DNA of 64,000 bases from positions 29,259 through 93,258 of the forward strand of contig CAIZLW010000082.1 of assembly GCA_903933915.1 (NCBI GenBank). The letters are read 5' to 3'. The notes under the pieces were generated by a model that was not told where the DNA came from, did no database searches, and saw only the letters and a list, made by a program, of their open reading frames with translations. This DNA comes from an uncultured beta proteobacterium (GTDB lineage Bacteria > Pseudomonadota > Gammaproteobacteria > Burkholderiales > SG8-41). The position numbers and the translations under genes were made by a program. This document shows positions 1 to 64,000 of the stretch, one piece after another (the first letter of the stretch is position 1; every line of letters begins with the position of its first letter).

Positions 1-1505
1 TGTTCGCCCTTACGCGTCGCTGTGATATCGGTCATGTAGAAATCACAGAAATCCGGTGCATGCGGCACGTAGGATACCGACCAGATACGGGCGCCCAAGG
101 CAAACTCGGTAAGACCCGGCGCGGTTTCGGCGGCCATGGTCTTCAGTTGCTGCTCCAGTCGTTCGGCGACCCGCCCTTTGATGGATTTAATCAGTTGTTG
201 TGCAGCCTTGTTCATGAACAGCTTTTTCCCGGCCGGCGTCACCATCAGTACGGGGTTGATGCTTTGTAGCGGGTAACGTGCGAGTTCGGCCGCCTTGCGG
301 TGTAAAACCAGATGTCCCCGCAGTTGGCGCAGCAGCGCGAATGTCAATGCGGTAAGGCCGCTGGCGACCAGCAGGTAGATGGCCAGGCTGATGATCGCAA
401 ATGCCTGCCAGCTTTCAAGTAATTGTGACTTGGGAATGCCGACCAGCAGACGAAGATTGGGGTATCGCGGAACGATGCCTGTTGCATAGATACGATCTTC
501 CCCGTCGATCTCGCTGGAAGCGCGGAAGGTTTGGGTTCCCCCGTTCTGCGCGAGCGATGTGTTTGACGGCAGAAGCCTGCTGGACTACCCGATGGCGGCT
601 TCGTTATAGGGGCTGCGCAACAGCAGCGTGTCATTCGCATCGTAGACAGACAGCGTGGTGCCGGCTTGAGTCGTCTGCTGCCAATAGGCGCCGAAGATGG
701 CGGGGTCGATGACGGCGGCGACAATGCCCATGAACTGGCCGGATGATGTGCGGATGGGCCGGCTGGCGACGATCAGCCAGCGGCCTGACGCTTCGCCGCG
801 GAAAGGTTTGGTCAGGTGCAACCCGCTGTTCGCATTGTTGCGGTGGTGCAGGAAATAATCCCGTGACGCCAGATCCAGCTTGGTTGCGCCGGGATCGCTG
901 TGGGCGGTGACCTTGCCGCTCGCGTCGGTAGTGCCGATGCTGCTGACGGAGAATGCAATATCAGGGATATGGGCCCGAAGTTCCTCCGCGGGAGGGGGCA
1001 TCCTGTTTTGAATGATGTCCTGGGCAATGGCACTCAGCGTGAAATTAATGAGATCGATCGAGCCGCTGGTCTGCACCGCTTGCGCCTTTTGCAGGGCGAG
1101 CGCCGAACGTTCGCTATTCTGCAGGGTGTGTTCACGATGCCACCACAGGGCCGCCGCGAGGATGATGAAGAGAGTGCAGTAAAGGACGATGACCAGCGCC
1201 GGTAGCCAACGGGAGACCCAATCACCGCGTTCCAGGGATTGGGCGACCTCGGCGCCGAGGTCGCCTTCAATGATGTTTTCGGTGTTGCGCCGGTCCAGAT
1301 AGGTCAGCACAACAAACAGCACGGTTCCGGTGATGCCGACGTAGGCCAGCCCTTTCAGCAACTCGAAATGCGACGCGCCATAGTCGGCGAACAGGGTGTT
1401 GGTAAGGAAATGTCCGGTGAGTATCCAGGTTGAACCCGCCAGGATGTAGGCCAGAGTGCCAAATACAGGCAGTTTCCAATTGACGGGCAGTTTCCAATTG
1501 GGCAT
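1..1505 (-). pseudogene. Membrane sensor with periplasmic dCache-like region, second TM segment and PAS-like region; interrupted by an in-frame TAG at 585-587 and truncated by the left window edge
   Basis: ORF 585..1505 has TM segments and a Cache-like extracellular region (DYFLHHRNNANSGLHLTKPFRGEASGRWLIVASRPI). The same frame continues after the TAG without another stop to base 1, giving TGIVPRYPNLRLLVGIPKSQLLESWQAFAIISLAIYLLV then a PAS-like segment. Confidence 0.7.
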
Positions 1506-1739
1506 CAGTATGTTCCCTTGTTACCGATTGCTGTCTGCCGTCCGGGCAGACGCCCATGTCTTGGGCTATAGCGCCGACGTTTATCACTATTGTTCTTATC
1601 GATTCAGTGTAGCGATTCCCGGCGTCAAATCAAGGTAAATCGCGGGGTGAATATCAATGACAATGCCGCCATCGGCAATGCATGATGTTCTGAAAAAATG
1701 GATTTCTGATCACTTCTGGCCGGCTTGGGCATTGCCGTT

Positions 1740-2300
1740 TTAGGTTTTGGGCTCGTTTTCCTGCCATTTGATGACGGTATATCGCGCGATCCGCATTTCG
1801 GGACTCCAGAAGTCCGGAGGCAAGCCCGCTTTGTATTTGAGTTGAGCGAGAAATTCCCCGGCATTGGCCGACTGTTCCCACATCTCGGGCAGGAAGCTGC
1901 TGCGATGGCGGCCGTATTCCAGGATCACGCCGTCAGTTCCAGGCCGCAGTTGCGCCAGGGTTGCGGCTTCGTCGGCGGCTTGCAGCGTTTCAGCGACTGA
2001 CAGCACGCAGACCTCGATGCGGGTATGCGCAAATTCATCCTGGTCCAGTGGTTTGAAGCGCAGATCGCTGCAGGCGGCAGCAATGGCATTGGCGATGACG
2101 TCTTCAGCGAGCGTGCGGTGAGCCTGCAGTGTGCCGATGCTGCCGCGCAGTTTGCCTTCGCGCAGCAACGTCACGTAGCTTGCGCCGGGTGCGCGCAGCC
2201 ATTCGGCATCGTATGTATCGCTGGAACCCGCCAGGCCCAGTCGGCGAGCGATGGCATTACGTGCAATGGCGATCAGGGTGTGGCCGGTTTCAGTGTTCAT
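1740..2300 (-). CDS. amrA: AMMECR1 domain protein (AmmeMemoRadiSam system protein A)
   Basis: ORF with AMMECR1-like LRGSIGTLQAHRTLAEDVIANAIAAACSDLRF; start chosen at MNTETGHT. Confidence 0.8.
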   Translation of the reverse strand: MNTETGHTLIAIARNAIARRLGLAGSSDTYDAEWLRAPGASYVTLLREGKLRGSIGTLQAHRTLAEDVIANAIAAACSDLRFKPLDQDEFAHTRIEVCVLSVAETLQAADEAATLAQLRPGTDGVILEYGRHRSSFLPEMWEQSANAGEFLAQLKYKAGLPPDFWSPEMRIARYTVIKWQENEPKT

Positions 2301-2437
2301 GACTTGCGACTGATGGCGAATGATGCGAAAGGTTGGATGCTTGATTGATGTGCACACGGTACGGCTAAAACACGCTGCTATAATGCCAATAAAATCAGCA
2401 AATTACGAGACTGCTTCGGCGTGACTGCGCATTGCCC

Positions 2438-3160
2438 ATGACCGTGAACCCTCATCAAACTGCAGCGGCGCGTTATGTCGCGCTGATTCCTGCCGCCGGC
2501 AGCGGTTCACGCATGGGTGCGGCAGCGCCGAAACAATACGCGCCGCTGGCCGGCCGGCCGCTGATTGAACACGCGGTGCATCGTTTGTGCGCGCATCCGC
2601 GTATCGATGCGGTTTTTGTCGTGCTGGCACCGGGCGACGCGCAGTTCAACCGCTGTGACTGGCGCGGCTGCGAGGCCAAACTCAGTGCCTTGTATTGTGG
2701 CGGTGAGACCCGCGCCGCCAGCGTATTCAACGGCCTTCTTGCCGCCAATGACGCGATCGACGCCAACGACTGGGTGCTGGTGCACGATGCCGCGCGGCCC
2801 TGTCTTGGCGTGCAGGAGATCGACCGGCTGATCGCCGAAGTCGGCGACAGCGAAGTCGGCGGACTGCTGGCGGTGCCGGTGGCCGATACGCTGAAACGCG
2901 CCAGTGCGGAACGCGAAGCGGTGCAGACCGAGGGGCGCGATCATCTGTGGCGCGCGCAGACGCCGCAGATGTTCCGTTATCGCGTGCTGATCGAGGCGCT
3001 GCGCCGCGCGGATATCGCAGCGGTTACCGATGAATCCAGCGCCGTCGAGCAGACCGGCGCGAGGCCGCGCCTGGTGCAGGGCAGCGCCACCAACTTCAAG
3101 GTAACCTATCCTGAAGACCTCGCGCTCGCCGAACTCATACTGGGAAAAGCAGGGCAGTGA
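2438..3160 (+). CDS. ispD: 2-C-methyl-D-erythritol 4-phosphate cytidylyltransferase
   Basis: [29 protein letters not shown] nucleotidyltransferase motif and [10 protein letters not shown]; overlaps ispF. Confidence 0.95.
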
Positions 3161-3663
3161 TGATGCGCATCGGACAGGGTTTCGACGTACATGCACTGGT
3201 CGAAGGACGGCCGCTGATCATCGGCGGCGTGACCATACCGTTTGAACGCGGGCTGGCCGGCCATTCCGACGCCGATGTGCTGCTGCATGCGCTGTGCGAT
3301 GCCTTGATCGGCGCGGCCGGTCTGGGCGATATCGGCAAACATTTCCCCGATACCGATCCGCGCTACAAGGGCATCGACAGCCGCGAATTGCTGCGCGCCG
3401 TGGTGCGACTGCTGCAGCAACGCAGTCTTGCGGTGGTCAATGTCGATGCGACGATCATCGCCCAGGCGCCGAAAATGGAGCCGCACATCCCCGCCATGCG
3501 TGCCAACATTGCCGCGGACCTCGGCGTGCACATCGACGACGTCAACATCAAGGCCAAGACCGCCGAGAAACTGGGTTTTGTCGGCCGCGGAGAAGGTATC
3601 GTTGCCGAAGCAGTGGCCCTGATCAGTCGGGCGGTTGCCGGTGCGGACGCGTCCGGGGACTGA
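3160..3663 (+). CDS. ispF: 2-C-methyl-D-erythritol 2,4-cyclodiphosphate synthase
   Basis: [12 protein letters not shown]...[46 protein letters not shown]. Confidence 0.97.
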
Positions 3664-3735
3664 CCGCAGTATTGGGCCATGGCTGCCGGCCGGGCGGTCT
3701 TATAATCAGTATTCCTGCAATTTGCCGCCGGGGCT

Positions 3736-4218
3736 GTGATGAACGAGGCTCACTGGGTCGAAGTCTTCAAGCGCTTGGAGCCCACGCGCGAAGCCCCGGA
3801 TGTGCTCGCGCTGCCGCATTGGGACGAGGCTCATTGGGGCAAACTCCTGACGCGAACCACACAACGCCATTTTCGTGCCAGTGAGGTGGTGATCCAGCGC
3901 GGCGCCGCAGACCGTACGCTGTATCTGGTCGCAGCAGGCATGCTTGAAGTGGGGGTGACCCGGGTGGACGGCGTCAGCATGACGTCGCTGGCGCGCATCA
4001 GCACCGGCAGCATTCTCGGTGAACAATCCTTTTTCGACAGCCAGCCACGGTCGGCGAATGTCTGGGCTGTCGCCGACGGTACGCTGCTGCTGCTGCCTTA
4101 CGAGCATTTCAGCGAGTTTGGTGAAACGGAGCCGGAACTGGCGCGCGATTTCCTGTTCGCAATGGCGCGGGTGCTGTCGATCAGACTGCGCAACACCTCA
4201 TTCCGCTTGCGCCGTTAA
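3736..4218 (+). CDS. Cyclic nucleotide-binding domain protein without a recognisable HTH
   Basis: Single CNB domain with phosphate-binding-cassette-like GSILGEQSFFDSQPRSANVWA. Confidence 0.8.
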   Translation: MMNEAHWVEVFKRLEPTREAPDVLALPHWDEAHWGKLLTRTTQRHFRASEVVIQRGAADRTLYLVAAGMLEVGVTRVDGVSMTSLARISTGSILGEQSFFDSQPRSANVWAVADGTLLLLPYEHFSEFGETEPELARDFLFAMARVLSIRLRNTSFRLRR

Positions 4219-5519
4219 GCGACGGGCAGTTCGACGCGGGCGCGCAGGCCGCCGCCTTGACGCGGCAGCAGTTGCACCTGGCCGCCGTGTAATTTGGCAA
4301 TGCGGTCGACAATCGCCAGTCCAAGGCCGGTGCCGCTGGTCGAGCGCGCGCTGTTCATGCGTGTGAACGGCTGCAGCATGCGCGCGGCATCTTCGGGCGG
4401 TATTCCTGGCCCGCGATCCAGCACTTCGATGCGGTTGATGTTGCCGTCGCTTGCGGTGACGACCTCGACCGGCCCGGCGCCGTGGTGCAGCGCATTGTCG
4501 ATCAGGTTGGCGAGCAGCCGCTGAACCGCCTGAGTGCGCAGCGCTTGCGGCGCCGGCGTGCCGGCGTGCAGTACAACATGGCGAGCGTTGCGCGTGTAAC
4601 GCTCGACCACCGCTTGCGCCAGCGCGTTGAGATCGGCTTTGCCCAGCATCTGCTCGGCATCAATGGGCCGCGCGAAGTCGAGGAACTGGCCGATCGCGGT
4701 GTCGATGTCGCCGATGTCCTGGGCGACGCCCGCTTTCAGATCGGCGGCACCGCGGTCATCGAGCATTTCCAGCGCGAGGCGGATGCGTGACAGCGGTGTG
4801 CGCAAGTCGTGCGAAACGCCGGCCAGCAGCAGCGCGCGCTCTTCATCCTGGCGCTGGATGTCAGCGGCCATCTGATTGAAGGCGCGGGCCAGAGTTTGGA
4901 TTTCCGCGGGGCCGGCTTCGGTGACGCGGGTCGGCGTCGTGCCGCGTCCCAGCAGTTCTGCGGCGCGGGTCAGTTCGCGCAACGGCCGATTGATGCGAGC
5001 GACCACCAGGAAGGCGCCGATCACGGTCAGCGCCAGCACCAGCGCGCCCCAGCCGATCCAGCGCAGCGGTTCATTGCTTTCGATGCGTCCGCGCGGCAGT
5101 GACACCCAGTATTCGTCGGTATCGATGCGAAAACTCACCCACACGCCGGAGATGCCTTCGCGCTCCAGGGTCAAACGCGTCTGTTCGCCCAGTCGTTCGC
5201 GCAATTGTGCCGCCATGATGCGCAGGAACGGCCGGTTGGGCAGTGCGGGGACGGCTTCATCGGGATCGCCGGCATAGACCTGGATGCCTTCCTGCTCGGC
5301 GAGGTCATCCAGCAGCGCATAACGCCGGGCCGGATCAGCGGTGACCAGCGCGGCGCGTGTCAGGTTGACGACGCTGATCACCTGCTGCGCGGCCTGCAGC
5401 GCCCGCGGTTCCACTTCCGATGCGCGGAAAATCTGCAGCCATGCGAGGTGGGCGACGATCAGCAGTCCGGCGATCAGCAGCACGCTGCGCCAGAGCAGCG
5501 TGCGCGGCCACAAGGTCAT
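4215..5519 (-). CDS. envZ: EnvZ-type sensor histidine kinase (RisS-like)
   Basis: HAMP region, H-box GVSHDLRTPLSRIRLALEML, and GLGLAIVDRIAKLHGG; overlaps the downstream end of ompR. Confidence 0.9.
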   Translation of the reverse strand: MTLWPRTLLWRSVLLIAGLLIVAHLAWLQIFRASEVEPRALQAAQQVISVVNLTRAALVTADPARRYALLDDLAEQEGIQVYAGDPDEAVPALPNRPFLRIMAAQLRERLGEQTRLTLEREGISGVWVSFRIDTDEYWVSLPRGRIESNEPLRWIGWGALVLALTVIGAFLVVARINRPLRELTRAAELLGRGTTPTRVTEAGPAEIQTLARAFNQMAADIQRQDEERALLLAGVSHDLRTPLSRIRLALEMLDDRGAADLKAGVAQDIGDIDTAIGQFLDFARPIDAEQMLGKADLNALAQAVVERYTRNARHVVLHAGTPAPQALRTQAVQRLLANLIDNALHHGAGPVEVVTASDGNINRIEVLDRGPGIPPEDAARMLQPFTRMNSARSTSGTGLGLAIVDRIAKLHGGQVQLLPRQGGGLRARVELPVA

Positions 5520-6241
5520 TGCGCCTTGCCGTCGGGGATGAACACATAGCCGAATCCCCACACGGTCTGGATGAAGGCCGGTTTGGCCGGATCGGGTTCG
5601 ATGATTTTGCGCAGGCGCGAGATCTGCACATCAATCGAGCGGTCAAATGCGCCGAACTCGCGGCCGCGTGCGAGTTCCATCAGCTTGTCACGTGACAGCG
5701 GCGTGCGCGGGTGTTCAACCAGTACTTTGAGCAGCGCAAATTCACCGGTGGTCAGTGACTGGTTTTCGCCGTTTCGCGACAGCGTGCGGGTGCCCAGGTT
5801 CAGGCGGAATTCGCCGAATTCGATGACTTGCGCCGCGCCACCGGGTGCGCCGGGCGGCGCTGCCGGCGGCTGGCGGCGCAATACGGCCTGGATGCGTGCG
5901 ACCAGTTCGCGCGGATTAAAGGGTTTGGGCAGATAGTCGTCGGCGCCGAGTTCCAGTCCGACGATGCGGTCGACATCGTCGCCCTTGGCGGTGAGCATGA
6001 TGATGGGCAGGGTTTCGCCGCCGCCGCGTAGCCGGCGGCAGATCGACAGGCCGTCTTCGCCGGGCAGCATCAGGTCGAGAATCATCAGTTCGTAGCGTTC
6101 GCGGGCCAGGTAGCGGTTCATTTCCACCGCATCGGCAACAACACGTACGGCGTAACCCTGCTCGGTGAGGTAACGGTTGAGCAGATCGCGCAGGCGCACA
6201 TCATCGTCAACGACAAGAATCCGTGTTTTGGTCTGGTTCAT
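5516..6241 (-). CDS. ompR: OmpR-type response regulator (RisA-like)
   Basis: Receiver domain (VVDDDVRLRDLLNRYL, LMILDLMLPGEDGL) and winged-helix C-terminus. Confidence 0.93.
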   Translation of the reverse strand: MNQTKTRILVVDDDVRLRDLLNRYLTEQGYAVRVVADAVEMNRYLARERYELMILDLMLPGEDGLSICRRLRGGGETLPIIMLTAKGDDVDRIVGLELGADDYLPKPFNPRELVARIQAVLRRQPPAAPPGAPGGAAQVIEFGEFRLNLGTRTLSRNGENQSLTTGEFALLKVLVEHPRTPLSRDKLMELARGREFGAFDRSIDVQISRLRKIIEPDPAKPAFIQTVWGFGYVFIPDGKAQ

Positions 6242-6656
6242 GGCGCAATCCTAGCCAGTTCAGCGGCATCCGGCCATGGCCCGGCAACAAAGTCTTACAA
6301 ATTACCCGGCTGTTGCCGGCGGCGCCGGACTTAGCATCGGCAATGGGCGCAGTAGCGGTGCTGGGGGCCGGCAACACTTGCTTACACAATGGCTGCGGGT
6401 GGAAATAGTCTGGTTACAGGTCGCGCCGATGATGATTTCAACGCGCCGATGGCGCGTCGCCGGAGCACCTTCCGGCATAACCCGACAGCATGGAGGTCAT
6501 GATGACCAGACATACCGGCACGGCAGGGCAGCAGGAACAACGGCGACGAAGTCGCGGTCTGTACGGCGAAAGCAGCCTGCAGGCCGTCACAGTTACAATC
6601 TGCGCCATGGTGCCGGCGTGAATGGCCGGCGGCAGCAATCATAGGGAGCTTGGTGC

Positions 6657-6920
6657 ATGAAAGTTTGGCTGGTCATTGTTCTGGGGTGGGTGGTGCTGCA
6701 GGCAGGACCGGCGGTCGCCGGTCCGTGGCGCGACCTGCCGTCCGTCCAGAGCCAGAGCCGGCCGGAACGCGCGGAGCACGGGCCGCAGCGGCAGCGCGAG
6801 ATGCCGCCGCCGGAGCGGCAACAGCGGCCGCAGCGCCTGTCGGATGACGAGCGCCGTGAATTGCACCGCGATCTCGACAAGGCGCGGCGGGAGATTTACC
6901 AGCCGCGCCGTGAACGTTAA
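6657..6920 (+). CDS. Small secreted Arg/Gln-rich hypothetical protein
   Basis: N-terminal signal-like MKVWLVIVLGWVVLQAGPAVAG then charged QRQREMPPPERQQRPQRLSDDERRELHRDL. Confidence 0.6.
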   Translation: MKVWLVIVLGWVVLQAGPAVAGPWRDLPSVQSQSRPERAEHGPQRQREMPPPERQQRPQRLSDDERRELHRDLDKARREIYQPRRER

Positions 6921-6941
6921 ATGATATTTGAAAAGGAATTG

Positions 6942-7478
6942 ATGATGAGCATGCGACTGATGTTGTTGGTGGGTGCGATGGTAGCGATGCCGGCGTTTGC
7001 GGCGGATGGCGCCAAGGCTGGTGAAGGTCCTCACGGGCCGCGTCACGAGGCATGCAAGGCCGATCCGGCGAAGTGCCAGCAGGAGCGCAAAGCGCATCGT
7101 GAAAAAATGTGCGCCGAAAATCCGGAACGCTGCAAGGAAATGAAAGCCCGCGCCGAAGAGCGCCACGCACAGTGCAAGGCGGATCCGACGAAGTGCCAGC
7201 AGGAACGCAAGGCACAGCGCGACAAAATGTGCGAGCAGAATCCGGAGCGTTGCAAGGAAATGAAGGCCAAGGCTGACGAGCGTCGGGCGCAATGTCAGGC
7301 GGATCCGGCGAAATGCCGGCAGGAACGCCAGGTGCAGCGCGACAAAATGTGCGCTGAGAATCCCCAGCGCTGCAAGGAGATGAAAGCGAAGGGCGAGGAA
7401 CGCCGTGCACAGTGCCAGGCCGACCCGTCGAAATGCCGGCCGCAGGGCCCGGGTGCACCGGCGCAGCCGCGCACCTGA
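6942..7478 (+). CDS. Secreted cysteine-rich protein with 40-aa tandem repeats (paired CX6C)
   Basis: Signal peptide MSMRLMLLVGAMVAMPAFAAD; units such as CKADPAKCQQERKAHREKMCAENPERCKEMKARAEERHAQ repeated three times plus a partial copy. Upstream in-frame starts also possible. Confidence 0.75.
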   Translation: MMSMRLMLLVGAMVAMPAFAADGAKAGEGPHGPRHEACKADPAKCQQERKAHREKMCAENPERCKEMKARAEERHAQCKADPTKCQQERKAQRDKMCEQNPERCKEMKAKADERRAQCQADPAKCRQERQVQRDKMCAENPQRCKEMKAKGEERRAQCQADPSKCRPQGPGAPAQPRT

Positions 7479-7495
7479 CCGTTACGCTGCAGCTT

Positions 7496-7531
7496 AAAAC
7501 CGGCCGCGCCCGCCTGGGCGGCCGGTTTTTT
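7496..7531 (+). terminator. Rho-independent terminator
   Basis: AAAACCGGCCG...CGGCCGGTTTTTT stem followed by T-run just after the repeat-protein gene. Confidence 0.85.
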
Positions 7532-7798
7532 CGTTTTAAATGGCCGGGCGGCATTTCAGTTCGCCGGACCGGTTCGCATATCGCGAAATTCAGCCAGATT
7601 CTGATTTCGGCAACTTAATATAACTAATTGTTTTTAAAGAAGTATTTTTTATACCCTTGCGGCTGAGCATGGTGTGCCTCGCTTTTAGGCAGTTGCGAAC
7701 GCTAGAATGACATCCGCAATCCACCCGGCACCTGCGTAGCAAGGGAAATTCCGCGACGCGCCAAGGACTTACAACAAAACCAAAGGGGATCAGGCACC

Positions 7799-8932
7799 AT
7801 GCTGGCAACGCGCATCAGACAAAAAGACGGTCTGTTTTACTTCGCGAGCTATCCGGCCAAGGAAGTGCTGGAGCGCGTGCGGTTCATCAGCCGGTTTTAT
7901 GGCGAAGGCGAGGAAATTACGCCGCAGAGCCTGCCCCAACAGGACGAGATTGCCCAGTTTATTTCGCGCATCGAGCGCACCGACGAGGCGTTTCAGCGCC
8001 AGATGTCGAAGGCCAAGGTCCGCCAACTGCGGAATTTTTACGAAATGGCGGTCAGCCAGCCGCCGATTCCCGGCACCGTGCTGCTGTTTACGTCCGACGA
8101 ACTGCGCTTTACCTGCCTGCCGGGACAGGATTCGATCGGGCATCTCGCGGTACCGGCCTCGAAATACCTGATCATCGACGGCCAGCATCGCCTGGCGGCG
8201 CTGAAGTTTTATCTGATGGAGCATCCGTCGGAAGCGGCATCGATCAACGTGCCCTGCATCATTTTTGACGGCCGCAGCGAGGATTTTGCGGCTGAAATGT
8301 TCGTCATCATCAATTCGACGCCGACACGCATCAACAAAAGTCATCTGGTCGATCTCTACGAACGCGTGTCCTGGGCCGATCCCGACAAGCGGTTTGCAGC
8401 GCGCATGGTCGAAGACCTGTATTCGGAAGACGACAGTCCGCTGCAATACCGCATCAACCGCCTCGGCGGCCGCAGCCTGAAGGACAAATGGATCCTGCAG
8501 GCGGAACTGTTCAACGAGTTGCACCGCTGGATCAGCGCTGACTGGCGCAAGATCAGCCGCACCAGCAACCTGTATCGCGAAAGCGAACGGTTCTACGAAA
8601 TCATCCGCGATTTCCTCAAAGCCGCGCACAAGGTTTGGGGCGATGCCTGGGGGCATGACAGTTACCAGATCACCCGGCCGGTGACGCTTAAGGCAATGAT
8701 CCGGGTTTGCGCCGATCTCGCGCGGGCGGATGCAGAGCCGGCGGCTGGGCGTATCAAACGCTGGGAAGAGCGCTTGTCAGCGTGGGCTGAACATCGCGCC
8801 CAGTTCAAGGGCGATGGTTTTTACGAGCGGTTTCCCGCTAAAGGGCAGACCGAGCGTGTGAGCCGCATCCATCGCGATCTCGCGCGCTGGGCCGGCATCG
8901 AAATCAAGACCAAGGCGCGCGCAAAAGCCTGA
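7799..8932 (+). CDS. DGQHR domain protein (DndB/DpdB-like)
   Basis: Diagnostic LIIDGQHRLAALKFY, plus VPCIIFDGRSEDFAAEMFVIINSTPTRINKSH. Confidence 0.85.
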   Translation: MLATRIRQKDGLFYFASYPAKEVLERVRFISRFYGEGEEITPQSLPQQDEIAQFISRIERTDEAFQRQMSKAKVRQLRNFYEMAVSQPPIPGTVLLFTSDELRFTCLPGQDSIGHLAVPASKYLIIDGQHRLAALKFYLMEHPSEAASINVPCIIFDGRSEDFAAEMFVIINSTPTRINKSHLVDLYERVSWADPDKRFAARMVEDLYSEDDSPLQYRINRLGGRSLKDKWILQAELFNELHRWISADWRKISRTSNLYRESERFYEIIRDFLKAAHKVWGDAWGHDSYQITRPVTLKAMIRVCADLARADAEPAAGRIKRWEERLSAWAEHRAQFKGDGFYERFPAKGQTERVSRIHRDLARWAGIEIKTKARAKA

Positions 8933-8953
8933 GCGCGCCGTACTGCAGGCCGC

Positions 8954-9304
8954 TTATTTCGCGGCTTGCACCATGATTTCGACCAGGGTATCCGGCGTGC
9001 CGAGGCGCGCTTCGACGCAGGCGCGCGCCGGAACATTCTTGGCATCAACCCAGGCAATCCACGCTTCGTCCATGTGCGCTTTTGCGCGCATGTCGGTGAT
9101 CCAGATCGTTGCTGTCAGCAGGCGCGATTTGTCGGTGCCCGCGGTTTTCAGCAGCGCATCGATTTTGGCGAGGATTTCCGCGGTCTGTTCGCGCATGCCC
9201 TTGCTGCGGTCATCCGCCGTGAGGCCTGCGAGATACACGGTATTGCCGTGGACTACCGCCCGCGACAGACGCGAGTCGCTGTTGAAACGCTGGATATCAC
9301 TCAT
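8954..9304 (-). CDS. RidA family protein
   Basis: VYLAGLTADD...KIDALLKTAGTDKSRLLTATIWITDM...VPARACVEARLGTPDTLVEIMVQA. Confidence 0.9.
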   Translation of the reverse strand: MSDIQRFNSDSRLSRAVVHGNTVYLAGLTADDRSKGMREQTAEILAKIDALLKTAGTDKSRLLTATIWITDMRAKAHMDEAWIAWVDAKNVPARACVEARLGTPDTLVEIMVQAAK

Positions 9305-9359
9305 GGTTGTGCTCCGAGGGTGTTGTAATGCCAAAGAGTTGAACGACAGGGCCGGACGA

Positions 9360-9677
9360 TCAGATGTGCCCGGAAGTCAGCCAGCGGCCGAAGAAAAAAA
9401 TGCCGATGGCGATGAACGTAAACATCACAAAATCGGGGATTTTGCTTTCGCGAGTGTTGCCGACCTGCGCCGTGTGCAGTGCCTTGAACACCAGAAAACC
9501 GGCAATCAACAGAGTCAGTGTCATGAAGGGCGCCTCGTAGTGCGCCTCCCACAACGCCCCCAGTCCCTGCGACAGCCAGCCGTTCTCGCGGAACAGGTGG
9601 TAGGCGACGCCGCCGATACCCAGCAGGATCAGTCCGCCAACCAGAAGAGTTCCCAGAAGATTAAAAAGTGCTCTCAT
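9360..9677 (-). CDS. Small multi-TM membrane protein, unknown function
   Basis: Three hydrophobic segments (MRALFNLLGTLLVGGLILLGIGG..., FMTLTLLIAGFLVF, FVMFTFIAIGIFFFG). Confidence 0.65.
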   Translation of the reverse strand: MRALFNLLGTLLVGGLILLGIGGVAYHLFRENGWLSQGLGALWEAHYEAPFMTLTLLIAGFLVFKALHTAQVGNTRESKIPDFVMFTFIAIGIFFFGRWLTSGHI

Positions 9678-9817
9678 GAATGGTCTGTAACGGCTTGATT
9701 TTGGTCGTTGTTTGGACGTCGATTTGGGTGCGTCCGGCACAGTATAACGCAGCCGTTGCAGGACGGTGTCCACCTTGCGTGCGATACAATCCGGGCTCTC
9801 CGTGGCCTGTGTTCCAG

Positions 9818-10489
9818 ATGAATATCCTCGCCCTCGATACCTCAACCGATTACTGCAGCGCCGCATTGTGGCGGGACGGTTTATGCGTGGAACGGGCTGC
9901 CGCCGCCGGCCAGTCGCATTCGACGCTGCTGATGCAAATGGCGGATGCCGTATTGGCAGAGGCCGGATTGAAGTTGCAGGCGCTTGATGGCATCGCTTAT
10001 GGCGAAGGGCCGGGATCATTTACCGGACTGCGCATTGCCTGCGCGGTGGCGCAGGGACTGGCTTTTGCCGCCGATCTGCCGGTGGCGGGCATCGGCACCT
10101 TGCAGGCGATGGCGGCGGCTTGTGATGCGCCGCGGGTGATCTGCTGTCTGGATGCGCGGATGCAGGAGGTTTATCACGCCGCCTATGAGCAGCAGGACGG
10201 CCTGTGGCGCGAGATTTCGGCCCCGCGTGTGTGCGCGCCGGCTGCGGTGCCGCTTGCCGAAGGCGGGGGCTGGACCGGGTGTGGCAGCGGTTTTGCGGTT
10301 TATGGCGAAGTGCTGCGGCAACGGCTGGGCAATGCACTGGTGACAGTGCGCCCGGATGTTTATCCGCATGCCGGCGATATCGCGCGACTGGCGGCCCCGG
10401 TGTTTGCCGCGGGGCTCGGCCGGCCGGCTGAACAGGCGGCGCCGCGCTACATCCGCGACAAGGTCGCGCTGAAAACGGCAGAGCGATGA
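9818..10489 (+). CDS. tsaB: tRNA threonylcarbamoyladenosine biosynthesis protein TsaB
   Basis: MNILALDTSTDYCSAALW...GEGPGSFTGLRIACAVAQGLAF. Confidence 0.95.
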   Translation: MNILALDTSTDYCSAALWRDGLCVERAAAAGQSHSTLLMQMADAVLAEAGLKLQALDGIAYGEGPGSFTGLRIACAVAQGLAFAADLPVAGIGTLQAMAAACDAPRVICCLDARMQEVYHAAYEQQDGLWREISAPRVCAPAAVPLAEGGGWTGCGSGFAVYGEVLRQRLGNALVTVRPDVYPHAGDIARLAAPVFAAGLGRPAEQAAPRYIRDKVALKTAER

Positions 10490-10950
10490 GCGCACAACTC
10501 GACACGCTGCCGCGGCTGCGGCTGATGACCGACGCCGACCTCGATGCCGTCGAGGCGATCGAGCAGTCGGTCTATACCCATCCCTGGACGCGCGGCAATT
10601 TTGTCGATTCGCTGGCTTCGGGTTATCAATGCTGGGTGATGGAGCAGTGTGGCGATGTCATCGGCTATGCGGTGACGATGGTGGCTGCGGGTGAGGCGCA
10701 TCTGCTCAACTTGAGCATCGTTGCGACGCTGCAGCGCCGCGGCCTGGGCAGCGAGCTGTTGCGCTTCATGCTGCAACTGGCGCGCGACTGCGGCGCCGTG
10801 ACCCTGTATCTTGAGGTGCGTGCGTCCAATCTGGCGGGGCGCGCCTTGTATGCCCGTCACGGCTTTGCCGAGATCGGCATCCGCAAGGCGTACTACCCGG
10901 CGCATCAGGGGCGCGAGGATGCGGTGACGATGGAGAGGAAACTGGCATGA
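10486..10950 (+). CDS. rimI: Ribosomal protein S18-alanine N-acetyltransferase
   Basis: GNAT fold; LNLSIVATLQRRGLGSELLRFML, ARHGFAEIGIRKAYYP; follows tsaB. Confidence 0.93.
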   Translation: MSAQLDTLPRLRLMTDADLDAVEAIEQSVYTHPWTRGNFVDSLASGYQCWVMEQCGDVIGYAVTMVAAGEAHLLNLSIVATLQRRGLGSELLRFMLQLARDCGAVTLYLEVRASNLAGRALYARHGFAEIGIRKAYYPAHQGREDAVTMERKLA

Positions 10951-11717
10951 CCGAGGCTGCGGATCGCCGACGCGAGGAGATGCTCCGCGAGATGGGGATC
11001 AGTCCCATCTGGCGGCTGCGTGGCGCGCCTGCGGCTGCAGAGGCGCCGGCAGCGCCGGTAACCGGAACAACGCTGGTCGCTGCAGAACCGCAGCCACAGC
11101 CGATGGCTGCAGTGATCGCGCCGCGCGGCGACGTTGCCGGCATGGACTGGCCGGCGCTGCAGTCCTGCGTTGCCGATTGCACCGCCTGCGGCTTGCACAA
11201 GGGCCGCAACAAGACGGTATTCGGGGTCGGTGATCAACAGGCGGACTGGCTCATTGTCGGTGAAGGCCCCGGCGCCGATGAAGATGCGCAGGGTGAACCA
11301 TTCGTCGGGCAGGCCGGCAGACTGCTCGACAACATGCTGGCAGCCATCAAGCTCAAGCGCGGCGCGAATGTCTATATCGCCAACATCGTCAAATGCCGGC
11401 CGCCGGGCAACCGTAATCCGCAGGCCGATGAAGCGCAGGCCTGTGCGCCCTACCTGAAACGGCAGATCGAACTGATCCAGCCGAAGCTGATCATCGCCCT
11501 GGGCAAGGTCGCGGCGGTGAATCTGCTCGGCCGCGATGCGAGCATTGCCAGTCTGCGCGGCGCTGTTCACGATTGCCGTGGCATCCCGCTGATCGTGACA
11601 TATCATCCGGCTTATCTGCTGCGCACGCTGTCGGACAAGGCGAAGGCCTGGGAAGATCTTTGTTTTGCCGTGACCACGATGCAAGCCTTGCAATCTGCAC
11701 AATCCGCCGCCACCTGA
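10947..11717 (+). CDS. Uracil-DNA glycosylase, family 4/5 type
   Basis: CTACGLHKGRNKTVFGVG, GEGPGADEDAQGEPFVGQAGRLLDNML, VKCRPPGNRNP, TYHPAYLLR. Confidence 0.93.
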   Translation: MTEAADRRREEMLREMGISPIWRLRGAPAAAEAPAAPVTGTTLVAAEPQPQPMAAVIAPRGDVAGMDWPALQSCVADCTACGLHKGRNKTVFGVGDQQADWLIVGEGPGADEDAQGEPFVGQAGRLLDNMLAAIKLKRGANVYIANIVKCRPPGNRNPQADEAQACAPYLKRQIELIQPKLIIALGKVAAVNLLGRDASIASLRGAVHDCRGIPLIVTYHPAYLLRTLSDKAKAWEDLCFAVTTMQALQSAQSAAT

Positions 11718-11750
11718 AGTGGTGTTCATCTCTGTCTGAGGAGTCTGCCG

Positions 11751-12425
11751 GTGAAAAAACTTAATATATTGATTTTATTGATGTTTTCTTTATTCGCCGG
11801 TGGCTGCGGTTACAACGCGCTGCAGGCCGGTGACGAACACATCAAGGCCAGTTGGGCCGAGGTCGTCAATCAGTATCAGCGTCGCGCCGACCTGATTCCC
11901 AATCTGGTGGAGACCGTGAAGGGGTTCGCCGCCCAGGAAAAGGATGTGCTGCTCGGCGTGACCAACGCGCGTTCGAAAGTCGGCTCGATCCAGGCAACGC
12001 CGGAGCTGGTCAACGATCCGCAGGCCTTCGCGCGTTTTTCGCAGGCACAGGGTGAACTGTCCTCAGCGCTGTCGCGGCTGCTGGTGGTTTCCGAAAATTA
12101 TCCGCAGCTCAAATCGGATGCGAATTTCCGCGACCTGCAGGCGCAGCTCGAAGGCACGGAGAACCGCATTGCCGTTGCGCGCAAGCGTTACATCGATACC
12201 GTTCGTGAATACAACACCATCGTGCGGTCCTTCCCGAGCAATCTCACGGCGATGATTTTCGGCATCAAGGAGAAGGCGCAGTTCACCGTCGAAAACGAAA
12301 AAGAAATCAGCAAGGCGCCGAAAGTCGAGTTCGGCAAACCCGCGGCGCCGACTCCAGCCGCACCGGCACCGCCCGCGGCCCCTTCCAGTCCTGCCAGCGA
12401 GTACACGGTGCCCGCCACCAAATAA
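11751..12425 (+). CDS. LemA family protein
   Basis: YNALQAGDEHIKASWAEVVNQYQRRADLIPNLVETVKGFA. Confidence 0.95.
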   Translation: MKKLNILILLMFSLFAGGCGYNALQAGDEHIKASWAEVVNQYQRRADLIPNLVETVKGFAAQEKDVLLGVTNARSKVGSIQATPELVNDPQAFARFSQAQGELSSALSRLLVVSENYPQLKSDANFRDLQAQLEGTENRIAVARKRYIDTVREYNTIVRSFPSNLTAMIFGIKEKAQFTVENEKEISKAPKVEFGKPAAPTPAAPAPPAAPSSPASEYTVPATK

Positions 12426-13316
12426 GTGATGCGTGCCTTGTCGCGGTGGCGTGTGTATGCGGTTGCCGTGCTGCTGGGTTTTACCCTGCAGGCCGGCGCC
12501 GCCGGCGTTGACATTCCGCCGCTGAAGTCACGGGTCACCGATCTAACCGGCACGCTGCCGGCGCAGCAGATCGTGCAACTCGAGCAGCGTCTCGCCGCCT
12601 TTGAAAAAGAGAAGGGCGTCCAGATTGCCGTGCTGATGGTGCCGACCGTGCAGCCGGAATCCATCGAGGAATACGCGGTGCGCGTGATCGAGCAATGGAA
12701 AATCGGCCGCAAGGGCATTGATGACGGTGTGCTGCTGGTCATTGCCAAAAACGATCGCAAGCTGCGCATCGAGGTCGGTTACGGCCTCGAAGGCGCGCTC
12801 AATGACGCGACCGCGAAACGCATCATCAGCGAAGACATCGTGCCGCATCTGAAGCATGGTGATTTTGCCGCCGGCGTCAATGCCGGCGTGTCGCGCATCC
12901 TGCGCGTGGCCGGCGGCGAACCCTTGCCGCCTGTGCAACAAGGGCAGGGCAGATCATCCTCGCTGCCCTTCGATCCGATGCTGCTGTTAGCTGCGTTCAT
13001 CTTTGCCAACCCGCTGACGCGGATGCTGCGCCCGTTGCTCGGGCGTGTTCCTGCGGCCGGTTTGATCAGCCTCGCGGTCGGTGTGGGAATCGGGCTGGTC
13101 TTCGGCAGTCTCTTTGCCGGGCTGATTGCCGGCGCCGTCATTTTTTTTATGGGGCTGGCCGGTGGCGGCAACGGCGGGTCCTGGGGCTCTGGCGGGGGTT
13201 CATGGTCGTCCGGCGGCGGCTCATGGTCATCCGGCGGCGGTGGCTTCAGCAGTGGTGGCGGCTTCAGCGGCGGCGGGGGCAGTTCCGGTGGCGGCGGCGC
13301 ATCGGGGAGCTGGTGA
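12426..13316 (+). CDS. TPM domain protein (YgcG-like) with Gly/Ser-rich C-terminus
   Basis: RVTDLTGTLPAQQIVQLEQRLAAFEKEKGVQIAVLMVPTVQPESIEEYAVRVIEQWKIG; C-terminal GGGSWSSGGG repeats. Confidence 0.9.
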   Translation: MMRALSRWRVYAVAVLLGFTLQAGAAGVDIPPLKSRVTDLTGTLPAQQIVQLEQRLAAFEKEKGVQIAVLMVPTVQPESIEEYAVRVIEQWKIGRKGIDDGVLLVIAKNDRKLRIEVGYGLEGALNDATAKRIISEDIVPHLKHGDFAAGVNAGVSRILRVAGGEPLPPVQQGQGRSSSLPFDPMLLLAAFIFANPLTRMLRPLLGRVPAAGLISLAVGVGIGLVFGSLFAGLIAGAVIFFMGLAGGGNGGSWGSGGGSWSSGGGSWSSGGGGFSSGGGFSGGGGSSGGGGASGSW

Positions 13317-13317
13317 C

Positions 13318-13815
13318 ATGAATATCAAACGCCTGCTTAAACATGTGCTGATGCCGCCGTGGCTGGTGCGCGGCACTTTTTCATCGGCAGTGATGCGCCG
13401 CGTCGAGGACGCTGTCAAAGCGAGCGAGCGGACTCACCGCGGCGAGCTTTGTGTTGCGGTGGAGGCCGGCCTTGAGCTGGAATCGCTGTGGCGCGGGCAG
13501 AGTCCGCGGGCCCGGGCCGAGCAGGTGTTCTCGCAACTGCGCGTTTGGGATACCGCTGAAAACAGCGGCGTACTGCTTTACATCAACTGGGCGGATCGCA
13601 ATATCGAGATCATCGCCGACCGCGGCATCAGTGCGCGGGTGTCCCAGGATGAATGGGAGGCGATTTGCCAGGCCATCGAGCAGTCCTTCCGCGCAGGGCG
13701 GTTCGAAGCCGGACTGCTGGAAGGCATTGCGCGCATCACCGGACTGCTCGCGGCACATTTTCCGGCCGCAGCCGGCAACGTGGATGAACTCTCCAACCGG
13801 CCGGTCATGTTGTGA
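13318..13815 (+). CDS. TPM domain protein
   Basis: HRGELCVAVEAG...NSGVLLYINWADRNIEIIADRGISARV; next to LemA/TPM genes. Confidence 0.85.
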   Translation: MNIKRLLKHVLMPPWLVRGTFSSAVMRRVEDAVKASERTHRGELCVAVEAGLELESLWRGQSPRARAEQVFSQLRVWDTAENSGVLLYINWADRNIEIIADRGISARVSQDEWEAICQAIEQSFRAGRFEAGLLEGIARITGLLAAHFPAAAGNVDELSNRPVML

Positions 13816-14034
13816 CCTGCGCGCGCACGCAGGGTACCTCACTGAATTAGTGCTGCTTCGAACGGGCTGTACCGATACTGGCCGCTTCATGACGGATTGC
13901 GGTAAAGTGCCGCCTCGGTTGCCGAAAGACTGCAGTGTCCAATGCAGCACGGTTGCCGCATCCACCGGAGGAGCGATTTTGATCAAAGGCAGCTGTATTG
14001 GGATCATGCGGCGCAAACGCTGCGGAGTGTGCGC

Positions 14035-15537
14035 ATGATTGATGCGATTTCCGCCGGCCTTTTTGCGTTGCTGACTCCGCAGGCGGTGTTGTTCCTGTTC
14101 CTCGGCGTGATTTACGGCCTGGTCATCGGCATCCTGCCCGGTCTCGGCGGCGTGGTGGCGATGGCGCTGCTGCTGCCGTTTACCTATGGTTTCGAGACGG
14201 CGGCGACGCTGGCGCTGCTGCTCGGTGCACACATCGCGACGATCTGGGGCGACTCGGTGACCAGCATTCTGTTCAGCGTGCCCGGTTCGGCGAAGGGGCT
14301 GGCGCTGTGTTTCGACGGCTATCCGATGACCAAGCAGGGCAAGGCCAAACGCGCGCTCGCCGCGTCGGCAACCGGCGCGCTTCTCGGCGGCATCATCGGC
14401 GCGGTGTTTCTGGCCTTGTGCATTCCGCTGATCCGTCCGGTGATTCTGGCGCTGGGTCCCAGCGAATACCTGATGATGGCGCTGTGGGGTCTGACAGTGA
14501 TCGCGACCTTCAGCGAAGGTTCGCTGATGAAGGGCATGACCGCCAGTGTTCTCGGCGTGCTGGTCGCTTTTATCGGCACTGATGTGGTGACGGCGACGCC
14601 GCGTTTCACCTTCGGCAGCGAATTCCTGATGGACGGCATTTCGTTTCCGGTGGCGATGATCGGCCTGTTCGCAGTGTCGGAAATGATGAAAATGTCGATC
14701 CGCGGCACGCCAATCATTGACCGCTCGCTGGTCAGCGAAGACAGCACGGTATGGCAGGGCGTCTGCGACGCCTTCCGCCACTGGTGGCTGGTGGTCCGTT
14801 CCAGCCTGCTCGGTTTGTGGATCGGCGTACTGCCCGGGGTTGGCGCCAGCGTGGCGGGTCTTGCCGCTTATGCGCAGGCAGTTCAGACCTCGAAAACACC
14901 GGAGCGTTTCGGCAAGGGTGCGGTGGAAGGGGTGATTGCACCGGACGCCACGATGGGGGCGAACGAAGGCGGCGGGCTGATGCCGACGCTGGCCTTCGGC
15001 ATTCCCGGCGGCGAGAGCATGGCGATCCTGCTGGTGGCCTTCATCGGGCTGGGCATCGTGCCGGGACCGGACATGCTGACCAAAAATCTTGATGTCGTGT
15101 TCAGCATGGTATGGATCATCGTGCTCGCCAATATCATGGTGACCATCATCGGTCTCGGCATCACGCCGTGGCTGGCGCGGCTGCCGTCGCTGCAGGCGAA
15201 CTTGATGGTGCCGATGGTGCTGACAGTGTGTTTTGTCGGCGCCTATGCCACTCGCGGCCGCATCGAGGATGTCGTGGTGGCCGCGGTATTCGGTGTCATT
15301 GGCTATCTGATGGACAAATACCGGTATTCGCGCGCGAATTTTGTCATCGGCATGGTGTTGGCGGTGATGATCGAGCGCAATCTGCATATTTCGATCAACC
15401 TCTACGGGGCTGATTTCCTGCTTGACCGGCCGATTGCGCTGGCCATGCTGATCTTTGTGGTGGTCACCGCAGTCCTGCCTTTCTGGCGCGAACGCCGTCG
15501 TAAACGCGCCGCGCTGCAGGCCGGGGGCGTGGCATGA
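14035..15537 (+). CDS. Tripartite tricarboxylate transporter permease, TctA family
   Basis: GILPGLGGVVAMALLLPFTYGFE, ANEGGGLMPTLAFGIPGGESMAILLVAF; start at MIDAISAGL. Confidence 0.95.
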   Translation: MIDAISAGLFALLTPQAVLFLFLGVIYGLVIGILPGLGGVVAMALLLPFTYGFETAATLALLLGAHIATIWGDSVTSILFSVPGSAKGLALCFDGYPMTKQGKAKRALAASATGALLGGIIGAVFLALCIPLIRPVILALGPSEYLMMALWGLTVIATFSEGSLMKGMTASVLGVLVAFIGTDVVTATPRFTFGSEFLMDGISFPVAMIGLFAVSEMMKMSIRGTPIIDRSLVSEDSTVWQGVCDAFRHWWLVVRSSLLGLWIGVLPGVGASVAGLAAYAQAVQTSKTPERFGKGAVEGVIAPDATMGANEGGGLMPTLAFGIPGGESMAILLVAFIGLGIVPGPDMLTKNLDVVFSMVWIIVLANIMVTIIGLGITPWLARLPSLQANLMVPMVLTVCFVGAYATRGRIEDVVVAAVFGVIGYLMDKYRYSRANFVIGMVLAVMIERNLHISINLYGADFLLDRPIALAMLIFVVVTAVLPFWRERRRKRAALQAGGVA

Positions 15538-16040
15538 GCCGGCACGCACAGGAAAACCTGGTTTCGCTGATCCTGCTCGGGCTGTTCGGTCTGGTGCTCT
15601 GGCTGTGCCAGGACTTCGGCCCCCGGGCGCGGCTGATCCCGCTGCCGCTGGCGGTGTTCGGCATCGCGCTGACTGTGGCGCAATTCGCCTGGCACAATTT
15701 CGGCCGCGAAGACGCCCGTCCGATGGAGATGATCAGCGTCGATACCAGCGCCATCACAGCGACTGGCGAAGGCCGGCCGCGCACGGAACGTACGGAAGAG
15801 CAGTTGGGGCAGTGGGGCGAGACTGGCGCCTATTTCATTGTCGCCTTGCTGGTGGCGATGATTTTTGCGATCGGGATCTTTCCGACGGTGTTCGTTTTTA
15901 CCGCGGCTTATCTGATCCTGACCCGCTACTGCACGGCGGTGCAGGGGCTGGCGTATTCCGCAGCTTTGACGGTTTCGATTTATCTGTTGTTTGCTGTGGC
16001 GCTGGAGATGCAGCCTTATCACGGGCTGCTGGCGGGATGA
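15534..16040 (+). CDS. Tripartite tricarboxylate transporter TctB family protein
   Basis: Small multi-TM protein between TctA and TctC, overlapping TctA. Confidence 0.85.
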   Translation: MSRHAQENLVSLILLGLFGLVLWLCQDFGPRARLIPLPLAVFGIALTVAQFAWHNFGREDARPMEMISVDTSAITATGEGRPRTERTEEQLGQWGETGAYFIVALLVAMIFAIGIFPTVFVFTAAYLILTRYCTAVQGLAYSAALTVSIYLLFAVALEMQPYHGLLAG

Positions 16041-16073
16041 ATGTCCTGATCGAACTTTGACGAAGAGGAAACG

Positions 16074-17093
16074 ATGAAGACCAATCGCAGAAAGTTGTTG
16101 CTGGCCGGCGCGATGACGCCGGTGGTGATGGGCATGCCGCTGCGCGCTTCGGCGCAGGCGTTGGATTATTACAAGGGCAAAACCCTGATCATCAACATCG
16201 CCGGCAGCCCCGCGGGCGGCCATACGCGTTTCGCGCGCATGCTCGCGCCGTACCTCGAAAAGTACATCGGCGCCAAGGACGTGCGGTTGGTCAACATGCC
16301 CGGCGGCGGTGGCCTGAAGGCGGCCAATCATGTGTGGCGGCTGAAACCCGGCGCGGCGGAGGTCTATTTCGGCAACGTGTCGACGCTGCTGCTGGCGAAT
16401 CTGGCGGGCAGTGCCGGCGCCACCTTTGATCCGACGAAATTTGCGTTCCTCGGCCGCGTCACCAGCGAGCCGCGTGTACTGACGGTCGGCGGCAAGTCGG
16501 CGATCCGCTCGGTGCAGGACATGCAGAAGCTGAAACGGCCGTTTGTGTTTCCGTCGCAGGGCACCGACGAGGATTTCTACACCATGGCGGTGTTGTCCGA
16601 TGCGCTGGGCTTCAAGCTGAAGGCAGTGACCGGCTACGAAGGCAATGCCGACACTTCGCTGGCGGTAATCAAGGGCGACGGCGACGGCCATATCACCGGC
16701 TGGAGCGAATCTCTGGGTGCGATCCGTTCCGGCGACAAGTTCCCGGTGATGATGGTGACTTCGCAGGCTTCGCCCGACTACCCGAATATTCCGATTGTCA
16801 CCAACATCGCGCCCGCAGCCAAACGCAGCGTGGTGCAGGCAATGGCGACCATCCTCGAGACCCACCGCAGCTATATCGGCCCGCCCAATATGGAGCCGCA
16901 GGCAATTGCCGCCTTCCGCGCCGCCGTCAATGCGGCGATGAAGGATCCGGCGCTGATTGCCGAGTCGACCAAGGGCGAGCGTCTGCTGTCGCCGATGGAC
17001 GGCGCTGTGCAGCAGAAGGCGATGACCGAGATGGCGCGCACCAGTGCGGCGCTGTCGCCTATCCTCAAAGCTGCGGTGAAAGACATCCAGTAA
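16074..17093 (+). CDS. TctC-family substrate-binding protein
   Basis: Signal peptide; LIINIAGSPAGGHTRFARMLAPYLEKYIGAKDVRLVNMPGGGGLKAANHVW. Confidence 0.85.
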   Translation: MKTNRRKLLLAGAMTPVVMGMPLRASAQALDYYKGKTLIINIAGSPAGGHTRFARMLAPYLEKYIGAKDVRLVNMPGGGGLKAANHVWRLKPGAAEVYFGNVSTLLLANLAGSAGATFDPTKFAFLGRVTSEPRVLTVGGKSAIRSVQDMQKLKRPFVFPSQGTDEDFYTMAVLSDALGFKLKAVTGYEGNADTSLAVIKGDGDGHITGWSESLGAIRSGDKFPVMMVTSQASPDYPNIPIVTNIAPAAKRSVVQAMATILETHRSYIGPPNMEPQAIAAFRAAVNAAMKDPALIAESTKGERLLSPMDGAVQQKAMTEMARTSAALSPILKAAVKDIQ

Positions 17094-17097
17094 ACGC

Positions 17098-17994
17098 ATG
17101 ACCCGCGCGATCCGCACTTATTCGATGGCGGATCGCGCCGTCAGTCCCGACTTTGCGATCCGCGACGAAAAAAGCGTTACCCGCATCGTCGAGGCGCATC
17201 GTCACGAGTATTTCCAGATCCAGCTCAATCTTGCCGGGCGCACCACGCAGCACATCGCGGCGGCGGCGCGGCCGCTGGGGCCCGGCGATCTGAGTTTTGT
17301 ACTGCCGTACCGGGTGCATCGCATCCCGCATCCGCCGCGCTCGCGCTTTTTCATCCTCAGCTTCAATCTGCATTTCCTGCGCCCGGAGCTGGGTGTTGAT
17401 CCGCTGGATCTGGAGGATGTGCCGCTGACGCGTGCGCCCGAACTGGCGCCGTTCCTGTTTCAGGAATACCTGGATTTTTCAATGGCGGGCAAGGACCTCG
17501 AACTTGTCACCGAGGCCTGCCGCAACATGCAGACGGAGAATGCGCGCCGCCGTTACGGTTCGCTGGAACTGATCCGCGGGTATCTGCTGTTGTTGCTGGG
17601 CACGGTGTGCCGGCGGCATGAACGTGCGCTGCTGGGAATGGCGGCGAAACAGGCGCAGCGCACCAGCCGGCGCGATGCGCTGGCGCGGGTGATGCGCCAT
17701 GTGCGCGAACACCTGGCGCAGCGCATCCAGCTCACCGATGCGGCCGCGGCGGCGGATCTGTCGCCGAACTACCTCGCACACCTGATCAAAAAGGAAACCG
17801 GCAAGACCTTTGTCGACCTGGTCACCGAACGGCGCATGGAGAAAGCCTGCGAATTGCTGACCCACACCACGCTGCGCATCAACGAGGTGGCGCAGGCGGT
17901 GGGTTTTGAAGACGAAGCCTATTTCGCCCGTCGTTTCCGCCAGCGCTATGCGACTGCACCGCGCCAGTTCCGTCTGCGTTCGGCAAAACAGTAG
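17098..17994 (+). CDS. AraC family transcriptional regulator
   Basis: C-terminal double HTH: AAAADLSPNYLAHLIKKETGKTFVDLVTERRMEKACELL...INEVAQAVGFEDEAYFARRFRQRY. Confidence 0.93.
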   Translation: MTRAIRTYSMADRAVSPDFAIRDEKSVTRIVEAHRHEYFQIQLNLAGRTTQHIAAAARPLGPGDLSFVLPYRVHRIPHPPRSRFFILSFNLHFLRPELGVDPLDLEDVPLTRAPELAPFLFQEYLDFSMAGKDLELVTEACRNMQTENARRRYGSLELIRGYLLLLLGTVCRRHERALLGMAAKQAQRTSRRDALARVMRHVREHLAQRIQLTDAAAAADLSPNYLAHLIKKETGKTFVDLVTERRMEKACELLTHTTLRINEVAQAVGFEDEAYFARRFRQRYATAPRQFRLRSAKQ

Positions 17995-18099
17995 GAAAAT
18001 CCTTAAAAAACACCAACGCGTCACTGGTTTCCCGACGTCGCCCCTCGTAGCATGGCCTCTTCAGTGAACAACCCCGGCAAGTGCCGGCATGAGGCCGCA

Positions 18100-19827
18100 A
18101 TGAACAAGCAATTCATCCAGATCGAAACCGATGTGCTGGTGGTCGGCGGCGGCGTTGCCGGCAGCATGGCGGCCATTCCGGTATTGGAAGCCGGTCTGAA
18201 AGTGGTCATCTGCGAAAAGGGCAAGGTGCTCGACCATTGCGGCAGCATCGGCTGCGGCGTTGACCACTACCTGACGATCATGGACTCCGGTCCGGAATGG
18301 GATACGCCGGAATTCCTGATCAAGCATGTACCGGAACTGACCGATGGCATCGTCGACATGGAAGTGGCGGGGCGGGTGATCCACGAGATGCCGCGGATTT
18401 TCCGCAAGATCGAAGCGCTGGGCGTCGATTTCAGGGATCGCCAGACTGGCGATTATTACCGGCTGCGTTCCTTTGGCTTGCCGGGTACGTACCACATCAA
18501 TTTCGACGGCACCGATTTCAAGAAACACCTCGGGGAACGGGTGCGCAAGGGCAAGGCCACGGTGCTGATGCGCACGATGGTGGTGCAGTTGCTGGTGAAA
18601 GACAACCGCGCTTACGGCGCCGTGGCCTTCAATTTCCGCACCGGCGAATGGACGGTGATTCGTGCCAAGGCGGTGGTGCTCGCGGCCGGCGACGTCAACC
18701 GCATTTCGCAAAACGCATCGGGTCTCGCATTCGATTCCTGGCATATCCCGTATAACACCGGAGATGCCCAGGCCATGGGTTATCACGCCGGCGCCGCACT
18801 GGCGAACATGGAGTCGGTCGAAGCGACGCTGACGCCCAAAGGTTTTTCCTGTCAGGGCCTCAACGCGCTGGTCAGCCTTGGTGCCTATTTCGTCAACAAG
18901 GCCGGCGAACGGTTCATGTTCAAGTATGACAAGAAGGGCGAAAACGCCCGCCGCGCGGTGATTGCCGACGGCGTCATCAATGAATACCTTCTCGGCAACG
19001 GCCCGATCTATCTCGACTGCCGGCATCTGCCGCAGGACATGCTCGACCGTATGGAGCACACTTTGCAGGTGGATCGTTACACGCTGCCGGCGTATTACCA
19101 GCAGAAGGGTGTGAATTTCCGCGAGGAACTGGTCGAGGTGTCGGTGTCCGAACTGAGCATCCGCCGCAGCGGCGTGTATTTCCGCGGCAGCGGCCTTGCG
19201 GTCGACACCAATGGCGAAACGGCAGTCGAGGCGCTGTTTGCCGCGGGCGACTGCGCCACGGTCAGCGGTGGAATATCCGGCGCCGCAGTGCTCGGCCATA
19301 TTGCCGGCGAAGGCGTGGTGCAACGCATCCGTGCCAGCAGCGGTTCGCTGCCCGCGCTGGATCTGAAGGCGCTGGCGCAGATCCGCGCGCAGTCCGAAGC
19401 CCATCTGCAGCAGCCGGACGGCCTGCCGTGGAAAGATTATGAAGACACCACCCGCCAGACCGTCAGCGATTACGTCGGCGTGCGCCGCAACGAGCGCGGC
19501 CTGAAGCTGGCGCTGGATACGCTGTGCGCGCTGGCCAAACGTGAACCGACGCTGAAGGCCGACGACCTGCACGGGCTGATGCGCGTGCATGAAGCCAAGA
19601 ATATCCGCATGAACGCCGAGATCATGGCCACGGCGTCGCTGGCGCGGCAGGAAACGCGGACCGGTTCCTCGCATTTCCGCATGGATTTTCCGAAAACGGA
19701 TGATGTGAACTGGCGCAAATTCGTCATCGTCGAGCGCGGCGCCAACGGGCCGGTGACACGTACGCTGTCGACCGACCAGCCGCTGTCCGCAGCATTCAAA
19801 CGCGGCAATGCCGCAGTGGCCGCCTGA
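18100..19827 (+). CDS. FAD-dependent oxidoreductase of the fumarate reductase / AprA-like flavoprotein family
   Basis: TDVLVVGGGVAGSMAAIPVLEAGLKVVICEKG FAD motif; EALFAAGDCATVSGGISGAAVLGHIAGE C-terminal FAD segment. Confidence 0.85.
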   Translation: MNKQFIQIETDVLVVGGGVAGSMAAIPVLEAGLKVVICEKGKVLDHCGSIGCGVDHYLTIMDSGPEWDTPEFLIKHVPELTDGIVDMEVAGRVIHEMPRIFRKIEALGVDFRDRQTGDYYRLRSFGLPGTYHINFDGTDFKKHLGERVRKGKATVLMRTMVVQLLVKDNRAYGAVAFNFRTGEWTVIRAKAVVLAAGDVNRISQNASGLAFDSWHIPYNTGDAQAMGYHAGAALANMESVEATLTPKGFSCQGLNALVSLGAYFVNKAGERFMFKYDKKGENARRAVIADGVINEYLLGNGPIYLDCRHLPQDMLDRMEHTLQVDRYTLPAYYQQKGVNFREELVEVSVSELSIRRSGVYFRGSGLAVDTNGETAVEALFAAGDCATVSGGISGAAVLGHIAGEGVVQRIRASSGSLPALDLKALAQIRAQSEAHLQQPDGLPWKDYEDTTRQTVSDYVGVRRNERGLKLALDTLCALAKREPTLKADDLHGLMRVHEAKNIRMNAEIMATASLARQETRTGSSHFRMDFPKTDDVNWRKFVIVERGANGPVTRTLSTDQPLSAAFKRGNAAVAA

Positions 19828-19831
19828 GGGA

Positions 19832-20116
19832 ATGACCATGACGACTGCCGACAAGGAAGTGTTCAACCCGATCCGTATCAATGCCGAAACCTGCATCAAG
19901 TGCAACCTCTGCGACTGGATCTGCCCCGGCGACCTGATCTACAAGGAAGAGGACAACCGCCAGACGCTGCCGGTGATCAAGTATCCGGATGAGTGCTGGT
20001 ATTGCGGACTGTGTCAGACCATTTGCCCCACCGATGCGATCACCGTGGTGTTCCCGGAGCAGATGGTTCGCAACAAGACTGAAGTCATCACTCTGCTCGG
20101 TAAAGTCGCCGAGTAG
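19832..20116 (+). CDS. Two-[4Fe-4S] ferredoxin, AprB-like
   Basis: CIKCNLCDWICP and CWYCGLCQTICP clusters; directly follows the flavoprotein gene. Confidence 0.88.
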   Translation: MTMTTADKEVFNPIRINAETCIKCNLCDWICPGDLIYKEEDNRQTLPVIKYPDECWYCGLCQTICPTDAITVVFPEQMVRNKTEVITLLGKVAE

Positions 20117-20141
20117 GGATTCCGGCTGTGCCGCAACGGCG

Positions 20142-20393
20142 GTGACTGCGCCGGCGGGCGCGGATCTGGGTCTGCGGGGCGATGCGCGCCAGGTGACGCG
20201 TGAAGTGATGATCACGCCGCAGACGCGCTGGATCAATGTCGAGAGCGGGGAGACCGTACGTTTTTCGGCGCCACCGGGTGGCGAGGCCGTGGTGTGGCAT
20301 TTCGATACGTCGTCCTGGGCCACCGGCCGTCTGGGCGACATCGCGCCGAATCTGGCCCAGGGGCGGGACATCACGATCTACGTGGCGATGTCC
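20142..20393 (+). pseudogene. CzcE-like domain remnant without signal peptide or clear start
   Basis: In-frame GDARQVTREVMITPQTRWINVESGETVRFSAPPGGEAVVWHFDTSSWATGRLGDIAP...DITIYVA resembles the CzcE family core; the only in-frame ATG of the open frame lies inside the ferredoxin gene. Confidence 0.5.
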
Positions 20394-20607
20394 CTGATCT
20401 TCCGCCGCCACAGTGGATGGCGCTGTCATTGGCAAAGCGAAAGTTTAAATAAAAACAAATACTTGCGATTTTTTGACGTTGTCGCCCCAACACCCCGCGT
20501 GTATGCTGGCCGCAGCATCACGATCACGGACTACCATCCGTCACCCTCGCGCTGACGGGAGCGTCGGCGTAACAGAAAACATCAACAGACTCACCGACGG
20601 AGCGCAC

Positions 20608-23142
20608 ATGATGGCCTTACTGTTTACCGTGCTTGGCATATTGGCGATCGGCTGGTTTCTCGCCTATCACCGTCTGCCGGCGCTGCTGTGGCTCGCGACG
20701 TTTGCGATTTTTGCGGCAGTCTTTGCTCAGGCCGGTCTGTGGTCCGCGGGATTGCTCTACACGGTAGTGGTCATCCTGGCCGTTGCCGCCATGGTCTCCG
20801 TGCCCTCGCCCTTGCGCCGCCTGCTGGTCGGCACACCGATGCTCGCCGTATTCCGCCGCATCCTGCCGCAGGTGTCGCAGACCGAACGTGAGGCGCTGGA
20901 AGCCGGCACGGTATGGTGGGATGGTGAACTGTTCAGCGGCAGTCCGGACTGGAACAAGCTGCTGGCCTATCCGAAGCCGCGTCTGAGCGCAGCGGAGCAG
21001 GCGTTCATCGACGGTCCGTTGTGCGAACTGTGCGAAATGCTCAATGACTGGCAGATCACCCATGAAATGAACGACATGCCGCCGCCGGTGTGGCAGTTCA
21101 TCAAGGATCATGGCTTTCTCGGCATGATCATTCCGCGCGAATACGGCGGCCTCGGGTTTTCGGCGCTGGCGCATTCGCAGGTGGTGATGCAGCTCACCAC
21201 GCGCAGCGGTACCGCCGCGGTTTCGGTGATGGTGCCCAATTCGCTGGGCCCGGCTGAACTGCTGCTGCATTACGGCACGAAAGAGCAAAAGGACTATTAC
21301 CTGCCGCGCCTGGCCAAAGGTCTGGAGATGCCGTGTTTCGCGCTGACCAGTCCCGAGGCGGGTTCCGATGCCGGCGGCATTCCCGATTTCGGCGTCGTCT
21401 GCAAAGGTGAGTGGCAGGGCAAATCCGATGTGCTCGGCATCCGCCTGACCTGGGAGAAGCGTTACATCACGCTCGGACCGATAGCCACGCTGCTCGGGCT
21501 GGCGTTCCGTCTGTATGACCCGGATCACCTGCTCGCTAACGGGGGAAATGAGCAGGACGACCTCGGCATCACGCTGGCACTGGTGCCGACGGATACGCCG
21601 GGCGTGCACATCGGCCGCCGCCATCGTGCGATGACCTCGACGTTCATGAACGGCCCGAACTGGGGCAAGGACGTGTTTGTGTCGATGGACTGCATCATCG
21701 GCGGCATCGAGCAGGCCGGTCAGGGCTGGACCATGCTGATGAACTGCCTGGCTGCCGGACGCTCGATTTCGCTGCCCGCCAACGGCGTCGGCATTTCCAA
21801 ACTGGCGGCGCTGACCACCGGCGCTTACGGCCGCGTGCGCCAGCAGTTCAAATTGTCGATCGGCCGCTTCGAAGGCGTCGAGGAGGCGATGGCGCGCATC
21901 GCCGGCAATCTGTATGTGATGGATGCGGCGCGGGTGATGACTGCGGGTGCGGTGGATCTCGGTGAAAAACCGTCGGTGGTGTCGGCTATCGTCAAATACC
22001 ATCTGACCGAACGCGGCCGCCAGGTCATCAACGATGCGATGGACGTGCACGGCGGCAAGGGCATCTGCATGGGGCCCAGCAACTATCTCGCCAGCGCTTA
22101 CATGCAGACGCCGATCGCGATTACCGTCGAAGGCGCCAACATCCTGACGCGGACCATGATCATTTTCGGCCAGGGCGCGATCCGCGGCCATCCCTGGGTG
22201 CTCAAGGAAATCGAGGCCACGCGCGAGACGGACCACGCAAAAGCGGTGCGTGCGCTCGACCGGGCTTTCTGCGGGCACATCGCGTTTACGATATCCAACG
22301 TCGCACGGGTGTTGTGGATGGGGCTCACCGGCGGACGGCTGACCGCGGTGCCCGGTGCGCCGGAACTGCGCCACTACTACCAGCAGCTCACCCGGCTCTC
22401 CAGCGGTTTCGCATTGACTGCCGACGTGGCGATGTTCCTCTGCGGCGGCACGCTGAAACGAAGGGAGCGTCTTTCAGCCCGATTGGGTGATGTGCTGAGC
22501 CAGCTTTACCTGGCTTCGGCTGTGCTCAAGCGTTACGAGGATGACGGCCGACCCGAAGCCGATCTGCCATTCGTGCGCTGGGGCCTGCTCGACTGCCTCA
22601 ATCGCATCGAGGAATCGTTTTATTCGATTTTCGAAAATCTGCCGTGGCCGGTGGCGGCCTGGCTGCTGCGAGTATTGATTTTTCCGGTGGTGATGCGGTA
22701 CGGCCGCGAGTTCGCACCGCCGCGCGATCCGCTGGGTCACGACGTGGTGCGGCTGATGATGAAGCCGGGGCCATCGCGCAACCGCCTGACGCGCGGCGTT
22801 TTTATCTCCAAGGATGAAAGCGACGCCGTACGCACGCTGGAGTCGGCACTGGAGGCTGCGATTGCGGCTGAACCGGTGGAAGCCAAGCTGCGCGCAGCGC
22901 AGCAGGCTGGTCAGATTGCCCGCCGTTATGCCGATCAGGTGGCGGCCGAAGGTCTGAAGAATGGTGTGATCACCGAGGCTGAGTCCGGACTGCTGCAGCG
23001 CGCTGCGGAACTGCGCAGGAAGGCGATCATGGTTGATGATTTTCCGAAAGATTTCGGCCGCACCGAGTTTTACCAGACGACGCAGGCGGTGACCTTTGAG
23101 GCACTGGCCCGCAAGGCTGAGCAGGAAAGGCGGGGGCGCTGA
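20608..23142 (+). CDS. fadE: Acyl-CoA dehydrogenase, FadE type
   Basis: Two N-terminal TM segments; GFLGMIIPREYGGLGFSALAHSQVV, PCFALTSPEAGSDAGGIPDFGVV, DAMDVHGGKGICMGPSNYLA. Confidence 0.93.
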   Translation: MMALLFTVLGILAIGWFLAYHRLPALLWLATFAIFAAVFAQAGLWSAGLLYTVVVILAVAAMVSVPSPLRRLLVGTPMLAVFRRILPQVSQTEREALEAGTVWWDGELFSGSPDWNKLLAYPKPRLSAAEQAFIDGPLCELCEMLNDWQITHEMNDMPPPVWQFIKDHGFLGMIIPREYGGLGFSALAHSQVVMQLTTRSGTAAVSVMVPNSLGPAELLLHYGTKEQKDYYLPRLAKGLEMPCFALTSPEAGSDAGGIPDFGVVCKGEWQGKSDVLGIRLTWEKRYITLGPIATLLGLAFRLYDPDHLLANGGNEQDDLGITLALVPTDTPGVHIGRRHRAMTSTFMNGPNWGKDVFVSMDCIIGGIEQAGQGWTMLMNCLAAGRSISLPANGVGISKLAALTTGAYGRVRQQFKLSIGRFEGVEEAMARIAGNLYVMDAARVMTAGAVDLGEKPSVVSAIVKYHLTERGRQVINDAMDVHGGKGICMGPSNYLASAYMQTPIAITVEGANILTRTMIIFGQGAIRGHPWVLKEIEATRETDHAKAVRALDRAFCGHIAFTISNVARVLWMGLTGGRLTAVPGAPELRHYYQQLTRLSSGFALTADVAMFLCGGTLKRRERLSARLGDVLSQLYLASAVLKRYEDDGRPEADLPFVRWGLLDCLNRIEESFYSIFENLPWPVAAWLLRVLIFPVVMRYGREFAPPRDPLGHDVVRLMMKPGPSRNRLTRGVFISKDESDAVRTLESALEAAIAAEPVEAKLRAAQQAGQIARRYADQVAAEGLKNGVITEAESGLLQRAAELRRKAIMVDDFPKDFGRTEFYQTTQAVTFEALARKAEQERRGR

Positions 23143-23963
23143 TGGGCGAGTTGCGCGGCAAGACCGTATTCATCACCGGCGCCAGCCGCGGCATTGGCCG
23201 CGCCATCGCGCTGCGCTGCGCACGCGACGGTGCCAATATCGTCGTCACCGCAAAATCGGCGACACCGCAACCGAAGCTGCCGGGTACCATTCACACGGTG
23301 GCCGCCGAAGTGGCGGCGGCCGGCGGCAAGGCGCTGGCCATCCAGCTCGATGTGCGCGATGAGGCGGCGATTGCCGAGGCAGTACAGCAGGCCGCAGCGC
23401 ATTTCGGCGGCATCGACATTCTGGTCAACAATGCCAGCGCGATCCAGCTCACCGGCACCGCGGAGACGCCGGCAAAACGCTTCGACCTGATGTTTGGCGT
23501 TAACGTGCGCGGCACGTTTTTGTGTTCGCAGGCCTGCCTGCCGTTTCTGGCAAAGGCGGCGAACCCGCATATCCTCAACCTTGCGCCACCGCTGAGCATG
23601 AAAACGCAGTGGTTCCAGGGGCATGTTGCCTACACCATGGCGAAATACGGCATGAGCATGTGCACGCTGGGCATGTCCGCTGAATTCCGCGCGCAGGGCA
23701 TCGCGGTCAATTCGCTGTGGCCGCGCACCACCATTGCCACAGCCGCCATCGAGATCAACTTCCCGCCGGCGGTCCTGAAGGCCAGCCGCAAACCCGATAT
23801 CATGGCCGACGCGGCGCACGCGATTTTCCGGCGTGACAGCCGCAACGCCAGCGGCCATTTCTATATCGACGAAGCCGTGTTGCGCGAGGAGGGCATTACC
23901 AACTTTGAGTCTTACGCAGTGACTCCGGGAGGCCGGCTCCAGCCGGATTTGTTCCTCGACTGA
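23142..23963 (+). CDS. SDR family oxidoreductase (HSDL2-like)
   Basis: KTVFITGASRGIGRAIALRCARDGANIVVTAKSATPQPKLPGTIHTVAAEV, VNNASAIQLTGT. Confidence 0.9.
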   Translation: MGELRGKTVFITGASRGIGRAIALRCARDGANIVVTAKSATPQPKLPGTIHTVAAEVAAAGGKALAIQLDVRDEAAIAEAVQQAAAHFGGIDILVNNASAIQLTGTAETPAKRFDLMFGVNVRGTFLCSQACLPFLAKAANPHILNLAPPLSMKTQWFQGHVAYTMAKYGMSMCTLGMSAEFRAQGIAVNSLWPRTTIATAAIEINFPPAVLKASRKPDIMADAAHAIFRRDSRNASGHFYIDEAVLREEGITNFESYAVTPGGRLQPDLFLD

Positions 23964-24024
23964 CTTGTCGCAGCTTGGAGTATAAAAAATTAATAAAAAC
24001 AAAGATTTATCTCATGTCATTGCG

Positions 24025-25803
24025 ATGACGGACGCCGTCACGCTGGATGGCCTGTTCCGCGAGCGCGTGCGGCGCACGCCGGATCTGGTGGCCTACAAGG
24101 CCTACAACGAGCAACACCGCAACTGGCGCGACTACAGCTGGGCGCAGATCAATCGCCAGGTGGCGCGCTGGCAGGCGGCGCTCGAGAAGGACGGCCTGCA
24201 GCCCGGCGACCGCGTTGGGGTGATGCTGCGCAATTCGCCGGAGTGGGTGATGTTCGATCAGGCCGCACTGGGGCTGGGGCTGGTGGTGGTGCCGCTGTAT
24301 ACCCAGGACCGCGCCGAAAACGTCGCCTACATCGTCAACAATTCAGAATGCAAAGTACTGCTGGTCGAAGGGGACGAGCAATGGCTGGCGCTGCACGATG
24401 TGGCGGGCGAGATGCGCACGGTGGTGCGTTTTCTGACCGTGAACGCAGCGCAGTCTGCGCCCGGCGATGCGCGGCTGAAATGGATCGGCGAATGGCTGCC
24501 CGCTGACGGCGGTGCGACGCGCCACCTGAGCCGGCCCGGCAATACCTTGGCGACCATTGTCTACACCTCCGGCACCACCGGGCGGCCCAAGGGCGTGATG
24601 CTGTCGCACGACAACATCCTGTCCAACACCGCTTCCGCACTGACCGTGCTCGCCACCGGACACGATGACATTTTTATGTCGTTTCTGCCGCTGTCTCATA
24701 CCTTCGAACGCACCTGCGGCTACTACCTGACCGTGATGTCCGGTTCGACGGTGGCCTACGCGCGCTCGATTCCGCAACTGGCCGAGGATTTGCAGACCGT
24801 GCGGCCGACCATGCTGGTTTCAGTGCCGCGCATCTACGAGCGCATCTGGGGCGCGATCCGCGCCAAACTCGAAGAAGGCCCGCCGCTGCGCAAAAAACTG
24901 TTTCTGCTTGCGGCGGACGTCGGTTATGCCCGCTTTGAACATGCCCAGGGCCGCGCGCCGTGGCAGCTCTCGTTCCTGTTGTGGCCGCTGCTCAACAAAC
25001 TGGTCGCGTCCAAGGTGCTGGCGCGTCTGGGCGGGCGACTGCGTTATGCGCTGTCCGGCGGCGCCGCATTGCCACCGGACATCTCGCGCCTGTTCATCGG
25101 GCTGGGCCTGCCGATCCTGCAGGGTTATGGCCTGACTGAAACCAGCCCCATTGCCAGCGCCAACCGTCCCGAAAACAACATCCCCGCCAGCGTCGGCCAG
25201 CCGATACCCGGTGTAGAAGTGAAAATCGGCGACAAGAACGCGGTGATGATCAAGGGGCCCAACGTGATGATGGGCTACTGGAACAACGAGGAAGCCACGC
25301 GTGCGATGATCCAGGCCGACGGCTGGCTCAACTCCGGCGATACCGGCCGCATCGGTGATCAGGGGCATTTGTTCATCACCGGGCGGCTGAAAGAGATCAT
25401 CGTGCTGTCGAATGGCGAGAAAGTGCCGCCCAACGACATGGAAGCGGCGATCATGCGTGATCCGCTGTTCGAGCAGGTCATCCTCCTCGGTGAAGGCAAG
25501 CCGTTCCTGACGGTGATGGCCGTGCTCAACACTGACCGGTGGCGCAAGCTTGCCGGGACGACGGGTATTGATCCCCTTAACGACGCCTTGCTGCGAACCG
25601 AACACGCAGAACAACTGGTCCTGCATCGTGTGTCGGCGCAGATCACCGAGTTTCCGGGTTACGCGCAGGTGCGCCGCGTGACGGCGACGCTGGAGCCGTG
25701 GACTGTGCAGAATGGCCTGATGACGCCGACGATGAAGTTGCGTCGCGCCAAAGTGCTGGAGAAATTCAATGCCGAAATCGATCAGATGTATGCCGGGCAT
25801 TGA
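24025..25803 (+). CDS. Long-chain fatty acid--CoA ligase (AMP-dependent synthetase)
   Basis: TIVYTSGTTGRPKGVMLSHDNIL, GYGLTETSPIASANRPEN, NSGDTGRIGDQGHLFITGRLKEIIVLSNGEKVPP. Confidence 0.94.
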   Translation: MTDAVTLDGLFRERVRRTPDLVAYKAYNEQHRNWRDYSWAQINRQVARWQAALEKDGLQPGDRVGVMLRNSPEWVMFDQAALGLGLVVVPLYTQDRAENVAYIVNNSECKVLLVEGDEQWLALHDVAGEMRTVVRFLTVNAAQSAPGDARLKWIGEWLPADGGATRHLSRPGNTLATIVYTSGTTGRPKGVMLSHDNILSNTASALTVLATGHDDIFMSFLPLSHTFERTCGYYLTVMSGSTVAYARSIPQLAEDLQTVRPTMLVSVPRIYERIWGAIRAKLEEGPPLRKKLFLLAADVGYARFEHAQGRAPWQLSFLLWPLLNKLVASKVLARLGGRLRYALSGGAALPPDISRLFIGLGLPILQGYGLTETSPIASANRPENNIPASVGQPIPGVEVKIGDKNAVMIKGPNVMMGYWNNEEATRAMIQADGWLNSGDTGRIGDQGHLFITGRLKEIIVLSNGEKVPPNDMEAAIMRDPLFEQVILLGEGKPFLTVMAVLNTDRWRKLAGTTGIDPLNDALLRTEHAEQLVLHRVSAQITEFPGYAQVRRVTATLEPWTVQNGLMTPTMKLRRAKVLEKFNAEIDQMYAGH

Positions 25804-25833
25804 CGGAGCAATTATCAACAATGGAATTCGAAC

Positions 25834-26262
25834 ATGACTGAACAGCAGCAAACGGCGAGCGAGCGGCCTGAAACGACCACCCTGCCGGCAGGCAAGGATC
25901 CGATGCTGCGCGTCATCCCGATGCCGGCGGACGCCAACTACACCGGCGACATCTTCGGCGGCTGGATCATGTCCCAGGTCGATCTCGCCGGCAGCGTTCC
26001 GGCGATGCGCCTGGCCAAAGGGCGCGTGGCGACCATCGCGGTGAACTCGTTTGTGTTCAAGCAACCGGTGTTTGTCGGGGATCTGGTCAGTTTTTATGCT
26101 GAAGTCATCAAGGTCGGCCGCACGTCGATCACGGTTGACGTCACGGTGTATGCGCAGCGGCGAGCCGCACGCGAGGAATGCGTGCGGGTGACCGAGGCGG
26201 TGCTGACCTATGTTGCAGTGGACGCCAACCGGCGTCCACGTGTGGTATCGGAGCAACAGTAA
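25834..26262 (+). CDS. Acyl-CoA thioesterase (hotdog fold)
   Basis: ANYTGDIFGGWIMSQVDLAGSVPAMRLAKGRVATIAVNSFVFKQPVFVGDLV. Confidence 0.92.
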   Translation: MTEQQQTASERPETTTLPAGKDPMLRVIPMPADANYTGDIFGGWIMSQVDLAGSVPAMRLAKGRVATIAVNSFVFKQPVFVGDLVSFYAEVIKVGRTSITVDVTVYAQRRAAREECVRVTEAVLTYVAVDANRRPRVVSEQQ

Positions 26263-26392
26263 CCGCGCTTCTGCAGACGCACAATTTGCGCCGGGGTAAG
26301 ATTGCCGCAAAATTGCAGCATTGAAATTGTAGTATTAGATTTTCAGCACTAAACTGAAACGATAATTAACGCAGTCCGGAGTGAGGGGGATC

Positions 26393-27658
26393 ATGGTCAA
26401 GTTGAACAAGCGTTTGTCTTCTGTGGCAGTGGCCATTGCGCTTGCCAGCATGGCGTCTACGGCAGGTGCTGGCGGTTTCGGCATCGGCACCCAAAGCGGC
26501 AGCGGCACCGGCAATGCCTTTGCCGGCGGCGCTGCGGTGGCCGATGATGCCAGCGTGGCATGGTCCAATCCGGCGGCGATGACAGCACTGCCTGCGGGCA
26601 AGCAGATCACCGGCGCTGCACACATTCTGGTGCCATCGTTCAAGTTCACCAACACCGGTTCGACCGGCGTGTATGCCGCACCTGGCACGGGCGAGGGTGG
26701 CGACGGCGGCAGCCTTGCAGTGGTGCCGAACTTTTACTATACGATGGACATTGATCCGAAACTGCGTTTCGGTTTTGCCGTCAACGTCCCATTCGGTCTG
26801 TCAACCGAATGGGATCCGGGCTGGCGCGGCCAGATCGTCGCGCTGGAGTCGGCGATCAAGACCATCAACCTGAATCCTTCGCTCGCCTACAAGGTCAGCG
26901 ACAAGGTGTCGATCGGTGGCGGTATCAGCCTGCAGAAAATTGAGGCCAAGCTGACGCGGTTCACGGGAGCGGGTGCTACCGGCAACGTCGCGATGGAAGC
27001 GGAGGACATTGGCTTCGGCTTCAATCTGGGCTACTTCATGCAGGCCACGCCATCCACTCGGATCGGTGCAACCTATCGTTCGCAGGTTGCCTACCACCTC
27101 GAAGGCACAGCGGTATTTTCAGGGCCGGCGGGTGCTGCGGCGAGCGGCAACGTTCGTGCTGACCTGAGAGTGCCGGATTCCACGTCGTTGAGCATTTTCA
27201 GTGCCATTGACTCGAAGTGGGAGGTCATGGCGGACATGACTTATACCGGCTGGAGCAACGTCAAACGTCTGGATGTCGTCCGTACCTCGGGTCCTGCAGC
27301 AGGCGCTGTGCTGACCACCGAAGTGTTCAACTGGAAGGACACCCTGCGCCTTGGCGTCGGCGCCAATTACAAGATGAACGACCAGACCAAACTGCGTTTC
27401 GGTCTTGCATTTGATCCGACGCCCAGCAACGATATCGATCGTACGGCGCGTCTGCCCGACCAAGACCGCACCTGGGTGGCCTTTGGCGTGCAGTACAAGC
27501 CCACAAAAGAAGGTACGGTTGAGGTCGGTTACGCGCACGAGTTCGTGAAGGATTCAACGATCAGCGCAACACCACTGGCACCGGCAGGGGGGCGACTTAA
27601 CGGCACATTCAACAGCAAAGCCGACATCCTGTCGGTGCAGTACTCGCACCGCTTCTAA
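26393..27658 (+). CDS. fadL: OmpP1/FadL family outer membrane transporter
   Basis: Signal peptide then GGFGIGTQSGSGTGNAFAGGAAVADDASVAWSNPAAMTAL; C-terminal SVQYSHRF. Confidence 0.92.
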   Translation: MVKLNKRLSSVAVAIALASMASTAGAGGFGIGTQSGSGTGNAFAGGAAVADDASVAWSNPAAMTALPAGKQITGAAHILVPSFKFTNTGSTGVYAAPGTGEGGDGGSLAVVPNFYYTMDIDPKLRFGFAVNVPFGLSTEWDPGWRGQIVALESAIKTINLNPSLAYKVSDKVSIGGGISLQKIEAKLTRFTGAGATGNVAMEAEDIGFGFNLGYFMQATPSTRIGATYRSQVAYHLEGTAVFSGPAGAAASGNVRADLRVPDSTSLSIFSAIDSKWEVMADMTYTGWSNVKRLDVVRTSGPAAGAVLTTEVFNWKDTLRLGVGANYKMNDQTKLRFGLAFDPTPSNDIDRTARLPDQDRTWVAFGVQYKPTKEGTVEVGYAHEFVKDSTISATPLAPAGGRLNGTFNSKADILSVQYSHRF

Positions 27659-27676
27659 CGCAACGCAGCACGATGC

Positions 27677-27703
27677 GGGGCGGCCTGCGGGCCGCCCTTT
27701 TTT
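27677..27703 (+). terminator. Rho-independent terminator after fadL
   Basis: GGGCGGCCTGCGGGCCGCCC followed by TTTTTT. Confidence 0.85.
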
Positions 27704-27774
27704 CGACCACTGCGCAGACGCGACGCACAGGATGCACGTGCTAGAATCGTTGCACGCATCAAGGAGCCCCATTC

Positions 27775-30264
27775 ATGTCCCAACCCCCCCTCGTGGTGCG
27801 CAAGGTCGCCGTTCTCGGCGCCGGCGTGATGGGTGCGCAGATTGCCGCCCACCTGATCAATGCACGTGTCCCGGTCATGCTCTTCGAGTTGGCGGCGAAG
27901 GAGGGTGACCCCAACGGCAATGTGCTCAAGGCCATTGCCAATCTGAAGAAGCTGGAGCCGTCGCCGCTGGCGACCAAAGACTGCGCCGACCAGATCGAGC
28001 CGGCCAATTACGACCAGCACCTTGAAGCACTGCGCGACTGCGACATCGTCATCGAGGCGATTTCCGAACGCATGGACTGGAAGGCCGACCTCTACCGCAA
28101 GGTCGCGCCCTATCTTGGCGAACACACCATCTTCGCCAGCAATACCTCGGGCCTGTCGATCAACCGCCTGGCGGCGTCTTTTCCCGAGCAGCAGCGTCCG
28201 CGTTTTTGCGGCGTGCATTTTTTCAACCCGCCGCGTTACATGCACCTGGTCGAACTCATCGCCTGCGACGGCACCGAGGCCGGCATTCTGGATGAACTGG
28301 AGCGCTTTCTCGTCACCACGCTGGGCAAGGGTGTGGTGCGCGCCAAGGACACGCCGAATTTCATCGCCAACCGCGTCGGCGTGTTTTCGATGCTGGCGAC
28401 TATCCATCACGCCGAACGCCTGGGCATCGGCTTCGATACCGTCGATGCGCTCACCGGATCACTGATCGGGCGGCCGCGCAGCGCAACCTTCCGTACCGCC
28501 GACGTCGTCGGCCTCGATACCTTCGCCCATGTCGTGCACACCATGCGCGACACCCTGCCGGATGACCCGTGGCACCAGTATTACGGCGTGCCGGCGTGGC
28601 TGCAGGCGCTGATCGACCAGGGCGCGCTGGGCCAGAAATCGCGCAAGGGCGTGTACCAGAAGGTCGGCCGCGACATCCACGTGCTCGATCTGAAGTCCGG
28701 CGCTTACCGCAACGCCGATGGCCAGGCCGACGAGGCTGTCGTCGAAATCCTCAAAAACAAAAACGTCGCCGAACGTTTCGCCCAGCTGCATGCCTCGACG
28801 CATCCGCAGGCGCAGTTCATCTGGTCGATTTTCCGCGACAGCTTCCATTACTGCGCGCTGCATCTCGCGTCGATTGCGCACAACGCGCGCGACCTTGATT
28901 TTGCGATCCGCTGGGGCTTCGGCTGGGATATCGGCCCGTTTGAAATCTGGCAGTCGGCCGGCTGGCGGCAGATCACTGACTGGATTGTTGAAGACATCGC
29001 CGCCGGCCGCACCATGGTCAATGCACCGTTGCCGGCCTGGGCGCTGAATCCCTCGCGTGCCGGTGTGCACCGGCCCGACGGTTCCTTTGCGCCGGTGCCG
29101 GATGCCTATCAGCCGCGCTCGGCGCTGCCGGTGTACCGCCGCCAGCCTTTCCCGGACAAGCTGGTGGGCGAGGAGCGGCGTTATGGCTCGACCATTTTTG
29201 AAACCGACGGCGTGCGCTGCTGGCACAACGGCGACGACATTGCCATTGTCAGTTTCAAAAGCCGCATGCACACCATCGGTGATGAGGTGCTGGAAGGTGT
29301 GCAGCAAGCCATTGCAGAAGCTGAACGCAATTACGCGGGGCTGGTGATCTGGCAGACCGAGGCGCCGTTTTCGGTCGGCGCCAACCTGAAAAAGACGCCC
29401 GCGGGCGGTGGCGAAAAACGCGCCGCGCCCACGGCGCTGGGCAAGCTGTTCAAAAACGTCAAACGTGAAGCCGAGTCACTGGCGCTGAAGGCGGCGCGGC
29501 AGATCGGTGTTGCCGATCAATTGATGGCCGGCAAGCTGGCTGAAGTCGAGCACCTCGTCGAACAGTTCCAGGTAACGACGCAGATGCTCAAGTACTCGAT
29601 GGTGCCGACGGTGGCCGCTGTAGATGGTCTCGCGCTGGGCGGCGGCTGCGAGTTCATCATGCATTGCGACCGCGCGGTGGCGACACTGGAGAGCTATATT
29701 GGCCTCGTGGAAGTCGGCGTTGGCCTGTTGCCCGCCGGCGGCGGCTGCAAGGAGTTCGCGATGCGCGCTGCGGCGGAAGCCAAGGGCGGCGACATCTCAC
29801 CCTTCCTGCAGAAATACTTCAAGGCGGTGGCGATGGCTGAAGTCAGTCGCAGCGCCGAACATGCGCGCGAGATCGGCTATCTGCGCCCGACCGACCGCGT
29901 GGTGATGAACCGTTTTGAATTGCTCGAAATCGCCAAATCCGAGGCGCGGGCGATGGCGGCAGCCGGTTACCGGCCGCCGATGCGCGCCAAGGCGATTCCG
30001 GTGCTGGGTCGCAGTGGCATCGCGACCATCCGCGCCTTTGTCGAGAATATGTATGCCGGCGGTTATATCTCCGAGCACGATCGACTGATTGCCGGCAAGG
30101 TCGCCACCATCATGTGCGGGGGCGATGTCGAGGCCGGCAGCCTGGTCGATGAGCAATGGCTGCTCGATCTCGAACTGCAGCATTTCATGGAACTGATGGC
30201 GACCGAAAAGACGCAGGCGCGCATCGAGCACATGCTTAAAAACGGCAAACCCCTAAGGAATTGA
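27775..30264 (+). CDS. 3-hydroxyacyl-CoA dehydrogenase/enoyl-CoA hydratase, FadN-type domain order (HAD first, ECH last)
   Basis: VRKVAVLGAGVMGAQIAAHLINA, RFCGVHFFNPPRYMHLVELI; C-terminal AAVDGLALGGGCEFIMHCDRAVA...GLVEVGVGLLPAGGGCKEF. Confidence 0.93.
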   Translation: MSQPPLVVRKVAVLGAGVMGAQIAAHLINARVPVMLFELAAKEGDPNGNVLKAIANLKKLEPSPLATKDCADQIEPANYDQHLEALRDCDIVIEAISERMDWKADLYRKVAPYLGEHTIFASNTSGLSINRLAASFPEQQRPRFCGVHFFNPPRYMHLVELIACDGTEAGILDELERFLVTTLGKGVVRAKDTPNFIANRVGVFSMLATIHHAERLGIGFDTVDALTGSLIGRPRSATFRTADVVGLDTFAHVVHTMRDTLPDDPWHQYYGVPAWLQALIDQGALGQKSRKGVYQKVGRDIHVLDLKSGAYRNADGQADEAVVEILKNKNVAERFAQLHASTHPQAQFIWSIFRDSFHYCALHLASIAHNARDLDFAIRWGFGWDIGPFEIWQSAGWRQITDWIVEDIAAGRTMVNAPLPAWALNPSRAGVHRPDGSFAPVPDAYQPRSALPVYRRQPFPDKLVGEERRYGSTIFETDGVRCWHNGDDIAIVSFKSRMHTIGDEVLEGVQQAIAEAERNYAGLVIWQTEAPFSVGANLKKTPAGGGEKRAAPTALGKLFKNVKREAESLALKAARQIGVADQLMAGKLAEVEHLVEQFQVTTQMLKYSMVPTVAAVDGLALGGGCEFIMHCDRAVATLESYIGLVEVGVGLLPAGGGCKEFAMRAAAEAKGGDISPFLQKYFKAVAMAEVSRSAEHAREIGYLRPTDRVVMNRFELLEIAKSEARAMAAAGYRPPMRAKAIPVLGRSGIATIRAFVENMYAGGYISEHDRLIAGKVATIMCGGDVEAGSLVDEQWLLDLELQHFMELMATEKTQARIEHMLKNGKPLRN

Positions 30265-30279
30265 GATGAGGGAACTGAC

Positions 30280-31479
30280 ATGAGCAAATCCCTGCAGGAC
30301 GCCTATATCGTCGCCGCAACCCGTTCTCCGGTGGGCAAGGCGCCGCGCGGCATGCTCAAAAACGTGCGGCCCGATGATCTGCTGGCGCATGTGCTGAAAA
30401 GCGCGGTGGCGCAGTGCCCGGGGCTGGATCTCAATGAAGTCGGCGATGTGATCGTCGGCTGTGCGATGCCGGAGGGCGAGCAGGGCATGAACGTCGCCCG
30501 CATTGGCCTGCTGCTCGCGGGTTTTCCCGACACTGTGCCGGGCATGACGCTTAATCGCTTCTGTTCATCGGGGCTGCAGGCCGTGGCCGATGCCGCTGCG
30601 CGCATCCGACTCGGCGAAGCCGATGTGATGATCGCTGCCGGCACCGAGAGCATGAGCATGGTGCCGATGGGCGGCAACAAGCCGAGCTTCAGCCCTTCGG
30701 TGTTTGCCAGGAATGAAAACGTCGCCATCGCTTATGGCATGGGCATCACCGCCGAACGTGTGGCTGCGCAATGGAAAATCAGTCGTGAAGACCAGGACCT
30801 GTTTGCCGCGGAAAGTCACCGCCGTGCGGTATGGGCGACCGATGGTGGCGAATTCAAAAACGAGATCACGCCGTACGACATCAATGACCGTCTGCCCGAT
30901 CTGAAGACGCGGGAAATCACCGTCAAGACCCGGCGTGCTGATCAGGACGAGGGTCCTCGCCGTGATACTTCCGTCGAAGCGCTGGCCAAACTGAAGCCGG
31001 CGTTCGCCGCCAAGGGCAGCGTCACCGCGGGTAACAGTTCGCAGATGTCGGATGGCGCGGGTGCCGTGGTGCTGATGAGCGAGGCTGCGGTGAAACGTTA
31101 CAACCTCAAGCCACTGGGCCGCTTTGTCGGTTATGCGGTGGCGGGCGTGCCACCGGACGTGATGGGTATCGGTCCGGTGAAGGCCATCCCCAAGGTTTTG
31201 CAGCAGGCGGGGCTCAGCCAGTCACAGCTCGACTGGATCGAACTCAATGAAGCCTTTGCCGCACAGTCGCTGGCAGTGATCCGCGAACTCGGGCTCGATC
31301 CGGCGAAGGTCAATCCGCTGGGCGGCGCGATTGCGCTGGGCCATCCGTTGGGTGCGACCGGTGCGATCCGCGTCGCGACATTGCTGCACGGCCTGCGCCG
31401 TCACAACAAGAAATACGGCATGGTGACGATGTGCATCGGCACCGGCATGGGTGCTGCAGGGGTGTTTGAATCCTTGTAA
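30280..31479 (+). CDS. fadA: Acetyl-CoA C-acyltransferase (thiolase)
   Basis: [67 protein letters not shown]. Confidence 0.94.
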
Positions 31480-31480
31480 A

Positions 31481-31505
31481 AAGTTATTTTAAAACAATAA
31501 CTTAT
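31481..31505. repeat. AT-rich inverted repeat between convergent fadA and EAL genes
   Basis: AAGTTATT-TTAAAAC-AATAACTT perfect 8-bp arms. Confidence 0.6.
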
Positions 31506-31538
31506 AAGGAATCCCCGCGTGGGGCGGGACTTTCGCGA

Positions 31539-33077
31539 TCAGGCTTTTTGATCCAGCGTCTTGCTGATCGGACCGGGGCGGTCAATGCCAAAGCCCTGGG
31601 CGTAATCAATCCCGGCTTCCTTCAGTGCCGCCAGCGTTTTGTCATCTTCGACAAATTCTGCGATGGTGTGCACGCCGAGTTTTTCGCAGACCCCGACGAT
31701 GGCTTTGAGTTTGTTCATCATCATCGGCGTCTTGAACAGGTTCTGGATCAACACGCCGTCGATCTTGATGAAATCAACGGTCAGTCCGCTCAGGTGCGCA
31801 AACGACAGTTTGATGCTGCCGAAAGAGTCCACTGTAAAGCGGCACCCCACCGGTTTCAGCGCGGCGATAAAACTCGCGACGTTGTCATGGTGGGCGATGG
31901 TGTCGAGTTCGCCGATTTCGAAGCACAGTTGTGATGCCGGGAAACCGCTGCGTTGCAGTTCGGTGCGCACATAACGCGCGAACTCCATGTCGCCGACCGA
32001 ACTCTCGGACAGATTGACGCAGTACATCGGGATGTCCCAGTCCGGATGGTGCCGCTTCTGTTGCATCGACCAGCCGAGCACGGTGCGGATCACCCAGCGG
32101 TCGATGTCTTCGGTGAGGCCGTAACGTTCCGCCACCGGTATGAATCCGCCGGGCGGCAGCAGGTTGTCTTCCTCTTCCTTGAGCCGGAGCAGGATTTCGT
32201 AGCAGCCGTGGTCAAAAGGTAGCGGCTTCAGCGGCAGGATTTTCTGCGCGAACAGGATGAATTCGTCGTGTTCAATCGCCCGGATCAGCTTGCTGCGCGG
32301 ATCGTCACCGCCCATCAGGTGATCGCCGATGGCATGCAGATACATGGTCTCGCCGGTGTCGCTGGTGATCGCGGCGTAAGGGTCGGCGTGCTTACCTTGG
32401 CTCTCGGTGCTGCCTTCGGCAGGGGTGGCCGACGCGGCCACCAGAGCGTTCATCGACAGCATCACCATGTAGAAGCCGAGCGGGTGGTCGGTGCCGGCGG
32501 GATGCGGCACATGTTTGACCCGGTAGTGTTCGCCGTTCGGCCAGTGGATATGGTATTCGACCTTGGTGCCGGTCAGTGCTTCCCGGCAATGCGGCAGGAT
32601 TTCCATGTATTGCGAGCTGACAACATCGCGCAGCAACTGGTTCTCGATGCGCACCTCGGGGATGCGCGTCAGGGTTTTGGCGGCGGTGTTGTGCTCATGG
32701 ATGCGCAGGTCGCGATCGACAAACATGATCGGCGAGGGCATCAGGTCGAAGACCATCCGCATGCGGGTGTCGGTAGCGCGCATGGCGTCTTCGGCGATCT
32801 TGCGCCGCGCGGCTTCGCGTTTGATATCCTCGCGTGCACGCTCCAGTTGCGTGGTGCGGCGGATGATCAGCCATTCCGCCTTGGATGCCTGGCTTGCCAT
32901 CGACAGTACCGCGGCGAACAGGATGCCGCCGAGGAAGGCCAGCCACTGCAGGTCGAACAGCGTGAAGTAGATGGTCGCAATGACCATCAGGCCTAGCGTC
33001 AGCGTGAGCAGCACCGACAGCATGGTTTTCACCCGGCGCTTACCAAGGAACAATGACAGTTTGAACAGGAATTTCAT
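31539..33077 (-). CDS. Membrane PAS-EAL protein with altered EAL metal motif
   Basis: Two TM segments, PAS-like MRMVFDLMPSPIMFVDRDLRI, EAL-like FEIGELD, TVDSFGSIKLSFAHLSGLTVDFIKIDG, TIAEFVED, YAQGFGIDRP. Confidence 0.85.
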   Translation of the reverse strand: MKFLFKLSLFLGKRRVKTMLSVLLTLTLGLMVIATIYFTLFDLQWLAFLGGILFAAVLSMASQASKAEWLIIRRTTQLERAREDIKREAARRKIAEDAMRATDTRMRMVFDLMPSPIMFVDRDLRIHEHNTAAKTLTRIPEVRIENQLLRDVVSSQYMEILPHCREALTGTKVEYHIHWPNGEHYRVKHVPHPAGTDHPLGFYMVMLSMNALVAASATPAEGSTESQGKHADPYAAITSDTGETMYLHAIGDHLMGGDDPRSKLIRAIEHDEFILFAQKILPLKPLPFDHGCYEILLRLKEEEDNLLPPGGFIPVAERYGLTEDIDRWVIRTVLGWSMQQKRHHPDWDIPMYCVNLSESSVGDMEFARYVRTELQRSGFPASQLCFEIGELDTIAHHDNVASFIAALKPVGCRFTVDSFGSIKLSFAHLSGLTVDFIKIDGVLIQNLFKTPMMMNKLKAIVGVCEKLGVHTIAEFVEDDKTLAALKEAGIDYAQGFGIDRPGPISKTLDQKA

Positions 33078-33134
33078 CCCGCCCCTGGCTCCATGTGCAT
33101 GGGGCCGCCCGTGCCGCTGGCGGCCGTTGTTGCG

Positions 33135-34796
33135 TTACATATTGGGATAGTTGGGCCCTCCGCCGCCTTCCGGGGTCACCCAGACGATGTTCTGTGTCGG
33201 GTCCTTGATGTCGCAGGTCTTGCAGTGCACGCAGTTCTGCGCATTGATCTGCAGCCGCGGATTCGCCCCGTTGTCATCGCGCACGATCTCGTAGACGCCG
33301 GCCGGGCAGTAGCGCTGCTCGGGCGCGTCGTAGAGTTCCAGATTGACGTTCACCGGCACCGACGCATCCTTCAGCGTCAGGTGGATGGGCTGGTCTTCAT
33401 TGTGATTCACGTTCGAGATGAACACCGACGACAGCCGGTCGAAGGTCAGCACGCCATCCGCTTTCGGATAGCTGATCGGTGTGTATTCGGTTTTCGGGCG
33501 GATGCATTCGTGGTCGGCGTGGCCGTGGTGCAGCGTCCACGGCGCCTTGCCGCGGAACAGCACCTGGTCGATGCCGACCATCATCGTGCCCATCCACAGG
33601 CCCTTGCTCATCCACGGCTTGAAGTTGCGTGCACGGTGCAGCTCGTCGTAGAGCCAGCTCGACTTGAACGATTCCGGATAGGCGCTCAGCTCGGGCGCCG
33701 GGGTTTCCGCAGCCAGCGCGGCGAAGGCCGCTTCGGCGGCGAGCATGCCCGACTTGATCGCGGTGTGGCTGCCCTTGATGCGCGAGGCATTGAGGAAGCC
33801 GGCATCGTCACCAACCAGGCAGCCGCCAGGGAAAACCAGTTTCGGCAGCGACTGCAGGCCGCCCGCAGCAATGGCGCGCGCGCCGTACGAAATGCGTTTG
33901 CCGCCGTCGAGGAATTTGCGGATTTCCGGGTGCGTCTTGTAACGCTGGAATTCCTCGTAAGGGCTCAGGTAAGGGTTCTTGTAGGCAAGGCCGACCACAT
34001 AACCGATGGCGACCTGATTGTTTTCGAGGTGATACAGGAAGGAGCCGCCGTAGGTGTCGCTCTTCAGCGGCCAGCCGGCGGTGTGCACCACCAGTCCGGG
34101 CTGGTGCAGTTCCGGTTTGATCTCCCACAGTTCTTTCAGGCCGATGCCGTAAACCTGCGGATCCACACCGTCGCGCAGATTGAACTTGGCTTGCAGTTGT
34201 TTGCCGAGGTGACCGCGGCAGCCTTCGGCGAAAAAGGTGTATTTGGCATGCAGTTCCATGCCGACCTGGTGCGCGTCGGTGGGCTGGCCGTCACGGCCGA
34301 TGCCCATGTCGCCGGTAGCGACACCTTTGACACGGCCGTCTTCATGGAACAGCACTTCGGCCGCAGCGAAGCCGGGGAAAATCTCCACGCCCAGTGCTTC
34401 CGCCTGCTGGCCCAGCCAGCGCACGACGTTGCCGAGGCTGATCACATAGTTGCCGTGGTTCTGGAAACATTCGGGCAGCAGAGCCGACGGAATCTTGAAG
34501 GCACCGGTTTCACTGAGAATCATGAAGCGGTCTTCGCTGACCGGCGCATTGAGCGGTGCGTCTTTTTCTTTCCAGTCCGGAATCAGTTCATTCAGCGCGA
34601 TCGGGTCCATCACCGCGCCGGAGAGGATGTGCGCACCGACTTCCGAACCCTTTTCGAGCACGCAGACGCTGACTTCGCGGTTCTGTTCCGTGGCCAGTTG
34701 TTTCAGACGAATTGCCGCACCCAGGCCGGCAGGACCGGCACCGACGATGACGACGTCATATTCCATGGCTTCGCGTTCGGCCATTTTTCGCTCCAT
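33135..34796 (-). CDS. Electron transfer flavoprotein-ubiquinone oxidoreductase
   Basis: [24 protein letters not shown]-terminal [33 protein letters not shown]. Confidence 0.96.
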
Positions 34797-34837
34797 GTTG
34801 ATGATTTATCTAGCGATTATACGACGCCCGGTCCCCC

Positions 34838-35136
34838 GTAGCCCGGATGGAATCCGGGGGATGTAAAACTGCGCATGCAGATGACGCCCGGAAAAATGGA
34901 TATGCACAATCCCCGGATTTCGGGTTGCTCCATCCGGGCTACAAAGGCGATATGGACGGGGTTCGTAGCCCGGATGCGCCCCGAAGGAAGTCACCTTGGG
35001 TGGCAGGCCGCAGGCCGGAATCCGGGGGATGTAAAGGGCCCGTAGCCCGGATGTAATCCGGGTCCGTGAAGTGGACGGGTACGCCAGGGTGATCTCAAGC
35101 GGTAATGACTGATTCCCCGGATTGCATCCGAGCCAC
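34838..35136. repeat. Cluster of GTAGCCCGGATG...AATCCGGG palindromic repeats (REP-like)
   Basis: Related units at 34838-34860, 34911-34942 (inverted), 34965-35036 (interrupted), 35042-35062 and 35115-35136 (inverted). Confidence 0.75.
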
Positions 35137-35139
35137 GGG

Positions 35140-36423
35140 TTATCGGATCAGGCGCGCCGCCATGACACCGCTGCGCACTGCGGCTTCAATGGTTGCCGGA
35201 TAGTCACTGGCCACATAGTCGCCGGCGAGATAAAAACCGGGGCAGGGGGGTTGCGATGCCGGCCGTGCAAGACTCGGCGTGCAACTGAAAGTCGCGCGCT
35301 TTTCGGCGATCACGCGGTGCCACAGCAGTTTCGGCAGCGGGCCGAAGGCTTTGGTGATATCTGCAACCACGCGCCGCGCCAGATCATCCTGCGCTTCGCC
35401 GACCTGTTCTTCCGATGCGCTGATCACCGCGCCGATCAGTCCGCGCTGGCCGCAGATCGCTTCGCGGTCGAACAGCCACTGCGCCGGACTGCCGGCGAGA
35501 CCGATCATCGGTGAGGGCAGCTTTACCGCGCCGTCGAACTGCAGCCACACCGAATGGATGGGCTCGTACTGCAGCGCTTCGATCTGCTGTGCGGCGAATT
35601 GCAGTTCCGCAATGTCGGCGAGCAGTGGTGACACGCGGTGCGGCGCGACGGCGCAGATCACCTGATCGAATCGCCGCGAATGGCCCTGCACCTGCAAAGT
35701 AAATCCTTCGTCGTCACGGGTGATGCGTTCGACAGTGGCGCCGACTTCCACCTGTCCGCCGCAAGCGCGCACGTATTCAGCAGCCGGTTTCGGAAACAGC
35801 GCGGTGAGGTCCATGCGCGCCAGCAGCAGATCGCTGGCGGCGCGGCCCGCACCGAGGCTGTCTCGCAGCACATTCAGGAAGACCTGCGCCGAAGCGCGCT
35901 GCATCGGCGTGTTGAGTGCGGCCACGCACAGCGGCGCCCATAAATATTCAATTAAAACAATGGGTTGTTCATGTTCCGCGAGCAGGGCCTCGACCGTGCA
36001 GTCCTGTGCCAGCCGGTAACCACAGGCCTTCATCGCATTCATGAAGCGCGCAGCGGCGCGCTTGTGCTCGAAGCGCAGGCCCTTGGCGGTGAGCAGCGCC
36101 CACGCCACATGCAGCGGCGCCGGCAGCTTGGGTGCGCGCAGATGAAATTGATTGTGGATCTGCAGGTCCAGCGGCAGGCGCAAAAAGGAATCACGTTTGG
36201 GGGCGACCTTGTCGATCAGCCGCAGCGTTTCCGAGTAGGCCCCGATCAGGATATGCAGACCGTTGTCGAGCGCAGTGTCGTTGACCGTGACGCGGCGCGC
36301 GCGGCCGCCAAGCGCAGGTGCCGCTTCAAATACCGTGACCGCAACACCGCGGCCGGCGAGTTCCACTGCCGCGGCCATGCCGGCGTAGCCGCCGCCGATG
36401 ACGGCGACTGTTTTGGCCGTCAT
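35140..36423 (-). CDS. hpnE: Hydroxysqualene dehydroxylase HpnE
   Basis: VAVIGGGYAGMAAAVELAGRGVAVTVFEAAPALGGRARRV, NGLHILIGAYSETLRL, PCPGFYLAGDYVASDYPATIEAAVRSG. Confidence 0.9.
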   Translation of the reverse strand: MTAKTVAVIGGGYAGMAAAVELAGRGVAVTVFEAAPALGGRARRVTVNDTALDNGLHILIGAYSETLRLIDKVAPKRDSFLRLPLDLQIHNQFHLRAPKLPAPLHVAWALLTAKGLRFEHKRAAARFMNAMKACGYRLAQDCTVEALLAEHEQPIVLIEYLWAPLCVAALNTPMQRASAQVFLNVLRDSLGAGRAASDLLLARMDLTALFPKPAAEYVRACGGQVEVGATVERITRDDEGFTLQVQGHSRRFDQVICAVAPHRVSPLLADIAELQFAAQQIEALQYEPIHSVWLQFDGAVKLPSPMIGLAGSPAQWLFDREAICGQRGLIGAVISASEEQVGEAQDDLARRVVADITKAFGPLPKLLWHRVIAEKRATFSCTPSLARPASQPPCPGFYLAGDYVASDYPATIEAAVRSGVMAARLIR

Positions 36424-36433
36424 CAATGAAAGC

Positions 36434-37546
36434 TCAGGCTGCGCGCTTCGCAGCGGCTGTTTTGCCGGCCCAGATATTCGAAGGCACGTTGACCAGCCCT
36501 TCGAAAATCCGCCGCGCTGTACGAACCAGCGCGGCACGGCGCAGTTCCTCTTTGCCATTGGTGAAATCCACATCGAGGTCGATCAGGATCATGCCTGAAG
36601 GATGCTCGATTTTCACCATACCCTGCGGCGCAGGCTTCAGCGGCGCGATCTCCGCGGCCAGCGTGCCGGGAATCGCGCAGGCGGCGCTGATGCACACCGT
36701 GCCGGTGACCGGATGCGATTTGTGGCAGGTCTCGGGTACGAAATAACGCGAGCTGATCGTGCCGCCCTGGCGCGGTTTGGCGAGCAGGGCGATTTTCGGC
36801 ACCACGTTTTTCGACACGTCGCCCATGCCCATCAACACGCCGGCCTTGCGGCGGATGCCTTCCATGCGTTCCATTAATTGACGGTCGCTGTCGAGCTCGA
36901 CAGCGCTTTCGTAACCGGTCTTGCCCATGTCGGCGGCACGCATCATCACGATGGGCATGGCGATATCCACGCAGCTCACTTCAATGCCATCGATCACGTC
37001 ACGTGGCTTGCCGGTCGGCAGCAGCTTGCCGGTGACCGCGCCGATGGCCTCGCTGAAATTGATGCCAACCGGGGCTGCGGTACCGGGCACGCCGTCAATC
37101 GACGCGTCGCCTTCGTACTGCACCTGTTTGCCGGGCGTCTGCACGATGGCCTCGACCAGCGCGCCGGTGTTGACGCTGTGGATGCGCACCGTGGTTTCAC
37201 CGTCCTGCGCCGGCACCAGACCGGCGTCGATGGCGAAGGGGCCGACGGCGACCAGCATGTTGCCGCAGGTCGGTTTGGTATCGACGAACTTTTCGTGGAT
37301 CTGCACCTGCGCGAAAAAATAATCGATGTCGGCGTCAGGACGTTTGGATTTGCTGATCATCGCGACCTTGCTGGTCACCGAATGCGAACCGCCGATGCCG
37401 TCGACCTGGATTTCATGGGGTGAGCCCATGATGGCTAACAGGACTTCGTCTCTGGTTGCGGGGTCGCTGGGGAGGTCGTCCTGGAGGAGGAAAGGGCCTC
37501 TTGAGGTGCCGCCGCGCATGATGACGCAGGGGATTTTGGTTTGCAT
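36434..37546 (-). CDS. PrpF-family isomerase (4-oxalomesaconate tautomerase-like)
   Basis: MQTKIPCVIMRGGTSRGPFLLQDDLP, IDGIGGSHSVTSKVAMI, KPTCGNMLVAVGPFAI. Confidence 0.9.
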   Translation of the reverse strand: MQTKIPCVIMRGGTSRGPFLLQDDLPSDPATRDEVLLAIMGSPHEIQVDGIGGSHSVTSKVAMISKSKRPDADIDYFFAQVQIHEKFVDTKPTCGNMLVAVGPFAIDAGLVPAQDGETTVRIHSVNTGALVEAIVQTPGKQVQYEGDASIDGVPGTAAPVGINFSEAIGAVTGKLLPTGKPRDVIDGIEVSCVDIAMPIVMMRAADMGKTGYESAVELDSDRQLMERMEGIRRKAGVLMGMGDVSKNVVPKIALLAKPRQGGTISSRYFVPETCHKSHPVTGTVCISAACAIPGTLAAEIAPLKPAPQGMVKIEHPSGMILIDLDVDFTNGKEELRRAALVRTARRIFEGLVNVPSNIWAGKTAAAKRAA

Positions 37547-37637
37547 GTCGGGTCTCGCTGCGGGGCTTTGTTCTGAGGCGACATTATAGAGGGCTGTGAT
37601 GCGCTGGTGCTTCAAGGTCGCAGGGGTGGCCCGGTGC

Positions 37638-38600
37638 TTAGTTAACCTTCGCCCCCGAAACCTGCACCACCTTCGCCCAAAGCTTCGCTTCACTCGCAAT
37701 CAGTTTCGCAAACTGTTCTGAAGTGCCGCCCACCGGATCAGTCCCCAGTTGTTTCAGGCGCGCTGCCGTTGCCGGCGTGTTCATCGCCTTCAATGCAGCA
37801 CCGTGCAGGGTGGCGATGATGGGCCTCGGCGTTTTGGCGGGGACAAGAATGCCGTACCAGGTATCAGTGGCGTAGCCGGGGACGGTTTCGCCGATGGTGG
37901 GGATGTCGGGGGCGATGGGCGAGCGTTTGCTGCTGGTCAGGCCGAGCGGGCGCAGTTTGCCTTCCTTGATCAGCGGCAGTACGGGGAGCAGGCCGTCCAT
38001 CGCCAGTTGCACCTGGCCGCCGACGGTGTCCATGCGCGCGAAGGTGCTGCCTTTGTAGGGGATGTGCGTGATGTCGACGCCGGCCATGGATTTGAATAAC
38101 TCCATATTCAAGTGCGTCGCCGAGCCGGTGCCGGCCGAGCCGTAGGACAGTTTGCCGGGCGTGGCTTTGGCCATCGCAATCAGTTCCTTCAGGTTCTTCG
38201 CCGGCATGGACGGGTGGGCGACGATGATCTGGTAGGTGTTGGCGATGTGGATCACCGCTTCGAAATCCTTGATCGGGTCATAGGTCTTGCCGCTGTACAG
38301 CGCGGGGGTGATGACGTGCGAGGGGCTGACGTTGATCAGCGTGTAGCCGTCGGGCGCAGCGCCGGCGACTGTCTGCGTGCCGATCAGGCCGCCGGCGCCT
38401 GGGCGGTTGTCGACGACGATATTGGTGCCGAGGGTCTTGCTCATTTCATCACCGACGGTGCGTGCCAGCGTGTCGCCGGTGCCGCCGGGGGCGAGAGGGA
38501 CGATCATGCGGATGACTTTGCTGGGGTATTGGTCGGCGGCGTGGGCTGTGGCAGTGAGCGTCAGCAGTGCGGTGGCGATGGCGGTGAGTGCGGTTTTCAA
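37638..38600 (-). CDS. TctC/Bug-family substrate-binding protein
   Basis: YPSKVIRMIVPLAPGGTGDTLARTVGDEMSKTLGTNIVVDNRPGAGGLIGTQTVAGAAPDGYTL. Confidence 0.95.
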   Translation of the reverse strand: MKTALTAIATALLTLTATAHAADQYPSKVIRMIVPLAPGGTGDTLARTVGDEMSKTLGTNIVVDNRPGAGGLIGTQTVAGAAPDGYTLINVSPSHVITPALYSGKTYDPIKDFEAVIHIANTYQIIVAHPSMPAKNLKELIAMAKATPGKLSYGSAGTGSATHLNMELFKSMAGVDITHIPYKGSTFARMDTVGGQVQLAMDGLLPVLPLIKEGKLRPLGLTSSKRSPIAPDIPTIGETVPGYATDTWYGILVPAKTPRPIIATLHGAALKAMNTPATAARLKQLGTDPVGGTSEQFAKLIASEAKLWAKVVQVSGAKVN

Positions 38601-38657
38601 AAGAGTCCTCGTGGTTGTTTGTAACGGCCGCTTATCGATGCGGCCTTGGTTGAACGA

Positions 38658-39227
38658 TCAGCCTTTGACCGGTTTCAGGTTGCCGCAGTCATTCGACAGC
38701 CATTTGCCCTGCGCATCCATGGTCATGTTCTCGGCTTTGCCTTTGACCTGGCTGCTGGTCTTCATTTTCATGGTGTAGGACTCGGGGTTGTGCAGCGTGA
38801 CTTCGCCCTCGCCGGTGGTCTGCGGTTTGCTGCAGCTGAATTTGAATCGGGTGGTATTGCCGCTTTTCTGCAGCTGCTCCTGTTTGCAGTCGCCCTGTTG
38901 CGCGGGCGGCTCGTTGCGCGCGGCCATTTCCTTGCTGATGCACACGCGCGCAGCCATGCCGCCGTCCGGTGCGCCGCCGGGCGCCATGCTGACGCCTTTG
39001 TCGGCCATCATTTTTTCCATTTGTTTACGCTGTTCCGGCGGCATCGCGGCGAGCTGCTTTTGCATCTCGGCCTGCGCCGCGGCCATCTTGCTGCCCATGT
39101 CGCCGCTGCCGCCCATCTTGTTGGTGACCTCCCACAGGCCGGGCTTCATGTTTTGCTGTGCGAGGGCCGGAGCGGCGAAGAGGCAGATACTGAGAGCGGC
39201 GAGGGTGATTTTCCGGGGCGTGTGCAT
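38658..39227 (-). CDS. DUF3617 family secreted protein
   Basis: Signal peptide; MKPGLWEVTNKMGGSG...RVCISKEMA...GEVTLHNPESYTMKMKTSS. Confidence 0.8.
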   Translation of the reverse strand: MHTPRKITLAALSICLFAAPALAQQNMKPGLWEVTNKMGGSGDMGSKMAAAQAEMQKQLAAMPPEQRKQMEKMMADKGVSMAPGGAPDGGMAARVCISKEMAARNEPPAQQGDCKQEQLQKSGNTTRFKFSCSKPQTTGEGEVTLHNPESYTMKMKTSSQVKGKAENMTMDAQGKWLSNDCGNLKPVKG

Positions 39228-39449
39228 GGTGGTTCCTGTGGGTCGATGGGTAGGTGCATTCTAGCCCTGAACCGTCGGCGGAGTGGCTGTCGGAATGGTT
39301 GCCGGAATGGCTTGGATGCGGGTGGGGTTTAGACCAAATATTGAGCGCGTTCCGGCAGTCACCGCGGGCGCGAAATCCGCGTTATCCTCCCGCCACCCGC
39401 CGTGTCGCAAACGCGCGCCAACAATAACAGTGCATCCAAGGAGAGTTTC

Positions 39450-40346
39450 ATGGTTCAAGCCGCGACCATCGCAGTCCAGCAGAACGTACCGGAATTGAAT
39501 TACAAGGTCGTGCCGGACATTTTTCAGATGCCGGAGGGCGTGAACTTCGGGCCCTGTTCAGCGGTGGCGGTGCGTGCCAATGGCAACATTCTGGTGTTCA
39601 GCCGCAATGAACATGCGCTGATGGAATTCAATCCGCAGGGCATGTATCTGCGTTCGCTGGGCCGCGGCGTGTTCGACAACCCGCACGGGCTGCGGCTGGA
39701 TGCAGAGGGCAATATCTGGACCACGGATACCGTTGCGCACATCGTCGTCAAAATGAATCCCGAAGGCCGCATCCAGATGGTGCTGGGCGTGAAGGGGCGT
39801 GCGACCGACTGGCATCAGGCCGGGCATCTGCGCTGTTTCAACGAACCCAATGACATCGCCTTCGGATCGAAGGGCGAGTTTTATGTGACGCAGGGTCACG
39901 GCAAAGGCGAGTCGCGTGTGATGAAGTTCGACGCCGACGGTACCTTCCTGCTGACCTGGGGTGGCGAGGGCAAGGACGCCGGTCAGTTCAATCAGCCGCA
40001 TGCGGTGCTGGTCGATCCGCAAGGCCAGGTCATCATCGCCGACCGTTCCAACCAGCGGCTGCAGGTCTTCGATGGCGACGGCAAATTCCTGCGCGAGAAG
40101 GCGCATCCGGGCACGCCCTGCGGGCTGTGCCTGATGAGCGACAGCAAGCACATCATGATGGCGCACGGTCACACCGGTCGCATCATGAAGCTCGATCTGG
40201 AACTCAATCTGCTTGCCGCGACTGGCGGTCAGGGCAAGGGCGCGAACCAGTACGGTGAAGCGCATTACCTCGCACTCGATGCGCAGGACAATATCTATGT
40301 CGCGGATTCGCTGAACTGGAATGTGCAGAAACTGGTCAAGTCGTAA
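39450..40346 (+). CDS. NHL-repeat beta-propeller protein (peptidyl-amidating-lyase-like)
   Basis: Repeated NHL signatures: NPHGLRLDAEGNIWTTDTVAHIVVKMNPEG, FNQPHAVLVDPQGQVIIADRSNQRLQVFDGDGKFL. Confidence 0.87.
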   Translation: MVQAATIAVQQNVPELNYKVVPDIFQMPEGVNFGPCSAVAVRANGNILVFSRNEHALMEFNPQGMYLRSLGRGVFDNPHGLRLDAEGNIWTTDTVAHIVVKMNPEGRIQMVLGVKGRATDWHQAGHLRCFNEPNDIAFGSKGEFYVTQGHGKGESRVMKFDADGTFLLTWGGEGKDAGQFNQPHAVLVDPQGQVIIADRSNQRLQVFDGDGKFLREKAHPGTPCGLCLMSDSKHIMMAHGHTGRIMKLDLELNLLAATGGQGKGANQYGEAHYLALDAQDNIYVADSLNWNVQKLVKS

Positions 40347-40347
40347 T

Positions 40348-40377
40348 ATATCAATAAGTTATTGTTTTTATTGATAT
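40348..40377. repeat. AT-rich inverted repeat immediately upstream of the GMC oxidoreductase start
   Basis: ATATCAATAA-N10-TTATTGATAT perfect 10-bp arms. Confidence 0.65.
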
Positions 40378-40380
40378 TTT

Positions 40381-42000
40381 ATGAGTGCCCGGGCGTTCGG
40401 CAGTTATGACTATGTGATCGTCGGCGCGGGCAGCGCCGGCTGCGTGCTGGCGAACCGCTTGTCCGCCGACCCGACGGTGTCGGTGCTGCTGATCGAAGCG
40501 GGCGGCAACGACGACTGGATGTGGATCCGCATCCCCGTCGGTTATCTCTACTGCATCGGCAATCCGCGCACCGACTGGTGTTACAAGACCGTTGCCGAGC
40601 CCGGGCTCAACGGCCGTGCGATTAACTATCCACGCGGCCGCGTCATTGGCGGTTCCTCGTCGATCAACGCGATGCTCTATCTGCGCGGCCAGGCGCGGGA
40701 TTACGACGAGTGGGCGCAACTCACGGGTGATGCCGGCTGGTCGTGGCCGCAGGTGCTGCCGGTGTTCATGCAATCCGAAGACTACTGGCGCGGCGCCGAT
40801 GAAAAACACGGTGCCGGCGGGGAGTTGCGTGTCGAAACGCCGCGCGTGCAGTGGGACATCATTGATGCGTTTCGTGATGCCGCGGTCGAAACGGGCATAC
40901 CGGCGACCGAGGATTTCAACCGCGGCAATAATGAAGGTGTGTCGCGTTTTGAAGTGACGCAGAAAAGCGGTGTGCGCTGGAGTGCGGCGCGGGCCTTTCT
41001 CGATCCGGCGCGTTCTCGGCCCAATCTGACGGTGGTGACGAACGCGCTGGTGCATCGCGTGACCTTCGAGGGTAGAAGCGCGACGGGTGTGGAGTTCTCG
41101 CGCAACGGCGTGCTTGAACATGCCGGGTCCAGCCGTGAAACGCTATTGTCGGCGGGCGCCATCGGCAGTCCGCAGATTCTGCAGCTCTCGGGTATCGGTC
41201 CGGCGGCGCTGTTGCAGCAGCATGGCATACCGGTGGTGCAGGACCTTCCCGTCGGTGAGAACCTGCAGGACCATCTGCAACTGCGACTGGCCTTCCGCGT
41301 GAACAATGCGGTGACGCTGAACACGCTGCTCGATTCGTGGTGGGCGAAAGCGAAGATGGCGCTGGAATATGCGTTCAAGCGTACCGGTCCGCTGACCATG
41401 CCGCCGTCGCAGCTGGGTGCGTTTGCGAAGTCCGATCCGTCACAGGCGACGCCCAATCTCGAATACCACGTGCAGCCGATATCGCTGGATCGTTTCGGCG
41501 AGCCGCCGCACAAGTTCCCGGCGTTTACCGCCAGCGTATGCAACATCCGGCCGACCTCGCGTGGTTCGGTGCGCATCACATCGAATGATCCGCGCGCGCA
41601 GCCGGCGATTGCGCCGAATTATCTGGCGACCGAGGAGGACCGTAGGGTGGCTTTGGCGGCGATCCGGCTGACGCGGCGCATTGTCAATGAATCCGCCGCA
41701 CTGAAATGTTATGAGCCGGTGGAGTTCATGCCGGGGCCGCAGTTTCAATCGGAGGCGGAACTGGTGCAGGCTGCGGGGCAGATCGGCACCACGATTTTTC
41801 ATCCGGTCGGCACCTGCAAAATGGGTCGTGCCGATGACCCGACTGCCGTGGTGGATACGCAGTTGCGGGTGCGTGGTATTGAAGGTTTGCGGGTGATCGA
41901 TGCGTCGGTGATGCCGACCATCACCTCTGGCAACACCAACGCGCCGGTGATGATGATCGCCGAGCGGGGCAGTCGTTTGGTGCAGAATGATGCGAAATAA
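40381..42000 (+). CDS. GMC family oxidoreductase
   Basis: YDYVIVGAGSAGCVLANRLSADPTVSVLLIEAGG, GRVIGGSSSINAMLYLRGQARDYDEW, LSAGAIGSPQILQLSGIG. Confidence 0.95.
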   Translation: MSARAFGSYDYVIVGAGSAGCVLANRLSADPTVSVLLIEAGGNDDWMWIRIPVGYLYCIGNPRTDWCYKTVAEPGLNGRAINYPRGRVIGGSSSINAMLYLRGQARDYDEWAQLTGDAGWSWPQVLPVFMQSEDYWRGADEKHGAGGELRVETPRVQWDIIDAFRDAAVETGIPATEDFNRGNNEGVSRFEVTQKSGVRWSAARAFLDPARSRPNLTVVTNALVHRVTFEGRSATGVEFSRNGVLEHAGSSRETLLSAGAIGSPQILQLSGIGPAALLQQHGIPVVQDLPVGENLQDHLQLRLAFRVNNAVTLNTLLDSWWAKAKMALEYAFKRTGPLTMPPSQLGAFAKSDPSQATPNLEYHVQPISLDRFGEPPHKFPAFTASVCNIRPTSRGSVRITSNDPRAQPAIAPNYLATEEDRRVALAAIRLTRRIVNESAALKCYEPVEFMPGPQFQSEAELVQAAGQIGTTIFHPVGTCKMGRADDPTAVVDTQLRVRGIEGLRVIDASVMPTITSGNTNAPVMMIAERGSRLVQNDAK

Positions 42001-42017
42001 ATACGGAGGAGGAAGCA

Positions 42018-43010
42018 ATGAATAAAATCATGAGTCTGACAGTGGCACTGGTGCTGGCGGCGGCGGCGTGCGGGACGGCCGGGGCCCAGGCGACGTGGAA
42101 ACCTGACCGCAATATCGAGATCATTGTCGGCTCCACGCCGGGCACCGGCACCGACCGCACGGCACGACTGATCCAGAAGATCTGGCAGGAGCAGAAGGCG
42201 TTGCCGGTGACGTCGACGGTGGTCAACAAACCGGGTGCGGGCGGCGCGGTCGGCTGGGCCTATATGGGCCCCAAAGCCGGTGATGCGCACGTTCTGCAGG
42301 TGACGTCATACAACATCGTCACCAATCACATTACCGGCCGCAGCACGCTGACTTATACGGATTTCACGCCGATCTCCTTGCTGATCAGCGAATACATCGG
42401 TTTCGCGGTGAAGGCTGATTCGCCCTACAAGACGCTGGCCGATCTGGCGAAGGCGCTGCGCGAGAATCCGGAATCCGTGCCCATCGGCACTTCGAGCAGC
42501 GCGGGCGGCGCCAATCACATTGCCGCAGGCCTGCTGGCCAAGGCCGCAGGCGCTGACGTCAAAAAACTGAAGGTGGTGATTTACGGCGGCGGCGGCGAAG
42601 CGCTGACCGCGACGCTGGGCGGCCATGTGGCGGTCTGGGTCAATTCGGCATCGTCGATTGCCGCGCCGTATGCCGCCGGCACCATCCGGCCGCTGGCAAT
42701 TGCTGCACCGCAGCGTTTGCCGGGTGCGTTGGCCAAGTTGCCGACGACCAGGGAGGCCGGGTTTCCGATGGTGGCGGACAACTGGCGTTTATTGATTGCG
42801 CCCAAGGGCTTAAGCGCGGCGCAGGTGGCGTATTGGGACCATGCTTTCAAGACCCTGACCCAGAGCAAGGAGTGGAACGACGACCTGGCCGCGGCGCAGA
42901 TGTCCAACAGCTACCGCAACAGCGCCGATACGACGAAATACATCGCCGAGGAGTACGGCGACATCAAGGATATCCTCGGCGAACTCGGGCTGGCCAAGGC
43001 AGCGAAGTAA
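42018..43010 (+). CDS. TctC-family substrate-binding protein
   Basis: WKPDRNIEIIVGSTPGTGTDRTARLIQKIWQEQKALPVTSTVVNKPGAGGAVGWAYM. Confidence 0.88.
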   Translation: MNKIMSLTVALVLAAAACGTAGAQATWKPDRNIEIIVGSTPGTGTDRTARLIQKIWQEQKALPVTSTVVNKPGAGGAVGWAYMGPKAGDAHVLQVTSYNIVTNHITGRSTLTYTDFTPISLLISEYIGFAVKADSPYKTLADLAKALRENPESVPIGTSSSAGGANHIAAGLLAKAAGADVKKLKVVIYGGGGEALTATLGGHVAVWVNSASSIAAPYAAGTIRPLAIAAPQRLPGALAKLPTTREAGFPMVADNWRLLIAPKGLSAAQVAYWDHAFKTLTQSKEWNDDLAAAQMSNSYRNSADTTKYIAEEYGDIKDILGELGLAKAAK

Positions 43011-43264
43011 TCGAATCCAATATATGTAATACCGGGTCCCGGCGTTGCCTGGGAGGCGACAGGGAATTTTTCAGGAATAGCAGCGCAAGCTGCTGTTTTC
43101 GTTTAGTATTCGGCCCACGCGATTGTGTCAGCAGTGGGTATCGTGAGGTGCTTGCAGTGGATCGCAGCGTCCCGGGTGTCAACTAATAAGCTGTCTGCGC
43201 GTTTTTCGGTTCCAGTGGCCTTATCGGTCGCCGTGTTCCAAATTTAATTTTTGAGGATTTTAAA

Positions 43265-43444
43265 ATGACCAAACTGTTCGCCGCCATCATCGCCGCTGCT
43301 TTCGCCACCGTTGCTGTTGCCCCGGCATTCGCGCAAGAAGCCAAGAAAGACGCTCCGAAAGCTGAAGCCAAGAAAGACGCTCCGAAAGCTGAAGCCAAGA
43401 AAGACGCTCCGAAAGCTGAAGCCAAAAAAGAAGACAAGAAGTAA
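43265..43444 (+). CDS. 59-aa secreted Lys/Ala-rich repeat protein, copy 1 (absent from the supplied ORF track)
   Basis: ATG at 43265, TAA at 43442-43444: MTKLFAAIIAAAFATVAVAPAFAQEAKKDAPKAEAKKDAPKAEAKKDAPKAEAKKEDKK; signal peptide and three KKDAPKAEA units. Confidence 0.8.
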   Translation: MTKLFAAIIAAAFATVAVAPAFAQEAKKDAPKAEAKKDAPKAEAKKDAPKAEAKKEDKK

Positions 43445-43462
43445 TCTTCTTTCGCTTCATGA

Positions 43463-43489
43463 AGGCAGGGCTTATGCCCTGCCTTTTTT
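43463..43489 (+). terminator. Rho-independent terminator after repeat-gene copy 1
   Basis: AGGCAGGGC-TTAT-GCCCTGCCT plus T-run. Confidence 0.9.
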
Positions 43490-43776
43490 ATTGCCATTGC
43501 CTGTTTTATCGCAATCAAGGCTCTGTTGAGCTGCAGCCCCGGGATTGCGGCCTGCGGGCGCCGTCGGATGGCTGACGATTTGCTGAATATCCGCACAAGC
43601 TGCTGATTTCGTTTAGAATTCGTGGCGGCAAACCAGCCGATAACTCGGGGGCCGGCAAACGCTGAACCGGCGTTGTAAGCCAAGTGTCAACGAGCAGGGC
43701 TGTTTGCGCGTTTTAAGCTTCCAGTGACTGCAATCCAGTCGCGGAATTCCAAACTTAATCTTTGTGGAGATTTAAA

Positions 43777-43965
43777 ATGACCAAAATTTTCGCCGCTATT
43801 ATCGCTGCCGCTTTCGCCGCTGTTAGCTTTGGTGCCATCGCCGCCAAGCACGAAGATGGCATGAAGAAAGATGCTCCGAAAGCTGAAGCCAAGAAAGACG
43901 CTCCGAAAGCTGAAGCCAAGAAAGACGCTCCGAAAGCTGAAGCCAAAAAAGACGACAAGAAGTAA
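43777..43965 (+). CDS. 62-aa secreted Lys/Ala-rich repeat protein, copy 2
   Basis: MTKIFAAIIAAAFAAVSFGAIAAKHEDGMKKDAPKAEAKKDAPKAEAKKDAPKAEAKKDDKK; same start, repeats and 3' flank as copy 1. Confidence 0.82.
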   Translation: MTKIFAAIIAAAFAAVSFGAIAAKHEDGMKKDAPKAEAKKDAPKAEAKKDAPKAEAKKDDKK

Positions 43966-43983
43966 TCTTCTTTCGCTTCATGA

Positions 43984-44009
43984 AGGCAGGGCTTATGCCC
44001 TGCCTTTTT
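43984..44009 (+). terminator. Rho-independent terminator after repeat-gene copy 2, same stem-loop as copy 1
   Basis: AGGCAGGGC-TTAT-GCCCTGCCT plus T-run. Confidence 0.9.
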
Positions 44010-44027
44010 CATTTCCGAATCCGGTTT

Positions 44028-45215
44028 ATGCAATTCATCTTATTGGTACGGGTGCTGGGCGTTGCCCTGCTGCTGGGCAGCGGGCTCAGTGCCGCAGAAC
44101 CCTTCCGCCCGACGGATGCCGCGATGGTGCTCGAGCGTCTGCCGATGAACCGGGGCGACGAGCGCGCACGGAGTTTGGCCGCAGATCGCGCCCGGCTGGC
44201 TGCCGCGCCGCGTGATCCCGCGCTGGCGATGAAAGTGGCGAGCGCCTATTACGCGTTCGCCGGCGCCGAAGGCGATCCGCGATATATCGGGTATGCCGAA
44301 GCAGCGATGGCGCCGTGGGCTGCCGACCTGGATGCGCCTGTCGACATTCTCTATATGCGCGGCAAGTTGCTGCAATGGCGCCATGAATACGCGCCGGCGC
44401 TGGAACTGTTCGCCAAAGTCCTGCAGCGCGAACCGGGCCACTACGACACGCTGAGCGGCCGTTCCGCAGTGCTGACCGTGCTTGCCGACTATGCCGCTGC
44501 GCGGCGCGACTGCGAATCCATGCGCGCGCGCGAAAAAGAACTCTATTGGGCGAGCTGCCTGGCCTATATCGACGGCCAGACCGGGCAGGCGGCGCAAGCG
44601 GAGCGCCGGCTTGCCGATCTGCTGGCGCGCCACGCCGGCAGCAGTCCCGAAGGACAGTTGTGGCTGCTGACGCGGCTGGCCGATCTGGCGACGCGCCTGG
44701 GGCGCACGGCGGATGCCGAACGCTATTACCGCCGCGCGCTGGCACTGAACATCACCAGCCAGTATTTGTTGTCGAATTACGGCGATTTCCTGATTGATCA
44801 GGGCCGCCATGCCGAAGCCGTGGCATTGCTGCGTGACTGGGGACGTTCCGACGTGCTGCTGCTGCGGCTGACGCTGGCGGCGCAGGCGCTGAATATTGCG
44901 GAATTCAAGACCTACGCGCAGATGCTGCGCGAACGATTTGCTGCCGCCGCGATGCGCGGCGACACGCTGCACCGCCAGGAAGAGTCACGCTTCCAGTTGT
45001 CGGTTGAACGCAACAACACCCGCGCGCTGGAACTGGCGGTGGCGAACTGGGCGATCCAGCGCGAACCCTATGACGCACGCATCCTGCTCGAAGCTGCGGT
45101 GGCAGCCGGTCGTCGCGATGCAGCGCAGCCGGTGCTCGACTGGCTGGCGCAATCGAGGCATGAAGATCCGCAGCTCGCGGTATTGGCGCAGAAGCTGGTC
45201 GGAGGCAAGCCGTGA
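44028..45215 (+). CDS. Tetratricopeptide-repeat protein
   Basis: Signal peptide MQFILLVRVLGVALLLGSGLSAAE; TPR-like YAPALELFAKVLQREPGHYDTLSGR, RTADAERYYRRALALNITSQYLLSNYGDFL. Confidence 0.75.
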   Translation: MQFILLVRVLGVALLLGSGLSAAEPFRPTDAAMVLERLPMNRGDERARSLAADRARLAAAPRDPALAMKVASAYYAFAGAEGDPRYIGYAEAAMAPWAADLDAPVDILYMRGKLLQWRHEYAPALELFAKVLQREPGHYDTLSGRSAVLTVLADYAAARRDCESMRAREKELYWASCLAYIDGQTGQAAQAERRLADLLARHAGSSPEGQLWLLTRLADLATRLGRTADAERYYRRALALNITSQYLLSNYGDFLIDQGRHAEAVALLRDWGRSDVLLLRLTLAAQALNIAEFKTYAQMLRERFAAAAMRGDTLHRQEESRFQLSVERNNTRALELAVANWAIQREPYDARILLEAAVAAGRRDAAQPVLDWLAQSRHEDPQLAVLAQKLVGGKP

Positions 45216-46330
45216 AACGGCTGCTGGTGGCGCTGCTGCTGGTGATGGCCAGTGCGGCTGCGCAGGCGCACAAACCCAGTGACAGTTATCTGAGTTTCAA
45301 ATCGGAACCCGGCCATGTCACCGGGCAGTGGGATATCGCGCTGCGCGATCTTGAATACGCCATTGGTCTGGATGCCGACGGCAACGGTGAAATCACCTGG
45401 GGTGAACTGTCGGCGCGGCACCAGGATCTGGCGTCGTATGCGCTGGCGCGGCTGCAGGTATCGGCAGGCGACGCAGCGTGCGTGCTGCAGGCGACCGACC
45501 ATCTGGTCGACCGGCACAGCGACGGTGCCTATGCGGTGATCCGCTTCAGCGGCGATTGCGCGGCGGCCGGTACACTGAAAATCCGTTATGGCCTGTTCTT
45601 CGAGCTCGATCCGACGCACCGCGGCCTGGTGCGCATCGAAGCGGGCGGCGTGACGCAGACCGCGGTGTTCGGGCCGGAACGCGCGGAGCAGACTTTTAAT
45701 CTGGCGGCGCCGTCGTTGCTGGCGCAGATCACCGCTTATGTGCGCGAAGGCGTGTGGCATATCTGGATCGGTTTCGACCATGTGCTGTTCCTGTTGTCGT
45801 TGCTGTTGCCCGCGGTGTTCCTGCGCGAGGGCGGACGCTGGGTGCCGGCGCAGCGTTTCAAGCCGGTGTTCTGGGATGTGCTGAGGGTGGTGACGGCCTT
45901 TACGGTCGCGCATTCGATCACGTTGAGCCTCGCCGCGCTGGAGATCATTGCGCTGCCGTCACGGCTGGTGGAGTCGGTGATTGCTGCGTCGGTGGTATTC
46001 GCAGCATTGAACAACCTGTATCCGCTGGTCAATGAGCGGCGCTGGCTGATGGCCTTTGTCTTCGGCCTGATTCACGGTTTCGGTTTTGCGTCGGTGTTGA
46101 CCGACCTCGGGTTGCCGCGCGATGCGCTGGTGTCGTCGCTGTTCGGCTTCAATGTCGGTGTCGAACTGGGGCAGCTGACCATCGTTGCGGTGTTCCTGCC
46201 GCTGGCTTTTGCGATGCGCGGGACGCGCTTTTATTCGCGCGTGGTGTTTGCCGGCGGCTCGGTTCTCGTCGCGATCCTCGCAGCAATCTGGCTGGCGGAA
46301 CGCGCGCTGGACATCAAACTGTTGTCGTAA
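45212..46330 (+). CDS. HupE/UreJ-family membrane protein with an EF-hand-like loop
   Basis: Signal peptide; LDADGNGEITWGEL; membrane part VWHIWIGFDHVLFLLSLLLPAVFL, FGLIHGFGFASVLTDLGLP. Confidence 0.82.
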   Translation: MKRLLVALLLVMASAAAQAHKPSDSYLSFKSEPGHVTGQWDIALRDLEYAIGLDADGNGEITWGELSARHQDLASYALARLQVSAGDAACVLQATDHLVDRHSDGAYAVIRFSGDCAAAGTLKIRYGLFFELDPTHRGLVRIEAGGVTQTAVFGPERAEQTFNLAAPSLLAQITAYVREGVWHIWIGFDHVLFLLSLLLPAVFLREGGRWVPAQRFKPVFWDVLRVVTAFTVAHSITLSLAALEIIALPSRLVESVIAASVVFAALNNLYPLVNERRWLMAFVFGLIHGFGFASVLTDLGLPRDALVSSLFGFNVGVELGQLTIVAVFLPLAFAMRGTRFYSRVVFAGGSVLVAILAAIWLAERALDIKLLS

Positions 46331-46346
46331 CCGGCGGTAGGCCGAA

Positions 46347-46691
46347 TCAGTCGTGCCTGTCCCGACTGTCCTGCGGGGCTTGCGCCCGTTCGTTCATGCT
46401 GTAGTCGCGGATCACGCCCGCGACCCGCAGCCGGTAATCGCGAAAAACGCCGTCGCGACCGAGTGCCTGCGCATTGCGGTGCTTCTCCAGTTGACGCCAG
46501 CGTTCGACCGCAGCTTCATCCCTGAATACCGACAGCGACAGCAGTTTGCCCGGCTCGCTGAGGCTTTCGAAGCGTTCGATGGAAATGAAGCCGTCAATCT
46601 TTTCCAGCAACGGCCGCAGCCCGGCGGCGAGATCCAGGTATTCCTGCTTGCGGCCGGGTGCGGGCCACACTTCAAAGATGACCGCAATCAC
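46347..46691 (-). CDS. Antibiotic biosynthesis monooxygenase-like (ABM) protein
   Basis: GTG start at 46691; VIAVIFEVWPAPGRKQEYLDLAAGLRPLLEKIDGFISIERFESLSEPGKLLSLSVFRDEAAVERWRQ. Confidence 0.8.
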   Translation of the reverse strand: MIAVIFEVWPAPGRKQEYLDLAAGLRPLLEKIDGFISIERFESLSEPGKLLSLSVFRDEAAVERWRQLEKHRNAQALGRDGVFRDYRLRVAGVIRDYSMNERAQAPQDSRDRHD

Positions 46692-46705
46692 GGGCGATGT
46701 TTCCG

Positions 46706-47461
46706 TTAGAACGCGAAGCGGCGCATGCCGCCGTCGACCGGAATCACCGTGCCGGTGACGTAGCTGCCGCGCGAGGAGGCGAGGAACACCGCCATCGCGG
46801 CGATTTCTTCGGGCTCGCCGTAACGGCCGAGCGGAATCTCGTTCTGTTCCTCGTGAGCGCGGAACTCGGGGGAATATTTGCGGCGGATCTGTTCGCTCAT
46901 GATGCGTCCCGGCGCCAGGCAGTTCACGGTAATGCCGTGTTTGCCGACGGTGCGCGACAGGCCCTTGGACCAGCCGTGGATGGCGGCTTTGGCCGGTGTC
47001 GCGGCGAGCAGGGCATCGGGTTCGGATTTGCCGGAGAGGTTGATGATGCGGCCCCATTGGTTGCTGATCATGTCCGGCAGCACGGCGTGGGTGAGTTGAC
47101 GCACGCGGACGAAATTCAGCGTCATCACGCTGTTCCATTCTTCTTCGGGCGCGTCGATGGGGATCGCCGGGCGACTGCCGCCGGCGCTGTTGACGAGGAT
47201 GTCGACGTGGCCCAATGCGGCGCGCGCGGCGTCGGCGAGTTTCTGCGGCGCGCCGTCCTGCATGATGTCGACCTCGACGATAGCCGGGGCAATGCCGCCG
47301 GCTGCGGTGATTTCTTTCGCCAGATCATCCAGCAGGTTTTTGCGGCGTGCGGCGATGCACAGCTTGACGCCCTCGGCGGCGAGCATTTTGGCGATGCAGC
47401 GGCCGATGCCCTGGCTGGCGCCGGTGACGAGTGCGGTTTTGCCCTTCAGTTGCAGGTCCAT
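46706..47461 (-). CDS. SDR family oxidoreductase
   Basis: KTALVTGASQGIGRCIAKMLAAEGVKLCIAARR, VNSAGGSRPAIPID. Confidence 0.94.
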   Translation of the reverse strand: MDLQLKGKTALVTGASQGIGRCIAKMLAAEGVKLCIAARRKNLLDDLAKEITAAGGIAPAIVEVDIMQDGAPQKLADAARAALGHVDILVNSAGGSRPAIPIDAPEEEWNSVMTLNFVRVRQLTHAVLPDMISNQWGRIINLSGKSEPDALLAATPAKAAIHGWSKGLSRTVGKHGITVNCLAPGRIMSEQIRRKYSPEFRAHEEQNEIPLGRYGEPEEIAAMAVFLASSRGSYVTGTVIPVDGGMRRFAF

Positions 47462-47477
47462 TGAACGTATTCCTCTG

Positions 47478-48326
47478 TTATCCCTTGATCCAGGTCTTGC
47501 ACGCGATCCACAGCTTGCGCAGCGGCGTCAGCGACGTGCGGTGCGTCAGCACGCGACAGCCGTCGACGCGGATTTCGTCGAGTAGTGTGCGGTAGATGGC
47601 AGCCATGATGATGCCCGGCAGTTGCGGTTTGCGTTCGGCGGCAGGCAGTTTGGCAAATGCCGCCTCATACGTGCCGAGTGCGCGTTCGACCTGCCGCAAC
47701 ATGAGTTGACGGAAGGCCTCGCTTGCCTGGGCATTCGCACTGACGTGGACGATCTGCGAGGCTTCGATGCCGGCTGCGGCGAGTTCGTCCAGCGGCAGGT
47801 AGACGCGGTTGCGCCGCGCATCCTCGCCGACGTCGCGGATGATATTGGTCAGCTGGAATGCGAGGCCGAGTTCAGCGGCGTAGTCCAGCGTGCGCTCGTC
47901 GCTATAGCCGAAAATGCGCGCCGACATCAGGCCGACCACGCCGGCGACACGATGGCAGTACAGCTTCAGCGTGTCGAAATCCGGGTAGCGGTTGTAGTCG
48001 AGGTCCATCGCCATGCCGTCGATGACGGTCATCAGCAGGTCTTCGGTAATGCCGTAGGCGTGCACGACATCGGCCAGTGCGCGCGCGACCGGGTGCTGGG
48101 CCTTGCCGGTGTAAATTCGTGCGACTTCCTCGCGCCACCACACGAGCTTGGTGCGGGCAACGCCGGGATCGGTGCATTCATCGACGATGTCATCGACTTC
48201 GCGGCAGTAGGCATACAGCGCGGTGATCGCGCGGCGGCGTTCCTTCGGCAGGAACAGGAAGCTGTAATAAAAGCTCGAGCCGCTTGCGGTGGTCTTGTCC
48301 TGGCAGTACTGATGGGGATCAATCAT
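47478..48326 (-). CDS. hpnD: Presqualene diphosphate synthase HpnD
   Basis: SSFYYSFLFLPKERRRAITALYAYCREVDDIVDE; AFQLTNIIRDVGEDARRNRVYLPLDEL. Confidence 0.93.
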   Translation of the reverse strand: MIDPHQYCQDKTTASGSSFYYSFLFLPKERRRAITALYAYCREVDDIVDECTDPGVARTKLVWWREEVARIYTGKAQHPVARALADVVHAYGITEDLLMTVIDGMAMDLDYNRYPDFDTLKLYCHRVAGVVGLMSARIFGYSDERTLDYAAELGLAFQLTNIIRDVGEDARRNRVYLPLDELAAAGIEASQIVHVSANAQASEAFRQLMLRQVERALGTYEAAFAKLPAAERKPQLPGIIMAAIYRTLLDEIRVDGCRVLTHRTSLTPLRKLWIACKTWIKG

Positions 48327-49159
48327 GACATCAGCGAGCGGAACAGCATCAGCGCCCAGTCGGGTTTGGTCAGGACGGGGCGGTGGCGGAACACGTCGCC
48401 GTGCACCGCAGTGATTTTTTCGAGGATGCGGTCGCCGCCGGCAATGATCATGCGCATTTCGAGGCCGATGCGGCCCTTCAGCACCCGGCCCAGGGGCAGG
48501 CCGGTGTATAGCAGTTCGCGTGTGCGCCGCACTTCGAAGTTCATCAGGTCCTGCCAGTTGCCGCCGGTATCGCCGGCTGCGATCTGTGCTTCGGTAACGC
48601 CGTGGCGCCGCATGTCGTTTTGCGGGAAATAGACACGGTCTTTTTGCCAGTCGATGGCCACGTCCTGCCAGAAGTTGATCAACTGCAGGCTGGTGCAGAT
48701 GGCATCGGAGTATTGCAGATTCTGTTCAGTTGCGGTGTCGTAGAGGTGCAGCAGCAGGCGGCCGACCGGGTTGGCCGAGCAACGGCAGTAGTCGAGTACG
48801 CCGGCGTAATCCGCATAGCGTTTTGTAGTGACGTCTTGGGCAAACGCCGACAGCAGGTCGTGGAACAACTGGATCGGCATGCCGTGTTCACGGATGACGT
48901 CGGCGAGGTCGGCGAACCACGGGATGCCCGGCGGCTCGTTGTGTTCGATGCGCTGCAGTTCGCGGGTGAAGGTCGCCAGTCGGGCCAGGCGCTCGGCGTC
49001 CGGCAGGTCGCCTTCGTCGGCGAAGTCGTCGGATTCGCGGGCAAAACGATAAATCAGGGCGACCGGACGCCGCAGCCGGGCTGGCAGCAAAACCGACGCA
49101 ACCGGGAAATTTTCGTAATGGTCGACGGCCACGGGATGCGGAAAAGGGAGTTCCATCAA
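48323..49159 (-). CDS. hpnC: Squalene synthase-like HpnC
   Basis: DHYENFPVASVLLPARLRRPVALIYRFARESDDFADEGD; LQLINFWQDVAIDWQKDRVYFPQNDM; overlaps hpnD. Confidence 0.92.
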   Translation of the reverse strand: MMELPFPHPVAVDHYENFPVASVLLPARLRRPVALIYRFARESDDFADEGDLPDAERLARLATFTRELQRIEHNEPPGIPWFADLADVIREHGMPIQLFHDLLSAFAQDVTTKRYADYAGVLDYCRCSANPVGRLLLHLYDTATEQNLQYSDAICTSLQLINFWQDVAIDWQKDRVYFPQNDMRRHGVTEAQIAAGDTGGNWQDLMNFEVRRTRELLYTGLPLGRVLKGRIGLEMRMIIAGGDRILEKITAVHGDVFRHRPVLTKPDWALMLFRSLMS

Positions 49160-49297
49160 GGGCTTGGCTTATTTTTCGGGTGCAGACGCCAGCCTGGGGC
49201 CTAGCTCGGTAGCAATTATATTACAATCAAAGGGTTGCAAAAGACGCCGGTGCCGGCAAATACAGCTGTTGGCGGGCCCGGCTGCCGTTGTTGCAGC

Positions 49298-49382
49298 GCG
49301 AAAGTGGCGAAATTGGTAGACGCACCAGATTTAGGTTCTGGCGCCGAAAGGCGTGTGGGTTCGAGTCCCTCCTTTCGCACCA
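49298..49382 (+). tRNA. tRNA-Leu (anticodon TAG)
   Basis: GCGAAAG...CTTTCGC acceptor, long variable arm, CCAGA-TTTAGGT-TCTGG anticodon arm, encoded CCA. Confidence 0.95.
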
Positions 49383-49416
49383 GGGCGCTACGGATTAACT
49401 CAACAGGGAATTTTCG

Positions 49417-50727
49417 ATGCAAGCGAATTTGGAAACGCTGGGATCACTCCAGCGCAAGCTGAACATTACCGTGCCGATGGCTGATATTGATGGGGAGGTT
49501 GAATCCCGCCTCAAGCGGCTGACGCGCACTGTCAAACTGGATGGATTCCGTCCCGGCAAAGTACCGTTTACGGTGGTGGTCAAGCAGTTTGGCCCGCAGG
49601 TGCGCCAGGAAGTCCTCGGTGACACCCTGCAAAAAACCTTCGGCGATGCCGTTACACAACAGAACCTGCGCGTTGCCGGTTATCCGAAGTTCGACGCGGC
49701 GCCGCCGGCCGATAACGCCAGCGATTTCAGCTACAGCGCGACCTTCGAGGTGTATCCGGAAGTGGTGGTGGGCGACGTGACCAAGGCGGCCGTGACCCGT
49801 GCGACGCTGGAAGTTTCGGAAGCGGAGATCGACAAGACGCTGGAAATCATGCGCAAGCAGCGCGTAAGTTACGAGGCAGCTGATCGCGCGGCGGAAAACG
49901 GCGACCGGGTGACCATGGATTATGTCGGCACCATCGACGACGTGGAGTTTGCCGGCGGCAAGTCCGAAGGCCAGAGCGTGGTGCTCGGCGACGGCCGTTT
50001 CCTGCCGGAGTTTGAGAAGAGTCTGCCGGGCATGAAAGCCGGCGACAGCAAGAAATTCGACCTGAAATTCCCCGATGACTACGCGGGCAAGGAAGTGGCG
50101 GGCAAGACCGCAGTGTTTGCGGTGACGGTGACGGCCGTTGCGGCGCCGAAGCTGCCGGCGATCGACGCCGAGTTTGCGAAAACCCTGGGCGTCGAGGACG
50201 GCGACCTGACCAAGATGCGCGCGGAAATCCGCGGCAACCTGGAGCGCGAGGTCAATGCGCGACTGAAGGCCAAGACCAAGGAGCGCGTGATGGACGCGCT
50301 GATGGAGGCGACCAAGATCGAAGTGCCGAAGGCGCTGGTCGACATGGAAGTGGAGCGTCTGCAGCAGATGGCGCGCCAGGATCTGGCGTCGCGCGGCATC
50401 CCGGTAAACGACAATATCCCGTTGCCGGCGGACATTTTCGAGAAGCAGGCGCAGCGCCGCGTGACCCTCGGTCTGATCCTGTCCGAGGTGGTGCGCGGGC
50501 AGAATCTGCAGGCCAAACCGGAGCAGGTGCGGGCACTGGTCGAAGAACAGGCGCAGAGTTACGAGCATCCGCAGGAAGTGGTTAAATGGTTCTACCAGTC
50601 GCCGGACCGGTTGCGTGACATCGAGTCGGTGGTGCTGGAAGAGAACGTGGTGAGCTGGGCGCTGGCGACGGCGCAGGTCAAGGATGAAGCCGTGACGTTC
50701 GACGAACTGATGGGGAATGCCAAATGA
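49417..50727 (+). CDS. tig: Trigger factor
   Basis: GFRPGKVP and FKBP-like region; gene order tig-clpP-clpX-lon. Confidence 0.96.
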
Positions 50728-51371
50728 AGGGCTTTACCGAGCCGTACTCGATGATGCAGGAACCGCAGAATCTCGGCCTGGTGCCGATGGTCGTCGAGCA
50801 GAGCGGCCGCGGTGAACGCGCCTATGACATCTACTCGCGCCTGCTGAAGGAGCGTGTGGTGTTTCTGGTCGGCCCGGTGAACGATGTCACTGCCAATCTG
50901 ATCATTGCTCAGCTGCTGTTCCTCGAGTCGGAGAATCCGGACAAGGACATTTCCTTCTATATCAATTCTCCGGGTGGTTCGGTTTCGGCCGGCCTGGCGA
51001 TCTACGACACCATGCAGTTCATCAAGCCCGACGTCTCAACCCTTTGCGTGGGCCAGGCGGCGAGCATGGGTGCGCTGCTGCTGACCGCGGGCGCCAAGGG
51101 CAAACGCTTCTGCCTGCCCAACTCGCGAGTGATGATTCATCAGCCGATGGGCGGTTTCCAGGGGCAGGCTTCGGACATCGAAATCCATGCCAAGGAAATC
51201 CTCTACCTGAAGGTGAAACTCAACGAAATCCTCGCCAAACATTCGGGCAAGGACGTGTCGGCGATCGAAAAAGACACCGATCGCGACAACTTCCTTTCCG
51301 CCGAGCAGGCGGTAAACTACGGCCTGGTCGACAAGGTTCTGAGCAGCCGCGGTGAAGTGGCTACGGCCTGA
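50724..51371 (+). CDS. clpP: ATP-dependent Clp protease proteolytic subunit
   Basis: [66 protein letters not shown]. Confidence 0.98.
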
Positions 51372-51447
51372 TCGGAGCCGGAGCAGGGTTGGGAATTATT
51401 GAGGCTACGGGCGGTCACATCGAAACAGTTAACAAAGGGTTGCGGGC

Positions 51448-52716
51448 ATGACGGAAAAAGTGAGCGGTGAAAAGTTGTTGTACTGCTCGTTCTGCGGCAA
51501 GAGCCAGCACGAAGTGCGCAAGCTCATCGCGGGGCCGTCGGTGTTCATCTGTGACGAGTGTATCGAGCTCTGCAACGACATCATCCGCGAGGAAACCCAG
51601 GGCGGCGACGCCGCTAAGGGCGCCAAGTCCGACCTGCCGGTGCCGCATGAGATCCGCGACATCCTCAATCAGTACGTGATTGGCCAGGAAACCGCCAAGA
51701 AGATCCTGTCGGTGGCGGTCTACAACCACTACAAACGCCTGCGCAGCGTCGGCAAGAACGACGACGTTGAACTGGCGAAGTCGAACATTCTGCTGGTCGG
51801 GCCGACCGGCTCGGGCAAGACGCTGCTCGCACAGACTCTGGCGCGGCTGCTCAATGTGCCCTTCGTGATGGCGGATGCGACGACGCTGACCGAAGCCGGT
51901 TATGTCGGTGAGGACGTCGAAAACATCATCCAGAAGCTGCTGCAGAAGTGCGACTACGACGTTGATAAGGCGCAGCGCGGCATTGTTTACATCGACGAGA
52001 TCGACAAGATTTCGCGCAAGTCGGACAACCCGTCGATCACCCGTGACGTGTCGGGTGAGGGCGTGCAGCAGGCACTGCTGAAGCTGATTGAGGGTACCAC
52101 CGCCTCGGTGCCTCCGCAGGGCGGCCGCAAGCATCCGAACCAGGAATTCGTGCAGGTCGACACCACCAACATCCTGTTCATCTGCGGCGGCGCTTTTGAC
52201 GGCCTCGACAAGGTCATTCGCGCGCGCTCCGAGAAGAGCGGCATCGGTTTTGGTGCGGACGTGCGCAGCAAGGACAATCGTCGTGATACCGCGATGGTGC
52301 TGCGCGACTGCCAGCCGGAAGACCTGATCAAGTTCGGCCTGATCCCGGAATTCGTCGGCCGCCTGCCGGTAGTGGCGACGCTGGCCGAGCTGGACGAGAC
52401 CGCGCTGATCGAAATCCTGACGCAGCCGAAAAACGCGCTGCTCAAGCAGTTCCAGAAAATGTTCAGCATGGAAGGCGTCGAGCTGGAAGTGCGTGACGGC
52501 GCGCTGAAGGCGATTTCGCGCAAGGCGATGCAACGCAAGACCGGCGCGCGCGGCCTGCGCTCGATTCTCGAGCACACGCTGCTGAACACGATGTTCGACC
52601 TGCCGTCGATGGAAAATGTCGTCAAAGTTGTTGTCGACGAAGGCACCATCACCAGCGACGCAGCACCGTTGCTCATCTACTCGGACCAGCCCAAAGTTGC
52701 CGGATCAACCGTCTGA
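51448..52716 (+). CDS. clpX: ATP-dependent Clp protease ATP-binding subunit
   Basis: Zinc-finger [30 protein letters not shown]; Walker A GPTGSGKT. Confidence 0.98.
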
Positions 52717-52816
52717 CCGGAAGTGGGTGCTCCAGGCCCGCACAGCAGTTCTGATATCCGGCACTGACGGCATGGGAGCGGTTTCCCCGCTTTCGTGGGA
52801 TGATTTGCGTGCGGCG

Positions 52817-52844
52817 CTTGATTTACCGGCGTCTGCCCCAAGCT
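52817..52844 (+). promoter_or_regulatory. Candidate sigma-32 heat-shock promoter for lon
   Basis: CTTGAT-N13-CCCCAAGCT matches CTTGAA-N11-16-CCCCATNT closely, about 30 nt before the lon ATG. Confidence 0.6.
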
Positions 52845-52875
52845 CCAATTATGTTGAAACTCTCAGGTGACCCCG

Positions 52876-55284
<2,409 letters not shown>

Positions 55285-55365
55285 GCCTTCAAAGCTGGAA
55301 ATCGGGGCTGGATTGGGCTACAATCCGGCCCTTTGTTTCACAGGGCATTGCGGCTAAAGAGGCGG

Positions 55366-55441
55366 GGGTGCTTAGCTCAGCTGGTAGAGCGTCGCCCTTA
55401 CAAGGCGAATGTCGGCGGTTCGATCCCGTCAGCACCCACCA
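55366..55441 (+). tRNA. tRNA-Val (anticodon TAC)
   Basis: GGGTGCT...AGCACCC acceptor, CGCCCTTACAAGGCG anticodon arm, encoded CCA. Confidence 0.95.
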
Positions 55442-55505
55442 GCAGCACCGCAATACGAAGTAATTACGAAGCAATACGAAGCAATACCAAATACGGCAGC
55501 AAATT

Positions 55506-55582
55506 GGAGTGGTAGTTCAGTTGGTTAGAATACCGGCCTGTCACGCCGGGGGTCGCGGGTTCGAGTCCCGTCCACTCCGCCA
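55506..55582 (+). tRNA. tRNA-Asp (anticodon GTC)
   Basis: GGAGTGG...CCACTCC acceptor, CCGGCCTGTCACGCCGG anticodon arm, encoded CCA. Confidence 0.95.
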
Positions 55583-55590
55583 ACATTAGA

Positions 55591-55619
55591 AAAAAAGGCG
55601 AACCGTGTTCGCCTTTTTT
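55591..55619 (+). terminator. Rho-independent terminator after the tRNA pair
   Basis: AAAAAAGGCGAAC-CGT-GTTCGCCTTTTTT. Confidence 0.9.
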
Positions 55620-55659
55620 GTTATCCGCGCACTGGATGCGCGATCCTGGAGAGAGAGCC

Positions 55660-57597
55660 ATGTACGATTTTGTATATAAAAACAAACGGCTGATGCAACT
55701 GATGCTGGCGTTGATCGTGCTGCCGTTCGCCTTTTTCGGCATCGATTCCTATTTTCAGGGCGGTAGCGGCGCCAACAGTGTCGCGACGGTCGGCGACTAC
55801 CGCATTACCCAGGAAGAGTTCTCGCAGGCGCTGCGCGAGCGCCAGGATGCGCTGCAGCGGATGGCCGGCGGCCGCGTCGATCCGGCGATGCTTGACAGCA
55901 ACGAGCTGCGCTTTGCGGTGCTTGACAACCTGGTGCAGCAGCGACTGCTGTTTGAACGCGCCGCAAAGGCCGGGCTGGTGATTACCGACCGCCAGATTCA
56001 GGATATCGTTGCCGGCGTCGAAGCATTCAAAGTCGACGGCAAGTTTTCCCTTGAGCGTTATGAGGAGTTGCTCAAGGCGCAGTCGATGACCCCGCTGATT
56101 TTCGAGCAGCGCATACGCCAGGACATGATCAGCGAACACGCTGCCTATCCGTACGCCGCGTCGTCATTCGTGTCGCGCTCGGAAGCGGCCAATCTGCTGC
56201 GCATTTCCGAGCAGCAGCGCGAAGTCAGTTATTTCACGCTGGCAGCGGACCGTTTCCTGCCGCAGGTCAAGCTGGAAGCCGATGCAGTCAAAAAATATTA
56301 TGACGGCCACCAGGACGAGTTCCGCGTGCCCGAGCAGGTACGCATTGAATTTGTCTTGCTCAGTGGTGAAGCGATTCTGGCGCAGATCCAGCCGTTGGCG
56401 GCGGACGTGCGCAAGGCCTACGACGAAAACATGAAGCGTTTCGAGGTCAAGGAAGCGCGCCAGGCCAGTCATATCCTGTTCGCTGCTGATGGCAACGCGG
56501 AGGCCAAGAAAAAAGCCAAAGCCAAGGCGGATGAAATCTATGCGCAGGTAAAAAAGAACCCGAAGGATTTCGCCGCTCTGGCAAAACAGCATTCGCAGGA
56601 TCCGGGCTCGGCCGCCAACGGCGGTGATCTGGGTTTCTTCGAGCGTGGTTCGATGGTCAAGGCTTTTGATGACGTGGTGTTCACGATGAAGGCAGGCGAT
56701 ATTTCGCAGCCGGTGGAAACCGAGTTCGGTTACCACATCATCCGGCTCACCAACGTGCGCGGCGGCAAGGCGAAGTCTTTCGAGGAAGCGCGCGCGGAAA
56801 TCGAGGTCGACCTGAAGAAACAGCAGGCCGGCCGCAAGTTTGCCGAAATATCGGAGAGTTTCAGTACCACGCTGTTTGAGCAGTCGGACAGCCTGAAACC
56901 CGCAGCCGATCTGATCAAGGCTGTGCCGCAGAAAAGCGGCTGGATTTCCCGCAACGGTGGCGACAGCCCGCTGCTGTCCAATCCGAAGCTGTTGAAGGCG
57001 ATTTTCTCGGACGATGTTCTGAACAACAAACGCAACAGTGAAGCGATCGAACTGGCGCCGGGGGTGTTGATGGCGGCGCGGGTGATCGAGCACAAACCCT
57101 CGGTGGTGCAGCCGTTCGAGCAAATCAGTGCGGCGCTGACCAAAAAGCTGACCCTGCAACAGGCCGGCCAGTTGGCGGCGCAGGATGGCCGCGCCCGCCT
57201 GACCGCGCTGCGAGAAGATAAAGATGCGGGTAAAGATGCCGGTAAGGATGCGGGAAGAGATGCGGGCAAAAACGCCCAGATGGCATGGAGCGCGCCGCTG
57301 CTGGTCAGTCGCGGTGACCCGAAGGAGGTGCCGGTTGACGCCTTGCGCCAGGCGTTCAAGACGGATGTCAGCAAAGTGCCGGCCTACGCCGGTGTCGAGA
57401 TTGCCGGCGGCGCCTATATGCTGGTGCGCATCAGCAAGGTTCTGGACGCTGCGGAAGGCGCCAAGGACAAGCAGAACGCCATCGCCCAGACCCTGCGCCA
57501 GGTGGCGGGGCAGTCCGAGCTGGCGGCTTATCTCGCCAGCCTGAAACAGAAATCGGATGTGAAAATCCGCAAGGATCAGGTCGAGAAAAAGTCCTGA
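55660..57597 (+). CDS. ppiD: PpiD-like SurA N-terminal peptidyl-prolyl isomerase
   Basis: MYDFVYKNKRLMQLMLALIVLPFAFFGIDSYFQ anchor; parvulin region ARQASHILFAADG...FAALAKQHSQDPGSAANGGDLGFFERGSMV. Confidence 0.94.
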   Translation: MYDFVYKNKRLMQLMLALIVLPFAFFGIDSYFQGGSGANSVATVGDYRITQEEFSQALRERQDALQRMAGGRVDPAMLDSNELRFAVLDNLVQQRLLFERAAKAGLVITDRQIQDIVAGVEAFKVDGKFSLERYEELLKAQSMTPLIFEQRIRQDMISEHAAYPYAASSFVSRSEAANLLRISEQQREVSYFTLAADRFLPQVKLEADAVKKYYDGHQDEFRVPEQVRIEFVLLSGEAILAQIQPLAADVRKAYDENMKRFEVKEARQASHILFAADGNAEAKKKAKAKADEIYAQVKKNPKDFAALAKQHSQDPGSAANGGDLGFFERGSMVKAFDDVVFTMKAGDISQPVETEFGYHIIRLTNVRGGKAKSFEEARAEIEVDLKKQQAGRKFAEISESFSTTLFEQSDSLKPAADLIKAVPQKSGWISRNGGDSPLLSNPKLLKAIFSDDVLNNKRNSEAIELAPGVLMAARVIEHKPSVVQPFEQISAALTKKLTLQQAGQLAAQDGRARLTALREDKDAGKDAGKDAGRDAGKNAQMAWSAPLLVSRGDPKEVPVDALRQAFKTDVSKVPAYAGVEIAGGAYMLVRISKVLDAAEGAKDKQNAIAQTLRQVAGQSELAAYLASLKQKSDVKIRKDQVEKKS

Positions 57598-57623
57598 CCG
57601 GCCTTACCGGTTGGCGCCAATAG

Positions 57624-57652
57624 AAAGGGCGACTCTTTGAGTCGCCCTTTTT
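57624..57652. terminator. Rho-independent terminator between convergent ppiD and fabI
   Basis: AAAGGGCGACTCTTTGAGTCGCCCTTTTTG. Confidence 0.85.
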
Positions 57653-57676
57653 GTCATGGTGCGCCGGTCTGCGCTG

Positions 57677-58462
57677 TTATTCGCGCATGCCGCCGACGGT
57701 GGTATTAAAGCCGCTGTCGACGTAGGTGATTTCCCCGGTAATGCCCGCCGCCAAATCGGAGAGCAGGAAGGCCGCTACATTGCCGACATCGTCGATGGTG
57801 ACACTGCGCCGCATCGGCGCGTTTTCTTCAACGTATTTGAGGATCTTGCCGAAATCGCCGATGCCGGCTGCAGCCAGGGTCTTGATCGGACCCGCCGAGA
57901 CGCCATTGACGCGGATGCCTTGCGGACCCAGGTTGGTCGCCAGATAGCGCACGCAGGCTTCCAGGCTGGCTTTGGCCAGGCCCATGACGTTGTAATGCGG
58001 CACGGTGCGTTTGGCGCCAAGATAGCTCAGCGTGAGCAGGGCGCCCTGGCGTCCCGCCATCAGCGGCACTGCGCCCTTGGCCAGCGCGGCAAAGCTGTAG
58101 CTGCTGATGTCGTGGGCCATTTTGAAGGCGTCGCGGGTCAGGCCGTCGAGGAACTCGCCTTTTAGCGCTTCACGCGGCGCAAAGGCGATGGAATGTACCA
58201 CGCCGTCCATATGGCCCCATTCCCCCTTCAGTGACGAGAACAGCGCGTCGATCTGCTCGTCCTGGCTGACGTCGCAGGGCAGCACCGGCACAGTGCCGAA
58301 ATCGGATGCGAGTTTCTGCACCCGCTCGCGGATGTCCTCGCTCTGGTAGGTAAAGGCCAATTGCGCGCCCTCGCGGTGCGCCGCCTTGGCGATGCCGTAG
58401 GCGATGGAGCGGCTGGAGAGCAGGCCGGTGATCAGGATCTTCTTGTCTTGCAGGAAAGCCAT
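57677..58462 (-). CDS. fabI: Enoyl-[acyl-carrier-protein] reductase (NADH)
   Basis: [61 protein letters not shown]. Confidence 0.97.
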
Positions 58463-58556
58463 GGTGTTCCCTTAGCGTAACGAATCAGAATGGAGCAGAC
58501 GCGGGGCGATTATAACCAGAAGCCGCGCCCGCCAATATCGGCTACACTTTTGCGCG

Positions 58557-60770
58557 ATGACTTCGCTTCGTTACCGCCTGCCGCTGATTGTTCCGCTGTT
58601 CGCCCCGCTGTTAGTACTGATCATGGCCGCGGGCTGCAGCGGATCACCCTGGAATGACCCCTATCCGGCGGCGGAAGCGGGTTCGAATACGCTCTACACC
58701 TCGTTTGCCGAGCGTCCCAAACATCTGGATCCGGTGCAGTCGTATGCCGAGAACGAATTTGCATTCATCGCCAACATCTACCAGCCGCCGCTGCAGTACC
58801 ACTATCTCAAGCGGCCGTATGAACTGATCCCGTTCGGCGCCGAGGTGGTGCCGAAGCCGGTTTATCTGGATGCCGCAGGCCGCAGGTTGCAGGATCACGC
58901 GCCTGCAGAGCGCGTGGCGTTCAGTGAATACGTGATTGCAGTGAAAAAAGGCGTGCTTTATCAACCGCATCCGGCGCTGGCCGTGGATGAAGCGGGAAAG
59001 CCGCGTTATCACGCGCTGAGTGTGGCCGATCTGCGCGGCATCGACACGCTGGGCGACTTTAAACATACCGGTACCCGCGAACTGGTCGCTGCGGACTATG
59101 TGCACCAGATCAAACGCCTGGCGCATCCGCGGCTGCATTCGCCGATCCTGCAATTGATGACCGAGTATGTGGTCGGGTTGAAGGAGTTGGCGGGCGATCT
59201 GGCCAAGTCTGCCGCCGGTCTGCCCGAACATGCGTTCATTGATCTCGCACCGTACCAGCTGTCCGGAGTGCGCGTCATCGACCGTCATACCTATGCCGTG
59301 CGCGTGCGCGGCAAATATCCGCAGTTCGCCTACTGGCTGGCGATGCCGTTTTTTGCGCCGGTGCCGCCGGAAGCCGATCGCTTCTACGGCCAGCCGGGAT
59401 TGACGCAGAAGAACATCACGCTCGACTGGTATCCCGTGGGCACGGGGCCGTACATGCTGACGGTGAATAATCCGAACCGGCAGATGGTGCTGGAGCGCAA
59501 TCCGAACTACCGCGGCGAAACCTATCCGGTCGAAGGCGAGCCCGGCGACGCCGAGCGCGGCCTGCTGCAGGACGCCGGCAAACCGCTGCCGTTCATCAAC
59601 CGTGTCGTGTTCAGTCTGGAGAAGGAGCAGATTCCGTATTGGAACAAGTTCCTGCAGGGGTATTACGACGCATCGGGTATTGCTTCAGATACTTTTGATC
59701 AGGCTGTACAGTTTTCGGGGCAGGGCGATGTCACGCTGTCGGAAGACATGGCGAAACGCGGCATCAGTCTGCAGACCTCGCTGGCGACCAGCGTGTTCTA
59801 TCTGGGTTTCAACATGCTGGATCCGCTGGTCGGCGACCAGGGTGACGAACCCATGCGTGAAAAAGCGCGCAAGCTGCGACTCGCCGTATCGATGGCGATC
59901 GACCAGGAAGAATTCATTTCGATATTCCGCAACGGCCGCGGCGTGCCGTCGCACGGCCCGGTGCCGCCGGGCATATTCGGTTATCGCGACGCCGATGCCG
60001 CCGGCATCAATCCCTATGTGTACGAATGGCGCGAGGGCGAGGCGCGGCGCAAAAGCATAGACCAGGCCAAACAGTTGCTGGCCGAAGCCGGGTATCCGAA
60101 CGGCCGTGACGCCAAAAGCGGCCAGCCGCTGCTGCTGCATCTGGATACCACGTCCAGCGGCGCCGACAGCAAGGCGCGTCTCGACTGGTATATCAACCAG
60201 TTCGCCAAGCTGGGCATCCAGTTGGTGATCCGCGCCACCGATTTCAACCGGCTGCAGGACAAACTGCGCCGCGGTACCGCGCAGCTGTTTTTTATGGGAT
60301 GGAACGCCGATTATCCGGACCCCGAGAATTTCCTGTTCCTGTTTCATGGACCGCAGTCGCGCGCGAAAACGCAGGGAGAGAACGCGTCCAACTACAGCAA
60401 TCCCGAATTCGACCGTCTGTTCGAGCGCATGAAACACATGCCCAACGGCGCGGAACGACAGGCGATCATCGACCGCATGATCGCCTTGTTGCGCCATGAT
60501 GCCCCCTGGGTATGGAGTTTTTTTCCGAAGGACTACACGCTGCATCACGGCTGGGTGCATAACCGCAAGCCCAACCAGATCGCCAACAACAGTCTCAAAT
60601 ATCAGCGTCTGGAGCCGGCGCTGCGTGCGCAGCAGCGCCGCGCCTGGAATGCGCCGGTGCTGTGGCCGTTGGCGCTGGTCGCCATCGTGCTGGGGCTCGG
60701 TGCGTGGCCGGCAGTATCCGCATACCGCCGGCGTGAGCGGCTTACCGCAGTGTCCGGGGAGCGCGCATGA
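58557..60770 (+). CDS. Peptide ABC transporter substrate-binding protein (family 5)
   Basis: Lipoprotein-like LIMAAGCSGS; TSFAERPKHLDPVQSYAENEFAFIANIYQPPLQYHY. Confidence 0.92.
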   Translation: MTSLRYRLPLIVPLFAPLLVLIMAAGCSGSPWNDPYPAAEAGSNTLYTSFAERPKHLDPVQSYAENEFAFIANIYQPPLQYHYLKRPYELIPFGAEVVPKPVYLDAAGRRLQDHAPAERVAFSEYVIAVKKGVLYQPHPALAVDEAGKPRYHALSVADLRGIDTLGDFKHTGTRELVAADYVHQIKRLAHPRLHSPILQLMTEYVVGLKELAGDLAKSAAGLPEHAFIDLAPYQLSGVRVIDRHTYAVRVRGKYPQFAYWLAMPFFAPVPPEADRFYGQPGLTQKNITLDWYPVGTGPYMLTVNNPNRQMVLERNPNYRGETYPVEGEPGDAERGLLQDAGKPLPFINRVVFSLEKEQIPYWNKFLQGYYDASGIASDTFDQAVQFSGQGDVTLSEDMAKRGISLQTSLATSVFYLGFNMLDPLVGDQGDEPMREKARKLRLAVSMAIDQEEFISIFRNGRGVPSHGPVPPGIFGYRDADAAGINPYVYEWREGEARRKSIDQAKQLLAEAGYPNGRDAKSGQPLLLHLDTTSSGADSKARLDWYINQFAKLGIQLVIRATDFNRLQDKLRRGTAQLFFMGWNADYPDPENFLFLFHGPQSRAKTQGENASNYSNPEFDRLFERMKHMPNGAERQAIIDRMIALLRHDAPWVWSFFPKDYTLHHGWVHNRKPNQIANNSLKYQRLEPALRAQQRRAWNAPVLWPLALVAIVLGLGAWPAVSAYRRRERLTAVSGERA

Positions 60771-61744
60771 GCGGATATATTCTCCGGCGCCTGATCTACG
60801 GCGTGTTCGTGCTGATCGGCGTCAATGTGCTGACGTTTGCGCTGTTCTTTTTCGTCAACACACCGGATGACATGGCACGCGCGCAGCTCGGCGCCAAGCG
60901 TGTCACCCCGGAAGCAGTGGAAAAATGGAAGCAGGAGCGGGGGTATCATAAGCCATTGTTTTTAAACGAAAAATTATCAGGCCTTGAACGCGTCACCGAA
61001 ACCGTGTTTTTTGACAAGTCGGTCAAGCTGTTTGCGTTCCAGTTCGGCGAATCCGACCAGGGACGCAACATCGGCTACGACATCAGCACGCGCATGTGGC
61101 CCAGCCTCGCCGTGCAGCTGCCGGCCTTCCTGATTGGGCTGCTGGTCTATATCTCGTTTGCACTGCTGATGGCTTTTTTTCGCGCCACCATTCTGGATTT
61201 CTGGGGCGTGGTGCTGTGCGTGCTGATGATGTCGGTGTCGACGCTGTTCTACATCATCGGCGGCCAGTTTGTATTCGGAAAATTGTGGAACCTGGTGCCG
61301 ATTTCCGGTTACAACGGCGGCTTTGATGCGATCAAGTTCCTCGCGTTGCCGGTACTGATCGGCGTGATCAGCGGCATCGGCGGTAATGCGCGCTGGTACC
61401 GCACGATTTTCCTGGAGGAGATCAACAAAGACTATGTGCGCACTGCCCGCGCCAAGGGATTGTCGGAGGCGCGCGTGTTGTTCCGCCATGTGCTGCAGAA
61501 CGCGATGATCCCGATACTCACCGGCGTGGTGGTGGTCATCCCGCTGCTGTTCATGGGTGCGCTGATCACCGAATCCTTTTTCGGCATCCCGGGGCTGGGC
61601 AGCTACACCATCGACGCCATCGGTCAGCAGGATTTTGCAATCGTGCGGGTGATGGTGTTCCTCGGTTCCGTGCTCTACGTAATCGGCCTGATCATGACCG
61701 ACGTGTCCTATACGCTGGTTGATCCGCGGGTGCGTTTTTCATGA
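60767..61744 (+). CDS. ABC transporter permease (YejB/DppB-like)
   Basis: MSGYILRRLIYGVFVLIGVNVLTFALFFF; EEINKDYVRTARAKGLSEARVLFRHVLQNAMIPILT. Confidence 0.93.
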   Translation: MSGYILRRLIYGVFVLIGVNVLTFALFFFVNTPDDMARAQLGAKRVTPEAVEKWKQERGYHKPLFLNEKLSGLERVTETVFFDKSVKLFAFQFGESDQGRNIGYDISTRMWPSLAVQLPAFLIGLLVYISFALLMAFFRATILDFWGVVLCVLMMSVSTLFYIIGGQFVFGKLWNLVPISGYNGGFDAIKFLALPVLIGVISGIGGNARWYRTIFLEEINKDYVRTARAKGLSEARVLFRHVLQNAMIPILTGVVVVIPLLFMGALITESFFGIPGLGSYTIDAIGQQDFAIVRVMVFLGSVLYVIGLIMTDVSYTLVDPRVRFS

Positions 61745-63168
61745 CGTTCTTCCCGTTCCGCTTCGAGCTGTTGTGGACTGATGCGCTGGTCTGGCTGCTG
61801 GTTGCGGCCATTGCGGGTTATGCCGCTTATGCCCGCGCCCGGCCGCATCTGCGCGCGCCCTGGTCGCGGGTCAGCCGCAGCGCCAGCGGCATCGCTGCGG
61901 CGGTGATTCTCGCCGCCTTCGTGCTCGCCGGTCTGCTCGACTCGGTGCACTACCGGCCGCTGCTGCCGCCGCAGGACGGCAAGGCGGCTTATGCCACGGA
62001 AGTGCGCAGCCTGCTTGATCGCGTGCTGGAGCCGTTGCGCGTCAAACGCGAAAAAACCTATTCGGCACCGCTGGCGACGCATCTGTACGCCAAGGAAACA
62101 CTGCAGCTGTCCGATGGCCGCGAGGTACGCGAGTTTCCGCGCCTGCGACATGGCGGCGCGCATCTGAAAGATCCCGCGGCAGACTGGGCGGGAGACGTCG
62201 CGCTGCGTGGATTCCGCGGTCTGGCGGTGGCCCTGCTGCTGTGGTTTACCGCGGCGGTGGCGCTGGGTGCCGCCGTCGCCCAGCGTTCGGCTGTGGGCAT
62301 TGAGACGGCCTGGAACGATATCTGGAGCGGCCGTACGGCGGTGCCCTGGCGCGCGGCGCTGTGTGCGACGGCCGTTCTCGCGGTGATTGCCGGTCCGGTT
62401 GTCGCGCTGGCGCCGCATTACCATGTGTTCGGCACCGACAAGGTCGGGCAGGACGTGTTGTACCAGGCGCTGAAGAGCATCCGCACCGGCATGGTGATCG
62501 GTACGCTGGCCACACTGGTGATGCTGCCCTTTGCACTGGTGCTGGGCGTGATGGCGGGTTATTTCAAAGGCAGGGTGGACGACATGATTCAGTACCTCTA
62601 CACGACGTTGTCCTCGATCCCCGGGGTGCTGCTGATCGCGGCCGCGGTGCTGATGATGCAGGTTTATATCGAAAATCATGCGGCGCTGTTCCCGACCACC
62701 GAGATTCGCGCCGACGTGCGGCTGATTGCGCTGTGCGTGATCCTCGGTGTCACCAGCTGGACGGGGTTGTGCCGGCTGCTGCGCGGGGAGACGCTGAAAT
62801 TGCGCGAACTCGAATATATCCAGGCGGCGCATGCCTTCGGCGTGTCGCACTGGCGGGTGATGATGCGTCATGTGATGCCCAATGTGATGCATATCGTGAT
62901 GATTGCGCTGGTGATGGATTTCAGCGGCCTGGTGCTGGCGGAAGCGGTGCTGTCTTATGTCGGCGTCGGCGTCGACCCGTCGATGATCAGCTTCGGCACC
63001 ATGATCAACAGCGCACGCCTGGAAATGGCGCGCGAGCCGATGGTGTGGTGGTCGCTGGCTGCCGCCTTTGTATTCATGCTGGCGCTGGTGCTGGCCGCGA
63101 ACCTGTTCGCCGACGCGGTGCGCGATGCCTTCGATCCGCGGCTGGTGCGGGCGGGAGCTGCGGCATGA
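61741..63168 (+). CDS. ABC transporter permease (YejE/DppC-like) with a long N-terminal region
   Basis: C-terminal RELEYIQAAHAFGVSHWRVMMRHVMPNVMHIVMIALVMDFSGLVLAEAVLSYVGVGVDP. Confidence 0.92.
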   Translation: MTFFPFRFELLWTDALVWLLVAAIAGYAAYARARPHLRAPWSRVSRSASGIAAAVILAAFVLAGLLDSVHYRPLLPPQDGKAAYATEVRSLLDRVLEPLRVKREKTYSAPLATHLYAKETLQLSDGREVREFPRLRHGGAHLKDPAADWAGDVALRGFRGLAVALLLWFTAAVALGAAVAQRSAVGIETAWNDIWSGRTAVPWRAALCATAVLAVIAGPVVALAPHYHVFGTDKVGQDVLYQALKSIRTGMVIGTLATLVMLPFALVLGVMAGYFKGRVDDMIQYLYTTLSSIPGVLLIAAAVLMMQVYIENHAALFPTTEIRADVRLIALCVILGVTSWTGLCRLLRGETLKLRELEYIQAAHAFGVSHWRVMMRHVMPNVMHIVMIALVMDFSGLVLAEAVLSYVGVGVDPSMISFGTMINSARLEMAREPMVWWSLAAAFVFMLALVLAANLFADAVRDAFDPRLVRAGAAA

Positions 63169-64000
63169 GCATAAAACCGCTGCTCAGCGTGCGCGACCTG
63201 CGCACCGAGATCCGCAGCGACGGCCCGCCGGTGCGCGCGGTCGATGGCGTGTCGTTTGACATCGCTGCGGGTGAAACCTTTGCGCTGGTCGGCGAGTCGG
63301 GTTGCGGAAAATCGATGACGGCGCTGTCGCTGATGCGTCTGCTGCCGGATGCAGCAACGATCACCGGCGGTGTCGTGGAACTGGATGGGCAGAACCTGCT
63401 GGCGCTGCCGGAGTCGCAGATGCGCGACGTGCGCGGCCGCCGCGTGGCGATGATTTTCCAGGAACCCGGGTTGTCGCTGAATCCGGTGATGACCATCGGC
63501 GCGCAGATTGCCGAATCGGTGCGCCGGCATACCGCCCTGAGCGGCGCCGCAGTGGATGCGCGGGTCATCGAACTGCTCGATGCCGTGCGCATGCCCGATG
63601 CGGTGCGACGCGTCAACGAGTATCCGTTCCAGTTGTCGGGCGGCATGAAACAGCGGGTGATGATCGCGATGGCGCTGGCCTGCGATCCGGCGCTGCTGAT
63701 TGCCGACGAGCCGACCACGGCGCTGGATGTCACGGTGCAGGCGCAGGTGCTGGAACTGCTGCGCGATCTGCAGCGTTCGCGCGGCATGGCGATGCTGCTG
63801 ATTACCCATGATCTCGGTGTCGTCGCGCAGATGGCGCAGCAGGTCGCTGTGATGTATGCCGGCGAGATCATCGAAACGGGGCCGGTGCAGACCTTCTTTG
63901 AGGGGCCGGCGCATCCCTACTCACAGAAGCTGTTTGATTCGCTGCCGGAACGCGCCGGCCGCAATCACATGCTGGCGGCAATACCCGGCGCAGTGCCGCC
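63165..64000 (+). CDS. ABC transporter ATP-binding protein (YejF/DppD-like), truncated by the right window edge; absent from the ORF track
   Basis: My translation from ATG 63165 reads MSIKPLLSVRDLRTEI...LVGESGCGKSMTALSLM...YPFQLSGGMKQRVMIAMALACDPALLIADEPTTALDVT...AHPYSQKLFDSLPE, open to base 64000. Confidence 0.93.
   Translation, partial: MSIKPLLSVRDLRTEIRSDGPPVRAVDGVSFDIAAGETFALVGESGCGKSMTALSLMRLLPDAATITGGVVELDGQNLLALPESQMRDVRGRRVAMIFQEPGLSLNPVMTIGAQIAESVRRHTALSGAAVDARVIELLDAVRMPDAVRRVNEYPFQLSGGMKQRVMIAMALACDPALLIADEPTTALDVTVQAQVLELLRDLQRSRGMAMLLITHDLGVVAQMAQQVAVMYAGEIIETGPVQTFFEGPAHPYSQKLFDSLPERAGRNHMLAAIPGAVP

Follow-up and report, generated by a model that had tools for sequence, protein, structure and literature searches.

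Two very short open reading frames lie next to each other in the window, which is the whole 64,000-nucleotide stretch of DNA from an uncultured beta proteobacterium that was analysed. Each reads as a small exported Lys-rich protein, and each follows a leader with blocks common to both. The locus raises the question of whether these are real genes, what their leaders do, and what purpose such peptides might serve.

Two tandem micro-genes and their mosaic history

Both micro-genes are confirmed as real, with all features described here on the + strand. ORF1 (43265..43444) encodes a predicted exported Lys-rich protein of 59 aa and ORF2 (43777..43965) one of 62 aa, and a TTG 15 nt upstream of ORF2 would give an alternative product of 67 aa. 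The predicted signal peptides (~43265-43333 and ~43777-43845) are followed in ORF1 by three KKDAPKAEA repeats (43349-43429, 27-nt units starting at 43349, 43376 and 43403) and in ORF2 by three counterparts (43870-43950, units starting at 43870, 43897 and 43924). Ribosome-binding site sequences are found at 43253..43257 (GAGGA) and 43766..43769 (GGAG). A pattern search places terminators at 43461..43486 and 43982..44007; the region has 10 terminator-like sites vs 1.7 expected. The 53-nt 3' segment, with terminator, that the first-pass annotation had quoted occurs exactly twice, at 43436 and 43957, and the adjacent ORFs and triple repeats that it had described are present at these positions. It is noted that a further terminator-like hairpin, AGCAGCGCAAGCTGCT with a T run, lies at 43074-43099 overlapping the distal conserved block of copy 1, and may mark the end of the upstream tctC-like gene.

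The proposed tandem duplication is borne out by the spacing of the copies and their leader blocks, about 510 nt apart. Of 20 same-genus genomes, 19 have homologues, in many cases as tandem copies, so that the arrangement is not a matter of chance. They also occur in many genomes of the family, and the ORF together with its leader blocks is kept through the order. The result that the first-pass annotation had named as refuting, a lack of such conservation in related genomes, is therefore not what is seen. Relatives with the window type of leader share the window's neighbours, a TctC-like gene upstream and a HupE-like gene downstream; in the loci read they carry a single copy, vs two in the window. 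A tblastn search of plasmids gave no match. A second pair is present on another contig of the source genome (G000:C77), and the locus of this class lies in several relatives between what we take, from the translations, to be rluE and nudJ-mnmA, beside icd or aceB. The second gene of this pair (G000:C77:22363-22494, and likewise in relatives L047, L050, L052, L069 and L070) codes for another kind of short exported protein, which contains a Cys motif (..VDCKDAKNKDHKDCK..), and has a sigma-70-like promoter, TTGTCA-N17-TAATGT, in place of the ECF motif described below. At another locus (L104, genome G016) the promoter and leader are intact and the ORF is in a shifted frame without a signal peptide, possibly a pseudogene or a sequencing error.

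The tail of copy 1 with its terminator (43343..43506, 164 nt) is 95% identical to its counterpart in copy 2 (43864..44027), compared to 63% for the leaders (-190 to -1) and 68% for the signal-peptide coding part, as expected from the earlier suggestion that the tails were homogenised and the rest had diverged. The signal peptide, which had been described as shared, is related between the copies but not identical. The copy 1 leader is 87% identical to that of the single orthologue in genome G013, with only 65% identity in the signal-peptide segment; copy 2 shows the reverse, 62% in the leader and 93% in the signal-peptide segment. The copy 1 signal segment is in turn 87% identical to the C77 paralogue. 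Because these identities cross over, the copies are read as mosaics drawn from two paralogue lineages, in which the repeat and 3' end have been homogenised. The simplest cause of this pattern would be recombination between the tandem copies.

Leader blocks and the 5'-terminal hairpin

The upstream blocks reported at similar distances from the two start codons are indeed conserved, at 43086/43596 (CAAGCTGCTG.TTTCGTTTAG.ATTCG), 43177/43685 (TGTCAAC) and 43210/43719 (TTCCAGTG). The distal block of copy 1 (CAAGCTGCTGTTTTCGTTTAGTATTCG, 43086..43112) is kept in relatives and shared with copy 2 (CAAGCTGCTGATTTCGTTTAGAATTCG, 43596..43622). It contains a -10-like hexamer, TAGTAT in copy 1 and TAGTAT, TAGAAT, TAAGAT or TATTAT across relatives. 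A pattern search found no consensus sigma-70 promoter at the copy 1 distal block, which could possibly be an extra promoter with TAGTAT as its -10-like element.

The proximal blocks resemble a promoter of a different type. In copy 1, a predicted ECF -35 element TGTCAAC (43177..43183) lies 16 nt from the CGTT of a predicted -10 element CGTTTT (43200..43205); in copy 2 the same elements (43685..43691 and 43709..43714) are 17 nt apart. The consensus of this candidate promoter is TGTCAACC-N15-CGTTA. Both window versions (TGTCAACT-N15-CGTTTT in copy 1 and TGTCAACG-N16-CGTTTT in copy 2) are off consensus, with CGTTTT for CGTTA, T or G as the eighth base and, in copy 2, the spacing of 17. Among upstream regions picked by protein homology alone, 34 have a distance of 16 nt from TGTCAAC to CGTT, 6 have 17 nt and 1 has another length. 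The eighth motif base, which was unforced in the wider scans, is C in 79%. The spacer of 15-16 nt is unconserved in sequence and fixed in length. ECF sigma promoters are characterized by fixed spacing, an unconserved spacer and an AAC/CGTT pair, and for these reasons the conserved leader blocks look mainly like an ECF-type promoter, with a predicted UTR of only about 55 nt. The first-pass reading of the leader as a long structured 5' UTR is not upheld; what would be transcribed is this short UTR with a short hairpin.

When same-genus genomes were scanned for TGTCAACN16CGTTA, most contained about one exact site, located in the loci read in front of these peptide genes, with few control matches. 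In 200 genomes of the order there were 98 motif sites vs about 61 for the reversed pattern by our own count. Chance sites must be mixed in, since this excess is modest and about half of the exact sites do not precede such peptide genes. Pooling all sites fetched in the wider scans gives 118 distinct ones, of which 66 are followed at 72-148 nt by a small exported ORF of low complexity, rich in Lys/Ala/Pro/Glu/His, compared to 0 in the mirror control. By our own tally, promoter and peptide gene occur together in 46 genomes from 20 families of the order sample. Other recurring targets downstream of the motif are cytochrome c, helix-hairpin-helix and EF-hand-like proteins. The cytochromes include small periplasmic ones in four genomes of different families (L103, L143, L147, L197), and in four genomes the motif stands upstream of an unnamed protein of ~92-94 aa (MGSLSNESFEEFLESLK..) with no Pfam match (L169, L181, L188, L189). 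Literature searches on the motif, on DUF3619 with a sigma factor and on MXKDX proteins returned only the Brucella and Azospira systems as relevant, and the main text of a C. metallidurans start-site paper contains no such motif.

A hairpin is located at the predicted 5' end of each mRNA, GTGGCC-TTATC-GGTCGC (43215..43231) in copy 1 and GTGACTG-CAATC-CAGTCGC (43724..43742) in copy 2, in which the G-U pair of copy 1 is A-U. Directly downstream of the -10 element, 86 of 90 leaders can form a stem of 5 or more pairs; 66 different stem sequences are represented, and the 5' arm falls mostly at +35 to +38. Giving each leader the 3' arm of another destroys the pairing: the mean hairpin score drops from 9.52 to 5.95 (at most 6.54 over 200 trials), and shuffling lowers it to 4.51. 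The mean folding z of the leaders is -2.0, and the window-type leaders keep the hairpin with compensated two-sided changes. The covariation that had been proposed as a check on the leader in relatives is hence found in this short hairpin. Since it sits at the predicted 5' end, the hairpin may protect the mRNA. The E. coli ompA mRNA carries a stabilising 5'-terminal hairpin, which is similar in that a stem-loop stands at the extreme 5' terminus of an mRNA that is abundant and codes for an envelope protein; it differs in that the stem sequence is free to vary in the leaders described here.

Same-genus leaders of type A (e.g. L047, L052, L058) have an additional second hairpin and a perfect palindrome, GGTTGATCAACC, just 5' of the ribosome-binding site. 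We dropped the idea that TGTCAACC pairs with the GGTTGA palindrome, as such pairing is not conserved beyond the type-A leaders, being absent in window-type and other-family leaders.

Candidate sigma factor, peptide families and alternative readings

The source genome encodes several ECF factors, one of which (G000:C166) lies directly before a DUF3619 gene. Both window copies have TGTCAAC-N16(17)-CGTT upstream, and the genome carries this candidate cognate sigma factor with its DUF3619 gene. Of the 200 genomes from the order, 147 carry ECF-DUF3619, as do 45 of the 46 with promoter and peptide gene (hypergeometric 1.8e-6, a value without phylogeny correction and confounded by phylogeny). The sole exception is G001, where promoter and genes are present and neither the sigma factor nor DUF3619 was found in the assembly. 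Outside the order, the motif precedes four gammaproteobacterial ECF genes whose products are 36-49% identical to C166. Compared against five ECF sigma factors of the source genome (C166 and four others), they match C166 best, at 100-150 bits vs at most 54 for the others. In the three operons tested, the genes next to these ECFs score 31.1, 23.3 and 16.7 bits for DUF3619 (cut-off 22.2). The presence of the motif before orthologous ECF genes in Gammaproteobacteria is the strongest argument for the sigma-promoter match, and the sigma factor reading these promoters is probably ECF-DUF3619. No paper naming DUF3619 together with a sigma factor was found in the literature searched.

Further gammaproteobacterial motif sites precede exported charge-rich repeat, His-rich, LTXXQ/Spy-like and DUF4382-like (lipo)proteins, where the LTXXQ name comes from a sub-threshold profile match and the other names from a reading of the sequences. 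Exported proteins of RGDRIDERLD-type repeats also follow the motif there (L276, L283, L284, L292, L296, L300).

The mature peptides of the window have 36 and 39 residues, a net charge of +4, and 0 and 1 hydrophobic residues; the one of copy 1 contains no Met and that of copy 2 a single Met. Across the peptide set, length and sequence vary, net charge per residue is always positive and hydrophobics are few, figures which are partly circular as the ORF filter selects on composition. The earlier comparison to Asr holds for loose composition (small, exported, basic and repetitive, rich in Lys/Ala and predicted to be disordered) and does not reach family level. The Asr model NF033636 (cut-off 50 bits) gave no match to the window copies at E<=1, the best Asr score among promoter-linked proteins of the order is 36.1 bits, and the promoter here is ECF-type. 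The MXKDX family (MrpX-BcrX, TIGR02953, cut-off 41 bits) is similar in consisting of small exported repeat proteins under ECF sigma control, and two orthologues pass its model at 49.6 and 41.9 bits; the nearly Met-free window copies, in contrast, stay below the cut-off (20.2 bits for copy 2, none for copy 1), and promoter motif and anti-sigma differ. Pfam gave sub-threshold matches only. By the tests run, Asr and MXKDX proteins would be analogues of these copies and not their families.

These likenesses bear on whether the pair could belong to the Asr or MXKDX/MrpX type, function through methionine or acid chemistry and be controlled by an already known system (PhoB/RstA-like or SigF/NrsF). 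The passing orthologues and the 36.1-bit protein speak for it, as does Brucella, where the ECF16 sigma factor BcrS directs expression of an MXKDX protein during exposure to HOCl (PMC8315932). The ECF16 system (SigF/NrsF; BcrS-AbcS in Brucella) resembles the present one in that its ECF sigma factor has, as core target, a small repeat protein that is exported. It was rejected here, as NrsF (PF06532) is absent from the genome, and its motif, (T/C)GTAAC-N17-CGAA (PMC8315932), differs from TGTCAACC-N15-CGTTA. With the window proteins below both family cut-offs and nearly without Met, we consider this explanation quite unlikely.

A promoter that is real and ECF-type could also be read by an ECF factor other than ECF-DUF3619, given that the genome has several others, that G001 lacks ECF-DUF3619, and that no motif was found before the sigma gene itself in the Burkholderiales loci read. 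The autoregulation-like sites in the four gammaproteobacterial operons and the 45/46 co-occurrence argue against it and make it unlikely. Alternatively, the leader might be mainly an RNA regulatory element (a riboswitch, thermosensor or sRNA target), with TGTCAAC and CGTT as RNA parts. This would agree with a covarying hairpin after the blocks and with the second hairpin and GGTTGATCAACC palindrome of type-A leaders, which could pair with TCAACC. However, the pairing is limited to those leaders, the distance between the blocks is fixed over unconserved sequence, and the same blocks are found before ECF sigma genes and before unrelated genes for exported proteins. A search of the window and eleven leader loci against Rfam 15 found nothing except tRNAs, with no leader at gathering score. 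The RNA-element explanation is distinctly improbable.

A proposed ECF-DUF3619 regulon

We propose that both genes belong, as duplicates, to a conserved ECF-DUF3619 regulon making exported Lys-rich protective peptides, a reading to which we assign a probability of about two in three. The C166-type sigma factor would bind and read TGTCAAC(C)-N15/16-CGTTA-like promoters once the hold of the DUF3619 membrane protein, the presumed anti-sigma factor, is lifted by an envelope signal. RNA polymerase would then start about 55 nt before the ATG, producing an mRNA with the short hairpin, probably protective, at its 5' end and a strong terminator at the other. The product, a signal peptide followed by 36-39 residues of a disordered, net-positive, Lys-rich polyampholyte, would be exported to the periplasm and most likely act there in bulk, with Asr/LEA-like protection by buffering, anti-aggregation or scavenging. 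Our best guess of a protective periplasmic polyampholyte with a bulk envelope-protective role is suggested by the persistent positive charge and low hydrophobicity, which are partly an effect of the selection filter, and by the Spy-like and charge-rich exported proteins that accompany these peptides.

Evenly balanced, in our judgement, is the broader proposal of an undescribed ECF sigma/DUF3619 stress system, found throughout the Burkholderiales and in other Gammaproteobacteria and devoted to exported disordered charge-rich peptides, in which the peptide sequence drifts freely against a constant set of promoter, 5' hairpin, signal peptide and terminator. ECF-DUF3619 is among the most widespread alternative sigma factors of the order and apparently unstudied, and the promoter motif with its core target set makes its function directly testable. 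Short low-complexity exported peptides of <60 aa are a class missed by annotation, and such genes can be found by promoter and 5' hairpin rather than by protein sequence.
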